Shown: positions 1 to 64,000 of the stretch, in pieces
Numbering within the stretch: the first letter of the stretch is position 1
How the letters are laid out: each line of letters opens with the position of its first letter
NCBI GenBank assembly: GCA_945881735.1
Contig: CAMCVF010000006.1
Location: 1-64,000 of the forward strand
Direction of reading: 5' to 3'
Source of the DNA: Methylotenera oryzisoli
GTDB taxonomy: Bacteria; Pseudomonadota; Gammaproteobacteria; Burkholderiales; Methylophilaceae
DNA: 64,000 nt
Translations under genes and position numbers: made by a program
Notes under the pieces: generated by a model
What the model saw: only the letters and a program-made list of their open reading frames with translations
Told to the model about the DNA's origin: nothing
The model's database searches: none

Positions 1-755
1 TCCACATAGTCCTGATCAACCAAACCCTCGCCGATAATCACGTTCATCATCGCCATGGCTAATGCGCCGTCAGTGCCTGGTTTAGGGCAGATATGCCAAT
101 CGGCTTCTTTTGCTGTTTTTGACGCATAAGCATCAATTACAACAACTTTGGAGCCATTTTTTTGGGCTTCTTTAATAATATGCCAATGATGCAGATTGGT
201 ACTCACCGAGTTACAGGCCCAGATAATAATAAATTTAGCGTGGATAAAGCTTTCTGGATCAACACCTGCGGTTGGGCCAACAGTAAGCAGCCAGGCCGTG
301 CAAGAGCCCTCGCCACAAAACGTTCTTTCTGTGACTGTCGCGCCTAGTCTGGCAAAAAAGGCATCTCCTCCATTTAAACCATGAACCAAGCCCTGATTGC
401 CTAGATAGCTGTTGGGCATGATCGCTTGAGGGCCGTGCTCTTTGATAATTGCTTGCCATTTATCGACGATGGTATCAAGCGCTTCGTCCCATGAGATCCG
501 CTCGAATTGTTTGGTGCCTTTAGGCCCAACGCGTTTCATCGGGTATAAAAGACGATCTGGATGATAATGCCGTTTTTCGTAGTCATTCAATTTAACGCAC
601 AGGCCTCCACGTGTCATTGGATGATCAGCGTTGCCTTTAACAGCGATGAGTTTTTCATCCTTTACGTGATATACCATAGAGCAGGTATCCGGGCAGTCAT
701 GTGGGCAACCGCCGTGATATGTCTTGATTGAGCTATCTTTTAAGTCATCCATCAT
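1..755 (-). CDS. Molybdopterin (bis-MGD) oxidoreductase, N-terminal part, cut by the window edge
   Basis: The minus strand is open from an ATG pair at 755/752 to the window edge, about 251 codons. The N-terminus carries a Cys-rich [4Fe-4S] motif, GCPHDCPDTC followed by GGLCVK, typical of bis-MGD enzymes of the DMSO reductase/formate dehydrogenase superfamily (COG0243). Then come a WDEALD segment and ERTFCGEGSC near the expected Mo-ligand region. GGAG lies just upstream of the start and fits either Met, the second slightly better. No Tat signal is visible, so a cytoplasmic location is inferred. The substrate cannot be told from this part. It is read away from the TetR gene, with 126 AT-rich bases between them. 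Confidence 0.85.
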   Translation of the reverse strand, partial: MMDDLKDSSIKTYHGGCPHDCPDTCSMVYHVKDEKLIAVKGNADHPMTRGGLCVKLNDYEKRHYHPDRLLYPMKRVGPKGTKQFERISWDEALDTIVDKWQAIIKEHGPQAIMPNSYLGNQGLVHGLNGGDAFFARLGATVTERTFCGEGSCTAWLLTVGPTAGVDPESFIHAKFIIIWACNSVSTNLHHWHIIKEAQKNGSKVVVIDAYASKTAKEADWHICPKPGTDGALAMAMMNVIIGEGLVDQDYV

Positions 756-881
756 GAACTCCAAAAAAATTTAACTACGAAAAAATAAAATATAAAAAAT
801 ATACACCTAAAATAATAAAAGAAATAGTCAAATAGTCCGCAAGAAAGTAAGAATTGCAACCCTTAATATTTTTTTGACAAA

Positions 882-1439
882 CTAGACCGATACTTTTATC
901 AGTGTGATAGCCGCATTTCTTGCACGTTTTGCAGCTCCTGTTCCTGGACTTAATCTTTCAATTAGTGCGCCACCTTCAAAAATAATCGTTAATTGTTGAC
1001 CCAATGTTTGGGCATCTTTTACCCCTGCAATCTCAGCTAATTTCGATAAATATTGCTGAAGTTCATTTGAAAGTTCAATAGAGTAGTGATGAACTGGATG
1101 TGCAGGATCTGGAAACTCTACTGACCCAATATGAAATGGTAAACCATTAAAGTGAGGGGTCGTTATCCATTGCTCGTATAAATCACATAACTGAAATAGT
1201 ACATCTCTAGATTCGAGCTTAGTATCTGAGAGTTTTTCGTTTATCCAAGTATAAAAGCGATTGGACTTTTCTTTCAAATACTCAATAATAAGCTCATTCT
1301 TACTTGGAAAGTATTTATATAGCGTGGCTTTTGCTATACCTGATTCTGCAATAATTGTATCAACCCCAGAGGCATGAATACCACGAGTTTCAAATAATGT
1401 CGTAGCTACACCTAATATTTTTTCACGCATATTTTTCAT
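882..1439 (-). CDS. TetR/AcrR family transcriptional regulator
   Basis: A 185-residue protein of usual TetR length. The N-terminal HTH spans roughly residues 5-50 (ILGVATTLFETRG, then SGIAKATLYKYFPSKNELI). The ligand-binding C-terminal half is divergent, as usual for the family. Met1 or Met4 could be the start. It lies 27 bases downstream of the membrane-protein gene on the same strand, so the two probably form one operon reading away from mxaR. A CAGAC-CT-GTCTG palindrome in the shared upstream region (2275-2286) is a candidate operator for autoregulation and possibly for control of the mxa genes. The ligand is unknown. Confidence 0.9.
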   Translation of the reverse strand: MKNMREKILGVATTLFETRGIHASGVDTIIAESGIAKATLYKYFPSKNELIIEYLKEKSNRFYTWINEKLSDTKLESRDVLFQLCDLYEQWITTPHFNGLPFHIGSVEFPDPAHPVHHYSIELSNELQQYLSKLAEIAGVKDAQTLGQQLTIIFEGGALIERLSPGTGAAKRARNAAITLIKVSV

Positions 1440-1466
1440 ATCACTTCCTTTGTAGACTCTTTGTTT

Positions 1467-2210
1467 CTAATGCCCTATTGGATTATTCATCAGTTTTTGC
1501 GGATAAAGGCAATTTGTGTATGTCAGTGCACTTTTTAGGTTTTCAGCAGTATTAATATCTACTTTCCCTTCATTTACAAATGAAATAAAAGCCTCACGCT
1601 CTTGTGGTTGTAACATTGCAGCCTGAGGGAGCGCACAGTCACCATTTTTCATCGATTTGTATAACTCAACGAGGTTTGAAACAGTTTCACTTCCCGGTTG
1701 ATTGATTGAAGTATCTGTTATTACGTTCAACGGAACGGAATTATCAGTTACTGCATTTTTTGAATTTGGTTTCAATAAAACAATCGAGAACCCCATGATG
1801 ACAATAAAAGTCAGAAAATATAATGACATTTGTATTTTTCTTGGTGAATGATCTGTTGTCAAAAAATTAGTAATTGATTGATTAACGAGGTCCCATGGCT
1901 TTTCAGAACTATTCTGTACTTGCAGCTTTATCGCACCTATCACTAAAAAAAGTATCTGGTCAGAAACAATTTCGGCATTTTCTAACTTGAGCCTTGATGT
2001 TTCGTTCTCAATCAGATTTTTCAGTATTTGAATATCATCAATTGATAGATCAGCCTCTTTTCCATTGATGATTTTACCAATACGCTGTTTATTCCAATTG
2101 TTTAAAATAGCTGACAAGCCAGTTAATCTAGCTATTGGAGATTTGCCAGATTTTTGGAGCTGCATAATAAAACTATCTGACTTTAGAAACTCTGAGGCCA
2201 TGATTTTCAA
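1467..2210 (-). CDS. Uncharacterised single-pass membrane protein
   Basis: A 247-residue protein that I do not recognise. A soluble N-terminal part of about 125 residues is followed by one hydrophobic segment at about 128-146 (SLYFLTFIVIMGFSIVLL), preceded by Arg-Lys, which predicts N-in/C-out topology. The roughly 100-residue C-terminal part would then be periplasmic; it has two cysteines, in GDCALP and TNCLYP, that could pair. There is no signal peptide or lipobox. Met1 or Met4 may start translation. It is divergent from mxaR and upstream of the TetR gene. A role linked to methanol dehydrogenase maturation or its control is inference from position only. Confidence 0.65.
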   Translation of the reverse strand: MKIMASEFLKSDSFIMQLQKSGKSPIARLTGLSAILNNWNKQRIGKIINGKEADLSIDDIQILKNLIENETSRLKLENAEIVSDQILFLVIGAIKLQVQNSSEKPWDLVNQSITNFLTTDHSPRKIQMSLYFLTFIVIMGFSIVLLKPNSKNAVTDNSVPLNVITDTSINQPGSETVSNLVELYKSMKNGDCALPQAAMLQPQEREAFISFVNEGKVDINTAENLKSALTYTNCLYPQKLMNNPIGH

Positions 2211-2347
2211 TATCTCAAATTATTTATTAAAAAAACTTGCAATCTAAAAAGATATATAGCAAACTAAAAACGAACAGACCTGTCTGCATATTAAATGATT
2301 AATTTGTTAATCACAACTATAACCCTATTTATTATTCTGAGGAATTT
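2211..2347. promoter_or_regulatory. Divergent promoter region with candidate TetR operator palindrome
   Basis: This AT-rich region lies between the leftward membrane-protein/TetR operon and rightward mxaR. It contains the inverted repeat CAGAC-CT-GTCTG at 2275-2286, of a size and form usual for TetR-family operators. A strong ribosome binding site (TGAGGA) sits five to six bases before the mxaR ATG at 2348. Binding by the neighbouring TetR protein is inference. Confidence 0.45.
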
Positions 2348-3388
2348 ATGAAAACAGCAAAGATTGATAATCAGCTTTCTGACTGGCGCGACAAAGCCTT
2401 AAAGCTGGAGTCGGAGGTTAAGAAAGTCATTATCGGTCAAGATAAAGCAATTAAGCTAATGAATATTGCTATTTTCGCACGTGGCCATGTGTTACTTGAA
2501 GGTGGTGTTGGTGTTGGTAAGACAACATTACTACAAGCTATTACGCGTGGCATTGGTGGAGCATATGAGCGCATTGAGGGAACGGTCGATTTAATGCCGA
2601 ATGATCTTATCTATCACACATTCCTTGGTTCAGACGGTCGCCCACAAATTGACGAAGGTCCTTTGTTGCGGGCTGGCGAAAACTTATCAGTTTTCTTTTT
2701 TAATGAGATCAATCGAGCCAGACCACAAGTTCATGCCCTGATGCTGCGAGTGATGGCTGAACGGAACGTATCGGCTTTTAGAAAAGAGTATCGCCTACCT
2801 CACATGCTTGTTTTTGCTGACCGCAACCAAGTGGAAAAAAATGAGACTTTTGAAATTCCATCTGCTGCAAGAGATCGTTTCATGATGGAAATTCCGATCG
2901 AAATTCCTGATGATAGAGAAATTCGTAAATCATTGATTTTTAATACTCGTTTTCAGCATACAGAAAAACTCACACAGCAAGTGGAAAGCGATATTTTGCA
3001 TTTTGATCAACTAAATGATTTTTCAGATTATTTACAAAATCATATTCAGGCCAGCGATGTGATGGAGGATTATGCACTTGACCTATGGGAGGCCACGCAG
3101 GATCCCGTGAAGTATGGAATCAAACTTGATACTGTAGATGTCAGCAAACTGATACAGGCTGGAGCTAGCCCGAGAGGCATGGGTATGCTATTAAAAGCTG
3201 CTAGAGTTCATGCTTGGATGATGCAACGAGAAAATTTATATCCTGAGGATATACATGCTGTGTTTCATGAAATCATTTCACATCGGTTGGCATTCAACTC
3301 AATGTACGAGAGTCGCAGAACTGCGCTAGCGCGGGAATTGAGTGGGCATATCCTAAGTCAAGTAACAGTTCCATCTAAGGCGAAGTAA
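2348..3388 (+). CDS. mxaR: MxaR, MoxR-family AAA+ ATPase of the methanol dehydrogenase cluster
   Basis: A 346-residue MoxR-type AAA+ ATPase, thought to act as a chaperone-like ATPase with VWA partners in assembling or activating methanol dehydrogenase. Walker A is GGVGVGKTT at about residues 52-60. The Walker B position reads FFFNEINRARP, so the usual Asp is Asn (residue about 119) with the Glu kept. Sensor-1-like FADRNQVEKNETF and an ARDRF arginine-finger region follow. The start is set by a strong TGAGGA site. It is the first gene of mxaRSACKL; its stop overlaps the mxaS start (TAATG), suggesting translational coupling. As I recall them, MxaR sequences from other methylotrophs share the NEINRARP form. 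Confidence 0.9.
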   Translation: MKTAKIDNQLSDWRDKALKLESEVKKVIIGQDKAIKLMNIAIFARGHVLLEGGVGVGKTTLLQAITRGIGGAYERIEGTVDLMPNDLIYHTFLGSDGRPQIDEGPLLRAGENLSVFFFNEINRARPQVHALMLRVMAERNVSAFRKEYRLPHMLVFADRNQVEKNETFEIPSAARDRFMMEIPIEIPDDREIRKSLIFNTRFQHTEKLTQQVESDILHFDQLNDFSDYLQNHIQASDVMEDYALDLWEATQDPVKYGIKLDTVDVSKLIQAGASPRGMGMLLKAARVHAWMMQRENLYPEDIHAVFHEIISHRLAFNSMYESRRTALARELSGHILSQVTVPSKAK

Positions 3389-4245
3389 TGTTAGCGAATG
3401 ACGTTAAACCCTTTATCTATTCAACGCCATGGAAATCTAGCAGTGTACACTTCGGTGACCATCGAGGTACTCAGCGTGGATTAGGGGATGATTATAGGGG
3501 GAACGTTTCACTAATAGATTACCCTGATGCAAGACGTATGGATTTACGCCAGACTTTGCGAGATCCCTATGAACAAATTCAAGTAAAAACATTTAATCAA
3601 AACAATACTACCCCTTTATATGCCGTATGTGATTTATCGAGCTCAATGCAATTCGGATCTAAGCAAAGTAAATTGGAACTCGCTATGCATATCTCTGCTT
3701 CAATCACTTATTCGGCGCATGGCATGGGGGATTTGTTTAGTTTAATTGCTTATAACAATCATGTCATTGAAGACTTGACTTTGCCATTGAGTCACCATCT
3801 ATTCAATAGCCTCGAAGTGATTCAACAGCTTGCTGATTATCAAAGCAAACATGCCAGTTCTGAAGGTGTTGTAAATGTTCCAATGTATTTAAGTCAACAT
3901 CGTTCTTTGGTATTTTGGATTTCAGACTTTCATATGCCGCTTGAGTTAATTGAGCAAACATTGAATGCAATGTCAGCACATCAAGTTGTACCAATCGTGT
4001 TATGGGATGAGAGAGAGCATAAAAGTTTACCGCAGTTCGGATTCGGAAATCTAATCGACCCAGAAACTGGAGTTGCTCGAATGATGTTTTTTAGAAAATC
4101 ATTGCGTGACCAGTTTATTGAAGCATTTAAAATGAGGCGAGAAGCGCTTGATCGTCTGTTTTTAAAGTTTGACTATCCTCCTTTATATCTTCAGGGGCAG
4201 TTCAACCCTGAGGCTCTTACTAATTATTTCGAACAATATACATAA
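3388..4245 (+). CDS. mxaS: MxaS, DUF58 protein of the methanol dehydrogenase cluster
   Basis: A 285-residue DUF58 protein. The conserved block around DYPDARRMDLRQTLRDP (residues about 44-62) matches the DUF58 core, and a VWA-like MIDAS motif, DLSSS, is near residue 87. In MoxR systems the DUF58 protein is the partner encoded directly after the ATPase. No membrane segment is visible, so it is probably cytoplasmic. It overlaps mxaR by one base and ends four bases before mxaA. It is required for methanol dehydrogenase activity in model methylotrophs, though its precise role is not settled. Confidence 0.88.
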   Translation: MLANDVKPFIYSTPWKSSSVHFGDHRGTQRGLGDDYRGNVSLIDYPDARRMDLRQTLRDPYEQIQVKTFNQNNTTPLYAVCDLSSSMQFGSKQSKLELAMHISASITYSAHGMGDLFSLIAYNNHVIEDLTLPLSHHLFNSLEVIQQLADYQSKHASSEGVVNVPMYLSQHRSLVFWISDFHMPLELIEQTLNAMSAHQVVPIVLWDEREHKSLPQFGFGNLIDPETGVARMMFFRKSLRDQFIEAFKMRREALDRLFLKFDYPPLYLQGQFNPEALTNYFEQYT

Positions 4246-4249
4246 GATT

Positions 4250-5161
4250 ATGATGAACATACTACCTAAATTACTGCTGCTTATAGCATTGTTTTTCCAA
4301 AGTGCGCTTGTCAGCGCTGATAATAACGAAATAACACTTTTAAATCTGACGAATCCTCAACGCAGCACTGGCATTCAAATCGGTGATGTATTGAAAAGAA
4401 GTTTGACGTTTGAGACTGCAACACCGCAGCAAACTATCACGAAAGCTTTGCCAGCCAAGGGAATGCGTAACGATGAAGTGGAGTTAATCGCAACAAACAT
4501 TGAACTCCTGAAAGAAGGTAGCAAAAATCAATACAAAATTGAGTTGGTTTACCAAGTATTTAACAATGCCACAAGAACCAAAGTTATGGCACTCCCTGCA
4601 CAAACGATTAATATAACCAGTAATGAAAAACTAAGTTTGCCAGCGTGGCGTTTTTGGTTCTCACCTTTAGTTGAAACTAGTATTTTTAATGCAAAGGCTA
4701 ATGTACAGCCACAAGTAAAGCCTCCATTTATTGATAATAATCAATATGCAATCGGATTAAAAGTATTTGCCGGCATGTTGATACTTTCAATTTTAGGGTT
4801 AATTTATGTGAATGCTGATGCCAAATGGTTACCTTTCTATAAAGGCAACTTTTCATATGCTCATAAAGAAATAAAGCAACTAAGTCAAAGTAAATTACCT
4901 GATGCAAATAGTCTTAAAAAAGCTATATTCTGCTTACATATGTCATTTAATAAAACCTATGGCAACAACTTATTTGCAAATCATCTTGATGATTTTATTT
5001 CTCAGCACCCAAGGTTTAAGCCCTTAAATAATGAAATCATCGAGTTTTTCAAATTATCAAATCAAACACTTTTTACCAATCAAATTGATAATGGCCATGA
5101 ATTGATGTTGAAACTTCTTTCACTTAGTAAAAGCTTAAGAAACTGCGAAAGAGGTGTCTGA
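4250..5161 (+). CDS. mxaA: MxaA, periplasmic/membrane protein for methanol dehydrogenase maturation
   Basis: About 303 residues from the ATG at 4250 (or 4253). This start is chosen because it directly precedes a clear signal peptide (LLLLIALFFQSALVSA, cleavage near ADN) and follows the mxaS stop at 4245. A second hydrophobic segment near residues 168-186 (VFAGMLILSILGLIYV) splits a periplasmic domain from a cytoplasmic C-terminal tail. In Methylobacterium, mxaA mutants make methanol dehydrogenase lacking Ca2+, so MxaA is tied to calcium insertion (established knowledge). It overlaps mxaC by one base (TGATG). The sequence is very AT-rich compared with housekeeping genes further right. Confidence 0.8.
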   Translation: MMNILPKLLLLIALFFQSALVSADNNEITLLNLTNPQRSTGIQIGDVLKRSLTFETATPQQTITKALPAKGMRNDEVELIATNIELLKEGSKNQYKIELVYQVFNNATRTKVMALPAQTINITSNEKLSLPAWRFWFSPLVETSIFNAKANVQPQVKPPFIDNNQYAIGLKVFAGMLILSILGLIYVNADAKWLPFYKGNFSYAHKEIKQLSQSKLPDANSLKKAIFCLHMSFNKTYGNNLFANHLDDFISQHPRFKPLNNEIIEFFKLSNQTLFTNQIDNGHELMLKLLSLSKSLRNCERGV

Positions 5162-6147
5162 TGTCTTTACTTAATCCATGGGCCTTGCTTTTATTGCCCA
5201 TTATGTTTATTCCGTTTTGGCTTAAAAGCAGTCAAGGGCAGATGTATTCCTGGCTGGATATTGCGCCACATGACAGAGTTTCTGAAATAGCTAACTTAGT
5301 TTTGAAGATTATTACATCGCTGCTTTTAACATCTATAGTTATTGCACTGGCATCACCACAAGGACCAGACCAGAAAATTATTAAAATTGGTAAAGGTGCA
5401 CAAACGGTTATGGTGATTGACCGAAGTGTAAGCATGGATCATCCATTTGCTGGTGATGCAACTAGTGGAGTAACTGCTGAGATTAAGTCTGCTGCTGCCA
5501 GAAGACTAATCACAAAGTTCATTGATTCAAGACCAGATGACATGATGGGTGTTGTTGGTTTCACCAACTCAGCACTCTATGGCGTCAAAATCACAACAAA
5601 TCGTGATGCCATTCATGCAGCAATAAATGCTGCAACAAGTTCAGCACTAAATCAAACTAACATTGGCTCTGGCCTAACCCAGGCAGTCAGTTTATTTGAT
5701 AACATTGAAAACTCTGGCTCCCGAGCAATCATTCTTCTTTCTGATGGCGCTGGCAAAATTAGTCCGCGTGTGAAGCAGAAAATCAAAGAATCTCTGAAAA
5801 TCAGAAATCTAAGCTTATATTGGATAGTATTGCGTGAACCTGATGACATCAGCATATTCTCAACCAGTAATAGCAAATTCAAAGAAGGTTCAGAACCCGC
5901 GCCTATAGAGTTGGACAATTTCTTCAAGTCACTGCAGATTAAATATAAAGCCTACGAAGCTGACAATCCTAACGCCTTGCAGTCAGCTATTCAGGATATT
6001 AATGTACGCGAAAAAAAGAAAATTCAATATTCAATCTCCATTCCGGGACATGATTATTCAGTAGATTTTATTGTAATTGCTCTTATCTTGAGCATATTGA
6101 TTTTAATTGCTAAAAATTTGAGGGTACATTCATGGCAGGTCGAATAA
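5161..6147 (+). CDS. mxaC: MxaC, membrane-anchored von Willebrand factor A protein
   Basis: A 328-residue protein with a BatA-like layout. It has an N-terminal hydrophobic segment (LLLPIMFIPFW), a second near 45-65 (IITSLLLTSIVIALA), a VWA domain starting with MIDAS residues DRSVS at about residue 87, and a C-terminal membrane helix (FIVIALILSILILIA). The VWA domain should face the periplasm between the helices. It sits between mxaA and mxaK, and its 3' end overlaps mxaK by 16 bases. In model methylotrophs it is needed for active methanol dehydrogenase. Metal binding through the MIDAS is expected but not proven here. Confidence 0.85.
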   Translation: MSLLNPWALLLLPIMFIPFWLKSSQGQMYSWLDIAPHDRVSEIANLVLKIITSLLLTSIVIALASPQGPDQKIIKIGKGAQTVMVIDRSVSMDHPFAGDATSGVTAEIKSAAARRLITKFIDSRPDDMMGVVGFTNSALYGVKITTNRDAIHAAINAATSSALNQTNIGSGLTQAVSLFDNIENSGSRAIILLSDGAGKISPRVKQKIKESLKIRNLSLYWIVLREPDDISIFSTSNSKFKEGSEPAPIELDNFFKSLQIKYKAYEADNPNALQSAIQDINVREKKKIQYSISIPGHDYSVDFIVIALILSILILIAKNLRVHSWQVE

Positions 6148-6683
6148 CTATAATTAACACTTCATTGATATTCGTAATGATAGCAAGTTTAACTGGTATT
6201 GTTTATTCAGCTTATCAATACCAAAATATTTACAATATCAACAATACTTTGCAGTCAGGGCAGGTATTAAATAATGTTGCATACCCATTATACGCAAAGT
6301 ATTCAGCAGCCTATTTTCAGGGTAGCAAAGATGACTACAAGCATGCGGTGCAGTCTTATGGTCAGGCTTTAGAGATACAAGCAAAATCTAGCAAACCCGA
6401 TACAGTGCTGCAGGCCATTATTCAATATAACATCGCAACCAATCTATTCTTATTTGGCTTGAGTCGAGACTTGAATGATGATGGTTCACTTAAAGAAGAG
6501 TCCAAGTATAGTTTTATGCAAGCAAAAGCTGCATTTGAACAGTCGCTTAAATTAAATCCAGAGAATCGCAGGGCAAAATTCAATCTTAGCCTCTTAAACT
6601 CAGTTACCCCGATCAATATGAAAAGCGCACCAAAAGACCAGTCTGGTGTAGAACTTAGTAACATTCCAGTTGGATTACCATGA
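6132..6683 (+). CDS. mxaK: MxaK, TPR-like methanol dehydrogenase maturation protein
   Basis: A 183-residue protein with an N-terminal membrane anchor (about residues 7-25, TSLIFVMIASLTGIVYSAY) followed by a probably periplasmic helical domain. The segments AVQSYGQALEIQAK and AKAAFEQSLKLNPENRRAKFN look like TPR repeats. The gene starts inside the end of mxaC and overlaps mxaL by four bases (ATGA). Like mxaA and mxaL, mxaK is linked to Ca2+ incorporation into methanol dehydrogenase in Methylobacterium. Identity rests on the order of genes and the BatE/TPR-like form more than on recognised residues. Confidence 0.78.
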   Translation: MAGRITIINTSLIFVMIASLTGIVYSAYQYQNIYNINNTLQSGQVLNNVAYPLYAKYSAAYFQGSKDDYKHAVQSYGQALEIQAKSSKPDTVLQAIIQYNIATNLFLFGLSRDLNDDGSLKEESKYSFMQAKAAFEQSLKLNPENRRAKFNLSLLNSVTPINMKSAPKDQSGVELSNIPVGLP

Positions 6684-7648
6684 AAAAGTTTATCTCCATT
6701 TTAAAAAGTAACTACGAGAGCTTGTTGTTGCTAGTTGTTGCCTTGTTATTATTACTTGCTATTTACAAACCGCAGATACAGCTTAAACAGGACGTGCATA
6801 ATTATTTGCTAGTTGCGGACGTTTCACAAAGTATGAATGCCCAAGATGTTAAATTAAACAGTAAGGTAATCAGTCGAATGGATTACACCAAACATCTGAT
6901 GAAGCGCGTTGTTGAAACCTCTTCTTGCGGAACATATATAAGCTTAGGTGTTTTTGCAGCAGAAAATGTTGGTTTACTGCTAATGCCACTTGAAGTTTGT
7001 ACAAATTATGATGTCATCACAGATTCAATTGATCATTTGGAGTGGAGAATGGCATGGCGGGGTAATAGCAGGTTAACTTTTGGTATTAAGTCCGCTGAAA
7101 GCATGTTTGATTACCTGAATATTCCAGCAACAATGCTTTTCTTCACGGATGGTGACGAAGCCCCTAAAGTGAATGCTATTAATAAACTGGATTTAAGTGG
7201 AGTGCAAATTGGTAAGAATTTACTGTTTATTGGTGTAGGCGGTCATCAACCAGTTCCAATTCCACGATACAACTCTAGCAACAAGTGGGTGGGATATTGG
7301 TCTTCTGACACTAAAGAAAATAGTGCAGGTGCCGTTGGAGATACTTATAGTGACACGAGCAAAGATGAACCTGATCCAATTGTGGCATATGCTGAGTTTG
7401 ACCGTTATCTATCACAGCTTGATTCTGAATATCTGAAACAAATCTCAGCAGAAATCAAGGGGAGTTATATTGAAGGCCAAGATACTGAAGAATTTTATAC
7501 GAATGTTCAATCTCAAAAGCCATCTGCCAGTTTTATAACAGCCTATTCAATGAAGTGGATATATTTGAGTTTAGCAATATTGATGTTGCTATTCGTTTAC
7601 ACTCCAGAAATACTATCTTTAAAAATTTTCAAAAAACATATTAATTGA
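6680..7648 (+). CDS. mxaL: MxaL, second von Willebrand factor A protein of the mxa cluster
   Basis: A 322-residue protein with an N-terminal membrane helix (LLLLVVALLLLLAIY), a VWA domain with MIDAS DVSQS at about residue 49 and FFTDGDEAP further on, and a C-terminal helix (WIYLSLAILMLLFVYTPEIL). This is a BatB-like arrangement with the VWA domain in the periplasm. It is the last clear gene of mxaRSACKL. In other methylotrophs mxaD, mxaE and mxaH can follow, but here the next gene is the convergent nrdJb. MxaL is one of the proteins needed for Ca2+-containing methanol dehydrogenase. Confidence 0.83.
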   Translation: MKKFISILKSNYESLLLLVVALLLLLAIYKPQIQLKQDVHNYLLVADVSQSMNAQDVKLNSKVISRMDYTKHLMKRVVETSSCGTYISLGVFAAENVGLLLMPLEVCTNYDVITDSIDHLEWRMAWRGNSRLTFGIKSAESMFDYLNIPATMLFFTDGDEAPKVNAINKLDLSGVQIGKNLLFIGVGGHQPVPIPRYNSSNKWVGYWSSDTKENSAGAVGDTYSDTSKDEPDPIVAYAEFDRYLSQLDSEYLKQISAEIKGSYIEGQDTEEFYTNVQSQKPSASFITAYSMKWIYLSLAILMLLFVYTPEILSLKIFKKHIN

Positions 7649-7761
7649 GTAAATAGTCATGGAAAACTTGTTTAAAGTTCAGTTGATTCAGCTTCAGATT
7701 TCTACGCAACAACTTTACGAGACTAATCCGAAGAAACCCTTAATTAACGGTTTGCAACAAA

Positions 7762-8466
7762 TTATCCGCACTTACTTTCACCACAATTCAAACAAGTCAA
7801 ACACCCATCCATAACAATACTGGCTTTTACATTACACTTTTTACAAAGTGATGCGTTTTTTGGAAAGCCTTCTGCATTCATTTCACCACCAGATGCTGCA
7901 GTTTTTTCTAGGTATTCGGCTTTTTTGTCATCCACTAATTTTTGTTGATGTTCATCTAAGCCTGTTTTTTTAAGCATGCCAATTTCTTGCAAGTGTTGCT
8001 CTACCACTTCGCCAATCTCTGCCACCAAGCTAGGGATAAATTTGCCACCTTTTTTAAAGTAACCACCACTTGGTTCAAATACGCTTTTTAGCTCTTCCAC
8101 CAAAAATGTTACATCACCACCTTTGCGGAACACAGCAGACATCACACGGGTAAGGGCGACTATCCATTGAAAGTGATCCATATTTTTAGAATTGATGAAA
8201 ATCTCAAATGGGCGGCGGTGCTCTTGAGGAGTGCCTTCGTTCATCACGACGTCGTTGATGGTGATGTAAAGCGCATGCTCTGTCACCGGGGTTTTTACTT
8301 TATATGTACTGCCCGTAATTTTCTCTGGGCGGTCTAGCGGCTCGCCGATTTGGATGATTTTTGCGTTTAAATCTTTTAATTCAGTGGCCTTTGCCGCTGC
8401 ATCGATTTTGTCTTGCTCATTTACTAGAGCGTAGCCTGTAATTTTCTTTTCAATTTTCACTGCCAT
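7762..8466 (-). CDS. nrdJb: NrdJb, TSCPD-domain subunit of split class II ribonucleotide reductase
   Basis: A 234-residue protein matching the small subunit of the split B12-dependent ribonucleotide reductase known in Pseudomonas as NrdJb. A TSCPD-like domain occupies about residues 60-150 (FEIFINSKNMDHFQWIVALTR). The C-terminus is a cysteine-rich tail (LCKKCNVKAS, then CLTCLNCGESKCG) that carries the redox-active or zinc-binding thiols feeding the active site of NrdJa. It lies 201 bases downstream of nrdJa on the same strand. The gap contains a CCCTCTCCC-type stretch. It ends convergently with the mxa operon. Confidence 0.88.
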   Translation of the reverse strand: MAVKIEKKITGYALVNEQDKIDAAAKATELKDLNAKIIQIGEPLDRPEKITGSTYKVKTPVTEHALYITINDVVMNEGTPQEHRRPFEIFINSKNMDHFQWIVALTRVMSAVFRKGGDVTFLVEELKSVFEPSGGYFKKGGKFIPSLVAEIGEVVEQHLQEIGMLKKTGLDEHQQKLVDDKKAEYLEKTAASGGEMNAEGFPKNASLCKKCNVKASIVMDGCLTCLNCGESKCG

Positions 8467-8667
8467 TTTGTTCTCCTTTTTAGGGTTTTCCCTCTCCCTA
8501 ACCCTCTCCCATAGGCAGAAGGATTCATTATTAATTCTAGTCAGTAAAACGTTGCGAACGATGCGAGTGCTAGGCGATAATCTGTGTTAACCGGAATGTA
8601 CAAGTGGTACATAAGAATTTGAAACAGATTTTGAACAACGCAATCGTGAGCGCATTGATTTTAATGA

Positions 8668-10848
8668 TTAGAATTTTCCGTAGTAGCCTTCTTTAAGCGC
8701 ATCGTATAAATTGGCTGCTGAGTGAATCTCGCCATCATATTCGATCTCTTCATTACCTTTCACTTCTAGCTCCGTTCCGTCTTCTAGCGTGAATTTATAA
8801 GTGGTGTTTTCTAAATCTTTCTCAGTAACCAACACGCCTTGGAATGCTTCTGGATTAAACCTGAACGTTGTACAACCTTTTAAGCCTTTGTCGTAAGCAT
8901 ATAAGTAGATATTTTTGAAGTCTTCAAAATCATAATCCGTTGGCACGTTAATGGTTTTTGAAATTGAGCTATCAATCCATTTTTGTGACGCGGCTTGTAT
9001 ATCTACATGCGCTTTTGCCATGATGGTAGAAGAGTCCAAGAAATAATCAGGCAATTGCTCTTCTTTTTTTTCGCTAAACGGCATGGCTTTTGGGTTTACC
9101 AACTCGCGGTATGCTAGCAACTCGTATGAGAAAACATCGACTTTCTCTTTAGATTTTTTGCCTTCGCGAATCACGTTGCGCGCATAGTGATGCGCAAACG
9201 ATGGCTCAATACCGTTGCTGGCGTTATTAGCTAGGCTTAATGAAATAGTGCCTGTTGGCGCGATAGAGCTATGGTGCGTAAAGCGCACGCCTTTGGCGGC
9301 GATTTGGTTGCGCAAGCCTTCTGGAAACTGCTGCATGTAGCGACTGTATTTACCCAGCAATACTTTACCTGCCACTTTTTGGCCAACCTTAATGCCGTCT
9401 GCCGCCATTTCTGGTCGTTTTGCTAGCATATCGGCCGTGATTTCAAATTTCTCTTCCATGATAGGCGCGGCTCCCTTTTCAGTCGCCAGCTCAACGCCCA
9501 CTTCCCAGCCCACTTCCGCCATCATGCGGGTCACTTCATCGGTAAATTTAAGTGAATCTTCTTCACCGTATTTCATTTTCATCATGGTGAGTGATGAGCC
9601 CAAACCCAAATAACCCATGCCATGACGGCGTTTGCGCGCAATTTCATCGCGTTGTTGTTGTAACGGTAAGCCATTGATTTCAACTACGTTATCTAACATT
9701 CGCGTGAAAATAGCGACTACTTCGCGGTATTCAGCCCAATCAAAATAGGCTTCGTCAGTAAACGGTTTTTTAACGAATTTGGTTAGGTTAACTGAACCTA
9801 ATAAACAAGCGCCATAAGGTGGCAATGGCTGCTCACCGCATGGGTTGGTCGCGCGGATATTTTCGCAGAACCAGTTGTTGTTCATTTCGTTAACGCGGTC
9901 AATTAAAATAAAACCTGGCTCAGCAAAATCGTAAGTGCTGGACATAATTACATCCCACAAACGGCGCGCTTTGATTGATTTGTACACTCGGCATGCTACT
10001 TTTCCTGAATCTTTGCCTTCGGTTTTGGTGAGGTATTTACCTTTAACTGGCCACTCGCGCCATACCACTTGACCTTCATCGTTCACATTTAAGCCATCAA
10101 CAATAGCCTCTTTTTCTGTTACAGGAAAAGCGAGCTTCCACTCTGAATCGGCTTTTACCGCTTCCATAAACTCTTTGGTGATTAAGCAGGACAAATTAAA
10201 TTGGCGTAAACGGCCATTTTCGCGTTTTGCTTTGATAAAGTCTGTTACATCGGGATGTGAGATATCAAACGTGGCCATTTGCGCACCGCGACGACCGCCA
10301 GCAGATGACACGGTGAAACACATTTTGTCGTAGATATCCATAAAAGATAGCGGGCCGCTTGTGTAAGCGCCCGCACCTGCCACGAATGCGCCTTTTGGAC
10401 GCAGAGTTGAGAACTCGTAACCAATGCCGCAACCTGCTTTTAGGGTCAAGCCTGCTTCATGCACTTTGCCTAAAATATTGTCCATGCTGTCTTCAACCAC
10501 TCCAGAAACGGTGCAGTTAATGGTTGAAGTAGCTGGTTTATGCTCTAACGCACCTGCGTTTGAGGTAATACGACCCGCTGGAATAGCACCGCGGCGCAAT
10601 GCCCATAGAAATTTCTCATGCCATTCGTGGCGTTTTTCTTCAGTTGTTTCTACATCGGCTAAGGCGCGCGCTACGCGTGAATAGGAGCCATCCATGTTTT
10701 GATCAACATGGTCACCATTTTTTGCTTTTAGTCGATACTTTTTATCCCAGATATCCAATGAAACCGATTGAATAGGGATTTCAATCGCCGTGTTTTCTGA
10801 CGTATGGTTTTCTGACAATTTATTTGCTTGCTCAACTACTTTTAACAC
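8668..10848 (-). CDS. nrdJa: NrdJa, adenosylcobalamin-dependent (class II) ribonucleotide reductase large subunit
   Basis: A 726-residue catalytic subunit that reduces ribonucleotides to deoxyribonucleotides using adenosylcobalamin as radical source, so it works with or without oxygen. Seen motifs include KAGCGIGYEFSTLRPKGA, the active-site loop ATNPCGEQPLPPYGACLLGS, GIEPSFAHHYARNV and the C-terminal GCTTFRFNPEAF. The C-terminal thiol tail of one-piece NrdJ proteins is encoded separately as nrdJb. The upstream region has candidate NrdR boxes. Dependence on B12 implies synthesis or uptake elsewhere in the genome. Confidence 0.93.
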   Translation of the reverse strand: MLKVVEQANKLSENHTSENTAIEIPIQSVSLDIWDKKYRLKAKNGDHVDQNMDGSYSRVARALADVETTEEKRHEWHEKFLWALRRGAIPAGRITSNAGALEHKPATSTINCTVSGVVEDSMDNILGKVHEAGLTLKAGCGIGYEFSTLRPKGAFVAGAGAYTSGPLSFMDIYDKMCFTVSSAGGRRGAQMATFDISHPDVTDFIKAKRENGRLRQFNLSCLITKEFMEAVKADSEWKLAFPVTEKEAIVDGLNVNDEGQVVWREWPVKGKYLTKTEGKDSGKVACRVYKSIKARRLWDVIMSSTYDFAEPGFILIDRVNEMNNNWFCENIRATNPCGEQPLPPYGACLLGSVNLTKFVKKPFTDEAYFDWAEYREVVAIFTRMLDNVVEINGLPLQQQRDEIARKRRHGMGYLGLGSSLTMMKMKYGEEDSLKFTDEVTRMMAEVGWEVGVELATEKGAAPIMEEKFEITADMLAKRPEMAADGIKVGQKVAGKVLLGKYSRYMQQFPEGLRNQIAAKGVRFTHHSSIAPTGTISLSLANNASNGIEPSFAHHYARNVIREGKKSKEKVDVFSYELLAYRELVNPKAMPFSEKKEEQLPDYFLDSSTIMAKAHVDIQAASQKWIDSSISKTINVPTDYDFEDFKNIYLYAYDKGLKGCTTFRFNPEAFQGVLVTEKDLENTTYKFTLEDGTELEVKGNEEIEYDGEIHSAANLYDALKEGYYGKF

Positions 10849-11254
10849 GGCTTGCTCCTATAACTTCTTCCAATTTCTTAGTTTATGATTTGCAATAATT
10901 ATCTGCAAATTCGACTTAATTACTTAACTCTTTGATTTAACTATCTAAACACTTCTTATATGAAGTGCTTTGTCACAATCTGATGAAAACAAATGGGTTA
11001 AAACACAACATGTAGTGAACTACACGTTAATTTATGCCTTTATTTTGTGTCCGTCAACCTTATTTTTGGGGGAATTTTTGCACCGTTTTGGTGTGTTTTT
11101 CACAGGAATGAGGCCAGTATTTGCATAGAGTTATGGTGAACGTTTACTCACTTGTATGTTTAATTAAAAAATAAATAAATGGCATAAAATGTCTGTGTAT
11201 GGGTGTATGCGCAAAGCCACAGAACATCATGCCAAAATTATGAGAAAATACAGT
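10849..11254. promoter_or_regulatory. nrdJ/waaA divergent region with candidate NrdR box pair
   Basis: This gene-free stretch has two sites resembling the 16-base NrdR box (ACAC-wATATATw-GTGT type). ACACAACATGTAGTGA at 11003-11018 is a good match; TCACAATCTGATGAAA at 10973-10988 is weaker. They start 30 bases apart, close to the three-helical-turn spacing usual for NrdR pairs. A hairpin CACTTC-TTATAT-GAAGTG lies at 10950-10967, between the boxes and nrdJa. NrdR is the standard repressor of ribonucleotide reductase genes. No cobalamin riboswitch is visible. Confidence 0.45.
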
Positions 11255-12502
11255 ATGAATCGCTTTTTATATTCCATCATGTTGTATATGGTGCTACCTT
11301 TTGTGCCATTTAAATTATGGTGGCGCGGTATTAAGCAACCAGCTTACAGACAACATTGGCATGAGCGATTTGGCTTTTTCCAATTAAAATCGACCAAACC
11401 TGTTATTTGGTTACATTGCGTTTCGGTGGGTGAAACCCGCGCTGCGGAGCCATTGATTAAAACCTTGCAAACGCAATATCCCCAGCATCAAATTTTAATC
11501 ACCAATACCACACCCACAGGCCGCGAAACCAGCGAACTGCTATTTGGCGATGCAGTACAGCGAGTATATTTGCCTTATGATTTGCCGTTTGCTGTCAGGC
11601 GTTTTTTAAAACATTTTCAGCCAAAAATCGGTTTGATTATGGAAACCGAATTATGGTTTAACTTAATTTCAGCCTGCAAAAAAAATGAAATTCCATTATT
11701 ACTACTTAACGCACGCCTTTCAGAAAAATCGGCCAAGGGTTACACCAAACTAGGCTGCTTAGTAACAGAAGGTCTGAAAAGCTTAAGCGCGATTGCCGCG
11801 CAAACTTCCGCCGACGCTTTACGCTTGCAAAAACTAGGCGCGCGAAATGTTCAGGTGACGGGCAATGTTAAATTTGACGTGAAGCCGCCTTTAAATTCAT
11901 TAGAACGGGGCCTAGCGCTGCGTGCATTATTGGGAGACAAAATAATATTTTTAGCCGCCAGCACGCGTGAAGGCGAGGAGATTTTGGTGTTAGAGGCAAT
12001 AAAGGATTTAAATATACTAACCGTGATAGTGCCGCGTCATCCGCAACGCTTTGATGAAGTAGAGCAACTGATTAAAAATGCAGGCCTAAATTATGTGCGC
12101 CGCAGCCAATTGGAGGGTCCAATCCATTCAAGCATACAAGTAATTTTGGGTGATAGCATGGGCGAGTTATTTAGCTATTATGCCGCATGTGATTTTACCT
12201 TTGTGGGTGGTAGCTTGCTGAAATTTGGCGGGCAAAACTTGATTGAAGCGGCCAGCATGGGCAAACCCATTTTAATTGGTAAATATACCTATAATTTTGC
12301 CGAAGCCACAGCAAATGCTGTGCATGCAGGGGCTGCAGCAAAAGTATGCAATGTGAAAAGCTTGCGCGATAAAATTCAGTATTTAAGTACGCACAGCGAA
12401 GAAAGGGCGCAGATGCAACAGGCTAGTTTAAATTTTAGCCAAGCTTCTAGAGGGGCTACTTTCAGAACGATGCAGCTTATTTCTGCGTGCTTAATGCATT
12501 AA
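11255..12502 (+). CDS. waaA: 3-deoxy-D-manno-octulosonic acid (Kdo) transferase
   Basis: WaaA (KdtA) moves Kdo from CMP-Kdo to the lipid A precursor at the inner membrane. Motifs seen are the N-terminal hydrophobic anchor, WLHCVSVGETRAAEPLI, NTTPTGRETS, PRHPQRF and the glycosyltransferase-B C-terminal GGSLLKFGGQNLIEAASMG. The reading frame is open from 11189; I prefer the Met at 11255 because the protein then starts with the family's hydrophobic anchor and is about 415 residues long. No start candidate has a strong ribosome site. The neighbours tolC and pcm fit a common betaproteobacterial order. Confidence 0.92.
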   Translation: MNRFLYSIMLYMVLPFVPFKLWWRGIKQPAYRQHWHERFGFFQLKSTKPVIWLHCVSVGETRAAEPLIKTLQTQYPQHQILITNTTPTGRETSELLFGDAVQRVYLPYDLPFAVRRFLKHFQPKIGLIMETELWFNLISACKKNEIPLLLLNARLSEKSAKGYTKLGCLVTEGLKSLSAIAAQTSADALRLQKLGARNVQVTGNVKFDVKPPLNSLERGLALRALLGDKIIFLAASTREGEEILVLEAIKDLNILTVIVPRHPQRFDEVEQLIKNAGLNYVRRSQLEGPIHSSIQVILGDSMGELFSYYAACDFTFVGGSLLKFGGQNLIEAASMGKPILIGKYTYNFAEATANAVHAGAAAKVCNVKSLRDKIQYLSTHSEERAQMQQASLNFSQASRGATFRTMQLISACLMH

Positions 12503-12515
12503 ATGAATTAACGGT

Positions 12516-13082
12516 TTAACGAACAAGTTGCGATATTACTTTAAAAGCGGGATGTTGCGCGTTACCCAACCATTCAAAAACTACCGACTCTGTATTGGTG
12601 ATAATGCAGCCAGCATCACGCATGCGCCCGATGGCGTTGGCTTTATTGCTGGCGCTACGCGAAATAACAGCATCTTCAACCACAAATACCTGCTTGTTAG
12701 CTTTGATTAAATCCAGCGCGGTTTGCAATACACAAATATGCGATTCCATGCCCGACAAGATGATTTGTGATTGATCGCGATGGAGTTTCTGGTTAAATTT
12801 GGGCTCGCTGGCGGCTGAAAAAGCGCTTTTTATTATGGGCTTGCTTGCGTCAACATACTGTTTAATTTCGGCCAATGTTTCACCCAAACCTTGCGGATAT
12901 TGCTCTGTGACAATCACTGGCACATTAAGCAAACTGGCCGCTTGCGCCAATATGCCACAGTTTTTTATAACCAATGGCATGGCATCTGCCTGCATGGCAC
13001 CAACAAGCTTGGTTTGCAAATCAATGATGACTAATTGACTAAGCTCGGCTTTAATTTTATTTGATATAACATTTGAGCTCAT
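12516..13082 (-). CDS. Isochorismatase-family cysteine hydrolase
   Basis: A 188-residue hydrolase with the isochorismatase-like catalytic set: Asp in VIIDLQTKL (about residue 21), Lys in PIIKSAFSA (about 86) and Cys in GMESHICVLQTA (about 117). The form resembles YcaC/ISOC-type hydrolases, whose true substrates are mostly unknown, rather than dedicated nicotinamidases. No signal peptide is present. It is convergent with waaA and one base from the tolC stop, so it may be the last gene of the pcm-tolC transcript. Confidence 0.85.
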   Translation of the reverse strand: MSSNVISNKIKAELSQLVIIDLQTKLVGAMQADAMPLVIKNCGILAQAASLLNVPVIVTEQYPQGLGETLAEIKQYVDASKPIIKSAFSAASEPKFNQKLHRDQSQIILSGMESHICVLQTALDLIKANKQVFVVEDAVISRSASNKANAIGRMRDAGCIITNTESVVFEWLGNAQHPAFKVISQLVR

Positions 13083-13083
13083 A

Positions 13084-14469
13084 TTAAGGTACCAGTATCA
13101 ATTGCTGATTAATATCTTGCAAATCCACCTCTGCCACAAGGCCTGTGGCCGATTTTAAACGGATAATGTTTACCAAATAATTGTATCGCGCTTGCAATAA
13201 ATCGCGCTTGGCAGAAAAGAATTGCTGCTGAGCGTTAAGCACATCCACGCTAATTCGCACACCCACTTCGTAGCCCAATTTGGTTGAATCCAACTGGCTT
13301 TGGCTACTGATTAATGCTTGCTCTAAAGCCTTAATTTGCGCAACGCTACTGCTAAGGTTTAAAAACGCGCGCTGCGTTTCTAAATTGGTTTGGCGGCGCG
13401 CAATTTCAACATCATCTTTAGCTTTTTGTTGATTTAATAAGGCTTGGCGCACTCGTGAACTAATAGCACCACCTTGATAAAGCGGAATTTGAAGTTGCAA
13501 GCCAATACTGGCGCTGGAAAACTCGGTGCCAAAACCATTTAAACCGCCGTTTGCGTAGGCATTGTTGTAATTGGCGACAGCATCTAAAGTTGGCATATGC
13601 GCCGCTTTATTAAACGCCACATCTTGCTCCGCCAGTTTTAACGTATCTTGCTGAATGGCAATACTTAAGTTGTTTTGCAGCGCCACATCTAACAAATTCT
13701 GCATGCTTTGATTTAAGCTATTCACTTGAATATCACTTTTAACCGTGGCAAGCGCGGTTGGCAGTTCACCTGTAATTTGCTCAATTTCGTGCTGCGCAAT
13801 TTGGTATTCGTTTACGGCAGCAATCTCCTGCGCCACCACCAAATCAAAACGCGCTTGCGCTTCGTTTACATCAGTAATGGTGGCGGTACCCACCTCAAAA
13901 GTAATTTTTGCCTGCTCTAGCTGGCTTAAAATGGAGGTCTTTTGCGCCTTAATCAGCTCAATTTTATCTTGTGCAATTAGCACATTAAAATACGCTTGCG
14001 TGGTGCGTAAAATCAAATTTTGTTGACTCAAATGATATTGCTTATCGGCAATACTCACCTGCGCATAGCTTTGATCCATTTGCACTAAGTTTTGTTGGCG
14101 GTAAATCGGCTGGCGCGCCTCTAAGCCATAATTAGAGCCTTCAAAAGTCGCTGTACCCGCCACTCGCGGAAAGTTTGAACTGATATTATTAAACTCAATA
14201 CTGCTTCTAGTGCCAGTAATTCCTGCGCTAAAGTTAACAGTAGGCCTGTACAAAGCTTTGCCTTGCTCAATGATTTCTTGCGCGGCTTTATTGCTACTTA
14301 ATGCAGAGGCTAATACGGGATCATGTGCTAACGCCTGGTGATAAATATCCAGTAAATTTAGTTTTTTTTCTTGCGCTTGCAAACCTGCTGGCAGAAATAC
14401 GCACAGCACAATTAACTTTAATAAAAGCGGTTTAAACGGCATGTTAATGCTCAACATATTAAAACTCAA
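13084..14469 (-). CDS. tolC: TolC-family outer membrane efflux protein
   Basis: A 461-residue outer membrane factor forming the outer channel of type I secretion and RND efflux systems. There is a signal peptide (LIVLCVFLPAGLQA, cleavage before QEKK) and the two-fold repeated OEP domain, with periodic helices such as QAALNQ-like and VGVRISVDVLNAQQQFFSAKRDL. Met1 (14469) overlaps the end of pcm by 11 bases; Met5 (14457) would avoid the overlap. An RND pump and adaptor are encoded immediately beyond pcm on the same strand, so TolC may serve that pump, though the promoters look separate. Confidence 0.9.
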   Translation of the reverse strand: MSFNMLSINMPFKPLLLKLIVLCVFLPAGLQAQEKKLNLLDIYHQALAHDPVLASALSSNKAAQEIIEQGKALYRPTVNFSAGITGTRSSIEFNNISSNFPRVAGTATFEGSNYGLEARQPIYRQQNLVQMDQSYAQVSIADKQYHLSQQNLILRTTQAYFNVLIAQDKIELIKAQKTSILSQLEQAKITFEVGTATITDVNEAQARFDLVVAQEIAAVNEYQIAQHEIEQITGELPTALATVKSDIQVNSLNQSMQNLLDVALQNNLSIAIQQDTLKLAEQDVAFNKAAHMPTLDAVANYNNAYANGGLNGFGTEFSSASIGLQLQIPLYQGGAISSRVRQALLNQQKAKDDVEIARRQTNLETQRAFLNLSSSVAQIKALEQALISSQSQLDSTKLGYEVGVRISVDVLNAQQQFFSAKRDLLQARYNYLVNIIRLKSATGLVAEVDLQDINQQLILVP

Positions 14470-15163
14470 ACGTGCTGGCCTGCGGCGCGTTAACTAACTC
14501 TGGCACATAGGTTTCAAACAATACATCTTGTCTAAATCCTGCTTCCGATAAGCGCTGAACCAAAGTAGCTTGCATAGCCGGACCTGTACCTAAAACAATG
14601 AATAGTGAACCGCCAATGGCTAGCTGATTACGGACACCAATTGGCTCTACAGGGGATGAGCCCGTGTAAACAATCAAATCAAACGGTGCTTGATTGGGTA
14701 GCCCTAATGCACCATCTTCCACCAATAGACTGACGTTTTGAATAGAGTGTTTTGTTAAGTTTTGCGCCGCCTTTGCACTTAATTCGGCATTAATTTCGAC
14801 AGAGGTGACGTGTTTAGCCAAGCTTGCTAGCAAGGCTGTTACATAGCCGCTACCAGTACCAATATGCAATACATTGTGCGATTTTTGTACACTTAAGGCC
14901 TGCAAAATACGACCTTCTAATTTTGGGCTCAACATGTTTTGTCCAGCACCGATAGGGATTTCAATATCGGCAAAAGCCAGACCTTGGTATTCTGTTGGCA
15001 CAAAGTGTTCGCGCGGAATTTCGTTTAGTAAAGCCAACACCACTGGGTCTAACACTTCCCACGTGCGGATTTGCTGCTCTATCATATTGAATCTCGCGAT
15101 TTCGCGAGGCATGTTCAACCCAGCAACTTCACTTGCCGTTTTATTTTCTGCTGTTTGTATCAT
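14459..15163 (-). CDS. Protein-L-isoaspartate O-methyltransferase family protein
   Basis: A 234-residue SAM-dependent methyltransferase of the PCMT fold. The SAM-binding glycine motif is HIGTGSGYVTALLA (about residues 99-112), and REHFVPTEYQGLAFAD is the typical N-terminal block. Where true repair enzymes have GQTISQPY, this protein has GAGQNMLSPKLEGR, so repair of isoaspartyl residues is uncertain. It directly precedes tolC, an order common in betaproteobacteria. The product is probably cytoplasmic. Confidence 0.82.
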   Translation of the reverse strand: MIQTAENKTASEVAGLNMPREIARFNMIEQQIRTWEVLDPVVLALLNEIPREHFVPTEYQGLAFADIEIPIGAGQNMLSPKLEGRILQALSVQKSHNVLHIGTGSGYVTALLASLAKHVTSVEINAELSAKAAQNLTKHSIQNVSLLVEDGALGLPNQAPFDLIVYTGSSPVEPIGVRNQLAIGGSLFIVLGTGPAMQATLVQRLSEAGFRQDVLFETYVPELVNAPQASTFEF

Positions 15164-15220
15164 GTGCTTACTTTCATTAATTTAAGCTTAATTATAACGT
15201 ATCTACTTATGCGTTTTAGG

Positions 15221-18200
15221 CTATTGCGTTTCAGGTACTTTAACCCTAAACCATGCCGCATATAATGCTGGCAAAAATAACACGGTTAAAACCGTGGCAA
15301 TTGCCAAACCGCCCATGATAGCAACAGCCATTGGCCCAAAAAATACGCTGCGTGTTAACGGTATCATGGCTAATATTGCCGCAGCGGCCGTCAACACAAT
15401 TGGCCTAAAACGGCGAATGGTCGATTCTACAATAGCCTGCCAAGCTGGCAATCCACTTGCTTTGTCTTGGTCGATCTGGTCAACCAAAATAACCGAATTA
15501 CGCATGATCATGCCCGATAAGGCAATAGTTCCCAGCATGGCTACAAAACCAAATGGCTTATCAAACAGTAGTAATGCTATTGTGACTCCAATTAATCCTA
15601 ATGGTGCGGTAAGTAAGACTAAAAATACGCGCGAAAAACTTTGCAGTTGCAAGATAAGTAGCGTTAATACCACTACTAAAAACAAAGGCGCTCCTTTTGC
15701 TACAGATGCGCCCCCTTTGGCAGACTCTTCAACCGCGCCACCCGTTTCAACCGTTACTCCAAGCGGCAAATTGGCTTTAATGTTTTTAATCTTTTCTTCA
15801 ATTTGCGCAGAGACCACAGGCGCCTGCATATCGCCGCGCAAATGCGCACGCACGGTAATAGATGGTAAACGGTTACGTCGCCAGATCACGCCTTCTTCAA
15901 AGGTAGAGCTAATTGTGGCTAATTGCGCCAACGGCACAGCCGATTGGCTAGTACTAGCGTTTTGCACATTAATCATCAAATTAGGCAAACGCGATAATTG
16001 CGAGCGCTCTACTTCTGCGCCGCGCACCACCAAATCAATACGCTCATTACCTTCTCTAAATTCCGTGATATACATTTCGCTTAAAGCCGCGTTCAATACA
16101 TTAGCCACATCAACCGAGCTTACCCCAAGCAATCTAGCTTTTGCTTGATCAATCGTCACTTTAATCACTTTACTAGGCTCTTCCCAACCCAATTGCACAT
16201 TCACCAAATTAGGGTTGGAGCGCATCACATCGGCAATTTGGTGCGATATCTGCCGTATTTGCCCAATATCGCTGCCATCCACCCTGAATTGTACTGGAAA
16301 CCCAACAGGCGGACCGTTTTCTAGACGCAGTACAGATGCTCTTAACGCAGGGAAATCATTTTCAAATAAAGCCAACAAATCACTGCGTAAGGCTTCACGC
16401 GCTTTTAAATCTTTGCTTAAGATCACAAATTGCGCAAAACCGCGATGCGGTAATTGAATATCCAACGGCAAGTAATAACGCGGGCTACCCGATCCAATAT
16501 AAGCTACAAAGTTATCAACGCCTTTGTATTTTTGGTTCCAAGCGCGCAACCAAGTTTCGAGCTTTTTCACCTCATTATTTGTTGCCTTGTAGGATGCGCC
16601 TTCTGTCATGCGCATATCCACCACCAATTCCAAGCGTGTAGAATCGGGGAAAAACTGCTGTTGCACCTTGCCAAAACCTAAAATAGACAACACAAACAGG
16701 ATAAGCGTAATGGCAATTACCGTTTTGCGATAACGTATACAAGCTTTAATCAGTGACCGAAAGCGGCTGTAAAATGCGCTGTTATAAATATCGTGATGAT
16801 GGTTTTCATCTGGCTTATCGGCTAGTTTAAATCTGGATTTTAACCAAAGCACTAATCTAGATGGTTGTGGTTTTTTGCTGTAATCCGGCAATAAGTGATA
16901 GCCCAAATAAGGCACAAAAATCACCGCTGCCACCCATGAAATAATCAAGGCAATGGCTGAAACCTGAAAGATGGAGCGCGTGTATTCGCCAGTAGAGCTA
17001 GCCGCAGTTGCAATAGGCAAAAAGCCAGCAACAGTTACCAGCGTGCCAGTGAGCATGGGCATGGCGGTGGATGTATAGGCAAATGCCGCCGCCTGCATGC
17101 GCTTCATGCCTTGCTCCATTTTAGATGACATCATTTCTACGGCAATAATCGCATCATCAACCAGCAAGCCCAGCGCCAATATCAGCGCGCCTAGTGAAAT
17201 CTTATGCAGGCCAATATCAAATAATTGCATCACCAAAAATGTGGCTGCCAGCACAACGGGGATGGTAATGGCCACCACAATACCTGTTCGTAGCCCCAGT
17301 GATAGAAGGCTAACGCCCAATACAATCACTAAGGCCTCAATTAAAGATGTCACAAAATCATTAACCGAATTCGCCACTATTTTGGGTTGAGAAGTCACAG
17401 TTGCAAAGTTCAAACCCACAGGCAAATTTTGTTGGATTTTGGCTATTTTTGCATCCAACTCATGCCCCAGCGCAATCACATCACCGCCTTCACGCATGCT
17501 GACACCCAGCAACAAAGTATCTGTGCCGTTGAAGCGCACGGTGTCTCTAGGCGGGTTTTCATAACCGCGATATACACGCGCCACATCACCCAATCTAAAA
17601 TCTTGATTATTGGCGCGCAGCCTTAAATTACGTAAGTTTTCTAGGGTATTGTAACGGCCAGAAACTTCAATACGAATGCGCTCATTAGACGAATCAAAGG
17701 TGCCGCTTTTAACCACCGCATTTTGCGTTTGCAAAATATTAATTAACGCTGTCGCGCTGATGCCCAAAGATGATAGCTTGGCGTTTGAAAGCTCTAAATA
17801 AATGCGTTGTTTTTGCTCGCCAAAAAAATCAATTTTGGCTATATCTTTGGCGGTTAGCAATTCCGCGCGAATGATTTCGGCTTGCTTTTTTAAGGCGAAA
17901 TTATCAAAGCCATCGCCAGTTAGCGCATACATACTGCCGTACACATCGCTAAATTCATCATTAAAAGTCAAACTTTCAATATTTTGTGGCAAGGTATGAC
18001 GAATATCGGCCACTTTTTTGCGCACCTGATACCAAATATCGGGCACATCTTGCGAAAACGTATCATCTTTAATCACAATAAAAATCATGGACTCACCAGG
18101 CCTTGAGTAGCTGCTGGTGTAATCCAAATGCGGTGTTTCTTGTAGCTTTTTTTCAAGCTTATCAGTCACTTGCTGCTCTACTTCTACAGCGCTCGCTCCT

Positions 18201-18388
18201 GGCCAACTGGTGCGCACAAGCATCACCTTAAAGGTAAAAGGCGGGTCTTCTGATTGACCTAGCTTGCTGTATGCCAACAAACCTGCAACCGTCAGCATTA
18301 GCATCAAATACAAAACTAAAGATCGGTGATTTAACGCCCAAACCGATAGGTTAAAACTTGAATTTTGTGGTTTTTCGGCTTCGCTCAT
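15221..18388 (-). CDS. RND multidrug efflux transporter, inner-membrane permease
   Basis: A 1055-residue AcrB/HAE1-type proton-driven efflux pump. The N-terminal helix (SLVLYLMLMLTVAGLLAY), the periplasmic porter segment RTSWPGASAVEVEQQVTDKLE and a TM4 region with ALGLLVDDAIIAVEMM (the proton-relay Asp pair) are visible, and the pattern repeats in the second half after about residue 520. It overlaps the adaptor gene by four bases (ATGA), so the two are translationally coupled. A TetR regulator precedes the pair, and tolC, encoded just downstream, could supply the outer channel. Substrates cannot be predicted. Confidence 0.93.
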   Translation of the reverse strand: MSEAEKPQNSSFNLSVWALNHRSLVLYLMLMLTVAGLLAYSKLGQSEDPPFTFKVMLVRTSWPGASAVEVEQQVTDKLEKKLQETPHLDYTSSYSRPGESMIFIVIKDDTFSQDVPDIWYQVRKKVADIRHTLPQNIESLTFNDEFSDVYGSMYALTGDGFDNFALKKQAEIIRAELLTAKDIAKIDFFGEQKQRIYLELSNAKLSSLGISATALINILQTQNAVVKSGTFDSSNERIRIEVSGRYNTLENLRNLRLRANNQDFRLGDVARVYRGYENPPRDTVRFNGTDTLLLGVSMREGGDVIALGHELDAKIAKIQQNLPVGLNFATVTSQPKIVANSVNDFVTSLIEALVIVLGVSLLSLGLRTGIVVAITIPVVLAATFLVMQLFDIGLHKISLGALILALGLLVDDAIIAVEMMSSKMEQGMKRMQAAAFAYTSTAMPMLTGTLVTVAGFLPIATAASSTGEYTRSIFQVSAIALIISWVAAVIFVPYLGYHLLPDYSKKPQPSRLVLWLKSRFKLADKPDENHHHDIYNSAFYSRFRSLIKACIRYRKTVIAITLILFVLSILGFGKVQQQFFPDSTRLELVVDMRMTEGASYKATNNEVKKLETWLRAWNQKYKGVDNFVAYIGSGSPRYYLPLDIQLPHRGFAQFVILSKDLKAREALRSDLLALFENDFPALRASVLRLENGPPVGFPVQFRVDGSDIGQIRQISHQIADVMRSNPNLVNVQLGWEEPSKVIKVTIDQAKARLLGVSSVDVANVLNAALSEMYITEFREGNERIDLVVRGAEVERSQLSRLPNLMINVQNASTSQSAVPLAQLATISSTFEEGVIWRRNRLPSITVRAHLRGDMQAPVVSAQIEEKIKNIKANLPLGVTVETGGAVEESAKGGASVAKGAPLFLVVVLTLLILQLQSFSRVFLVLLTAPLGLIGVTIALLLFDKPFGFVAMLGTIALSGMIMRNSVILVDQIDQDKASGLPAWQAIVESTIRRFRPIVLTAAAAILAMIPLTRSVFFGPMAVAIMGGLAIATVLTVLFLPALYAAWFRVKVPETQ

Positions 18389-19500
18389 TCTATTGGCTCT
18401 GATGCGGTGGAAGCAGATGGCTCAGGCTGAAGTATAGGTTTAACTTTTTGGCCCTTAATTAAAGTATGTACTCCTGCAATAGCAACCATTTCACCCACTT
18501 GCAAACCATCACTCACTAACACGCCGTTTTCTGTAAATTGTCCTGCGGTCACTGCACGCGGATTAGCAATCCCCGCTTTGTCTACAACCCAAACGCTATT
18601 TTTGCCGTTAATTTGTGTTAATGCGCTAGATGGCACAATTAATTCTGCGCTTGATTCGTTGCTGGCAAAGCGCACACCTGCCGTCATACCTAATTTCAGT
18701 TGTTCATCTACATCTAAAATCGCCACACGCACATCAAAGGCACGGGTGGCCGAGCTAGCGGCTGGCGCAATTTCGCGCACTTTACCGCTGTAGGTTTTAT
18801 CAGGATTAGATAGTTGATTCGCCCACAATTTAAGTGCGGCGGAATCGCCTACTTTGATAGTCACCACTTTTGATTCTGGCACTGCGACTAGCACTTCGAT
18901 TTGTTGTGTATCAACTACTTGTGCCACCATTTCACCCGCCCCAACTACTTGGCCCGGCTCTGCACGAATTTGAGTCACCACACCATCGCGGTCGGCAATT
19001 AAGCTGGTATAGCGCGATTGATTGTTTGATACCGCCGCTTGCGCTTTCAGTTGCTGTAAGCGCGCCACCGACGTTTTTAATTCCGCTTCGCGCAAATCCA
19101 GCGCTGAAGCCGAAATAAATTTTTTGTTAAACAGCATGCGTTGGCGCTCAACTTCTGCATTGGCTAGTGCATAGCTGGCCTCTGCTGCACGCACACTGGC
19201 ATATGCGGCGGCGGCAGTAAGGTTGCTATCAGCAGCGTCTAAATTTGCCAATACTTGGCCTTTTTTGACCACACTGCCAACCTCTACCTTGCGCTCAATA
19301 ATCTTGCCACCGATTCTAAACGCAAGGTTTGATTCATAGCGTGATTTCACTTCGCCCACCAATATCATGCCTTGCTCTACCGCTGTTTGTCCAACCACCG
19401 TTACTAATGCGGGCCGAGGCGGTGGGGGTGCGTGCGGCAGCTTATCGCATGCCACAAGCAATATAGCCATCATGGTTAAATTACATATTTTTAAGGTCAT
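18385..19500 (-). CDS. RND efflux periplasmic adaptor lipoprotein (HlyD/MFP family)
   Basis: A 371-residue membrane fusion protein. It has a lipoprotein signal with lipobox LVAC (Cys at about residue 18), then biotinyl-lipoyl and beta-barrel regions (GGKIIERKVEVGSVVKKGQVLA early, RAEPGQVVGAGEMVAQV after the coiled coil) and an alpha-helical hairpin rich in Ala, Glu and Arg between them. It links the inner-membrane pump to the outer channel. It is the first gene of the pump operon, with the TetR gene 27 bases upstream on the same strand. Confidence 0.9.
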   Translation of the reverse strand: MTLKICNLTMMAILLVACDKLPHAPPPPRPALVTVVGQTAVEQGMILVGEVKSRYESNLAFRIGGKIIERKVEVGSVVKKGQVLANLDAADSNLTAAAAYASVRAAEASYALANAEVERQRMLFNKKFISASALDLREAELKTSVARLQQLKAQAAVSNNQSRYTSLIADRDGVVTQIRAEPGQVVGAGEMVAQVVDTQQIEVLVAVPESKVVTIKVGDSAALKLWANQLSNPDKTYSGKVREIAPAASSATRAFDVRVAILDVDEQLKLGMTAGVRFASNESSAELIVPSSALTQINGKNSVWVVDKAGIANPRAVTAGQFTENGVLVSDGLQVGEMVAIAGVHTLIKGQKVKPILQPEPSASTASEPIE

Positions 19501-19527
19501 CGTTCGCTTTCGTTTCTTATTTTTAAT

Positions 19528-20172
19528 TTATTCTATTTTATAGATTTGGTCTTGCAACAAGCCGCGCATCAACGTTAATTGCATCATTTGCAAACGTTGA
19601 TCTATATCAGCCCAATTCACCCAGATATCGTTTGCCATACTAATTTGCAAAGCACAAACACCGTGCATGCCAGCCCAAACAGTCTGAGCAATTAAATCAG
19701 CATCATTCAAATCCTTCTTAAATCTACCCGCCAAATAAACATCATTCACCACTGTTTTTAGCTGAAAGTAGGCGTCTTGTTCGGCATTGTTTTGCTGAAT
19801 GCTTGAATTGGTAGCGTCGCAAGGCGGGTGCCCTGTCATAAACATCATGCGGTAGTGGTTGGGATAATTGAGTGCAAACTGCGCGTAGCTACGGCCAAAG
19901 GCTAACAACCGCTCAACGGGGTCGTTTATCGTCAAGTTACTTTTTAAGGCTTCAGCTAATGCTAAAAAATCGGTATCGCAAACCGCGCGAATCAAGGCCT
20001 CTTTATCGGCAAAGTGCAAATAGATACTGGTAGCAGAATAACCGATGCGTTTGGCGATTTCTCGCATGGTCACCGCGTCAACCCCGCGCGCGACAAATAG
20101 CTGACGAGCTGCATCCATAATTAAGGTACGCAGTTGTTGACGTTCAAATTCGGTTTTGGGTTTTGGAGGCAT
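19528..20172 (-). CDS. TetR/AcrR family regulator of the RND operon
   Basis: A 214-residue TetR protein with an N-terminal HTH (about residues 14-60: DAARQLFVARGVDAVTMREIA, here in two parts, then SATSIYLHFADKEALI) and a TetR_C-like ligand domain. It is encoded directly ahead of the adaptor and pump on the same strand, so it most likely represses its own operon. Tandem TTAACA-nn-GTTA repeats just upstream of its start are likely operators. The inducer is unknown. Confidence 0.9.
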   Translation of the reverse strand: MPPKPKTEFERQQLRTLIMDAARQLFVARGVDAVTMREIAKRIGYSATSIYLHFADKEALIRAVCDTDFLALAEALKSNLTINDPVERLLAFGRSYAQFALNYPNHYRMMFMTGHPPCDATNSSIQQNNAEQDAYFQLKTVVNDVYLAGRFKKDLNDADLIAQTVWAGMHGVCALQISMANDIWVNWADIDQRLQMMQLTLMRGLLQDQIYKIE

Positions 20173-20190
20173 AAGTTAAGACAAAACAAC

Positions 20191-20218
20191 TTAACACTGT
20201 TAATTTAACAACGTTAGA
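20191..20218. promoter_or_regulatory. Tandem operator-like repeats upstream of the RND TetR gene
   Basis: Two adjacent 14-base units, TTAACACTGTTAAT (20191-20204) and TTAACAACGTTAGA (20205-20218), share TTAACAnnGTTA. The first contains a perfect palindrome, TTAACA-C-TGTTAA. They lie 19 bases upstream of the regulator's start codon. This is where an autoregulating TetR protein would bind; the binding itself is inference. Confidence 0.45.
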
Positions 20219-20258
20219 ATGTTGTGTCAACATCAAATATATAAATTTTGCGTGACGG

Positions 20259-20447
20259 CTATTTAAAATTTAACTGATCGAGCTTGTACCAAAGTGAGCG
20301 CTCACTAATTTCGAGCAACTTGGCCGCTTTGGCTTTATTGCCGTGACTGGCAGCCAAGGCTTCAAAAATTAACTTTTTCTCAATCTGCGCTTTCATTTGT
20401 GGGATTTGAAACGGCTGATCTGCGTCTTTGCTGATTCTATTTTTGGC
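20259..20447 (-). pseudogene. C-terminal remnant of an NtrC-family sigma-54 regulator
   Basis: About 62 codons remain open on the minus strand, ending at a TAG at 20259-20261. The peptide contains LIFEALAASHGNKAKAAKLL and then EISERSLWYKLDQL, a textbook Fis-type DNA-binding domain from the end of NtrC-like sigma-54 activators. No receiver or AAA+ domain is left: an in-frame stop at 20448-20450 and the SDR fragment begin where the rest should be. The gene lost its 5' part, apparently in the same deletion that truncated the SDR gene next to it. Confidence 0.75.
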
Positions 20448-20816
20448 TCATTAGGTTTTCCACATTTTGCCACTTACTGTGCCAGCAAATTTGCCGTACA
20501 TGGCTTTTCACAAGCCTTAAGGCGCGAGTTAGTAAACACTCACATCGGCGTCACCTATATAGCCCCGCGTAGTATAAAAACCGATATGAACGATGCAAAC
20601 ACCGTAGCCATGTGGGCGAAAAGTGGTAACGCGATGGATAGTGCTGATAAAGTCGCCAGAATTATTGTGCAAGCACTTGAGAAAGAAAGGCAGGAAGTAT
20701 TTATTGGTCAGCCGCAATCGTTTTTTGCTTGGCTAAACGGGGTATTACCAAAAGTGGTGAATTATGGCCTTAAAAAACAAACAGCGCTTGCTGCGCCGTT
20801 TGCTAAAAAATCGTGA
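20397..20816 (+). pseudogene. 5'-truncated short-chain dehydrogenase/reductase
   Basis: The open frame (TTG start at 20397, 139 codons) keeps the second half of an SDR: SIFGSLGFPHFATYCASKFAVHGF, here quoted only to show Tyr-x3-Lys in YCASK, followed by YIAPRSIKTDMN. The Rossmann N-terminus with TGxxxGIG and the NAG motif is missing. SDR-like sequence starts near 20434, inside the overlap with the regulator remnant. Upstream codons are therefore likely scar sequence. No good ribosome site precedes the TTG. It is presumably inactive because cofactor binding is lost. Confidence 0.7.
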
Positions 20817-20821
20817 CTAAA

Positions 20822-20962
20822 CTATAAATAAAGCACTGCTGGAAATACGGTGATAGCGAATACAAATACTACCCACTCCATATTCCAACGCTCTAAATGA
20901 CCAGTAAAATGTAGTGCTAGTACACCGATGGCCAGCGCATAATAAAGTGCAATAAATACCAT
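20822..20962 (-). CDS. Small two-helix membrane protein (46 residues)
   Basis: A short ORF with an AGGT element about seven bases before its ATG at 20962. The 46-residue product is almost wholly hydrophobic, with two probable helices (VFIALYYALAIGVLALHF and WVVFVFAITVFPAVLYL) separated by the polar turn TGHLERWNMEW. It is convergent with the SDR remnant, its stop lying five bases from the SDR stop. I do not recognise the family. A real small membrane protein is plausible because of the clean helix-turn-helix layout and ribosome site. Confidence 0.5.
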   Translation of the reverse strand: MVFIALYYALAIGVLALHFTGHLERWNMEWVVFVFAITVFPAVLYL

Positions 20963-21144
20963 AATTTACCTGTTTAGTTATGTTTTGAGTAATTATTGAT
21001 ATTTATAACATTTTTTAACAAAAAAAACTAAAATTTGTTATTGCACCAACAGAATTTAAGCCCCGTTTTCATGCCGATTTGTAAGTCGCCTGCTTAAAGG
21101 CATTTCTTGCGCTTTTAGCCTTTTTCGCGTACATTGTTAAGAAT

Positions 21145-23180
<2,036 letters not shown>

Positions 23181-23205
23181 TTGCTATTAGATATCTTAAG
23201 TAATT

Positions 23206-23232
23206 AAAAAAGCCAGCTATGCTGGCTTTTTT
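23206..23232 (+). terminator. Rho-independent terminator after thiC
   Basis: The stem AGCCAGC-TAT-GCTGGCT is flanked by an A run before and a T run after, 25 bases past the thiC stop. Confidence 0.9.
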
Positions 23233-23512
23233 GTTGGAAGGCTCAAACCCTTAAGGAAAACTAAGGAAAAATGAAGCAGTTATTACTTCTCTATAGATTT
23301 ATCTTTAAAATTACCTAAAGGAAGATATCTAGGATTGTGTGCTTAATTCCTATCTCAAACCCTACTTTTTATCGTTTGACATACGTGCAACATCGCCATT
23401 CGGCGCAACAATTGCATAATTAAGCCTCTTTTTTTAGAACAATCACACTTTGGGATAGCCGCTTCAACAAGCGTATAATCCGTTTATTCATTTTTGTAGT
23501 TAGCTAAATATT
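23233..23512. other. Intergenic stretch without a supported gene
   Basis: I see no gene here. Short open pieces exist (a 15-codon plus-strand ORF at about 23271 and a 23-codon minus-strand one ending at 23362), but neither has support. The part near 23440-23490 probably holds the promoter of the following gene. Confidence 0.4.
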
Positions 23513-24823
23513 TTGACCACTATTAAAATCATCAAAAAACCAAATGATGCGTCAATAGCCATCAAAACGCCTGTGCGCCGCGCTGATCCATCCAAGCGTG
23601 ATAGAAGACAAGCACCACCTAAAACTGTGGCTAAAGCAGACGATGCTCAAGCTTATTCAAAAGACAAAGTGGATTCAAGCGTTCGTGGGAATGACGCATT
23701 TGATGTTGGTGGCCGTACAAACGCGGCTAACGAGAACAGGCCTGCTGAGCCTACAAAAACGTCAGATAGCGCTCGTCAGCGTAATCACCGCTTTGATGGA
23801 AAAGCCCATGGTGAGCCATTTGCGGAGCAGTCTGTTGATAAGACTGAAGAAAATCGTTCACTTAGAAGCACATTAAGAGCGAAACCAGAAAGCGAACCAA
23901 AACAACACAAACCAGCGGGTGTGGATACGCGTATCACACCGCATCCAGACAAAAATGAGCCGCAATATCGCCAGGCGCCGCGCCGTGGTGGCAAGGTACG
24001 CGATGGTTATGATGCGGTTGCCACCCCACGATATGGCGCGGCAGCAAAAGCGGCTTATAAATCTTCTCCTGTTAACTTAGATATGCCGCGCCTTTCAAAA
24101 GTGATGGCAGAACGCGGTATTTGTTCGCGCCGCGAGGCAGACGAATGGATTGTAAATGGTTGGGTAAAAGTCGATGGCGTGATTATGGAAACGCTGGGCA
24201 CGCGCATTAAGCCTGATGCGGAAATTGTGATTAGTGGTTACGCCTATGAACAGCAAGCAGAACAAGTGACGATATTGCTACATAAACCTGTGGGCTATGT
24301 GAGCGGGCAAGCGGAAGATGGTTATCAGCCTGCGATTGTGTTGGTTCATCCCGATAATGAATGGATGGATGACCCCGATTTAAATGACTTCAACGCAAAA
24401 GAATTTCAGCGCGGATTTTTGCATGGTTTAGCACCAGCAGGCCGCTTAGATATTGATTCAACGGGTTTGTTAGTACTCACTCAAGATGGCCGTATTGCGC
24501 GGCATTTAATTGGCGAAGATTCATCGGTTGAAAAAGAATATTTGGTGCGTGTTGAAGGCACATTGAGCGATGCAAATTTGCAGCGTTTAAATCATGGTTT
24601 AAGCTTAGATGGTGAAAAATTGAAGCCTGCCAAAGTGAGCTGGCAGAATGAAGACCAATTGCGCTTTGTATTGCGTGAAGGAAAAAAACGTCAGATTCGC
24701 CGCATGTGCGAAATGGTTGGCTTATTTGTAGTGGGCTTAAAACGTGTGCGTATTGGCAGCGTAAATTTGGGCAAATTGCCGCAAGGTCAATGGCGTTATT
24801 TAAGAGAGAACGAACGCTTTTAA
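23513..24823 (+). CDS. RsuA/RluB-family rRNA pseudouridine synthase with long N-terminal extension
   Basis: The C-terminal 240 residues are a complete RsuA-family pseudouridine synthase. An S4 RNA-binding domain ([20 protein letters not shown], about 195-240) is followed by the catalytic motif [16 protein letters not shown], where the Asp of GRLD is the nucleophile, and by [16 protein letters not shown]. RluF- or RluB-like specificity cannot be fixed here. The first 190 residues are polar, low-complexity and basic. The first usable start is TTG at 23513 with no clear ribosome site; a downstream start near MPRLSK (24082) is possible. A dispersed repeat lies in frame within the extension. Confidence 0.88.
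23670..23696 (-). repeat. Dispersed 27-base palindromic-type repeat inside a coding sequence
   Basis: On the minus strand this reads CGTCATTCCC, ten variable bases, then GAATCCA. The same arrangement (CGTCAATCCC, ten bases, GAATCCA) occurs intergenically at 52590-52616. It is of the GTCATTCCC...GGGAATCCA type found scattered in many proteobacterial genomes. Here it lies in frame in the pseudouridine synthase extension and encodes the stretch around VDSSVRGND. Confidence 0.55.
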
Positions 24824-24900
24824 CACAAAATTTCAGCAATTAATTAGTACATTAAGTAATATAAAACGCGCAGTATTGATGCAGAGCGTTTTAATAGTTT

Positions 24901-25361
24901 TTAAAAAATGTCAGCGCTATAATACATTTTATAAGGCAAAAACGTACCGTTTAATACAATTTTCACGTGTTCACCCATTGGGTATGCCTCACGTTGAATA
25001 TCCATCTTAAAATCAATCGCGCTAATAATGGCATCGCCAAATTCTTCATGAATCAGCGATTTTATTGTGGTGCAATACACATTAATTAATTCATAAAAAA
25101 AGTTTAGCTGCAGATCTGTCGGTGCAGCCGTGGTCAAGCTGACTTTGTAAGGCATCACTTGTAGCAATGCTAACGTTTGTGCTGGCAATTCAAGCGTATC
25201 ATCAATGGTTGTAGCTTGCGATTCGTTTAGCGTCATTTATCCCGTCAATACAGCGGTAGTCCATTTCTTGGATAAGCTAATTTTATTGGCAATATCCAAC
25301 CATGTGAACCCATTGCTTTTTTATTGATAATAATCATCTCAGTGGCATCATGGCGATTCAT
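24901..25361 (-). pseudogene. cynS: Cyanase (cyanate hydratase) pseudogene
   Basis: Three pieces rebuild a roughly 150-residue cyanase. MNRHDATEMIIINKKAMG starts at 25361; after a one-base deletion near 25306-25311 the frame continues as FTWLDIANKISLSKKWTTAV and LTG. A TAA at 25237-25239 sits where the family has Gln in its WTTA-x-x-GQ motif, a CAA-to-TAA change. The remainder, MTLNESQ to the end at 24901, keeps PTD, FYELINVYCTTIKSLIHEEF and GDAIISAIDFK. The usual catalytic Arg in the YRFYE block appears as Phe here, while Glu and the Ser of IISAI are kept. Cyanase converts cyanate and bicarbonate to ammonia and CO2; this copy should be dead. Confidence 0.8.
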
Positions 25362-25457
25362 ATTTATTACATTGTAAAAGTTTGTAAAAATTTTAGGCCT
25401 AGTTGTTTTTGTATAGGCAGCTAATGTACTATTTGGCATATATAGATGCGGCACATA

Positions 25458-25478
25458 GCTTGTTGCTTGTTGCTTGTA
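25458..25478 (+). repeat. Seven-base tandem repeat, three copies
   Basis: GCTTGTT, GCTTGTT and GCTTGTA lie end to end 48 bases before the start of the yidB-like gene. Such a short array could vary in copy number by slippage. Confidence 0.6.
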
Positions 25479-25525
25479 AGAGAAGCATACATTTTGTCAA
25501 TTCAACATTATTACGGGAAAAACAA

Positions 25526-25915
25526 ATGGGTTTATTTGATAGCGTAGCAGGGGCAATGTTGGGCAAACTAGGCGGCGCAAAAGGCAATGTGGGACAAGTT
25601 GCTTTGGATTTACTTAATCAAAACGGCGGCTTAAGTGGTGTTTTAGATAAATTTAAACAAGGTGGTTTGGGCGAAGTGGCTGCCTCATGGGTAGGCAAAG
25701 GCGAAAATATGCCAATCTCTGCAGACCAAATTGCCAGCTTACTGGGCAATGGTCAATTAGCCGAAATGGCGGCTAAATTTCATATTAATCCAGAGACATT
25801 AAGCGCACAAATTGCTCTTCACTTGCCTGGCATGGTGGATAAATTAACGCCAGATGGCGAAGTATCCGCGGAATCAGGCAATATCTTATCTACGTTATTA
25901 GGTATCTTGAAGTAA
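25526..25915 (+). CDS. YidB-like DUF937 family protein
   Basis: A 129-residue DUF937 protein. The start MGLFDSVAGAMLGKLGG is typical for the family and is preceded by ACGGGAAAAACAA, so I place the start at 25526 although the frame is open from 25403. Residues 40-80 hold the Gly-rich block GGLGEVAASWVGKGEN, then ISADQIASLLGNGQLAEMAA. The function of the family is unknown; no signal peptide or membrane helix is seen. It stands alone, divergent from the cyanase remnant and followed by a double hairpin. Confidence 0.85.
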   Translation: MGLFDSVAGAMLGKLGGAKGNVGQVALDLLNQNGGLSGVLDKFKQGGLGEVAASWVGKGENMPISADQIASLLGNGQLAEMAAKFHINPETLSAQIALHLPGMVDKLTPDGEVSAESGNILSTLLGILK

Positions 25916-25924
25916 TCAGCGCCT

Positions 25925-25980
25925 TTTTAACCTCACAAGAGGTTAAAACTACAAAGGGTGCTAACGCACCCTTTGTAGTT
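25925..25980 (+). terminator. Double hairpin terminator after the yidB-like gene
   Basis: Two stems follow each other: TTTTAACCTC-acaa-GAGGTTAAAA (25925-25948) and a perfect 15-base stem with TAAC loop, ACTACAAAGGGTGC pairing with GCACCCTTTGTAGT (25947-25980). The second is followed by only a short T stretch. Confidence 0.75.
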
Positions 25981-26027
25981 TGGTAAACCTGATAAAATGC
26001 AGGTCAATTATTAAAAAAATATCAATT

Positions 26028-26828
26028 ATGGATTTAATGCTACTTATAAAAACTATCATCATGGGCTTAGTGGAGGGTACGACTGAATTTTTACCCATCA
26101 GCAGCACTGGCCATTTAATTATTGTCGGTGATATTCTAAGATTTTTAAGCAAAGAAAAACGCGATGTTTTTGAGATTATCATTCAACTTGGCGCCATTTT
26201 AGCAGTTTGCTGGGCGTTTAAACAACGCCTGTTAGACACTGTCACCAACCTGACCAAAGAGTCTAAAGCGCAGCATTTTGTACGTAACTTATTAATTGCG
26301 TTTGTGCCAGCTGCTTTATTGGGATTGGCTTTTCACCGCGTGATTAAGGAATATTTATTTTCACCATTTACAGTTGCGATTGCTTTAATAGTGGGTGGAT
26401 TTGCTATTTTACTAATTGAAAAATTACCGCTTAAAACCCTCACACAAAGTGTAGATGACATCAGTAGAAAGCAAGCCTTACAAATTGGTTTTGCCCAAGC
26501 CTTAGCCCTAGTGCCTGGCGTTTCGCGGGCTGGCGCCACCATTTTGGGTGGCATGGTATTCGGGCTAAACCGTAAGGTAGCCACTGAGTTTTCCTTCTTT
26601 TTGGCTATTCCTATTATGTTTGCCGCCACAGGTTTTGATTTACTTAAAAGCTGGCACTTATTGAATGCTGACGATTTAATGGTGTTTGCCATTGGTTTTA
26701 TAACGGCATTTTTATCGGCTTTAATTGCGGTTAAGTTTTTAATTCGCTTTGTGCAAACGCATAATTTTGTGCCGTTTGCATGGTATCGCATTGTGTTTGG
26801 CGTGGTTGTATTATGGTACTTTTGGTAA
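26028..26828 (+). CDS. uppP: Undecaprenyl-diphosphatase UppP (BacA)
   Basis: About 266 residues from the ATG at 26028, which directly precedes the canonical N-terminus; the frame is open further upstream without family similarity. The integral membrane enzyme dephosphorylates undecaprenyl diphosphate to recycle the cell-wall carrier. Motifs seen are GLVEGTTEFLPISSTGHLI (catalytic Glu, Ser and His) and PGVSRAGATILGG (the PGxSR block). Several hydrophobic helices follow. It confers bacitracin tolerance in other bacteria. Confidence 0.95.
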   Translation: MDLMLLIKTIIMGLVEGTTEFLPISSTGHLIIVGDILRFLSKEKRDVFEIIIQLGAILAVCWAFKQRLLDTVTNLTKESKAQHFVRNLLIAFVPAALLGLAFHRVIKEYLFSPFTVAIALIVGGFAILLIEKLPLKTLTQSVDDISRKQALQIGFAQALALVPGVSRAGATILGGMVFGLNRKVATEFSFFLAIPIMFAATGFDLLKSWHLLNADDLMVFAIGFITAFLSALIAVKFLIRFVQTHNFVPFAWYRIVFGVVVLWYFW

Positions 26829-26898
26829 AGCCAAATTATTTTTCATTGGCTGGATTTGATTTAAGTATTTTTGACTCTGGCCTGAAAAGAGAAATAAG

Positions 26899-29874
26899 TT
26901 GAGTAAATTAATTAAATATGTACTTTATGGGATTGGCGGCATTGTTTTATTGGCTTTGCTGGTGGCTGGCTATTTTGCCGCAACGTTTAATCCAAACGAT
27001 TACAAAGACGATATCATTAAGCTGGTGAAAGAGAAAAAAGCCCGTACACTGACCATTGATGGCGATATTAGGCTTAGCTTTTGGCCAAAAATCGGTGCCG
27101 ATTTAGGCAAAATTTCTATTTCTGGTCACAAATCAGAGGCTGAATTTGCCTCTGTTAATAGCGTAAAAGTAGCGCTAGAAGTGATGCCTTTATTTAAAAA
27201 ACAATTGGTGGTGGATACGATTTATGTAGATGGCGCCAAAGCTAATATTATCAAATACAAAGACGGCAGCACGAATTTTGATGACTTATTAATTAAAGAC
27301 GAAACAGAATCAGAAACCATTAAATTTGATGTGGATGGTTTCAATATCACCAATTCTGCCTTCAATTACAGCGATGAAGCATCTGGCTCAAAATACCAAA
27401 TTTCGGCATTTAGTATGAAATCGGGTCATTTTGCTTTGGCCGAGCCTGTAGATTTAGAAACAGATTTTAAATTAAACGCCAATCAACCTGCCCTTGCCGC
27501 TAACGTAGCATTAAAAGGTAACTTTTTAACCGATCCAGAAACCAAACATTATCAAGTAAAAGGTTTAGACACACATATTACAGGCGACGTGCTGGGCGGC
27601 ACTGGCATGGATATTAAGATTATTGGTAATGTGGTTGCCAAACCTGAGCAATTAGAATTTTTGGTAGAAGGCTTACAATTGGTTGCCTCTGGCAAATTTG
27701 ACGGTAGCACGCAAAGTGTTAATGTGAACGCGCCTAAGATCACTATTGCAAAAGATGAAGTTGAAAGTAAAAAGGTGACCATCAGCTTTGTGCAAGAAGA
27801 AGCGGAAGGCAATTTAAAAGCCAATATGGTATTGGCCGATATGAAAGGTTCACCCAAAGCCATCCAAAGCAGTGGCATTTCGGGTGATTTATCGATGGTG
27901 CAAGGTAAACGCACGGTAACAGGTACATTTGCATCGCCATTTAGCGGCAATATCGAAAACATGATTTTCGATGTTCCTAAACTATTGGGTAAATTAGACG
28001 TAAAAGACCCAAGCTTACCCAATGGCAGCATGAGCGGTAGCTTTGATTTAGCCGCGCATGCCGATATAAAAAAAGAGTTGGTAAGCAGCCAATTTAATTT
28101 GGCTATTGACGAAACAAAGCTAGTAGGCGATGTGAATGTGGCCAGCTTTAAAACGCCCAATATTAAATTCAACTTGAATGCTGATAAATTAGATTTAAAT
28201 AAATTGCTGCCAAAAAATAGTGCAGCCAAATTGGATAGCAATGCGAGCAATAAGCCTGCTGATTTAATTGCACTTAAAAACTTGCTATTAGATGGTCAAT
28301 TAAGTGTTGGCAACATTTTGTATGACAAATATCGCGTTTCTGGTTTAAACTTGGGCATTAAAGCCGATGGCCAAAAATTAACCTTAAGCGGCCTAAATGT
28401 AAAAGTAGATAACAGCCAAATCAAAGGTAGCCTTAGCATTAGCCAATTTGCTAAACCGCTTTATACGTTTAATTTAGATGTTGACCAAGTGGATTTAGAT
28501 CAATACATTGTGTCTGAAACTGGGGCTAGAAAAGAGGCTAGCACCAGCAATAAACCGCTGGATTTAAGCGCATTAAAAGCCTTAAATGCCAATGGATCCA
28601 TTCGCGTGGGCAATCTTAAATATGGCAAAACCAAAGCCAGCAATATCAATATCAATCTAAAAGCCGATGGCGAAAAATTAAGCTTGAATCCATTAAACGC
28701 CAAGGTGGACGATAGCCAGATTAACGCCAATTTGGACATTACTCAATTTAGCAACCCTACTTTTAATTTTGCACTGAATATCGACCAACTGGATGCGGAT
28801 CGATACATTACCAAAGGAGAATCCAGCAATAAAAGCAGCGCTGACACGCCAATTGATTTGAGTGCGCTAAAAAAGCTTAATGCCTCTGGTGAGGCGAAAA
28901 TTGCCAAATTAAAATTAGCCAATATTAAAACACAAAACGTGAATGTGGGACTAAAAGCCAATGGCGGCGTTGCAACCCTTTCTCCTTTTTCGGCTAATTT
29001 ATATCAAGGCAGCATGAGCGGCCTTCTAAAAGTAGACGCGCGCGCCTCGCCTGCGATTACTTTTCAGCAAAATATGAAAAGTATTTCGATTGGACCATTG
29101 TTGGTGGATGCCATTAATAACGATATGTTAAGCGGTACTGGCAGCGTGAATGTAGATATGACAACGCAAGGCGCCAGTGTGAATGCGCTTAAAAAAGGCT
29201 TGGCAGGTAGCGCTTCACTTAATTTGTCGGATGGCGCGCTAAAGGGTGTGGATGTGGCGGGCAGTATTCGCGAGCTTAAAAGTAAAGTAAATATTCTAAA
29301 AACCAAAGATGCCAGCGCCGATATAACCAAAAAAACCGACTTTAGCGAATTAACCGCCACTTTTAGCATTAAAAATGGCGTGGCACATAACGAAGACTTA
29401 GCTATGAAAGCGCCTATATTACGCCTAGCAAAGGGTGATAGCCGCGGCGATATTGACATTGCTAATGAAAGTATCAACTACCTTGCGAAGCCGACGATTG
29501 TGAAATCTTTAAAAGGTCAGGGTGGAGCAGATTTAGATGATTTAAGTGGCATTACCATACCACTAAAAATTTCTGGCACATTTGCCAGCCCTAAATACGG
29601 CATGGATTTCGCCGCCATTGGTAAGGCTGTAGCGCAATCCAAGTTGCTAGATAAAGTAGGGGGCGAAAAAGGTGCAGCTGTTAAAGAATTCATTGGTGGT
29701 GATAATAAAGTAGATGCTTTAAGAGACTTGCTCAATAAGAAAAAACCTACTGAAGCGGCGCCTGTAGGTACTGAGCCAGAATCCTCTAAAGCTGAACCTG
29801 CACCTGCCGAAGAGCCTAAATCTTTAAAAGAGCAAGCTAAAGAAAAAGCGCTAAAAGAACTATTTAAGTTTTAG
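26899..29874 (+). CDS. AsmA-family protein with three internal repeats
   Basis: A 991-residue AsmA-type protein: one N-terminal membrane helix (about 9-29, GIGGIVLLALLVAGYFAA) followed by a very long beta-rich periplasmic part, as in proteins linked to phospholipid transport and outer-membrane upkeep. The start is TTG after AAGAGAAATAAG. Three related blocks of about 98 residues begin near residues 450, 550 and 648, each with a (N/D)xPxDLxALKxL opening and an IKADGQKLTL or LKADGEKLSL-like core. The tail is Lys/Glu/Pro-rich (KKKPTEAAPV). It is followed by mutY, an order frequent in betaproteobacteria. Confidence 0.9.
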   Translation: MSKLIKYVLYGIGGIVLLALLVAGYFAATFNPNDYKDDIIKLVKEKKARTLTIDGDIRLSFWPKIGADLGKISISGHKSEAEFASVNSVKVALEVMPLFKKQLVVDTIYVDGAKANIIKYKDGSTNFDDLLIKDETESETIKFDVDGFNITNSAFNYSDEASGSKYQISAFSMKSGHFALAEPVDLETDFKLNANQPALAANVALKGNFLTDPETKHYQVKGLDTHITGDVLGGTGMDIKIIGNVVAKPEQLEFLVEGLQLVASGKFDGSTQSVNVNAPKITIAKDEVESKKVTISFVQEEAEGNLKANMVLADMKGSPKAIQSSGISGDLSMVQGKRTVTGTFASPFSGNIENMIFDVPKLLGKLDVKDPSLPNGSMSGSFDLAAHADIKKELVSSQFNLAIDETKLVGDVNVASFKTPNIKFNLNADKLDLNKLLPKNSAAKLDSNASNKPADLIALKNLLLDGQLSVGNILYDKYRVSGLNLGIKADGQKLTLSGLNVKVDNSQIKGSLSISQFAKPLYTFNLDVDQVDLDQYIVSETGARKEASTSNKPLDLSALKALNANGSIRVGNLKYGKTKASNININLKADGEKLSLNPLNAKVDDSQINANLDITQFSNPTFNFALNIDQLDADRYITKGESSNKSSADTPIDLSALKKLNASGEAKIAKLKLANIKTQNVNVGLKANGGVATLSPFSANLYQGSMSGLLKVDARASPAITFQQNMKSISIGPLLVDAINNDMLSGTGSVNVDMTTQGASVNALKKGLAGSASLNLSDGALKGVDVAGSIRELKSKVNILKTKDASADITKKTDFSELTATFSIKNGVAHNEDLAMKAPILRLAKGDSRGDIDIANESINYLAKPTIVKSLKGQGGADLDDLSGITIPLKISGTFASPKYGMDFAAIGKAVAQSKLLDKVGGEKGAAVKEFIGGDNKVDALRDLLNKKKPTEAAPVGTEPESSKAEPAPAEEPKSLKEQAKEKALKELFKF

Positions 29875-29893
29875 AATTATTTCATCAATTTGT

Positions 29894-29931
29894 TATTGGA
29901 TTGCGCATTTGCGCTATTACGTGATCCAATA
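29894..29931. terminator. Inverted repeat between asmA-like gene and mutY
   Basis: TATTGGAT (29894-29901) pairs with ATCCAATA (29924-29931), and inside lies a smaller hairpin GCGCA-TT-TGCGC. There is no T run, so a terminator role for the AsmA gene is only possible. Confidence 0.35.
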
Positions 29932-30099
29932 GTTTGTCAGGCGGCAAACAACACAAGCTACCAAAAGTCTGTTAAAAATTACCATTATTGCTAAAACTAG
30001 GTTTGTTATTGATTTCCCATTTATATTTAGGGGCAAATATGATGGCGCAATAAACCTGTGCAAGACGAGCAAAATAAGCAAAGCAAACCTAAAAATCAC

Positions 30100-31209
30100 A
30101 TGACTTCATTCTCGCAACGCATTATTGATTGGCAAAAACAGCATGGTCGCCACGCTTTGCCTTGGCAGCCCAAATTAAATCAGCCGGTAGACCCATATGC
30201 GATTTGGGTTTCAGAAATCATGCTGCAGCAAACTCAAGTGACCGCGGTAATTGGCTATTACACTAAATTTATGCAGCGCTTTCCCACTATTGCCGCGTTG
30301 GCAGCAGCCACGCAAGAAAACGTTTTACAATATTGGAGCGGCTTGGGTTATTACACGCGCGCGCGCAATTTGCATGCTGCTGCGCAAACAATTGTGGATG
30401 ATTTTTCTAGTGTTTTTCCCCATAATTTTGACGATATTCAAAGCCTTGCTGGTATTGGTCGCTCTACCGCTGCCGCTATTTCTACTTTTGCATTAAATCT
30501 GCCGCAACCGATATTAGACGGCAATGTAAAGCGTGTTTTTGCGCGGCATTTTAATATAGCAGGCTACACAGGCTCGCCAAAAGTAGCGCAGCAATTATGG
30601 CTAATTGCCGAACGCGAAAATCCGCGAGGTGCAGAGAACATCCAAAATGCCATTAGCTATACCCAAGGTTTAATGGATTTAGGCGCCACGCTGTGCACGC
30701 GGACTAAGCCAAAATGCTCAATTTGCCCAGTGAACAACACTTGTGAGGCGCTGGAGCAAAACTTGGTTAAAAATCTGCCCACGCCAAAACCACGCAAAAC
30801 CATTCCTGAAAAAAGTTTGACTATGCTGGTATTAATTCACCAAAACGAAATCATGCTAGAAAAACGCCCGTCTAGCGGCATTTGGGGCGGCTTATGGAGT
30901 TTGCCCGAAATGGGCATGGAAGAAATCGGTACAGAAGTCGCGCTAAGTCGTTTTGGGTTAGCCACCGAAGCACTCGAGCCACTGGCAGTAGTTCAACATG
31001 CGTTTAGCCATTACAAACTAGCCATTATGCCTCAACCCTTGCTAAGTATAGGGGGAAGGCATATTGTCGCCCAATCTAATCCAAACACAAGGTCACACAT
31101 TTGGCTGCCTATTCAAGAGGCGATTGCTGCTGCCATTCCTACTCCTGTGCGCAACATTTTGCTAAGCTTACAAAGAAATGAATTATCCACAAACTCTCAA
31201 TACCGCTAA
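30100..31209 (+). CDS. mutY: A/G-specific adenine DNA glycosylase MutY
   Basis: About 369 residues from the ATG at 30100, where the family N-terminus (FSQRIIDWQKQHGRHALPW) begins; a GTG at 30058 is also open. MutY removes adenine mispaired with 8-oxoguanine. Seen are the IWVSEIMLQQTQV catalytic-Glu region, helix-hairpin-helix LAGIGRSTAAAI, catalytic Asp in ILDGNVKRV, the [4Fe-4S] loop CTRTKPKCSICPVNNTC and a C-terminal NUDIX-like domain (EKRPSSGIWGGLWSLPE). Length and order are normal for the family. Confidence 0.95.
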   Translation: MTSFSQRIIDWQKQHGRHALPWQPKLNQPVDPYAIWVSEIMLQQTQVTAVIGYYTKFMQRFPTIAALAAATQENVLQYWSGLGYYTRARNLHAAAQTIVDDFSSVFPHNFDDIQSLAGIGRSTAAAISTFALNLPQPILDGNVKRVFARHFNIAGYTGSPKVAQQLWLIAERENPRGAENIQNAISYTQGLMDLGATLCTRTKPKCSICPVNNTCEALEQNLVKNLPTPKPRKTIPEKSLTMLVLIHQNEIMLEKRPSSGIWGGLWSLPEMGMEEIGTEVALSRFGLATEALEPLAVVQHAFSHYKLAIMPQPLLSIGGRHIVAQSNPNTRSHIWLPIQEAIAAAIPTPVRNILLSLQRNELSTNSQYR

Positions 31210-31298
31210 GCGATTATTGCTAACCTTGCCGGCCTAAATTTTCATTAGCTTGGCCTAGTTTTATGTATTATTTAGCTACTTTGGCATCAATTCACTAG

Positions 31299-31620
31299 CT
31301 AAAAAAATTGGTACCATGGATTGCCGATAAACAACTGGCTAGTGAAGCCAGTGTTGGCAAGGTGAGTTTTAGCCGACTCCAACTAAAACTCACTATAGAC
31401 GACTTTAGTTTAAACGAAAAAAACCTTGCACTGAACTGCTACCCTTTACTGGACTAATTATCGCGGTAAAGCGATTCAAAAAACGCTAATGGATGTGGGC
31501 ACTGTTGCTGAGTGTGTTCATTTTGATAAAGCGATTGCAGTAAAAGGCGATAGCAAAACAAAACGGATTGCAACCAAGCTGACGACTGATGTGAAAGCAG
31601 TGTCTAAAAAGCCGAACTAA
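31299..31620 (+). pseudogene. Decayed coding stretch, original gene uncertain
   Basis: The 450-base gap between mutY and the next gene contains two open pieces in different frames. The first (31299-31457) reads LVPWIADKQLASEASVGKVS followed by FSRLQLKLTIDDFSLNEK, which resembles the start of DUF748/AsmA-like proteins (VGKVSFxxLxLxLxxDDF). The second (31435-31620) reads YRGKAIQKTLMDVGTVAECV and ends with KKPN; I do not recognise it. Neither piece has a plausible start and ribosome site. I infer a gene broken by deletion or frameshift. Confidence 0.4.
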
Positions 31621-31628
31621 TCGGCTTT
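31602..31628 (+). terminator. Terminator after the decayed stretch
   Basis: AAAAAGCCGA-ACTAA-TCGGCTTTTTTT overlaps the end of the second open piece. Its survival supports a former transcription unit here. Confidence 0.8.
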
Positions 31629-31660
31629 TTTTACTTAACAGCAAGCCTATTAAATGTATG

Positions 31661-31891
31661 CTATTGAGGACGAGATGCTAAGATTCTATCGGCCAGCATT
31701 TGAAAACGCGGTGAAACAAATTGCCGCGCTTGTGAGCCCGCGTCTGCAATTGCCAATAATTCTTCAATTGCTGATCTAAAACCTAACTCAAATAGCCAAT
31801 AATCAGATGGATCGATTGCCGATTTTGCGTCCTTATTGACATCGGCGCATAGTCGCTCAAAAGCTTCCATGCATACGTTACGTTCAGCCAT
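31661..31891 (-). CDS. Small hypothetical protein (76 residues)
   Basis: A 76-residue soluble, acidic and helical protein (MEAFERLCADVNKDAK, then FELGFRSAIEELLAI). I do not recognise the family. Codon use fits the neighbours and the frame is uninterrupted, but the ribosome site is weak. It lies downstream of the Fae-like gene on the same strand with about 100 bases between, so it might share that transcript. Confidence 0.5.
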   Translation of the reverse strand: MAERNVCMEAFERLCADVNKDAKSAIDPSDYWLFELGFRSAIEELLAIADAGSQARQFVSPRFQMLADRILASRPQ

Positions 31892-31994
31892 AATAGTATA
31901 TCCGAATCTCGTTTTTACTCTTATACAAATTTAATACCTATTTTGGGATTTGCGCTATTGTTTTTTTGCAAATCCCGAATGACTTAAAAAAATT

Positions 31995-32546
31995 TTATTT
32001 TTGATCCCAAGAATCTTCCCACATGCAATGTTTGATTTTATGACGATTTGCAATCAATTCATCTATGCTTGGTTCATCGTTTAATGCACGCTTGATAGCA
32101 AGTTTAGTTGCATCATAGTTGTTTTTGTACATATCGGCTTTATCTAAAGTACCTTCTTTTTCTAGCGCGATACAACCTGGGTCAATCCAAACCAAGCTAA
32201 TAATACATAGTTCGTTGACTTGATCTTTAGGAATAATGCCTTCAATCACGCAATCTAAAATCGCATCGGCCGTCGCGGCTTGAACCACGCCACCAAATAG
32301 GCTGACATCGGTGCTACCTTTTAAGGTTACTTTTGGCACTGTCATGCAAACTGGGCGCACTAATTGGTTGATATCACGCACCGCAAACATGGCGGTGTGA
32401 CCTTTGCTTTGTGCCATTAAATTGGCAAATGCTTGACCCACTGGTCCATCGACAGCGCCGATTAAAATTTCTGGCATAGCTGCCGTAACATCTTTGCCTT
32501 CTGTGTAAATGGTTGCTTCGCCTGCTTTAAAAATAATTTTTGACAT
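31995..32546 (-). CDS. Formaldehyde-activating enzyme (Fae) homologue
   Basis: A 183-residue protein with the Fae fold blocks: ILIGAVDGPVGQAFANLMA (family: LIIGPRGSPxxxAFAN), VTLKGSTDVSLFGGVVQAA and IIPKDQVNELCIISLVWIDP, then NYDATKLAIKRAL. Fae condenses formaldehyde with tetrahydromethanopterin. At the position of the family's proposed active-site His (VAHIDLIIG) this protein has Met (AAMPEILIG), and its C-terminus is longer (HKIKHCMWEDSWD). It is therefore one of the Fae paralogues of unknown function, probably not the main Fae. AGAGAG precedes the ATG. Confidence 0.85.
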   Translation of the reverse strand: MSKIIFKAGEATIYTEGKDVTAAMPEILIGAVDGPVGQAFANLMAQSKGHTAMFAVRDINQLVRPVCMTVPKVTLKGSTDVSLFGGVVQAATADAILDCVIEGIIPKDQVNELCIISLVWIDPGCIALEKEGTLDKADMYKNNYDATKLAIKRALNDEPSIDELIANRHKIKHCMWEDSWDQK

Positions 32547-32653
32547 AACAATTCTCTCTTGAGGTTTAACGATAAAGATTTAATTATCTATTTTAACAAA
32601 TGCTGGGCATAGCTCACAATTAATCTTGCATCGTCTCATTTTGTAGCGTGCGT

Positions 32654-33106
32654 TTAATCTAGCTTCAAACACATGTCCACGTGTGGGATATGCAAGTCGG
32701 TATATTCACCACTGGTGATTTGAAAATCCGCCTGCTGATAAAAATGAATAGCATGCGTTTGTGCGGATAACACAATCTGCTTGCTGCCATGCTGACGACA
32801 AATATCAATCGCCTCTTCTAAAAGTCTATTACCCACACCCATGCGACGCCAAGGCTTTAAAACCGCCATGCGGCCAATTTTCTCAAAATGAACAATGCGT
32901 AAACAGCCAATCGCTTGATTTTCATGCATCGCTAGCAAGTGCACCGCTATATCATCAATTTCATCCCATTCAAACTCTGGTGTGACAAACTGCTCTTGAA
33001 TAAATACAATTGTTCGTACATGACGTAGATAAATTTCTGCTTGCTGCCATGTTACTTGTTGAATGGACACTGGTTTGATTGTGATATTTTCTGGCGAAAG
33101 CCCCAC
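32654..33106 (-). CDS. GNAT-family N-acetyltransferase
   Basis: A 150-residue GNAT enzyme. The acetyl-CoA site motif is GRMAVLKPWRRMGVGNRLLE (about residues 76-95), followed by LSAQTHAIHFYQQADFQ, the typical end of the fold. The overall form resembles YjcF/ElaA-type acetyltransferases, whose substrates are mostly unknown. It stands alone between the Fae-like gene and the divergent DoxX gene. Confidence 0.85.
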   Translation of the reverse strand: MGLSPENITIKPVSIQQVTWQQAEIYLRHVRTIVFIQEQFVTPEFEWDEIDDIAVHLLAMHENQAIGCLRIVHFEKIGRMAVLKPWRRMGVGNRLLEEAIDICRQHGSKQIVLSAQTHAIHFYQQADFQITSGEYTDLHIPHVDMCLKLD

Positions 33107-33214
33107 GATTTATTTCCTAAAATTAACTAAAGCACTAGCTATAGCTTGCTTGTTAAGCGTGTTCAGTGCATGATTCAATTTAATTTTTACTCAATAATTT
33201 GTTAAAGGTTACCT

Positions 33215-33583
33215 ATGCAACGCTATTTACCGACTCTTGCCCGTATTTTACTCGCACAAGTTTTTTTATTACAAATCGTGATGTTAATTGTTGGCTTTTT
33301 TAGTAATCCTGATGGCTACTACCAATATCAGGTAGGCTTGGGTAGCTTGGGATTACCCGGTATTTTTGCCCCATTGATTATCCTAATTCAATTGGTCTGT
33401 GGTTTAGCCTTGTTACTTGGTTTTAAAACCAAATTTTTTGCGCTATTTATGGCGATTTATGCCGTGATTATTTCGTTCTTGTTGCATTTGCCAGTTTTGC
33501 AATATTTGGCTATTGCAGGCGGATTGTTAATGCTGTATCAAAATCCAATCACCGCTTTTAGTATCGATAATTTGAAAAAATAA
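33215..33583 (+). CDS. DoxX-family membrane protein
   Basis: A 122-residue protein with about four hydrophobic helices (residues about 5-28, 48-68, 70-90 and 95-112). The ARILLAQVFLLQI start and the LVCGLALLLGFKTKFFAL middle match the DoxX fold. Members are involved in redox or thiol stress in some bacteria, but the role here is unknown. It ends in a hairpin shared with the convergent metallo-hydrolase gene. Confidence 0.85.
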   Translation: MQRYLPTLARILLAQVFLLQIVMLIVGFFSNPDGYYQYQVGLGSLGLPGIFAPLIILIQLVCGLALLLGFKTKFFALFMAIYAVIISFLLHLPVLQYLAIAGGLLMLYQNPITAFSIDNLKK

Positions 33584-33597
33584 TTAACTCAGCTCAT

Positions 33598-33637
33598 ACA
33601 AAAAGCGGCCAATATTGAATTTATGCGCCGCTTTTTT
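33598..33637. terminator. Bidirectional terminator between DoxX and metallo-hydrolase genes
   Basis: AAAAGCGGC (33601-33609) pairs with GCCGCTTTT (33627-33635) across a 17-base loop, with A and T runs on both sides. It covers the very end of the metallo-hydrolase gene. Confidence 0.75.
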
Positions 33638-34574
33638 ATTCCCACTCAAGCGCAGGGTATAGCGTATTCACATTGCGCCTATTAGCAATATCAAATAACA
33701 GCCATTTATCTTTTTCTCCTGCCGCCGCCGTATCCATGGCTTTACCCATATCGCTGCCATTTTTAATGGAGGTGCGTATATCGGTTAACACGGCATTTAG
33801 ATAGCGCTGCTCATTGTTTAAAGCACCCACCCAATCCTGCGCAACAGGCCCATGACCTGGCACCACTTGCATCACAGGGTAGGATTTTAGTGCTTCAATC
33901 GCGGCAATCAAACCTTTAATATCGCCCTCAATCACAGGTGTTCGCTCAATAAATAGTAAATCGCCAGTAAATAAGGTGCTGGTTTTTGAGTCGATTACCG
34001 TAATATCGGTATTTGTGTGCGCATTTGGGTAGGGCGTTACTTTTAAAGCTCTATCACCTAGATCCAAATCGATTGGCTCATTAACCATTATTGTTGGCTT
34101 AACAATTTCGCTGCCTTTAGCATCGGCACCCAAGTATCTGATATTTAACTTATCATAAGCTTCTTGGCGTAATTGCATGGCATCACCCAGTTTAGCATGG
34201 CCTACAAACTTTGGCTTGTCTTGTTTAAATGCGGCATTGCCAAAAATATGATCAGGATGTACATGCGTGTTAATCACATACAAAATAGGCAATGGCGTCA
34301 CTTTTTTAATCGCATCGCGCAACTGATTGCCCACTTTTAAACTGCCACCTGTATCAATCACAGCAACACCCTTTCTGCCGACCACAAAGCTGATATTACA
34401 AATATCACCTTGATAACCAACATCAATATCTAAATGTTTGCCATGATGCACATAGATTCCACTACCTAAATCTTCTATCGCAAAAGGATTGTCTTTTAAA
34501 GTTGTGGCTTTTTCTTGTGCATGCGCGCAACTAATGAAAGCTAAGCTAAACAATAGTAAAGAAAATAGCTGCAT
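33636..34574 (-). CDS. Periplasmic metallo-beta-lactamase-fold hydrolase (SoxH-related, quinoprotein-associated type)
   Basis: A 312-residue MBL-fold protein with a signal peptide (LLLFSLAFISCAHA, cleavage before QEK). The zinc motif is NTHVHPDHIFGN (about residues 105-116); further ligands lie in NAHTNTD, TGDLLF and PGHGP. The layout matches the SoxH-related quinoprotein relay system metallohydrolases often found in bacteria with PQQ-dependent dehydrogenases. That link suits a methylotroph, but the reaction is unknown. It is divergent from the cytochrome b561 gene. Confidence 0.85.
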   Translation of the reverse strand: MQLFSLLLFSLAFISCAHAQEKATTLKDNPFAIEDLGSGIYVHHGKHLDIDVGYQGDICNISFVVGRKGVAVIDTGGSLKVGNQLRDAIKKVTPLPILYVINTHVHPDHIFGNAAFKQDKPKFVGHAKLGDAMQLRQEAYDKLNIRYLGADAKGSEIVKPTIMVNEPIDLDLGDRALKVTPYPNAHTNTDITVIDSKTSTLFTGDLLFIERTPVIEGDIKGLIAAIEALKSYPVMQVVPGHGPVAQDWVGALNNEQRYLNAVLTDIRTSIKNGSDMGKAMDTAAAGEKDKWLLFDIANRRNVNTLYPALEWE

Positions 34575-34717
34575 TATTTACATCCTTAAATAGTGTTTAA
34601 ACACGTTTAATCGCTTAGAATACGCTAATATTAAGTGAAGTGTGATATTAACTATTGTGCCTGGCGTTAAATGCTCAATCACAATTTAACCGCTTGAATT
34701 TACATGAAAGGTTATTA

Positions 34718-35329
34718 ATGAGTCATTCAGATAATATTTTTGGTAATAATCGTTATACAAAAACCGCTGTTTTATTGCACTGGATTATTGCCTTCGCCAT
34801 TTTCGGCATGTTCGCACTAGGTTGGTGGATGAGCGATTTGCCAAAAGAAGCACCGAAACAAATGGCCTATGACCTTTTTAATTGGGGTTTTTACACATGG
34901 CAGCTAGCTGAAGAAGCTTCACCAAGAACCTTTTATTACAACCTGCATAAATCATTTGGCGTAACCATTCTAGCCCTAATTACAATCCGTGTTTTATGGC
35001 GCTTTACGCACAAACCACCACCCATTCTGAGCACTTACAAATCTTGGGAAAAAAAGCTAGCTACAGGAGCCCATCATTTGCTGTATCTGTTGATGATTGC
35101 ATTACCAGTTAGTGGTGTCATCATGAGTGCTTACAGCAAATATGGCATCAAATGGTTTGGTGTACCATTTATAAAGGGTCTAGATAACAATGACATGCGC
35201 GAATTTTATTTAGAGATACACGAAGCGATAGGTATCGTTATTCTTGTAATCGTAGCAGTACATATTATTGGCGCATTGAAGCATAAATTTATTGATAAAG
35301 ATGAGACTTTAAAACGGATGTCTTTGTAA
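34718..35329 (+). CDS. Cytochrome b561-type membrane protein
   Basis: About 203 residues from the ATG at 34718, which has GAAAGG upstream; the frame is open from 34655 without support. Four transmembrane helices carry histidines fit for two haem b groups: VLLHWIIAF, YYNLHKSFGV, GAHHLLYLLM and AVHIIGALKHK. Bacterial b561 proteins move electrons between the quinone pool and periplasmic partners. It is divergent from the periplasmic metallo-hydrolase, so the two may act in one redox pathway (inference). Confidence 0.88.
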   Translation: MSHSDNIFGNNRYTKTAVLLHWIIAFAIFGMFALGWWMSDLPKEAPKQMAYDLFNWGFYTWQLAEEASPRTFYYNLHKSFGVTILALITIRVLWRFTHKPPPILSTYKSWEKKLATGAHHLLYLLMIALPVSGVIMSAYSKYGIKWFGVPFIKGLDNNDMREFYLEIHEAIGIVILVIVAVHIIGALKHKFIDKDETLKRMSL

Positions 35330-35333
35330 TATT

Positions 35334-35375
35334 CAGTAAATAAACAGCCCGCAATTGCGGGCTGTTTATTTACTG
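35334..35375. terminator. Perfect 42-base palindromic bidirectional terminator
   Basis: The stem around AACAGCCCGC-AATT-GCGGGCTGTT extends outward as CAGTAAATA/TATTTACTG, with A and T runs on both sides. It overlaps the hemE stop codon and serves the convergent b561 and hemE genes. Confidence 0.9.
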
Positions 35376-36434
35376 ATGATAATGTTTACTATGTTCACGC
35401 ACAGCCGCTAACATCGCTGCGGCATTCTCTGGCGGTGTCCATTGCGTAATACCATGGCCTAGATTAAACACATGACCGTTGCCACGGCCATAGCTGGCCA
35501 AAATAACGGCTACTTCCTTTTCAATCGCTTCAGGCGTTGACAGCAAAATGGCAGGATCCAGATTGCCTTGAAGTGCTACTTTGTCGCCCACGCGTTTGCG
35601 TGCAGAACCAAGATCCACAGTCCAATCCAAGCCTAACGCGTCTGCGCCTATCTCCGCTTGCGCTTCTAGCCACAGGGCGCCACCCTTGGTGAACACTACG
35701 CTGGGCACTTTGCGCCCCTCATTATTTTTTGTTAATCCAGACACGATTTTATGCATGTAATTAAGTGAAAACTCTTCATAGGCATTGTGTGAAAGCGCGC
35801 CGCCCCATGAGTCGAATATCATCACCGCCTGAGCGCCAGCAGCGATTTGGGCATTTAAATATTGAATCACCGTTTGGGCGGTTGTTTCTAAAATATGGTG
35901 CAATAAATCGGGCCTTGCATAAGCCATTTTTTTGATATTGAGGAAATCCGTACCCCCTTTGCCTTCAACCATATAGGTCGCCAGCGTCCATGGGCTGCCA
36001 GAAAAACCAATTAACGGCACGCGGCCATTAATCGTTTTGCGTATTTGGCTAACGGCATCAAATACGTATTGCAGTTTTGTCATATCGGGTACGGTTAATT
36101 TTTGTATATCCGCTTCTTCGCGCAAAGTGCACTCAAATTTTGGACCTTCACCTTCCTCAAAATACAATCCTAAACCCATTGCATCTGGCACGGTGAGAAT
36201 ATCGGAGAACAGGATAGAGGCGTCCAATAAAGGATAGCGATCCAGCGGTTGCATGGTTACTTCTGTCGCAAAATCAGGGCTTTTGCAAAGCTGCAAAAAG
36301 CTACCCGCCGATTTGCGGCTTGCTTTGTATTCTGGCAAATAACGACCTGCTTGGCGCATCATCCACACTGGTGTGTAGCCTGTAGGTTGGCGCATTAGCG
36401 CTTTTAAAAAAGTATCGTTTTGCAATGGATTCAT
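35370..36434 (-). CDS. hemE: Uroporphyrinogen decarboxylase
   Basis: A 354-residue enzyme that decarboxylates uroporphyrinogen III to coproporphyrinogen III in haem synthesis. Motifs are [19 protein letters not shown] near the start (catalytic Arg pair), [28 protein letters not shown] and LGHGI near the end. Length and start are standard. hemL, another haem gene, lies about 7 kb away on the same strand beyond gltDB. The gene ends inside a perfect palindrome. Confidence 0.97.
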
Positions 36435-36485
36435 AACTACTACCTAAATGACTACTGCAATTACTGGCTAATTATTGGGCCTAAT

Positions 36486-36522
36486 AAAAAAGGATACAAA
36501 GCAGATTTACTTTGCACCCTTT
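36486..36522 (-). terminator. Terminator downstream of gltD
   Basis: Read on the minus strand, the stem AAAGG..CAAAG pairs with CTTTG..CCTTT around an eight-base loop with a small internal bulge, followed by a T run (36486-36491). It lies between gltD and hemE. Confidence 0.65.
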
Positions 36523-36565
36523 GTTTTTGTAACAAACTCTTAAAACTTATTATCCAGTTAATCTA

Positions 36566-38005
36566 TTATCTAGGTAAATTAGAAGAACCCATTAAGAATT
36601 CATCTACCGCTTTTGCCGCTTGGCGGCCTTCGCGAATCGCCCACACCACAAGCGACTGACCACGGCGCACATCGCCCGCTGCAAATACTTTAGCCTTGCT
36701 AGTTTTATAGCTGTCTAAACCTTCTGTTGCGGCTTTTGCATTTCCACGATTGTCTTTTTCTACCCCAAACGCATCCAATAATTTTTGTACTGGAGACACA
36801 AAACCCATTGCTAACAATACTAAATCGGCCTTAATGGTGAATTCAGTGCCAGCAACTTCAGCCATCTTACCTTCTTTCCATTCTACTTTGCAGCCTTTTA
36901 AATGCGTTACTTTACCGTTTTCGCCAATCAATTCCTTGGTAGTAATAGACCAATCGCGATTTGCACCTTCTTCATGGCTGCTTGAAGTACGCATCTTAAG
37001 TGGCCAGTTTGGCCATACTAATTCTTTGTTTTCTTTTTCGGGTGGTTGCGGCATTAGCTCAAATTGGGTAATGCTCAAGGCACCATGACGATTTGAAGTG
37101 CCCACACAGTCAGAACCTGTATCGCCGCCGCCAATTACCACGACATTCTTATTGGTCGCCATTACTTGGTTAGCTACTGTATCGCCCGCTACAACTTTGT
37201 TTTGTGGTGTTAAAAAGTCCATGGCGTACATCACACCATCCAGTTCACGGCCTTGTACTGGTAAATCGCGTGGCCATTCTGCGCCGCCAGCTAATATAAC
37301 CGCATCAAATTCGGCAACTAAATCATCCGCATTAACGCCATCTAATCCTTCGGCACCAACGTTTTGATTCACTCTAAACTCGACGCCTTCGGCTTCCATC
37401 TGCACCATGCGTTTATCAATATGCGATTTTTCCATTTTGAAATCAGGAATACCATATCGTAGCAAACCACCGATACGGCTGCTTTTTTCTAGCACCACAA
37501 CGTCATGACCAACGCGCGCCAATTGCTGCGCTGCAGCTAAGCCAGCAGGGCCTGAGCCAACAATGGCGATTTTTTTACCTGTTTTATGGCTAGGGATTTG
37601 CGGCGTAACCCAACCGTTTTCCCATGCTTTATCAATAATCGCATGCTCAATCGATTTAATACCAACTGGGTCTGCGTTAATGTTTAAAGTGCAAGCCGCC
37701 TCACATGGAGCTGGACAAATACGGCCAGTGAATTCTGGAAAGTTATTGGTTGAGTGCAACACATCAATCGCACCACGCCAATCTTGGCTGTAAACCAAGT
37801 CATTCCAATCTGGAATAATATTATTTACTGGACAACCAGTGGTACAGAACGGAATTCCACAATCCATACAGCGCGCGCCTTGTTGCTTAGCTTGGTCGTC
37901 CGTTAAATGCAGCACAAATTCTTTGTAATTTTTAACGCGATCAACCACTGGCAGATTTGCCTCTGCCAATCGTTCAAATTCCATAAAGCCTGTTACTTTG
38001 CCCAT
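36566..38005 (-). CDS. gltD: Glutamate synthase (NADPH) small subunit
   Basis: A 479-residue flavin/iron-sulfur subunit that passes electrons from NADPH to GltB. The N-terminal Cys cluster motif [18 protein letters not shown] (about residues 40-57), the FAD site [16 protein letters not shown] and the NADPH site [12 protein letters not shown] are all present, along with the end motif [16 protein letters not shown]. It lies 78 bases downstream of gltB on the same strand and forms the usual gltBD operon for ammonium assimilation. Confidence 0.97.
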
Positions 38006-38083
38006 ACTAATAAGCCCTTACCTATAATCAATATATTTGCAGGTTTGCCACGAATTTTATGCATACACCTAAAATTGCAAGCT

Positions 38084-41000
38084 TTACGCTGCAACCAGCG
38101 CTTTATTTTCTGCCAATTCAATTAATGCACGTTTATATTCATTTGGCATTACTTTTACAAACTTAGTTCTGTAATTTGCCCAGTCAGCCAGCATGGTTTT
38201 TGCACGCACGCTACCTGTGTATTTTGAGTGGTTTTCAATCAAGGTTTTCAGCGTGATTTCATCTGGCTGATCTAAGTGATTAATTTTGCCAACACAAGAT
38301 TCAGCACTTTCCACTTTTTCAAGCGCAACCATGCTCATATTGCAGCGTTTAGCAAATTGTCCATCATCATCGTATACATAAGCTACGCCGCCGCTCATTC
38401 CTGCCGCAAAGTTTTGGCCTGTTAAACCTAAAACCACTACGGTTCCGCCTGTCATGTACTCACATCCGTGATTGCCAACGCCTTCAACTACGGCAGATGC
38501 GCCGGAGTTACGCACACAGAAACGTTCTCCCGCCACGCCGCTGAAATAAGATTCGCCTGTGGTAGCGCCGTACATAACGGTATTCCCTACAATAATATTT
38601 TCATGTGAAACTGCATTGAACGCCTGCGGTTTTCGTATAATAATTTTACCGCCGCACAAACCTTTACCTACATAATCGTTACCTTCGCCTGTCAGCTCAA
38701 ACGTAATGCCTTTAGCTAAAAACGCTGCAAAACTTTGGCCAGACGTACCAGTAAAGTTGATGTGAATAGTGTCATCTGGCAAGCCCTTATTGCCGTAGCG
38801 AGTCGCCACTTGATTTGACAACATCGTACCGACCGTTCGGTTGGTATTGGTAATTGGCACATCCAACACCACTTTTTCGCCTGTTTCCAGAGCATTATTC
38901 GCGTATGCTAACAATTTGTTATCAAGCGCATTCACTAAACCGTGATCTTGCACATCATTATTTTTGCGTGACACGCTAGCTGGCATTTCTGGCAAATGGA
39001 ATATTTTACTGAAATCTAAGCCATTGATTTTCCAATGATCAATACCTGCTTGCATATCTAGTAAATCAGCACGGCCAATCAAATCATCAAACTTAGCAAT
39101 ACCAATAGACGCCATTAATTCGCGCACTTCTTCTGCCACAAAGAAGAAATAATTAACCACATGCTCTGGCTGCCCAGTAAAGCGTTTACGTAACTCTGGG
39201 TCTTGTGTAGCCACACCAACTGGACAAGTATTCAGATGGCATTTGCGCATCATAATGCAACCCTCAACCACTAGCGGCGCGGTTGCAAAGCCAAACTCAT
39301 CAGCACCCAATAAGGCGCCAATCAGCACATCACGGCCTGTTTTCATTTGGCCATCCACTTGCACAACCACACGACCGCGTAGTTGATTCAACACTAACGT
39401 TTGCTGCGTTTCAGCTAAACCCAATTCCCAAGGCGTACCTGCATGTTTAACCGATGATATTGGTGATGCACCTGTGCCGCCATCATGACCAGCTACTACG
39501 ATATGGTCTGACTTAGCTTTTGCCACACCAGCCGCAACCGTACCAATACCTGTTTCTGACACTAGTTTTACCGAAATAGACGCTTTTGGATTGGCATTTT
39601 TAAGGTCATGGATCAATTGCGCCAAATCTTCAATTGAATAAATATCATGATGTGGCGGTGGCGAAATTAAGCCTACACCTGGAACTGAAAAGCGCAGTTT
39701 TGCGATGTATTCTGAAACCTTATGACCAGGTAGTTGGCCGCCTTCGCCTGGTTTTGCACCTTGCGCCATTTTAATTTGAATTTGGTCAGCATTCGCTAAG
39801 TATTCTGCCGTCACACCAAAACGACCAGAAGCCACTTGCTTAATACGTGAGCGCATTGAGTCGCCCGCTTTTAGCGGAATATCACGCTCAATATTTTTAG
39901 CGCCAATCACATTAGCCATCGTGGTGTCGTATGCTACTGGAATAAATCGTTTGGCGTCTTCACCACCTTCGCCTGTATTCGATTTACCGCCGATGCGATT
40001 CATCGCAATCGCCAAGGTCGCGTGGGCTTCAGTTGAAATTGAACCCAATGACATCGCACCTGTAGCAAAACGTTTAACGATTTCTTTGGCTGGCTCAACG
40101 GATTCTAAAGGTATCGCTTTTCCTGTTGATTTGATTTCAAACAATCCGCGCAATGTCATATGACGGCGCGATTGGTCGTTAATTAAGGCGGCGTATTGTT
40201 TGTATGTAGATTCTGAATTGGTACGCGTTGCATGCTGCAATTTGGCAATTGAATCCGGCGTCCACATATGTTCTTCACCGCGCACACGGAATGCGTATTC
40301 GCCGCCCGCATCTAAACTATTCGCCAATACTGGGTCATCGCCAAAAGCACTGGTATGCAAACGTACCGCTTCTTCAGCCACTTGATCTAAGCCGATGCCT
40401 TCAATATTGGTCGCTGTACCCGAGAAATATTTGTCTACAAAAACAGTGTTTAAGCCAATCGCCTCAAAAATCTTTGCGCCACAGTAAGATTGATAAGTAG
40501 AAATACCCATTTTCGACATGACTTTATATAAGCCTTTACCGATGGCTTTAACGAATTTTTTAGTTGCCTCGTCATTGTCTTTGCTGTTTGCCTGATTATT
40601 GGCTATAAGGTTAATAGTTTCAAAAGCTAACCAAGGACAAACTGCCTCGGCACCATAACCTGCAAGCAAGGCAAAATGGTGTACTTCACGCGCTGAGCCA
40701 GTATCAATTACTAAGCCCGTACTGGTTCTTAAGCCTGCTTTGACTAAATGCTCATGCGTTGCCGAGCAGGCCAATAATGCAGGAATGGGCAGGCGGGTGT
40801 CACTAACACTTCTATCTGAAAGAATCAAAATATTAAAGCCTTCACGCACCGCGTTTTCAGCTGCACTGGCAATGTTTGCCACTGCAGCTGCCATGCCTGC
40901 TTTGCCTTTTAAGGCAGGGTAAGTAATATCAAGCACCAATGATTTATATTGGTTTTGCGTGAGTGTAGCAATCACTTTTAATTGCTCTAACTCATCTAGC

Positions 41001-42763
41001 ATCAATATTGGCTGAGCGGCTTCTAAACGCATAGCTGGCTTGGTTTCATCTACGCCCAGTAAGTTTGGCTTAGGGCCAATAAACGTTACCAATGACATCA
41101 CCAATTCTTCACGAATAGGGTCAATTGGCGGATTAGTCACTTGTGCAAATAGCTGCTTAAAGTAGTTGTACAATAATTTTGGCTTAGCTGATAACACTGG
41201 CAACGCAGCATCATTACCCATTGAGCCAGCACCTTCTTCGCCGTTGGCTACCATTGGTGCCATCACGAATTTGATGTCTTCTTGCGTGTAACCGAATACT
41301 TGCTGTGTGTCTAACAAGCTAGCTGCCATTTGCAGGCTGCCTTCTACTTTTGGCATATCACTCAAAAAGTAGCGCGTTTTTTCAATCCATTGCTTATATG
41401 GCTTGGAAGTGGCTAATGTATTTTTCACTTCAGCATCGCCAATAATACGGCCTTGCTCCGTGTCAATAAGCAGCATTTTTCCTGGTTCCAAACGCCATTT
41501 TTTCACGATTTTTTCTTGTGGAAAAGTCAGCACACCCATTTCAGACGCCATCATAACAATATCGTCATCCGTTACTAAATAACGGGCTGGGCGCAAACCG
41601 TTGCGGTCTAATGTGGCACCAATCATGCGACCATCGGTAAATGCTACCGCCGCTGGGCCATCCCATGGCTCCATTAGTGCTGCGTGATACTCATAAAAAG
41701 CACGGCGTTCTACATCCATAAGGTATTGGCCTTCACCATCCTTGGCGCCCCAAGCTTCAGGAATCAACATCATCATGGCATGCGGCAAACTGTAGCCACC
41801 CGCCACCAGTAACTCTAAACAGTTATCAAAACAAGCAGAATCTGATTGGCCTTCAGCAATCAATGGCCAAAGTTTATCTAAATCTTCACCAATCACACTA
41901 GATTTCATTGTTTCGTGACGTGCCGCCATCCAGTTGACATTGCCTTGCACAGTATTAATTTCACCGTTGTGCGCTATCATGCGGAAAGGATGGGCTAGAT
42001 CCCATGCTGGGAATGTATTGGTTGAAAAACGCTGATGGACCAATGCCAGCGCTGAAGCAATGCTTTCATCACTTAAATCTGTGTAATAAACACCCACTTC
42101 GTTCGCTAACAACATACCTTTGAAAACAATAGTGCGTGAGGATAACGACGGTATATAAAAAGCCGCTTTATCGCTTAAATTGAGCGCTCGTACGGCATGC
42201 TCAATGCGTTTGCGAATCACAAACAGTTTGCGCTCGAATACATTTTGATCTGTGCAAGTGCTGGCAATAATCAATTGGCGGATTGTCGGCTCAACATCAC
42301 GTGCCGCTTGGGCAGTATTGTTGTTGTCCACAGGTACATCACGCCAGCATAAGAATGTTTGATTCTCTTCAGCGATAATTTGGGTAGTTAATGCTTCACA
42401 AGCCTCGCGGTTTTTAGCAGTTTGTGGCAAAAATACATTACCAACGGCATACTGGCCTGCATCAGGTAATGCAATACCGAGCTTTGCTGCCTCTTTTCGC
42501 ATAAATGCGTCAGGTAATTGAATTAATAAACCTGCACCATCGCCTAATTTAGGGTCATAGCCAGTCGCACCGCGATGCGTTAAGTTGGTCAGCAACTCTA
42601 AGCCTTTTTGCACAATGGCATGGCTTTTTTTGCCCTTGATATGCGCAACAAAACCTACACCACAAGCATCTTTTTCGTTACGCTTATCGTATAAACCTTG
42701 GTTTCGCGGTGCAAGATTACTGATGGTTTCACTGGTGTTCAAGAATTGCATATTTTTGCCCAA
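38084..42763 (-). CDS. gltB: Glutamate synthase (NADPH) large subunit
   Basis: A 1559-residue GOGAT alpha subunit making glutamate from glutamine and 2-oxoglutarate. The N-terminal nucleophile Cys is in [13 protein letters not shown], so the first about 33 residues would be removed as a propeptide. The central FMN/synthase domain has the [3Fe-4S] Cys cluster in [19 protein letters not shown]. The C-terminal GXGXG-type beta-helix shows [20 protein letters not shown]. Met5 is an alternative start. Length is normal. With gltD it provides the high-affinity nitrogen route. Confidence 0.97.
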
Positions 42764-42886
42764 AATTCCATATCAAAACATTTAGCGGAACTTTAAATAA
42801 TACCTTTTAAAGCTTTCAAGTTCAATCGCTTAACACCAAATTAACACTAGTTTTAGCAGAATTACGCACAACTTAATTAAAATAAT

Positions 42887-42914
42887 TTGACAATTCAAAT
42901 GATAATAATTACCA
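42887..42914 (+). promoter_or_regulatory. Candidate Fur box overlapping a promoter
   Basis: TGATAATAATTACCA at 42900-42914 matches the 7-1-7 Fur consensus TGATAATnATTATCA with one mismatch. A TTGACA -35-like hexamer stands at 42887-42892. The site is upstream of a strong ribosome site and a 24-codon ORF, suggesting an iron-repressed short transcript. The gap from gltB to 42886 holds nothing else that I can support. Confidence 0.6.
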
Positions 42915-42949
42915 ATTTTATCTGTTGACTATTTTTTGAGGAAATCAAT

Positions 42950-43024
42950 ATGAATTATTTTACTTATACTAACCTTGAGGAAAAGGTTTTGCTGTTCAAC
43001 AGCCTTGGTATCAAACTATTTTAG
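42950..43024 (+). CDS. Tiny ORF or small RNA behind the Fur box
   Basis: A 24-codon ORF (MNYFTYTNLEEKVLLFNSLG and four more residues) follows TGAGGAAATCAAT, a strong ribosome site with good spacing. The same bases can fold into two hairpins, ACCTT..AAGGT (42972-42987) and GCTGT-TCA-ACAGC (42991-43003). It might be a small protein, a leader peptide, a truncated gene or an iron-responsive small RNA; I cannot decide. It does not match HemP, which often sits behind such a box. Confidence 0.35.
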   Translation: MNYFTYTNLEEKVLLFNSLGIKLF

Positions 43025-43041
43025 TTTAACTTGAAATAGGC

Positions 43042-43194
43042 ATGAATTGTATGCGACTTAACCCAAGCCTGACTCAGCATATTGCAAATGTGATGTTGAA
43101 GGCAAGTTTGCAGCTTGTTCATATTGAAGCCGCAAACAAGCGCATAGAGTCTAGCAAAATTGGCTTAAACACCAGACCAAAAATGACGCACTAA
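43042..43194 (+). CDS. Possible 50-residue small protein
   Basis: The ORF starts MNCMRLNPSLTQHIANVMLK and ends at a TAA at 43192. It is basic and helical and follows the Fur-box mini-ORF in the same direction, so both may share a transcript. The spacing from AGG to the ATG is short, and I do not recognise the sequence. It may be chance. Confidence 0.25.
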   Translation: MNCMRLNPSLTQHIANVMLKASLQLVHIEAANKRIESSKIGLNTRPKMTH

Positions 43195-43221
43195 CAGACT
43201 AAAAAATCTTAATTCAGCCAG

Positions 43222-44523
43222 TTACAAACTAGCAAAAGCTTTTTCAGCGGCATGTACAGTTAAGGCAATATCGGCATCGGTGTGCGCAGCTGATACAAAT
43301 CCTGCCTCAAAAGCGGAAGGGCCTAAGTAAACACCACTATCCAACATGCTGTGGAAAAAGCGATTGAAATGCTCTTTATTGTTGTTTTGCATAATTTCTG
43401 CAAAGCTACTTGGGCAGTTTTCGCTAAAATATAAGCCAAACATACCGCCCACATTTTGCGCATTAAAAGTGACACCCGCCTTTTTTGCCGCTTGTCTTAA
43501 GCCATCCATCAGCTTTTTGGTTTGTGCTGTTAATTTTGTGTGGAAATCTGGGGCTTGAATCAATTTCAACGTGGCTAAACCCGCCGCTACCGCAACGGGG
43601 TTGCCAGACAAAGTGCCTGCTTGATACACCTTACCCAGAGGTGCCAATACACTCATGATCTCTTTACGACCACCAAATGCTCCCACAGGCAACCCGCCGC
43701 CGATCACTTTACCCAGCGTCGTCATATCTGGCGTAATGCCGTACAACGCTTGCGCGCCGCCCAAGTGCACTCTAAAACCCGTCATCACCTCATCAAAAAT
43801 CAAGATTGCACCATGCTTAGTACACAGCGCTCTCAAGGTTTGTAAAAATTCCATATGCGGCACTATTAGGTTCATATTGCCCACTACTGGCTCAATAATC
43901 ACACAGGCAATTTCGTCGCCGCGCTTGTCAAATAGCTCTTGTAATTGCTGAGTATTGTTATACTCAAGCGTCAAAGTGTGGGCTGCCACACTCGCTGGCA
44001 CACCTCCAGAATCAGGCTCTCCAAAGGTTAGCAAACCAGAACCTGCCTTTACTAAAAGGCCATCGGAATGGCCGTGATAACAACCTTCAAACTTCACAAT
44101 GGTATCTCGGACTGTAAAGCCACGCGCCACGCGGATGGCACTCATGGTCGCTTCCGTTCCACTGCTATTTAAGCGCACCTGTTCCATGCTAGGCACTAGC
44201 TTATTAATCAGCGCCGCCATTTCTAGCTCTAATCCAGTTGGCGCACCAAATGAAAGGCTATTTGCTGCTGCGGCTTGCACAGCTGCAATCACCACAGGGT
44301 GTGCATGGCCAACAATCATCGGCCCCCAAGAATTGATGTAGTCGATATATTCTTTACCATCGACATCCCACAACCTTGAGCCCAAACCCTTTTTAAAGAA
44401 TACTGGTGTGCCGCCCACAGAGCGAAAGGCGCGCACTGGCGAATTGACACCACCCGGGATTAATTGCTGAGATTTTTCAAATAAGCTTTTATTTTGAGAA
44501 ATACTGGCGTTTTGTGATGTCAT
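43222..44523 (-). CDS. hemL: Glutamate-1-semialdehyde 2,1-aminomutase
   Basis: A 433-residue PLP enzyme forming 5-aminolevulinate, the first dedicated tetrapyrrole precursor by the C5 route. Seen are the start [45 protein letters not shown] and the PLP lysine in [18 protein letters not shown]. Length is standard. It is three bases downstream of thiE on the same strand, so thiD-thiE-hemL is one operon. Confidence 0.97.
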
Positions 44524-44526
44524 GGC

Positions 44527-45177
44527 TTAGTTTTTAAATAATTGTGAAAATTGTTGAGAGGCTGATTTTACGTCATCTACTATAAAAATGGCTTGAATAA
44601 CTGCAATCGCATAAGCGCCCGCCTCAATAACTTGAGTGGCATTTTGCAAATTAATTCCCCCAATAGCGACAGCTGATATGGTTAATTCTGCGCGCGCGCG
44701 CACAAACAAACTGAAATCGGCCACAGGTGCATTGGGCTTGGTGTTTGAAGCAAAACAGGTGCCAAATGCTACATAATCGGCACCTTGGTTTTGCGCTGTA
44801 ATCGCCAAATCAAAACGGTTATAGCAAGATGCACCTAATATTTTATCTGCACCCAATCTTGCTCTAACTTCTGCCAAATTGCCGTCATCTGCGCCTAAAT
44901 GTACACCATCTGCATCCAATTCTAAACAAAGCTTAATGGAGTCATTAATAATCAGCGGCACATTATATTGCCTGCATAAAGGCATTAATGCACGAGCTTG
45001 TAGGGTTTGCAGCTTATGATTCGCCTGTTTATTGCGGTATTGCAAAATGTTCACACCACCAAGTAGTGCTGCTTCTACTTTTTTTACAAGCAAATCGGTA
45101 TCTGCGATGTCAGGCGTTACGGCATACAATCCTTTAATGGACAGACCTTTAATGCTGGATAAAAGGGACTTTTTCAT
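44527..45177 (-). CDS. thiE: Thiamine-phosphate synthase
   Basis: About 216 residues, joining HMP diphosphate with thiazole phosphate to give thiamine phosphate. The frame is open to 45252, but family similarity starts around GLYAVTPDIADTDLL, so I place the start at 45177, where it overlaps the end of thiD by 29 bases. Motifs are LQYRNK, PLIINDSIKLCLELDADGVHLG and the phosphate-binding VAIGGINLQNATQVIEAGA. The TPP-riboswitch-controlled thiC supplies its pyrimidine substrate. Confidence 0.92.
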   Translation of the reverse strand: MKKSLLSSIKGLSIKGLYAVTPDIADTDLLVKKVEAALLGGVNILQYRNKQANHKLQTLQARALMPLCRQYNVPLIINDSIKLCLELDADGVHLGADDGNLAEVRARLGADKILGASCYNRFDLAITAQNQGADYVAFGTCFASNTKPNAPVADFSLFVRARAELTISAVAIGGINLQNATQVIEAGAYAIAVIQAIFIVDDVKSASQQFSQLFKN

Positions 45178-46027
45178 TGCCATCCGACTCATCATCGCGT
45201 GCCCAAAAGAATCGGTCTGGTATAAATTGCCCCATGCCAGGACGGAAGGCATTTTTCAGCGTTTGCCAAGTGTATTCTTGCGCTTCTTGAATTGCCTCTT
45301 CCATACTTAAACCATGCGCTAGGCAAGCCGCAATTGCGCTGGTTAAGGTGCAACCAGAGCCATGATAACTTCCTACAAGCCGCTCCCAGTGGTAAGCCTT
45401 TATTAAGCCACAGGCGCCTGATGGGCTGGTTCCGTAAAGCGAATTTACCACATCGGTGCTGCGCTCATGCGTGCCAGTAATTAGTACATATTCGGTACCT
45501 AAATTCAATAGACGCTGCGCGGCCTCTTCCAGTGAAGTATGCAGAATTTCATCACCGTCATCCATAAAAGCTAGACGTCGCGCCTCTAAACTATTAGGGG
45601 TGATTAAAGTGGCTTGCGGAAATAATAATTCCGTCATTGCGGCTTGCATTTCTTCATTGGCCAATTCATCGCCCCGGCCAGAGGTTAAAATAGGATCAAT
45701 CAGCAAGGGTACATCAGGATAATCGGCCATAATTTCGGCAATAACCGCGATATTTTCAACGCTTCCCAGCAAGCCTAATTTGAAGGCTGAAACTTGTATA
45801 TCTTCTAAAATCGTGCGCGCTTGCTCATTAATAAAATCAGAATCTAGCGCCATCACGCTTTCCACACCCACGGTATCTTGCACAGTAATACCTGTTACAA
45901 CTGATAAAGGATGGCAACCAATACTGGCCAAAGCCAATATATCAGCCTGCAAACCCGCACCGCCGCTAGGGTCAGTGGCTGCAAAAGTAAGTACGGTTGG
46001 CGGGGTAGGTGTCATGGCTTTAGTCAT
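45149..46027 (-). CDS. thiD: Hydroxymethylpyrimidine/phosphomethylpyrimidine kinase
   Basis: A 292-residue ribokinase-fold enzyme adding two phosphates to HMP in thiamine synthesis. Motifs are TFAATDPSGGAGLQADILAL near the start, KLGLLGS, LIDPILTSGRG, ITPNSLEARRL and the anion-hole GSYHGSGCTLTSAIAACLA. Met5 is an alternative start. It is the first gene of the thiD-thiE-hemL operon. No TPP riboswitch is visible ahead of this operon. Confidence 0.95.
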   Translation of the reverse strand: MTKAMTPTPPTVLTFAATDPSGGAGLQADILALASIGCHPLSVVTGITVQDTVGVESVMALDSDFINEQARTILEDIQVSAFKLGLLGSVENIAVIAEIMADYPDVPLLIDPILTSGRGDELANEEMQAAMTELLFPQATLITPNSLEARRLAFMDDGDEILHTSLEEAAQRLLNLGTEYVLITGTHERSTDVVNSLYGTSPSGACGLIKAYHWERLVGSYHGSGCTLTSAIAACLAHGLSMEEAIQEAQEYTWQTLKNAFRPGMGQFIPDRFFWARDDESDGNEKVPFIQH

Positions 46028-46125
46028 TTGAAAAATAATATTATTTTAACGTAATTAAGAACATATAGCTCCTAACATGTATCTTGCTTCTAGAGATAAC
46101 TAAATAATAGGAAAGCCATACCAGA

Positions 46126-48357
46126 TTAAAATTCTAATGGATCAATATCCAAGCTCCAGCGTACTTTTGTTGCAATTGGTAGCGCCCGCATTTTCGGCAT
46201 CCATTCTTTTAGTAAGCGCTGTAATGCAGCACGGGTATTAGCTTGAAGCAGCACTTGCGCACGCTCCATGCTCTTAAGCCTTTCCATCTGCGAACGAATT
46301 GGGTCATATATCATGACATCCGTTTTTATGTCGTTTGCGATTTTAAGTGCTTGATTTAAAAATTGCCCAACCAAACTAAAATGATTGGCCTCTGCGCGTA
46401 GTAATGCAAAAAAACATGTGGGCGGAAATTGCATCACACGCCGCTCTTGCAAGAGCTCATCTGCAAAACTGGCGTAATCTTGCGCGCGGAGGGCATTAAA
46501 TAACGCATGTTGCGGAAAAGCAGTTTGAATCAATACTTGCCCTGCTTTATCGGCTCGCCCAGCTCGGCCTGCCACTTGCATCAGCTGCGCAAATAAGCGC
46601 TCACCGGCGCGAAAATCCGGACTATATAAAGCACCATCAAGATCAATCACACCAACTAAAGTCAGATTCGGAAAATCATGCCCTTTGGCCAACATTTGTG
46701 TGCCAACTAAAATATCGATTTCTTGATTATGCACTTGCGTTAATAAATCGGTCAGCGCATTTTTATTGTTCATGCTGTCACGATCCACGCGCGCAATTCT
46801 AGCGCTCGGCAGCAAAGTTTGCAGGGTTTGCTCTAAACGCTGCGTGGCATGACCTAAAGGGCGCATATCGGCATTGCCGCAGCTTGGGCATTGTAATGGG
46901 ATTTTTTGCTCAAGCCCGCAATGATGGCATTTAAGTCTTTTTTGGCTTAAATGCACCACCAAACGCGCAGAACAACGCGTGCAAGGCGCCACCCACTGGC
47001 AAGCATTACAATGCAAAACTGGCGCGTAGCCACGACGATTGATAAACAATAAGCTTTGCTCACTTTTAGTTAAGCGCTCTTGCAGAGCTTTTACTAGTAA
47101 GGGTGAAAGCCCATTTTCAGTCGGTGATTTTGCAACATCAATACAATAAATATCGGGCAGCGCCGCATTTTCAACCGCTCTTTTAGCTAACGTAAGTAAT
47201 CCATATTGCTGCTTCTGCTGAGTCTTTTGGTCATCTGCTGGCTGATTAGTCGCATTAAACCAAGTTTCTAATGATGGGGTCGCACTACCTAAAATAATCG
47301 GGATGTTGAGTTGCTTAGCACGCACCATCGCCACATCACGCGCATGGTAACGCATACCATCTTGTTGCTTGTAAGAGCCATCATGCTCCTCATCCATCAC
47401 AATCATTTTTAACTGTGGCATGGGTGTAAATACACTTAAGCGGGTGCCAATCACAATTTTAGCCGCCCCAGAACTAGCCGCCAACCAATTTTGTAAACGC
47501 TCACTTTCGCTTAAATTGCTGTGTAATGTGACTAATGGAAATTGACTTAGGCGGCTTCTAAAACGCGCCTCTAGTTGTGGCGTTAAATTGATTTCTGGCA
47601 CCAAAACTAACACCTGCGCGCCCATTCCCTGTGCATTTTTTTCGCTTAATACTCGCTGCAAAATCTGAATATATACCTCTGTTTTGCCACTACCTGTTAC
47701 GCCATACAATAGCCAAGGCTTAAAATTGTGAGTGAGCGCTAACACACATTTAATTGCCTTTTTCTGCTCAACATTTAATGTAGGTTCAACTGCCGATGTT
47801 GGCAGAGATGCTTTTACGGCAGTGACTTCATACGCTGTCACAATGTTTAACCTTGTTAATTCCCTAATTGCTTTGCGCCAAGTAGCAGAGATTAATGCCA
47901 ATTCAGACTCTGTAACTTCTTGTTTTGATTGCAGCGCCGTCAACATGAGTTGCATTACCACTTTTTTAGGTGAAACTAACGCCATATCGGCATTTTCTGT
48001 TAATCGATACGCAAACATTTTGCGTGAAACGGCTGGCTTAATTTGACGCAAACGCAACGGTAAGGTTGAAATTAAAGCCTGTCCTAATGGGTAGTGATAA
48101 TAGTCGGCGCAAAAATTTAATAATTTAAAGCTTGGGCTATCGATTAGCACCTCATCAAATACATTACTGACTGCTTTTAATTTTTCAATTGGATAGTCCG
48201 ATTGATTGCTAATGGCAACGATAATACCGATTAGATTTCGGCCAGCAAATGACACAACAACGCGGTTTCCCAGCTGCGCATTAAAGCCACCGCTAAGATA
48301 ATCAAATAATCGATTAATCGGTACATCTAAAGCAATTTTTAAAATAACTGGCGGCAT
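46126..48357 (-). CDS. priA: Primosomal protein N' (replication restart helicase PriA)
   Basis: A 743-residue helicase that restarts stalled replication forks. It has an N-terminal DNA-binding domain, Walker A LLYGVTGSGKTEVYI, the DEEHDGSYKQQDG Walker B region, and helicase motifs GSATPSLETW and GRAGRADKAG. Two zinc-binding clusters lie between (CNACQWVAPCTRCSARL, CHHC, CPSC). Length is normal for the family. It is divergent from argS. Confidence 0.97.
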   Translation of the reverse strand: MPPVILKIALDVPINRLFDYLSGGFNAQLGNRVVVSFAGRNLIGIIVAISNQSDYPIEKLKAVSNVFDEVLIDSPSFKLLNFCADYYHYPLGQALISTLPLRLRQIKPAVSRKMFAYRLTENADMALVSPKKVVMQLMLTALQSKQEVTESELALISATWRKAIRELTRLNIVTAYEVTAVKASLPTSAVEPTLNVEQKKAIKCVLALTHNFKPWLLYGVTGSGKTEVYIQILQRVLSEKNAQGMGAQVLVLVPEINLTPQLEARFRSRLSQFPLVTLHSNLSESERLQNWLAASSGAAKIVIGTRLSVFTPMPQLKMIVMDEEHDGSYKQQDGMRYHARDVAMVRAKQLNIPIILGSATPSLETWFNATNQPADDQKTQQKQQYGLLTLAKRAVENAALPDIYCIDVAKSPTENGLSPLLVKALQERLTKSEQSLLFINRRGYAPVLHCNACQWVAPCTRCSARLVVHLSQKRLKCHHCGLEQKIPLQCPSCGNADMRPLGHATQRLEQTLQTLLPSARIARVDRDSMNNKNALTDLLTQVHNQEIDILVGTQMLAKGHDFPNLTLVGVIDLDGALYSPDFRAGERLFAQLMQVAGRAGRADKAGQVLIQTAFPQHALFNALRAQDYASFADELLQERRVMQFPPTCFFALLRAEANHFSLVGQFLNQALKIANDIKTDVMIYDPIRSQMERLKSMERAQVLLQANTRAALQRLLKEWMPKMRALPIATKVRWSLDIDPLEF

Positions 48358-48547
48358 TTGAATATGGGGGATGCGTTATGTGTCATATTAGGAACAAGTA
48401 ATTGTTAGCTAAGTTACTAAAATTAAAAGGTAAGTCATATGTAACAGTATCTCAATTTTAATCAGTAACTCAGGATTTAAAATCTCGCTTGAGTTAAAAT
48501 ACTTGCTCTGTAAAAATTAACCTCTATTTTAGAAAGCATCCGTTTTT

Positions 48548-50206
48548 TTGAAAGCTCATTTATCCTCTTTATTAACGCAAGCGGCCACCAAAATTGGTGC
48601 AGATACCTCACAGATTAATTTAATAATTGAGCGCCCAAAATCGGCTGAGCATGGCGATTTTTCCAGCAATTTAGCCATGATGTTGGCTAAACCACTGCGT
48701 AAAAACCCGCGTGAGCTAGCCTCCAGTTTAATCAATGCGTTGCCACAAAGCGAATATATTGTAAAAGTAGAAATCGCAGGGGCGGGATTTATTAATTTCT
48801 TTTTAAACGCGCAATCTAAACAAAGCGTGATTAGTGAAATTTTGCAGCAAGGCGCTCAATTTGGGCGCAATGATTCGGGTAAAAATGAGAAAGTACAAGT
48901 GGAGTTTGTGTCTGCAAACCCAACAGGACCATTGCATGTTGGGCATGGTCGCGGTGCAGCGGTAGGCGATTGCTTGGCTCGATTACTAGATGCTAACGGT
49001 TGGGACGTAACGCGCGAATTTTATTACAACGATGCAGGTGCACAAATTGATAATCTGCTGATTTCTGTATTGGCGCGGGCTAAAGGTATTGCCACCGACG
49101 ACATCAGCTTTCCAGAAAATGGTTATCGTGGTGATTATATAGTGGATATTGCCAATGCCTATTTGGCAAAAAGTACAATATCGGCGGATGATAGGCAAGT
49201 GACTGCCAGTGGTGATCTAGATGATATCGAATCAGTGCGCGCTTTTGCGGTGGCGTATTTGCGGCAAGAGCAAGATTTAGACTTAAAAGCTTTTCAAATT
49301 AAATTTGACGTTTTTTCGCTTGAAAGCGCCCTGTACTGTACAGGTAAAGTAGAGAATACTGTACAAAATTTAATTAAAAGTGGCCATACCTACGAACAAG
49401 ACAATGCGCTTTGGCTAAAAACCACAGATTTTGGGGATGATAAAGACCGCGTAATGCGCAAAACAGATGGAGGCTACACTTATTTTGTACCCGATGTGGC
49501 CTACCATTTAGATAAATGGAATCGCGGCTTTGTGCGTGTGATTAATGAGCAGGGCGCTGATCACCATAGCACGATTAACCGCGTGCGTGCTGGCTTGCAG
49601 GCTTTAGATGTGGGCATCCCACCCGCTTGGCCAGATTACGTATTGCACCAAATGGTGACAGTGATGCGTGGCGGCGAGGAAGTCAAACTGTCTAAACGCG
49701 CTGGTAGCTATGTTACTTTGCGTGATTTAATTGATGAAGTAGGCTGTGACGCAACGCGCTACTTTTTGGCAGCGCGCCGTGCCGATTCACAATTAGTATT
49801 TGATATTGATTTAGCGCGCGCGCAAACCAATGATAATCCTGTGTATTACATTCAATACGCACACGCCCGTATTAACAGCGTACTAACACAATGGAACGGC
49901 GAAATAGACTGCTTAAAACAAGCGAATTTAAGCCCCTTAAATATGCCAAATGAAACAAAATTGTTGCAGCGTTTAGGGGAGTACCCTGAAGTGGTCCGCA
50001 GTGCCGCGACTGAATTGGCACCTCACACCATTGCCAATTATTTAAAAGAATGTGCCGCTGATTTGCACAGTTATTATAATGATACAAAATTTTTAGTGGA
50101 TGATGCGACAACTAAACTAGCTCGAATGGCGTTAATTGCAGCAACACAACAGGTGCTCAAAAATGGCTTAAATTTGCTTGGTGTGAGCGCACCCAATAAA
50201 ATGTAA
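48548..50206 (+). CDS. argS: Arginyl-tRNA synthetase
   Basis: A 552-residue class I aminoacyl-tRNA synthetase charging tRNA-Arg. The HIGH motif appears as [12 protein letters not shown] (about residue 124), the KMSK equivalent as [13 protein letters not shown], and the N-terminal Add1 domain and C-terminal DALR anticodon domain are complete. The start is TTG at 48548, giving the normal [12 protein letters not shown]-terminus; no nearby ATG fits. argS, SPOR and dsbA follow in the order common in betaproteobacteria. Confidence 0.96.
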
Positions 50207-50244
50207 CTCCAATAAAAACAACAAAGTAATATTAAGGAATAAAA

Positions 50245-50862
50245 ATGAGTAAAGATTACAAGCCCACCCCAAAAATAAGTAGCAGTAGCAAAGGCAACCC
50301 GTTTTTTTCAGGCTTGCTAATAGGCTTATTAATAGGCGTTGGTTTATCACTTGCCGTAACCATGTACATTAAAGGCTCTGAAAGCCCATTTAGTGAGAAA
50401 AAATCCATTTCAAACAATGGAGAAATGCTTTCTGAAAAACTGCCGAAGCAAGAAATAGCTACTGAAAGCGCTTTGCCTTCAGAGGAAAACCCTGACGAAA
50501 CAGCGCAAAATAAAGCCAATAATCAATTTGATTTTTATACGATTTTGCCCGAAACTGAAAGTACGGTCACTGAGCAAGAAGTAAAAGACAGTACATTAAC
50601 CGTTAAAAAAGACAATTATTTCTTGCAAATTGGTGCTTTTCAAGATGAAGCCGATGCGGATAATATGAAAGCCGAGCTTGCGCTACAAGGCTTTGAAGCC
50701 GTTGTGCAAACTGCGACGATTCCTGAAAAAGGCGCTTGGCATCGCGTACGTGTTGGACCACTAAGTGATATTAACCAAATTAATAAAATTAGAAGCGAGT
50801 TAACCACTGGCGGTTTTAATACCGATTTAATCAAAGTGCATACTGAAACTAAATCAAATTAG
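50245..50862 (+). CDS. SPOR-domain membrane protein (FtsN-like)
   Basis: A 205-residue bitopic membrane protein. It has a short cytoplasmic tail, one helix at about 21-41 (FFSGLLIGLLIGVGLSLAVTM), a Glu/Ser-rich periplasmic linker and a C-terminal SPOR domain (YFLQIGAFQDEADADNMKAE, then WHRVRVGPLSD). SPOR domains bind denuded septal peptidoglycan, so a role in cell division is likely. TAAGGAA precedes the ATG. The gene is 38 bases after argS. Confidence 0.9.
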   Translation: MSKDYKPTPKISSSSKGNPFFSGLLIGLLIGVGLSLAVTMYIKGSESPFSEKKSISNNGEMLSEKLPKQEIATESALPSEENPDETAQNKANNQFDFYTILPETESTVTEQEVKDSTLTVKKDNYFLQIGAFQDEADADNMKAELALQGFEAVVQTATIPEKGAWHRVRVGPLSDINQINKIRSELTTGGFNTDLIKVHTETKSN

Positions 50863-50962
50863 CCTCACCTAATAATTTGTCATCTGAATCGTTTATTATG
50901 CGTTGTTTGTCATAGTTTGCTGTATCAAAAATAAATTTTTAAAGTCATCTAGGAATTACCCC

Positions 50963-51622
50963 ATGAAAAAATATTTAAGCCTATTAATGTTATTGTTAAG
51001 CACTTCTGTTTTGGCGGAAGCGCCAAAACCAGGTGCTGAGTTTGACGCGGTTGCGCAACCTATCACCACCGATGTGGCTGGCAAGATTGAGGTAATGGAA
51101 GTGTTTTGGTATGGCTGCATTCATTGCTACCAAATGGAAGTACCTTTAAACGCCTGGGTTAAAAAATTACCAGCTGACGTTTATTTTAAACGTATGCCAG
51201 CCTTACCACGCGCCGATTGGGCACCAATGGCCAAAGCTTTCTTTGCGATGGAAACATTAGGCTTACAAGAAAAATTGCATACGCAATTATTTGAAGCGGT
51301 CCACAAACAAAAAGTGCTTAACCCAACAGATGAAAAAGCAGCTATTGACTGGGTAACAAAAGCCAGCGGCATGGATAAACTTCAAGTAGAGCAAGCCTTT
51401 AAATCTTTCACAATCAACACTAATTTAAATCGCGCTGCTCAAATTTTCCGCTCATCTGGCGCAACAGGCGTACCTAGCTTAATCATTGATGGCAAATTTA
51501 TCACTTCTAGCACCATGAGCGGTGGAAATGCTGAAGCGCTTAAAGTATCTGATTACATTATTGAGAATGTGCGTAAAGAAAAAGCCATGCAAACTACAAA
51601 GGCACCCGCTACAAAAAAGTAG
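50963..51622 (+). CDS. dsbA: DsbA-type thiol:disulfide interchange protein
   Basis: About 219 residues from the ATG at 50963, which begins a signal peptide (KKYLSLLMLLLSTSVLA). The active site is FWYGCIHCY, CIHC rather than the commoner CPHC, and the cis-Pro loop is ATGVPSLI. It oxidises cysteines of periplasmic proteins. The frame ends right after an A6 run. The adjacent frame continues for 25 codons with a Lys/Ala-rich tail (VEAANKAKAAPKKKVLL...), suggesting an indel removed or added a tail. The neighbours argS and SPOR support identity. Confidence 0.92.
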   Translation: MKKYLSLLMLLLSTSVLAEAPKPGAEFDAVAQPITTDVAGKIEVMEVFWYGCIHCYQMEVPLNAWVKKLPADVYFKRMPALPRADWAPMAKAFFAMETLGLQEKLHTQLFEAVHKQKVLNPTDEKAAIDWVTKASGMDKLQVEQAFKSFTINTNLNRAAQIFRSSGATGVPSLIIDGKFITSSTMSGGNAEALKVSDYIIENVRKEKAMQTTKAPATKK

Positions 51623-51766
51623 AGGCGGCCAACAAGGCCAAAGCAGCACCTAAGAAAAAAGTCTTACTTAAAAAGACGATATTGATTAAAAGCTAGCTGT
51701 TTTATTTAGCAACAAACCCGCTAATGTCTATATACAGCTGGTTTTTACGCGCTACAATTTATGCTT

Positions 51767-52570
51767 ATGAAAATTTTTATCACAGGTGCCTCCAGTGGTA
51801 TTGGCTATGCGTTAGCCAATGAGTATGCCCGACGTTACTCTAACAGCAATTGCATTATTGGCATAGCTGCCAGACGAAGTGATCACTTACACGAGTTAGC
51901 CGATAGTCTACAAAACCAGTATCACATCACCTGTTGTATTTACCCTTTAGATGTGCGCGATAGCTTAGCCTGCCAATTAGCCGCCCAAGATTTTATAGGC
52001 AAATTTGGCGCGCCTAATTTGGTAATCGCCAGCGCAGGCGTTAGCCGCGGCACCTTAACAGAATGTCGAGAAGATATCCCCGCTTTTCAAGCCGTGATGG
52101 ATATCAATGTGATGGGCATGGTGCATACTTTTCAGCCTTTTATCGCCGCCATGAAGCAGGCCGCCGCTAACGGTGAAAGCGCACGAATGGTTGGCGTAGC
52201 CAGTGTGGCAGGCATACGCGGCATACCCGGCAGCGCCGCCTACAGCGCCAGCAAATCAGCGGTAATTACCTATTGCGAAAGTCTGCGTGCCGAAGTGCAA
52301 CACTACAATATTGCCGTTAGCACCATTGCACCTGGTTATATTCGCACCCCTATGACAGAAATTAACCAATATAAAATGCCATTTTTGATGGACGCCGATG
52401 AGTTTGCCCACAAGTTTGCCGATGCCGTTGAAAACAAAACACGCTATCAAGTTATTCCCTGGCAAATGGGAATCATCGCTAAGATAATGCGCTTAATACC
52501 TGCGCGTTTATGGGATTATCTCATGAAAAACGCGCCACATAAAAAGCGCATTGAATGGGATTGGTTGTAA
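51767..52570 (+). CDS. Short-chain dehydrogenase/reductase
   Basis: A complete 267-residue classical SDR. The cofactor motif is FITGASSGIGYALA, NAG-like motif ASAGVS at about 88, catalytic Ser in VGVASVAG and Tyr-Lys in YSASKSA. The Met at 51767 directly precedes the first strand; 51761 is also possible. The C-terminal tail (MRLIPARLWDYLMKNAPHKK) suggests membrane association as in DltE/YdfG-like lipid-acting SDRs. The substrate is unknown. It is unlike the truncated SDR at 20.4 kb, which keeps YCASK. Confidence 0.9.
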   Translation: MKIFITGASSGIGYALANEYARRYSNSNCIIGIAARRSDHLHELADSLQNQYHITCCIYPLDVRDSLACQLAAQDFIGKFGAPNLVIASAGVSRGTLTECREDIPAFQAVMDINVMGMVHTFQPFIAAMKQAAANGESARMVGVASVAGIRGIPGSAAYSASKSAVITYCESLRAEVQHYNIAVSTIAPGYIRTPMTEINQYKMPFLMDADEFAHKFADAVENKTRYQVIPWQMGIIAKIMRLIPARLWDYLMKNAPHKKRIEWDWL

Positions 52571-52589
52571 CAAATAAGACTTAGTCATT

Positions 52590-52616
52590 CGTCAATCCCT
52601 TATTGACGGGAATCCA
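52590..52616 (+). repeat. Intergenic copy of the dispersed 27-base repeat
   Basis: CGTCAATCCC, ten bases, GAATCCA, preceded by GTCATT, lies between the SDR gene and convergent ettA. The inner bases form a short hairpin (CGTCAA..TTGACG). It has the same layout as 23670-23696. Confidence 0.6.
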
Positions 52617-52767
52617 GGCAAGCACCTCATTAGACAATGCAACAAAAACAAAGCGTTTACCCTATAAAACATTGTCTCTGTCATACAGGATACTCACTAA
52701 ATACTAAACCCCTGACTGAATAACGGCCTCCACTGTTATGACGTGGCTTACAAAGCTGTAAACTTAA

Positions 52768-54432
52768 CTATCGAGTAATTGGTTTATAACGAATGCGTTT
52801 TGGTTTAGCGCCTTCTTCTCCAAGTCGTTTTTTCTTATCAGCCTCATACTCCTGATAATTGCCGTTAAAAAACGCCCATTGCGATTCGCCTTCTGCCGCC
52901 AAAATATGGGTAGCTATACGGTCCAAGAACCATCTATCATGCGAAATCACCAATACGCAACCAGCAAACTCCAGCAAGGCGTCTTCTAACGCGCGCAAGG
53001 TTTCTACATCCAAATCGTTGGATGGCTCATCCAGTAGCAATACATTGCCGCCAGAAATAAGCGTCTTAGCTAAATGCAAACGTCCGCGCTCACCGCCAGA
53101 AAGTTGGCCGACGATTTTTTGCTGGTCGCCGCCTTTGAAATTAAATCTTCCAATATAAGCTCTTGAAGGCGTTTCATAACGGCCAACCGTCAAGATATCT
53201 GAACCGTTGGCGATTTCTTCAAACACCGTTTTGGTATTGCCCAAATCGTCACGGCTTTGGTCTACATAGGCCAATTTTACCGTTTGACCTATATTCACTT
53301 CGCCGCTATCTGGCGTTTCTAAGCCCATAATCATTTTAAATAAGGTGGATTTACCCGCGCCGTTCGGGCCGATAATGCCGACAATAGCACCTGCTGGGAC
53401 GCTAAAGCTTAAATTATCAATTAATAATCTATCTTTAAACGCTTTGGTGACGTTATTAAATTCAATCACTTGATCGCCCAATCGCTCGCCAGCTGGGATA
53501 AAAATCTCCTGCGTTTCATTACGTTTTTGGTATTCGGCGCTGGCGAGCTCTTCATAACGTGCAATACGCGATTTACTTTTGGCTTGGCGCGCTTTTGGGT
53601 TTTGCCGCACCCATTCTAGCTCGGTGTTTAAGGCTTTACGGCGTGAGGATTCTTGCGATTCTTCTAACGCCAAACGCGCTTGTTTTTGATCTAGCCAGCT
53701 TGAGTAATTGCCTTTCCAAGGAATACCATGGCCTCGGTCTAGCTCTAAAATCCATTCGGCGGCGTTATCTAAAAAGTATCGATCATGCGTTACCGCCACC
53801 ACCGTGCCTGTGAATCTCACCAAAAATTGCTCTAACCACTCCACCGATTCAGCATCCAAATGGTTGGTTGGCTCATCCAACAGCAACATATCGGGTTTGG
53901 ATAATAGCAATTTGCACAACGCCACGCGGCGTTTTTCGCCACCTGATAATGGGCCTATTTTGGCATCCCAAGGTGGTAAGCGCAGCGCATCGGCAGCAAT
54001 CTCTAGCTGCGTACTTAAGTCACTCCCGCTGGCAGCGATAATATTTTCCCACTTGGCTTGTTCTTCCGCCAGCTTGTCAAAATCGGCATCTGGCTCAGCA
54101 TAAGCCGCATAAACAGCCTCTAGCATCACCTGAGCTTGCATCACTTCACCCATGCCGCTTTCTACTTCTTCGCGCACGGTTTTTTCGGCATCCAATTGCG
54201 GCTCTTGCGGCAAATAGCCTATGGTCATATTGGGCTGCCATTGCACTTCGCCCTCAAACTCTTTATCGGCATTGGCCATAATGCGCAACACGGTAGATTT
54301 ACCAGAGCCGTTTAAACCCAGTAAACCAATTTTTGCACCTGGAAAAAAAGACAACGAAATATCTTTGATGATTTGCCGTTTTGGCGGCACGATTTTGCTC
54401 ACGCGGAGCATAGACATTACATATTGAGCCAT
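52768..54432 (-). CDS. ettA: Energy-dependent translational throttle protein EttA (ABC-F ATPase)
   Basis: A 554-residue ABC-F protein with two ATPase domains. Walker A sites are GLNGSGKST and GPNGAGKST, signature motifs LSGGEKRRVAL and LSGGERGRLHL, and Walker B LLLDEPTNHLD and LLLDEPSNDLD. The linker between domains (PtIM) is basic. EttA binds the ribosomal E site and links translation to the ATP/ADP state. Length is standard. It is divergent from yaeQ. Confidence 0.96.
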   Translation of the reverse strand: MAQYVMSMLRVSKIVPPKRQIIKDISLSFFPGAKIGLLGLNGSGKSTVLRIMANADKEFEGEVQWQPNMTIGYLPQEPQLDAEKTVREEVESGMGEVMQAQVMLEAVYAAYAEPDADFDKLAEEQAKWENIIAASGSDLSTQLEIAADALRLPPWDAKIGPLSGGEKRRVALCKLLLSKPDMLLLDEPTNHLDAESVEWLEQFLVRFTGTVVAVTHDRYFLDNAAEWILELDRGHGIPWKGNYSSWLDQKQARLALEESQESSRRKALNTELEWVRQNPKARQAKSKSRIARYEELASAEYQKRNETQEIFIPAGERLGDQVIEFNNVTKAFKDRLLIDNLSFSVPAGAIVGIIGPNGAGKSTLFKMIMGLETPDSGEVNIGQTVKLAYVDQSRDDLGNTKTVFEEIANGSDILTVGRYETPSRAYIGRFNFKGGDQQKIVGQLSGGERGRLHLAKTLISGGNVLLLDEPSNDLDVETLRALEDALLEFAGCVLVISHDRWFLDRIATHILAAEGESQWAFFNGNYQEYEADKKKRLGEEGAKPKRIRYKPITR

Positions 54433-54595
54433 AGCAATAACTTAAATATTTAAAAGAATGAAAGCTTAACAGAAAGCAGGGTTAACTGGTAAGCAGGGCA
54501 GGCTTGCTAAAAGGTATAATGCAAGCACTTTAATGAAAGAATGCAATGGCAACTACTTTTGGCGCGCGCAATAGCGCTTATACTGGAGGCGCGCA

Positions 54596-55135
54596 ATGGC
54601 GCTAAAATCCACCATCTATAAAATTGACTTAAATATTGCAGATATGGACAGGCAATATTACGCGCAACACAGCTTAACGCTTGCTAAACATCCATCCGAA
54701 ACCGATGAACGGGTAATGGTACGGTTGATAGCGTTTACACTTTTTGCTAGCGAATCACTGGTATTTGGCAATGGCTTGAGTGATGACGAAGAGCCTGATT
54801 TATGGCAAAAAGATTTAACAGGCGCCATTCAGTTATGGATAGATGTTGGCCTGCCAACCGAAAAAGATATTCGTAAGGCAATTGGAAAATCTGCACAGGT
54901 TGCGGTGATGCTGTACGGCGGCAAAATTGCTGATATGTGGTGGCAGCAAAACAGCAAAGGTTTGTTAAAACTAAACAATTTAACCGTGATTAATCTGCCC
55001 GATACACAAGAGCTGGCAAAGCTAGCTGCCAAAAGCATTAATATTAGCTGCACTGTGCAAGATGCCGAAGTGTTGCTAAGCCACGATAGTGGCAGTTTTA
55101 ATATCATGCCAGTGATTCTAAAAGAGCGAACCTAA
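54596..55135 (+). CDS. yaeQ: YaeQ-family protein
   Basis: A 179-residue YaeQ protein with the family blocks MALKSTIYKIDLNIADMDR and HPSETDERVMVRLIAF, then WIDVGLPTEKDIRKA. The fold is PD-(D/E)XK-nuclease-like, and the function is unknown. The start is decided by GGAGG at 54585-54589, six bases before the ATG. The ATG lies inside the second copy of a GC-rich direct repeat, and a 19-codon upstream ORF (54546-54605) overlaps it. Confidence 0.9.
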   Translation: MALKSTIYKIDLNIADMDRQYYAQHSLTLAKHPSETDERVMVRLIAFTLFASESLVFGNGLSDDEEPDLWQKDLTGAIQLWIDVGLPTEKDIRKAIGKSAQVAVMLYGGKIADMWWQQNSKGLLKLNNLTVINLPDTQELAKLAAKSINISCTVQDAEVLLSHDSGSFNIMPVILKERT

Positions 55136-55199
55136 TTAGCCGTATTAAAAAATGCTATATAAAGCAGGGCTCCAAAAGGTGAGCTTTAAAAAAACTAAT

Positions 55200-55458
55200 T
55201 TAAGTTATTTTTGCTTTTGAGATTGCATTAAGTTGCTCTTCAGCAATCTGCTCTATATCCGTTAGGTTAAACTTCTCCAGTTTCATTCATATAATCTGAT
55301 AACTGAACTGAATTCAAACCTCGAGTATACAAATGTTCGATCAGCCTATGACGTAGCAATTGCTCTTCTGGAATATCTTTTAAAGTGAGAAGTTTGGTTG
55401 TAATTAATATGTCGTAACCATAGTCGACATCTTCACATTTTATATAACGAAATCTATT
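55200..55458 (-). pseudogene. Gene remnant just downstream of glmS (possible recombinase fragment)
   Basis: Two overlapping open pieces fill the gap between glmS and yaeQ. Piece A (55267-55458) has no start codon and reads YGYDILITTKLLTL, then EEQLLRHRLIEHLYTRGLNS and VQLSDYMNETG, which reminds me of the middle of large serine recombinases or related transposon proteins. Piece B (55200-55286) reads MKLEKFNLTDIEQIAEEQLN. The 3' end of glmS is the classic Tn7 attachment site, so debris from an element would be expected here. The family match is weak. Confidence 0.35.
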
Positions 55459-57298
55459 CTACTGTAACTGACTTTGCCAAATTCCTTGGCTTATCCACAT
55501 CAGTTCCCTTTAATAACGCCGCATGATACGCCAGCAATTGCACGGGAATGGTATGCAAAATAGGGGATAACACGCCTACATAACGTGGGGTGCGAATCAC
55601 GTGTACGCCTTCGGATTCAGTAAAGTGGCTATCGGCATCGGCAAACACAAATAGCTCGCCACCGCGCGCTTTTACTTCTTGCATATTGGATTTCACTTTT
55701 TCCAACAAAGCATCATTCGGCGCAATCACCACCACTGGCATATTGTTATCCACCAGTGCCAATGGACCATGTTTCAGCTCACCTGCAGGATACGCTTCTG
55801 CATGAATGTAGGAGATTTCTTTAAGCTTAAGCGCGCCTTCCATGGCGATAGGGTAGTGCACACCGCGACCTAGGAATAGTGCGTGTTCTTTATCGCCAAA
55901 GCGTTTTGCCCACTCTCGAATTTGCGGTTCTAAATTTAATGCAAATTGCACGCTGCCTGCTAATTGGCGCAATGCACCTAAATATTCTTGCTCTTTTTCG
56001 GCACTTAACAGACCCTTTTGTTTAGCCAATGTAGAGGCCAGTACAAACAAAGCTACTAATTGTGTGGTGAATGCTTTGGTTGATGCCACGCCGATTTCAG
56101 CCCCTGCGCGGGTATAAAAAACCAACTGCGATGCACGTGGAATGGCGCTTTCTTGAACGTTACAAATACTTAAGCTTAATTCTTGACCTAAAGATTTGGC
56201 ATGTTTAAGCGCTTCCATCGTATCTAAGGTTTCGCCCGATTGCGAAATAGTGACAATTAATTGGTTTGGGTTAGGTACCGATTCGCGATAGCGGTATTCA
56301 CTGGCAATTTCGACATTGCAAGGCACTTTGGCAATGCCTTCTAGCCAGTATTTGGCGGTTAGCGCGGCATAATAACTGGTGCCTGCGGCCAAAATCAAGA
56401 TGCTATTTAACTGATTAAATACTTGTGCCGCGCCAGTACCAAATAATTCTGGCCTAAAGGCGCCATCATCAATTAACGCTTCAATAGTGTCATTCAAGGC
56501 AACTGGCTGTTCGTAAATCTCTTTTTGCATAAAATGGCTGTAAGGACCAAGCTCTAAGCTGGCAAGAGAAACATCACTGGTGTGTACTTTGCGTGTGGCT
56601 AACTCGCTATCTTTACCGTAAATGTTCACAGCATCGGTTGTTAATGTAGCTACATCACCATCTTCTAAATAAATCACTCGACGCGTAACAGAAAGCACGG
56701 CAGAAACGTCTGAAGCGATATAATTTTCTCCATCACCCAAGCCGATTAATAATGGACAACCTAAGCGCGCGCAAACCATTAAATCAGGTTGACTCACCGC
56801 AATAACGCTGATGGCAAATGCACCTGTTAACTCAGCTATGGCTAATTTAGTGGCGACCAATAAATCGGGTGTTTTTGAATAGTAATGATGAATTAAATGC
56901 GCAATCACTTCGGTATCGGTTTGCGAATGAAACTCATATCCCAAAGCCTTTAATTTCGCACGTTGTTCATCATGATTTTCAATAATACCGTTATGCACAA
57001 CGGCAATTGTTGGATTAGCTTGTGTAGAGGATACATGCGGATGTGCATTGCTTTCTGTTACACCACCATGGGTGGCCCAGCGTGTGTGACCAATACCCAC
57101 CAAGCCATTTAAATTGGCGTCTATTATCTTTTCCATCATTGCTGCAACTCGACCAACCGCGCGCACTCGTTCAATGCCGTTGCTGTTTAACACCGCAACG
57201 CCTGCTGAATCGTAGCCACGATACTCTAAACGGCTGAGGCCTCCTATCAGTGTCGGCACTACATTTCTATTTGCAACTGCGCCTACAATTCCACACAT
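55454..57298 (-). CDS. glmS: Glutamine-fructose-6-phosphate aminotransferase (isomerizing)
   Basis: A 614-residue enzyme making glucosamine-6-phosphate for peptidoglycan and LPS. The N-terminal nucleophile follows the start ([11 protein letters not shown]). The glutaminase domain has [18 protein letters not shown], and the isomerase part has two SIS domains ([22 protein letters not shown]) and ends in the invariant LAKSVTVE. It lies 37 bases downstream of glmU, which catalyses the later steps. Its 3' end is a Tn7-type target. Confidence 0.98.
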
Positions 57299-57335
57299 AA
57301 TTTACTTTCTTTCATTATTACTTATCTATTTTTGA

Positions 57336-58712
57336 TTAAACTTTTTTAATTTTTTGCGGCCGTTTCCAACCCACGATGGTTTTTTGCTCTTTGGAGCGAC
57401 AAAATGTAAGTGCATCGGCTGGCGCATCTTTGGTAATGGTAGATCCTGCGGCAATGGTGGCGTTTTTGCCTATGGTCACTGGCGCAATCAACTGCGAATC
57501 CGAGCCGATAAAAGCACCGTCCTCAATCACGGTTCTAAACTTATTGGCGCCATCATAATTACAAGTAATCGTTCCCGCACCAATATTCACATTTTTACCA
57601 ACCGTGCTATCGCCGACATAACTCAAGTGATTAATTTTGCTACCAATATCCACTTGCACATTTTTTAGCTCAACAAAATTACCAATATGTGTATCAGATT
57701 CCAGTAAAGTGCCTGGTCTTAAGCGCGCATATGGCCCAATGCGGCTATTTTCACCCACCACGGCGTCATCAATATGTGTAAAAGGTGCAATTTGCGTGTT
57801 GGCAGCGATTGTTGCGTTTTTAATAATACAATTTGCCGCAATTTTTACGTTATCGCCTAAGCTTACATTGCCTTCAAACACACAATTCACGTCAATTTCC
57901 ACATCACGGCCACAGCTAAGTATGCCGCGCACATCTAAGCGGTCAGGGTCCTTTAAGGCAACACCCATTTGAAGTAGCTTTTGTGCTACTCGGCTTTGAT
58001 ATATGCGCTCAATCTGACTTAAATCCACTTTAGAATTAATACCAGTTACCGACCATTCATCCTGAGTAATTTCGGCAATTACATCCACTTTATCCAAAAC
58101 GGCAAACTCCACAATATCGGTTAAATAATACTCACCTTGTGCATTATTATTGCTTATTCGGCTTAGCCAATTTTTAAGATACACATTTGGCATCGCCATA
58201 ATACCTGTATTTACTTCTGTGATTTTATGCTGCGCTTCTGTGGCATCTTTGTGCTCGACAATGGCGGTCACTAAATCGTTATTTCGAACAATTCGGCCAT
58301 AACCGGTAGGGTCCGCTTTGTTAAATGATAAAATCGCCAGCTTGTTTGCAGCAGACGCAATCAAACTGACGCAAGCCTCTTTATCAACCAATGGCACATC
58401 GCCTAGCATAATCAAGGTCTTGGCATCATCATCTAAATAAGGCGCCGCTTGCTGCACAGCATGCCCTGTACCCAGTTGCTCAGCCTGGTTCACCCATGTA
58501 ATGGTTTCGTGCGCAAATGCCTCACGCACTATTTCACCACCATAGCCATAAACCACAATCATCTTTTGTGGATTTAATGTTCTTGCACAATCAATCACGT
58601 GCGCTAAAATTGGCTTGCCGCCAATCTCATGCAGCACTTTAGGCTTGTTTGAATACATGCGCGTGCCTTTACCCGCAGCAAGAATAACAATATTGAGTGG
58701 TTTTTTAGACAT
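57336..58712 (-). CDS. glmU: Bifunctional UDP-N-acetylglucosamine pyrophosphorylase/glucosamine-1-phosphate acetyltransferase
   Basis: A 458-residue two-domain enzyme making UDP-GlcNAc. The N-terminal uridyltransferase has ILAAGKGTRMYSNKPKVLH, MLGDVPLV and NTGIMAM. The C-terminal left-handed beta helix shows hexapeptide repeats (IGPYARLRPGTLL, HLSYVGDSTVGKNVNIGAG) and the end motif GSDSQLIAPVTIG. Length is standard. It follows the atp operon terminator and precedes glmS. Confidence 0.97.
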   Translation of the reverse strand: MSKKPLNIVILAAGKGTRMYSNKPKVLHEIGGKPILAHVIDCARTLNPQKMIVVYGYGGEIVREAFAHETITWVNQAEQLGTGHAVQQAAPYLDDDAKTLIMLGDVPLVDKEACVSLIASAANKLAILSFNKADPTGYGRIVRNNDLVTAIVEHKDATEAQHKITEVNTGIMAMPNVYLKNWLSRISNNNAQGEYYLTDIVEFAVLDKVDVIAEITQDEWSVTGINSKVDLSQIERIYQSRVAQKLLQMGVALKDPDRLDVRGILSCGRDVEIDVNCVFEGNVSLGDNVKIAANCIIKNATIAANTQIAPFTHIDDAVVGENSRIGPYARLRPGTLLESDTHIGNFVELKNVQVDIGSKINHLSYVGDSTVGKNVNIGAGTITCNYDGANKFRTVIEDGAFIGSDSQLIAPVTIGKNATIAAGSTITKDAPADALTFCRSKEQKTIVGWKRPQKIKKV

Positions 58713-58773
58713 TTGATTAGACGCTGTTCAGTATTATTTATTACATTGTAAAGTATAAAGATGACACAAACAA

Positions 58774-58797
58774 AAAAGGCAGCCTAAGCTGCCTTTT
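58774..58797 (-). terminator. Terminator of the ATP synthase operon
   Basis: On the minus strand AAAAGGCAGC-TTAG-GCTGCCTTTTTTG forms a clean stem with T run, 19 bases past the atpC stop. Confidence 0.9.
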
Positions 58798-58815
58798 AGT
58801 TACAAAATATTAAAT

Positions 58816-59241
58816 TTAATGTGTTTTACGTAAGCGCTCAATGGCTTGAATCTGCGCCATTGCTTCCGATAACTCAGCTTGTGCTTTGGCATAATCCATA
58901 TCAGAAGTACGATTTTTCATGGCTTCTAATGCCGCTTCTTTTGCTGCAATCGCTTTGGCTTCATCCAAATCATGACCACGCACTGCCGTATCAGCCAGTA
59001 CAGTAATCATGCCTGGTTGTACTTCTAATAAGCCGCCAGAAATAAAAATGACGACCTCTTCAGCAGCATCCGCTAATTGAATGCGTAACGCACCCGGTTT
59101 GATTGTGGTAATCATTGGTGCGTGATTTGGGTAAATACCCACTTCACCAGCACCCGCAGGTGCAACCACAAATTCGGCTTCGCCTGAGAATATGCTTGCT
59201 TCTGCGCTTACTACATCGATATGAACAGTATTTGCCATCAT
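58816..59241 (-). CDS. atpC: ATP synthase F1 epsilon subunit
   Basis: A 141-residue epsilon subunit. The beta-barrel domain carries [20 protein letters not shown] and [20 protein letters not shown], and the C-terminal helical hairpin (about residues 88-138) is Ala/Glu-rich. It couples rotor movement and restrains ATP hydrolysis. Met1 or Met2 may start. It is the last gene of the atp operon, 30 bases after atpD. Confidence 0.95.
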
Positions 59242-59271
59242 TTATCCTTAAACTAAATTAATTAACTAAAC

Positions 59272-60708
<1,437 letters not shown>

Positions 60709-60759
60709 CTATTCAAACTATATTTTTGAATGTTAATTAAATTCTTTTTTAAGCTAACT

Positions 60760-61626
60760 TTATGCTACCGCTGCCGCGCCGCCTACAATTTCAGAAATCT
60801 CTTTAGTAATCGCTGCTTGACGTGCTTTGTTGTAAACCAGTTTTAAATCGCCAATTACTTGTTTAGCATTATCAGAAGCTGATTTCATCGCCACCATACG
60901 TGATGATTGTTCTGATGCCATGTTTTCTGCAACCGCGTTGTAAACCAATGATTCAACATAACGCATCATCAATTGATCAACCACTGGTTTAGCTTCTGGC
61001 TCGTAGATATAATCCCAATGACCCGCAGGGCTTCCTAGTTTCTCACCACTTAAAGGAAGCAATTGCTCAACTACTGGCTCTTGCTTCATGGTGTTGATAA
61101 ACTTGGTATAACTGATATAAAGCTGATCAATTTCACCCGCTTCATAGGCATCTAACATTACTTTAATTGTACCAATCAAGGTTACCAAATGTGGCACATC
61201 GCCCAAACCAGTAATATGCGATTTAACATTGGCCCCTACACGATTCATAAAGCTAAAGCCTTTGTTACCAATTGCACTTACTGTTATGGCTTTGCCTTCA
61301 GTTTCCCAGTTTTTCATTTGGTTAACAGATAAACGCAACATATTGGTGTTTAAACCGCCACACAAGCCTTTATCTGAGCTCACCACTATCAAACCCACAT
61401 TTTTAACTACATCACGCTTAATCAAATAAGGGTGTTTGTACTCTGGGTTTGCAAATGACAAATGCGCCGCAACGTTACGAATTTTTTCTGCGTAAGGGCG
61501 TGATGCACGCATTCTATCTTGCGCTTTTCGCATTTTAGAAGCTGCTACCATCTCCATCGCCTTGGTGATCTTGCGTGTATTTTCTACACTTTTGATCTTG
61601 GTTCTAATCTCTTTACTACCAGCCAT
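60760..61626 (-). CDS. atpG: ATP synthase F1 gamma subunit
   Basis: A 288-residue central-stalk subunit. The N-terminal helix has [20 protein letters not shown] and [23 protein letters not shown] lies in the Rossmann part; and the C-terminal helix has [20 protein letters not shown]. Its rotation drives catalysis in the beta subunits. It lies 25 bases after atpA. Confidence 0.98.
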
Positions 61627-61651
61627 TTTAAAGTCCTAGATAGTCAATTAA

Positions 61652-63193
61652 TTAGTACGCGTTTGTTGCTTTAAAGTCTTGAATTGCTGCTTCAACCGCT
61701 TTTTCGTTTTCGCCAGCTAAATCTTTGCTCGTTTCAATTCCGTCCATCAATTTAGCGTATTTAGAAGCCATAAAGCCGTGTAACGCGCTTTCAAAACCTA
61801 ATACTTTATTGGTTGGAACGTCATCAAAATAGCCTTTATTTGCTGCTAATAACGTAATCGCCATTTTTGAAACGCTTAATGGTGCGTATTGCGCTTGTTT
61901 CATCAACTCAGTAAACATACGACCTCGGTCTAATTGTTTACGTGTTGCTTCATCCAAATCAGACGCGAACTGTGCAAACGCAGCCAATTCACGATATTGC
62001 GCTAATGCCAGACGCACACCGCCACCAAGTTTCTTAATAACTTTAGTTTGAGCTGCACCACCCACGCGAGACACTGAAATACCAGCGTTAATCGCAGGAC
62101 GTATACCAGCGTTGAACAAGTCTGTTTCCAAGAAAATCTGTCCATCGGTAATTGAAATCACGTTGGTTGGAACGAAAGCAGAAACGTCACCAGCCGCTGT
62201 TTCAATCACTGGCAATGCAGTTAATGAACCAGTTTTACCTTTAACAGCACCGTTAGTGAATTTTTCTACATATTCTTCATTCACTCTAGCGGCACGCTCT
62301 AATAAGCGTGAGTGAATGTAGAACACGTCACCTGGGTAAGCTTCACGTCCTGGTGGGCGGCGTAATAGCAATGAAATTTGACGGTAAGCAATAGCTTGTT
62401 TAGTCAAATCATCATAAACAATTAACGCATCTTCACCGCGGTCACGGAAATACTCGCCCATTGTGCAACCAGCATATGGTGCCAAGAACTGTAATGCAGC
62501 AGAGTCAGAAGCAGTAGCTGCAACAACGATGGTGTATGCCATTGCGCCGTTTTCTTCAAGCTTACGTACCACATTAGCAACTGTGGAAGCCTTTTGTCCA
62601 ATAGCCACGTAGATACAGGTCATATTTTGACCTTTTTGGTTGATGATGGCATCAACTGCTACGGCTGTTTTACCTGTCTGACGGTCACCAATAATCAATT
62701 CTCGTTGACCACGACCAACTGGAACCATTGAATCCACTGATTTCAAGCCAGTTTGCACTGGTTGTGAAACAGATTTACGTGCAATAACGCCAGGCGCTAC
62801 CTTTTCAATCTTATCCGTCATTTTTGCGTTAACTGGGCCTTTGCCATCAATCGGCTGACCCAACGCGTTCACTACGCGACCAATTAATTCTGGACCCACT
62901 GGCACTTCTAAAATACGACCTGTACATTTAACTGTATCGCCTTCAGTAATGTGCTCGTAATCACCTAAAACTACTGCACCCACTGAATCGCGCTCTAAGT
63001 TTAAAGCTAGACCAAAAGTGTTGCCTGGGAATTCGATCATCTCGCCAGCCATTACGTTTGAAAGGCCGTGAATACGTACGATACCGTCAGTAACTGAAAT
63101 TACCGTACCTTGAGTACGCGCTTCAGCTGAGGTAGAAAAATTTTCTAATCTGCTTTTAATCAGTTCACTGATTTCTGATGTGGATAACTGCAT
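61652..63193 (-). CDS. atpA: ATP synthase F1 alpha subunit
   Basis: A 513-residue non-catalytic nucleotide-binding subunit. Seen are the P-loop [15 protein letters not shown], the [19 protein letters not shown] Walker B region, the signature [12 protein letters not shown] and [17 protein letters not shown]. Length is standard. It lies 18 bases after atpH. Confidence 0.98.
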
Positions 63194-63211
63194 TTATGTC
63201 TCTCCTGTGCC

Positions 63212-63748
63212 TTATGCTGAAAGCGTATAGGCTAAATTTTGTAACTGACCTTTGACGGACGCGTCTATCACGGTATCGCCAACAATAATTTTAATACCAC
63301 CAATGAGTTCTGCATCTACAGACACATTAGCTTCAATCTTTTTGCCAAACTTAGTTTCAAGACGCTTTACTAAATCTTTTACTTCTGCCGCGCTTGGTTT
63401 AGCTGCCGCAATAATTTGCGCGTCCAGGGTGCCTTCATCAAGCGCTTTAAGTTCTTCGAACGCGCTTGCAATAGTCGGCAAAATGGACATGCGATTATAT
63501 TCAACCAACACTTTAATCAGGTTTTTTCCCTGCTCATTGAGTTTGTCGCCACACACTTTTAAAAAAGTATTTTGTAAATCGCTTGCCACTACTTTTGGGT
63601 CTTGGATGTAAGCTTGCATTTGCGCATCGCTAGAAACAGCAGTAGCAAAGCCTAACATCTCAGACCACTTAGCCAGCGATTTTTGCTCTTTACCAAGCTT
63701 GTAAGCGGCTACAGCATAAGGCCGTGCAATGGTTGATATTTCAGCCAT
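63212..63748 (-). CDS. atpH: ATP synthase F1 delta subunit
   Basis: A 178-residue delta subunit linking the b stalk to the top of F1. The start is TIARPYAVAAYKLGKEQ and the C-terminal domain has GGIKIIVGDTVIDASVKGQL, the family signature. It is three bases after the atpF stop and 18 bases before atpA. Confidence 0.97.
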   Translation of the reverse strand: MAEISTIARPYAVAAYKLGKEQKSLAKWSEMLGFATAVSSDAQMQAYIQDPKVVASDLQNTFLKVCGDKLNEQGKNLIKVLVEYNRMSILPTIASAFEELKALDEGTLDAQIIAAAKPSAAEVKDLVKRLETKFGKKIEANVSVDAELIGGIKIIVGDTVIDASVKGQLQNLAYTLSA

Positions 63749-63751
63749 AAC

Positions 63752-64000
63752 TTATAGCTCCGCGGCTAGTTTAGAAAGCATTTCAGAATGCGCTTTGCCA
63801 TCAATTTCTTTACGCAAGATTTTCTCAGCGCCTGCAATTGCCAATGCTGAAACTTGCGCACGTAAACCTTCTTTAGCACGGTTTACTTCTTGATCAATTT
63901 CAGCTTTTGCACCTGTAATGATACGGTCGCCTTCAGCTTTAGCATTGCCCTTAGCTTCTTCAACGATTTGTGTCGCACGTTTTTCAGCTTGACCAATAAT
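63752..64000 (-). CDS. atpF: ATP synthase F0 b subunit, C-terminal part, cut by the window edge
   Basis: The minus strand is open from the window edge to a TAA at 63752-63754, giving the last 82 residues. They are a charged coiled coil ([20 protein letters not shown]) ending [14 protein letters not shown], typical of the b-subunit stalk that binds delta. The membrane helix lies outside the window. The order b-delta-alpha-gamma-beta-epsilon is the standard one. Confidence 0.95.

Follow-up and report, generated by a model that had tools for sequence, protein, structure and literature searches.

The mxaRSACKL genes of the window (the whole 64,000-nucleotide stretch of DNA analysed here) are, with a probability of about 0.5, a second, Methylophilaceae-specific relative of the core mxaRSACKL set, one that stands alone under its own TetR/c7 control and most likely serves XoxF. 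We infer repression by TetR, sensing by c7 and a role for XoxF, in the following order. TetR would bind the inverted repeat CAGACCTGTCTG and thereby block both mxaR and its own c7-TetR pair. The membrane protein c7 would respond to a membrane or periplasmic state, lifting repression either by pairing with TetR or by keeping TetR membrane-bound. With repression lifted, the MoxR-VWA proteins would aid the maturation of an XoxF-type (lanthanide) methanol dehydrogenase (MDH).

The six-gene set and its lineage

Six intact open reading frames (ORFs), abutting or overlapping, run from 2348 to 7648 on the forward strand in the order mxaR-S-A-C-K-L (Table 1). This order, together with the AAA, DUF58, VWA and VWA domains, identifies an mxaRSACKL accessory set, and related genomes contain clusters that match all six genes in the same order, in agreement with the first-pass annotation, which had described six intact, overlapping maturation genes. 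The listed mxaA ORF opens with a TTG codon at 4169; a start near 4250, ahead of a signal-peptide-like stretch, is likelier. Going by the gene names, the set has a putative role in MDH assembly.

Table 1. Coordinates of features in the mxaR region of the window.
Feature	Position	Strand	Basis
TetR-family regulator, 185 aa	882..1439	-	Pfam TetR_N (PF00440), E 2.7e-13
c7, predicted membrane protein, 247 aa	1467..2210	-	alignments, AlphaFold model, VIA-align, hhalign with controls
Promoter-like pair TTGCAA - 17 nt - CAAACT	2237..2265	+	by eye, aligned regions
Perfect inverted repeat CAGACCTGTCTG, candidate TetR operator	2275..2286		shared across aligned regions
mxaR (MoxR-type AAA ATPase)	2348..3388	+	Pfam AAA_3 + AAA_lid_2
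mxaS	3388..4245	+	Pfam DUF58
mxaA	4250..5161 (ORF as listed 4169-5161)	+	no Pfam family
mxaC	5161..6147	+	Pfam VWA_2
mxaK	6132..6683	+	weak TPR, Pfam score under cut-off
mxaL	6680..7648	+	Pfam VWA_2

As had also been claimed, mxaF, J, G and I are all missing next to mxaR in the window. Two divergent genes (2210-882) lie upstream instead, with c7 in the place that mxaFJGI would take in an mxaFJGIRSACKL(D) operon. Because the first base of the window is also the first base of contig C6, the view past the TetR gene is limited to 881 bp; in genome G020, where the orthologous set lies inside a 2.5-Mb contig, no MxaF was labelled in the 19.9 kb covered.

The gene order matches the accessory part of mxaFJGIRSACKL operons, and the set could be read as the remnant of such an operon after loss of the structural genes. 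We regard this as very unlikely. In an MxaR tree the mxaF-linked type clusters with other families (support 100/98), outside the window-type clade (99/98), and the upstream pair and repeat are conserved in many genomes. By the same tree, the locus is not the mxaFJGI-linked lineage minus its structural genes. When the window was compared with the mxaF-linked copy of G118, MxaR was 49% and MxaS 32% identical. Among 48 genomes with a window-type set, MxaF was present in 32 and gave no match in 16; in three (G102, G118 and G158), no more than about 12 kb separates the window-type set from mxaF. Some genomes have window-type sets without c7 or the repeat.

The TetR gene, its membrane partner and the inverted repeat

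The divergent gene that the first-pass annotation had left as unknown is c7, which forms a conserved pair with the TetR gene and proved to be the most informative part of the locus. The TetR protein has the N-terminal helix-turn-helix (HTH) of its family, and its gene is kept beside c7 in relatives (16-copy alignment, mean column identity 77%). An mxaRSACKL set adjoins strong c7 matches at 27 of 29 loci.

c7 is predicted to combine a cytoplasmic domain resembling the TetR core, a single transmembrane helix (about residues 123-145) and a small C-terminal domain that is probably periplasmic and in which Cys192 and Cys234 are invariant in the alignments. The AlphaFold model of this C-terminal part is of low confidence and its fold comparison minimal. 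When 53 c7-like sequences, distant copies included, were compared with 49 TetR sequences by hhalign, they matched with an E value of 6.5e-12, with controls far lower, and aligned solely to the TetR C-terminal domain; close c7 copies alone gave a weak match (E 0.013 to 7.5e-5; probability 32). A distant c7 copy was 36% identical to a TetR over 94 aa in BLASTP, and VIA-align gave Z scores up to 11.6, a level which, by the tool's own warning, helical bundles may often reach. c7 thus has the ligand-binding and dimerisation core of the TetR family, weakly so when close copies alone are used. It has no N-terminal HTH and no Pfam match. For the window copy, nothing scored above the curated cut-offs in Pfam and NCBIfam; the c7 profile matched no PDB sequence, and Foldseek against the PDB gave no match at E 0.001 or better. 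The sequences show a relationship between the cytoplasmic part of c7 and the ligand-binding domain of the neighbouring TetR, with the HTH absent.

The repeat lies between the c7-TetR pair and mxaR and is the only exact copy in the host genome. An automatic palindrome search returned mostly unshared matches; the shared 12-mer was spotted by comparing regions. It is exact in 25 of 28 extracted c7/mxaR regions, the remaining three having one mismatch, and among chosen genomes an exact copy was found in 29 of 31 with a close c7, compared with 4 of 38 without. This co-occurrence makes it a candidate operator for TetR. The promoter-like pair is just upstream of the repeat and directed toward mxaR; a consensus promoter scan did not report it.

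With a divergent gene on either side of it, the repeat has no target fixed by sequence, and TetR might control its own pair alone, with c7 having a structural role rather than acting as co-regulator. This is unlikely given G030, where the exact repeat is upstream of mxaR and the c7-TetR pair, whose own site has one mismatch, is downstream of mxaL, and given G043, where the repeat is upstream of xoxF.

Methanol dehydrogenases of the host and the client of the set

The genome search that the first-pass annotation had proposed for mxaF and xoxF was run on the host draft assembly (G000; Methylotenera-like, 2.02 Mb, 92.7% complete). It found no mxaF (best E value 3.3e-29, judged against genuine MxaF matches in relatives, which are 79-100% identical) and two xoxF copies, both cut by contig breaks. 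The four xoxF-bearing contig ends (C8, C20, C1 and C2) share pairwise exact overlaps of 149 bp. We therefore rejected a genome without MDH: the apparent lack is an assembly artefact, as both xoxF copies are broken at contig ends.

At 92.7% completeness the absence of mxaF is unproved, and mxaFJGI could be present in the host but missing from the assembly, with the window set serving it in trans. The gaps are real, as the cut xoxF copies show, and MxaF occurs in two thirds of the genomes with the window type (32 of 48, as above). Of 14 genomes searched within the genus, though, just 2 had MxaF (G007 and G012), and none was found in the host, so we consider this alternative improbable.

The likeliest client of the window set is XoxF. 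The c7-TetR pair adjoins xoxF in four genomes (G012, G153, G024 and G043), in two of which (G024 and G043) the repeat is upstream of xoxF, and in G110 the window-type set is directly preceded by xoxF. The 16 window-type genomes that gave no MxaF match and the two xoxF copies of the host point the same way. The earlier suggestion that an orphan set might serve XoxF stands to this extent, and fits the mxaF result. The window set is not the only one in the host, which has a second, core-type mxaRSACKL set elsewhere (G000:C8:88090). Against a XoxF role are the 32 window-type genomes with MxaF, the three sets near mxaF described above, and a review stating, in the part available, that XoxF can do without the mxa accessory genes (PMC11845868).

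That review also favours a different possibility, which we regard as real but lesser: the control device works as proposed and the client is another PQQ dehydrogenase, such as one of the P0001 type, or another periplasmic or membrane complex. In relatives, the repeat recurs before a gene for a 130-132-aa membrane protein, for which Pfam and NCBIfam gave nothing above curated cut-offs, and before cyclopropane-fatty-acid-synthase-like genes. As these genes have no known link to XoxF maturation, the signal may be the state of the membrane or solvent. Other MoxR-VWA systems probably serve periplasmic or membrane complexes. The host has a P0001-type gene (G000:C2:8299-10080), and such enzymes are widespread in Methylophilaceae, many carriers being without a window-type set. 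We thus disfavoured this enzyme as a dedicated client, and retained it within the broader alternative, against which stands the pair or repeat beside xoxF in four genomes.

Comparison with known systems

In Methylophilaceae it is nothing unusual for extra mxaRSACKL copies to stand apart from mxaFJGI, according to the available part of Beck et al. 2014 (PMC4109929). The additional clusters described there have the same genes and are present in two copies even in strains without mxaFI; that part mentions no TetR-c7 pair, operator or division into types. Thus, extra accessory sets were already known, while the control region seems to be new. A search by title and abstract opening, with subscription journals mostly outside its scope, gave nothing relevant on TetR proteins at mxaR or xoxF or on membrane-tethered TetR proteins.

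The MDH regulators MxaY/MxaB, MxbDM and MxcQE, as presented in the accessible portions of PMC5018670 and PMC11845868, are also beside MDH genes or act on them, and combine a membrane sensor with a cytoplasmic DNA-binding partner, as we propose for c7 and TetR. They are two-component systems, whereas here a TetR is joined by a membrane-anchored TetR-like core. More tentatively, c7 and TetR may be a transmembrane signalling pair of a new kind. The tethered core would read lanthanide, PQQ, unmatured XoxF or methanol stress as a membrane or periplasmic signal and remove the repressor from DNA. The two would form a methanol/lanthanide switch, so far undescribed, through which Methylophilaceae would control accessory sets and membrane-modifying genes along with XoxG-like cytochromes and some xoxF genes.

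Transcriptomes show several Methylophilaceae xoxF copies to be differently controlled, and the sections available name no regulator (PMC3728764, PMC5723320). The regulator, the membrane partner and the 12-bp site described here would allow this control to be tested in cultured carriers of the pair, among them Methylotenera versatilis 7, Methylophilus methylotrophus DSM 46235 and Methylovorus sp. MM2. Deletion of both the additional and the core sets would reveal if XoxF is served by accessory Mxa proteins, a point on which publications, as far as their available parts go, disagree.

The mxaRSACKL(D) genes behind mxaFJGI (G118; Methylosinus sporium, in the available part of PMC7104280) share the six genes and their order with the window, where the set has neither adjoining structural genes nor mxaD. 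With TetR repressors of divergent targets, the locus shares an HTH and ligand-binding core in one 185-aa protein and a repeat between divergent genes; it differs in that a second gene adds another core, one that lacks the HTH and is attached to a transmembrane helix.

The six-gene set and its types

The window carries six intact, abutting or overlapping genes whose domain order is that of mxaR-S-A-C-K-L (see table). Walker A in MxaR and the DxSxS motifs in MxaS, MxaC and MxaL could be read from the sequence. MoxR proteins usually have DE at Walker B, and the window MxaR has NE. As NE was matched in 47 of 47 rows of the orphan kind found here (window type) and in 16 of 19 rows of other types (the other three gave no pattern match), it is not a defect of this copy. 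Two genes lie upstream, divergent from mxaR: c7, which encodes a predicted membrane protein of 247 aa, and a TetR regulator gene. The window spans bases 1-64,000 of contig C6, so that 881 bp are visible beyond the TetR gene.

Features of the host genome (G000) and of related loci
Feature	Position	Description
tetR	window 882-1439 (-)	TetR regulator
c7	window 1467-2210 (-)	predicted membrane protein
12-mer	window 2275-2286	perfect inverted repeat
mxaRSACKL	window 2348-7648 (+)	six-gene set
mxaR		MoxR-type AAA ATPase
mxaS		DUF58
mxaA		third gene of set
mxaC		VWA
mxaK		weak TPR
mxaL		VWA
xoxF-bearing contig ends (L102, L098, L099, L104)	C8:102020-102224; C20:1-963; C1 end 325764; C2:219633-219781	
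130-132-aa membrane protein	L254:2108-2500; L255:2547-2939; L178:8081-8470; L088:6406-6801	no family; 12-mer 40-60 bp upstream

A second mxaRSACKL set lies at C8:88090 of the host genome (MxaS 45% and MxaR 63% identical to the window), and the mxaFJGI-linked set of G118 is further off (MxaR 49%, MxaS 32%). MxaS of some type occurs in 117 of 120 Methylophilaceae genomes, including every one of the 92 with at least 90% completeness and little contamination. Genomes of ~1.1-1.4 Mb mostly have a single MxaS match at ~40%, the range of the family's core type. Parts of Beck et al. (2014, PMC4109929) give 2-4 accessory copies per strain, with two in strains lacking mxaFI. At a cut-off of at least 52% identity, which was our choice and excluded one row at 49%, window-type MxaS was listed at 62 loci in 48 of the 120 genomes, 32 of them with MxaF and 16 without; four genomes have MxaF and no window-type MxaS. 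Coordinates place the window-type set less than ~12 kb from mxaF in G102, G118 and G158.

An MxaR tree of 66 rows places 46 window-type rows in one clade (support 99/98), outside which one window-labelled row (G152) falls. The named rows nearest to the window MxaR are Methylotenera MAGs. The four mxaF-linked rows cluster with other families (15 rows, 100/98), and the window and core types are neighbours when the tree, which has long branches and just four core rows from Methylophilaceae, is rooted on other families. On these placements, the orphan set appears to be a duplicate of the core set that is specific to this family, and a decayed mxaF operon is disfavoured as its origin.

The c7-TetR pair and its inverted repeat

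Sequence comparison showed that the c7-TetR pair is conserved. Of 29 strong c7 loci (at least 170 bits), 26 have a window-type set as neighbour and one (G152) has a divergent set, while no mxa set was found beside c7 in G050 and G017. Mxa genes adjoin c7 in 31 of 34 named c7 loci (exceptions L147, L151 and L163), with mxaL alone shown at L160. Of 300 genomes surveyed across the order, five were found to contain c7, all of them Methylophilaceae.

The repeat, CAGACCTGTCTG, is exact in the divergent c7/mxaR region of 25 of the 28 extracted regions, including the window (L148 and L182 are from the same genome), and has one mismatch in L152, L157 and L166. In L170 and L177 it falls just within the called c7 start, which was probably called too early. 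The window repeat, the sole exact copy in the host genome, lies directly 3' of a promoter-like pair seen by eye and not reported by the consensus scan, a placement as expected for a repressor.

In 69 chosen genomes, the exact site occurred in 29 of 31 with a close c7 (match of at least 120 bits) versus 4 of 38 without, many of which do carry a distant copy (Fisher p 6.6e-13, relatedness ignored). Exact sites numbered 53, compared to eight for the reversed pattern, and the four in genomes without a close c7 all fall within mechanically called ORFs. At 25 of the 29 strong loci, the site and the start of c7 are <400 bp apart; the site is upstream of mxaR in G030, has one mismatch in G052 (L166) and is absent at those of G050 and G017. 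It is also absent from fragment L093, core locus L075 and eight fetched window-type loci without a close c7 (L079, L080, L083, L084, L086, L089, L091 and L092), of which L091 has a distant c7. Five of these eight (L079, L080, L083, L084 and L089) have instead a divergent regulator gene, MocR-type in our reading; in L089 (G110), xoxF sits between this gene and mxaR.

A distantly related c7-TetR pair occupies a different conserved position in many Methylophilaceae (L185-L195; e.g. L195:9240 and 10057), and the 12-mer is absent from these loci. In several genomes this pair adjoins genes for a large FAD-oxidase/Fe-S protein and a redoxin (one locus examined). At L191:9826 onward (G039:C50), beside such a pair, is a 109-aa piece 85% identical to the window MxaR, perhaps a decayed set.

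In G126, G052, G012 and G100 the site also precedes a gene for a membrane protein of 130-132 aa, which probably belongs to the same regulon; in G157, G116 and G139 a distant relative of this protein is encoded nearby. The neighbours of the site in G149 and G134 are a gene for a cytochrome c with 40-41% identity to XoxG and, in divergent orientation to that gene, a CFA-synthase-like gene. It is also near CFA-synthase-like genes in G124, G144 and G116. One cytochrome and two CFA-like proteins were checked with Pfam, and the remainder were judged by sequence. The CFA-associated loci (L258, L260, L262, L265 and L266) are from five related genomes, two also with the XoxG-like cytochrome. Further extra sites in genomes with a close c7, surveyed with G153:C8 left out, fall within called ORFs at L256, L257 (twice), L259, L261, L263 and L269.

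The nature of c7

In the AlphaFold model of c7, a mostly confident helical domain (residues ~11-118) is followed by a helix of lower confidence (123-145), which matches a hydrophobic peak (19-residue mean >1.6 in 32 of 34 members). The C-terminal part, modelled with low confidence, contains two invariant cysteines. Foldseek gave no significant match to this model. The 50 VIA-align rows listed were, except 3on2 (unknown function), TetR-type regulators by title or, for part of them, by what we take to be their membership, and most aligned their C-terminal domain to c7; the best Z was 11.6 over 114 residues, a value that helical bundles may commonly reach, according to the tool's own warning.

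A profile of 53 c7-like sequences, compared with one of 49 TetR sequences, matched the TetR ligand-binding domain (E 6.5e-12, score 81.8), against scores of 13.6-18.3 for six other families, 10.8 for a reversed profile and at most 21.9 for 60 column shuffles. Distant c7 copies contributed most of the signal (E 4.8e-15 versus distant TetRs); close copies alone gave E 0.013 versus close TetRs and 7.5e-5 versus all TetRs, and another close-c7 comparison gave E 4.9e-4 (probability 32). BLASTP linked distant c7 to TetR directly (36% over 94 aa, E 9e-13). We conclude from these comparisons that c7 derives from a TetR core that lost its HTH and came to be anchored in the membrane.

Methanol dehydrogenases and a candidate client

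MxaF at ≥79% identity was found in 36 of the 120 family genomes, two partial, and was not found in the host assembly (2.02 Mb, 34 contigs, 92.7% complete). A first search for XoxF there suggested that it too was absent (best E 4.9e-45), because xoxF is split over contig ends. Comparison with the xoxF-region DNA of G011 located xoxF 5' ends on C20 (contig start) and C8 (contig end), and 3' ends on C1 and C2, in both cases at the contig end. Exactly 149 terminal bases are common to both 5' ends, and likewise to both 3' ends, which we read as two near-identical xoxF copies probably collapsed in assembly, with the middle ~1.6 kb missing. Draft genomes of this group may thus appear to lack methanol dehydrogenase. 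A XoxJ-like and two XoxG-like genes adjoin the xoxF end of C1, and pqqC is present.

The site is upstream of xoxF in G024 and G043, and the c7-TetR pair adjoins xoxF in G012, G153, G024 and G043, with no site within one mismatch beside the G153 pair. In G110, xoxF is directly upstream of the window-type set. On this neighbourhood, and as a third of the carriers have no MxaF match, we take XoxF to be the likeliest client of the orphan set. Part of a review states that mxa accessory genes are not required for XoxF (PMC11845868); Beck et al., in part of their text, include them, alongside XoxF, in the core of the family (PMC4109929).

We propose that TetR, bound to the 12-mer, would block mxaR and probably also its own c7-TetR pair. 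Sharing a dimerisation core with TetR, c7 may respond to a signal sensed by its C-terminal domain by forming heterodimers with TetR or tethering it at the membrane, and the set would then provide MoxR-VWA maturation proteins. Membrane or solvent state is a possible signal, given the CFA-like and membrane-protein targets.

The host also encodes a PQQ dehydrogenase-like protein of 593 aa with a lipoprotein-like start (P0001, C2:8299-10080, L005), of a type widespread in Methylophilaceae, which has HDLWGYD where MxaF and XoxF have WDxA/WDxD.
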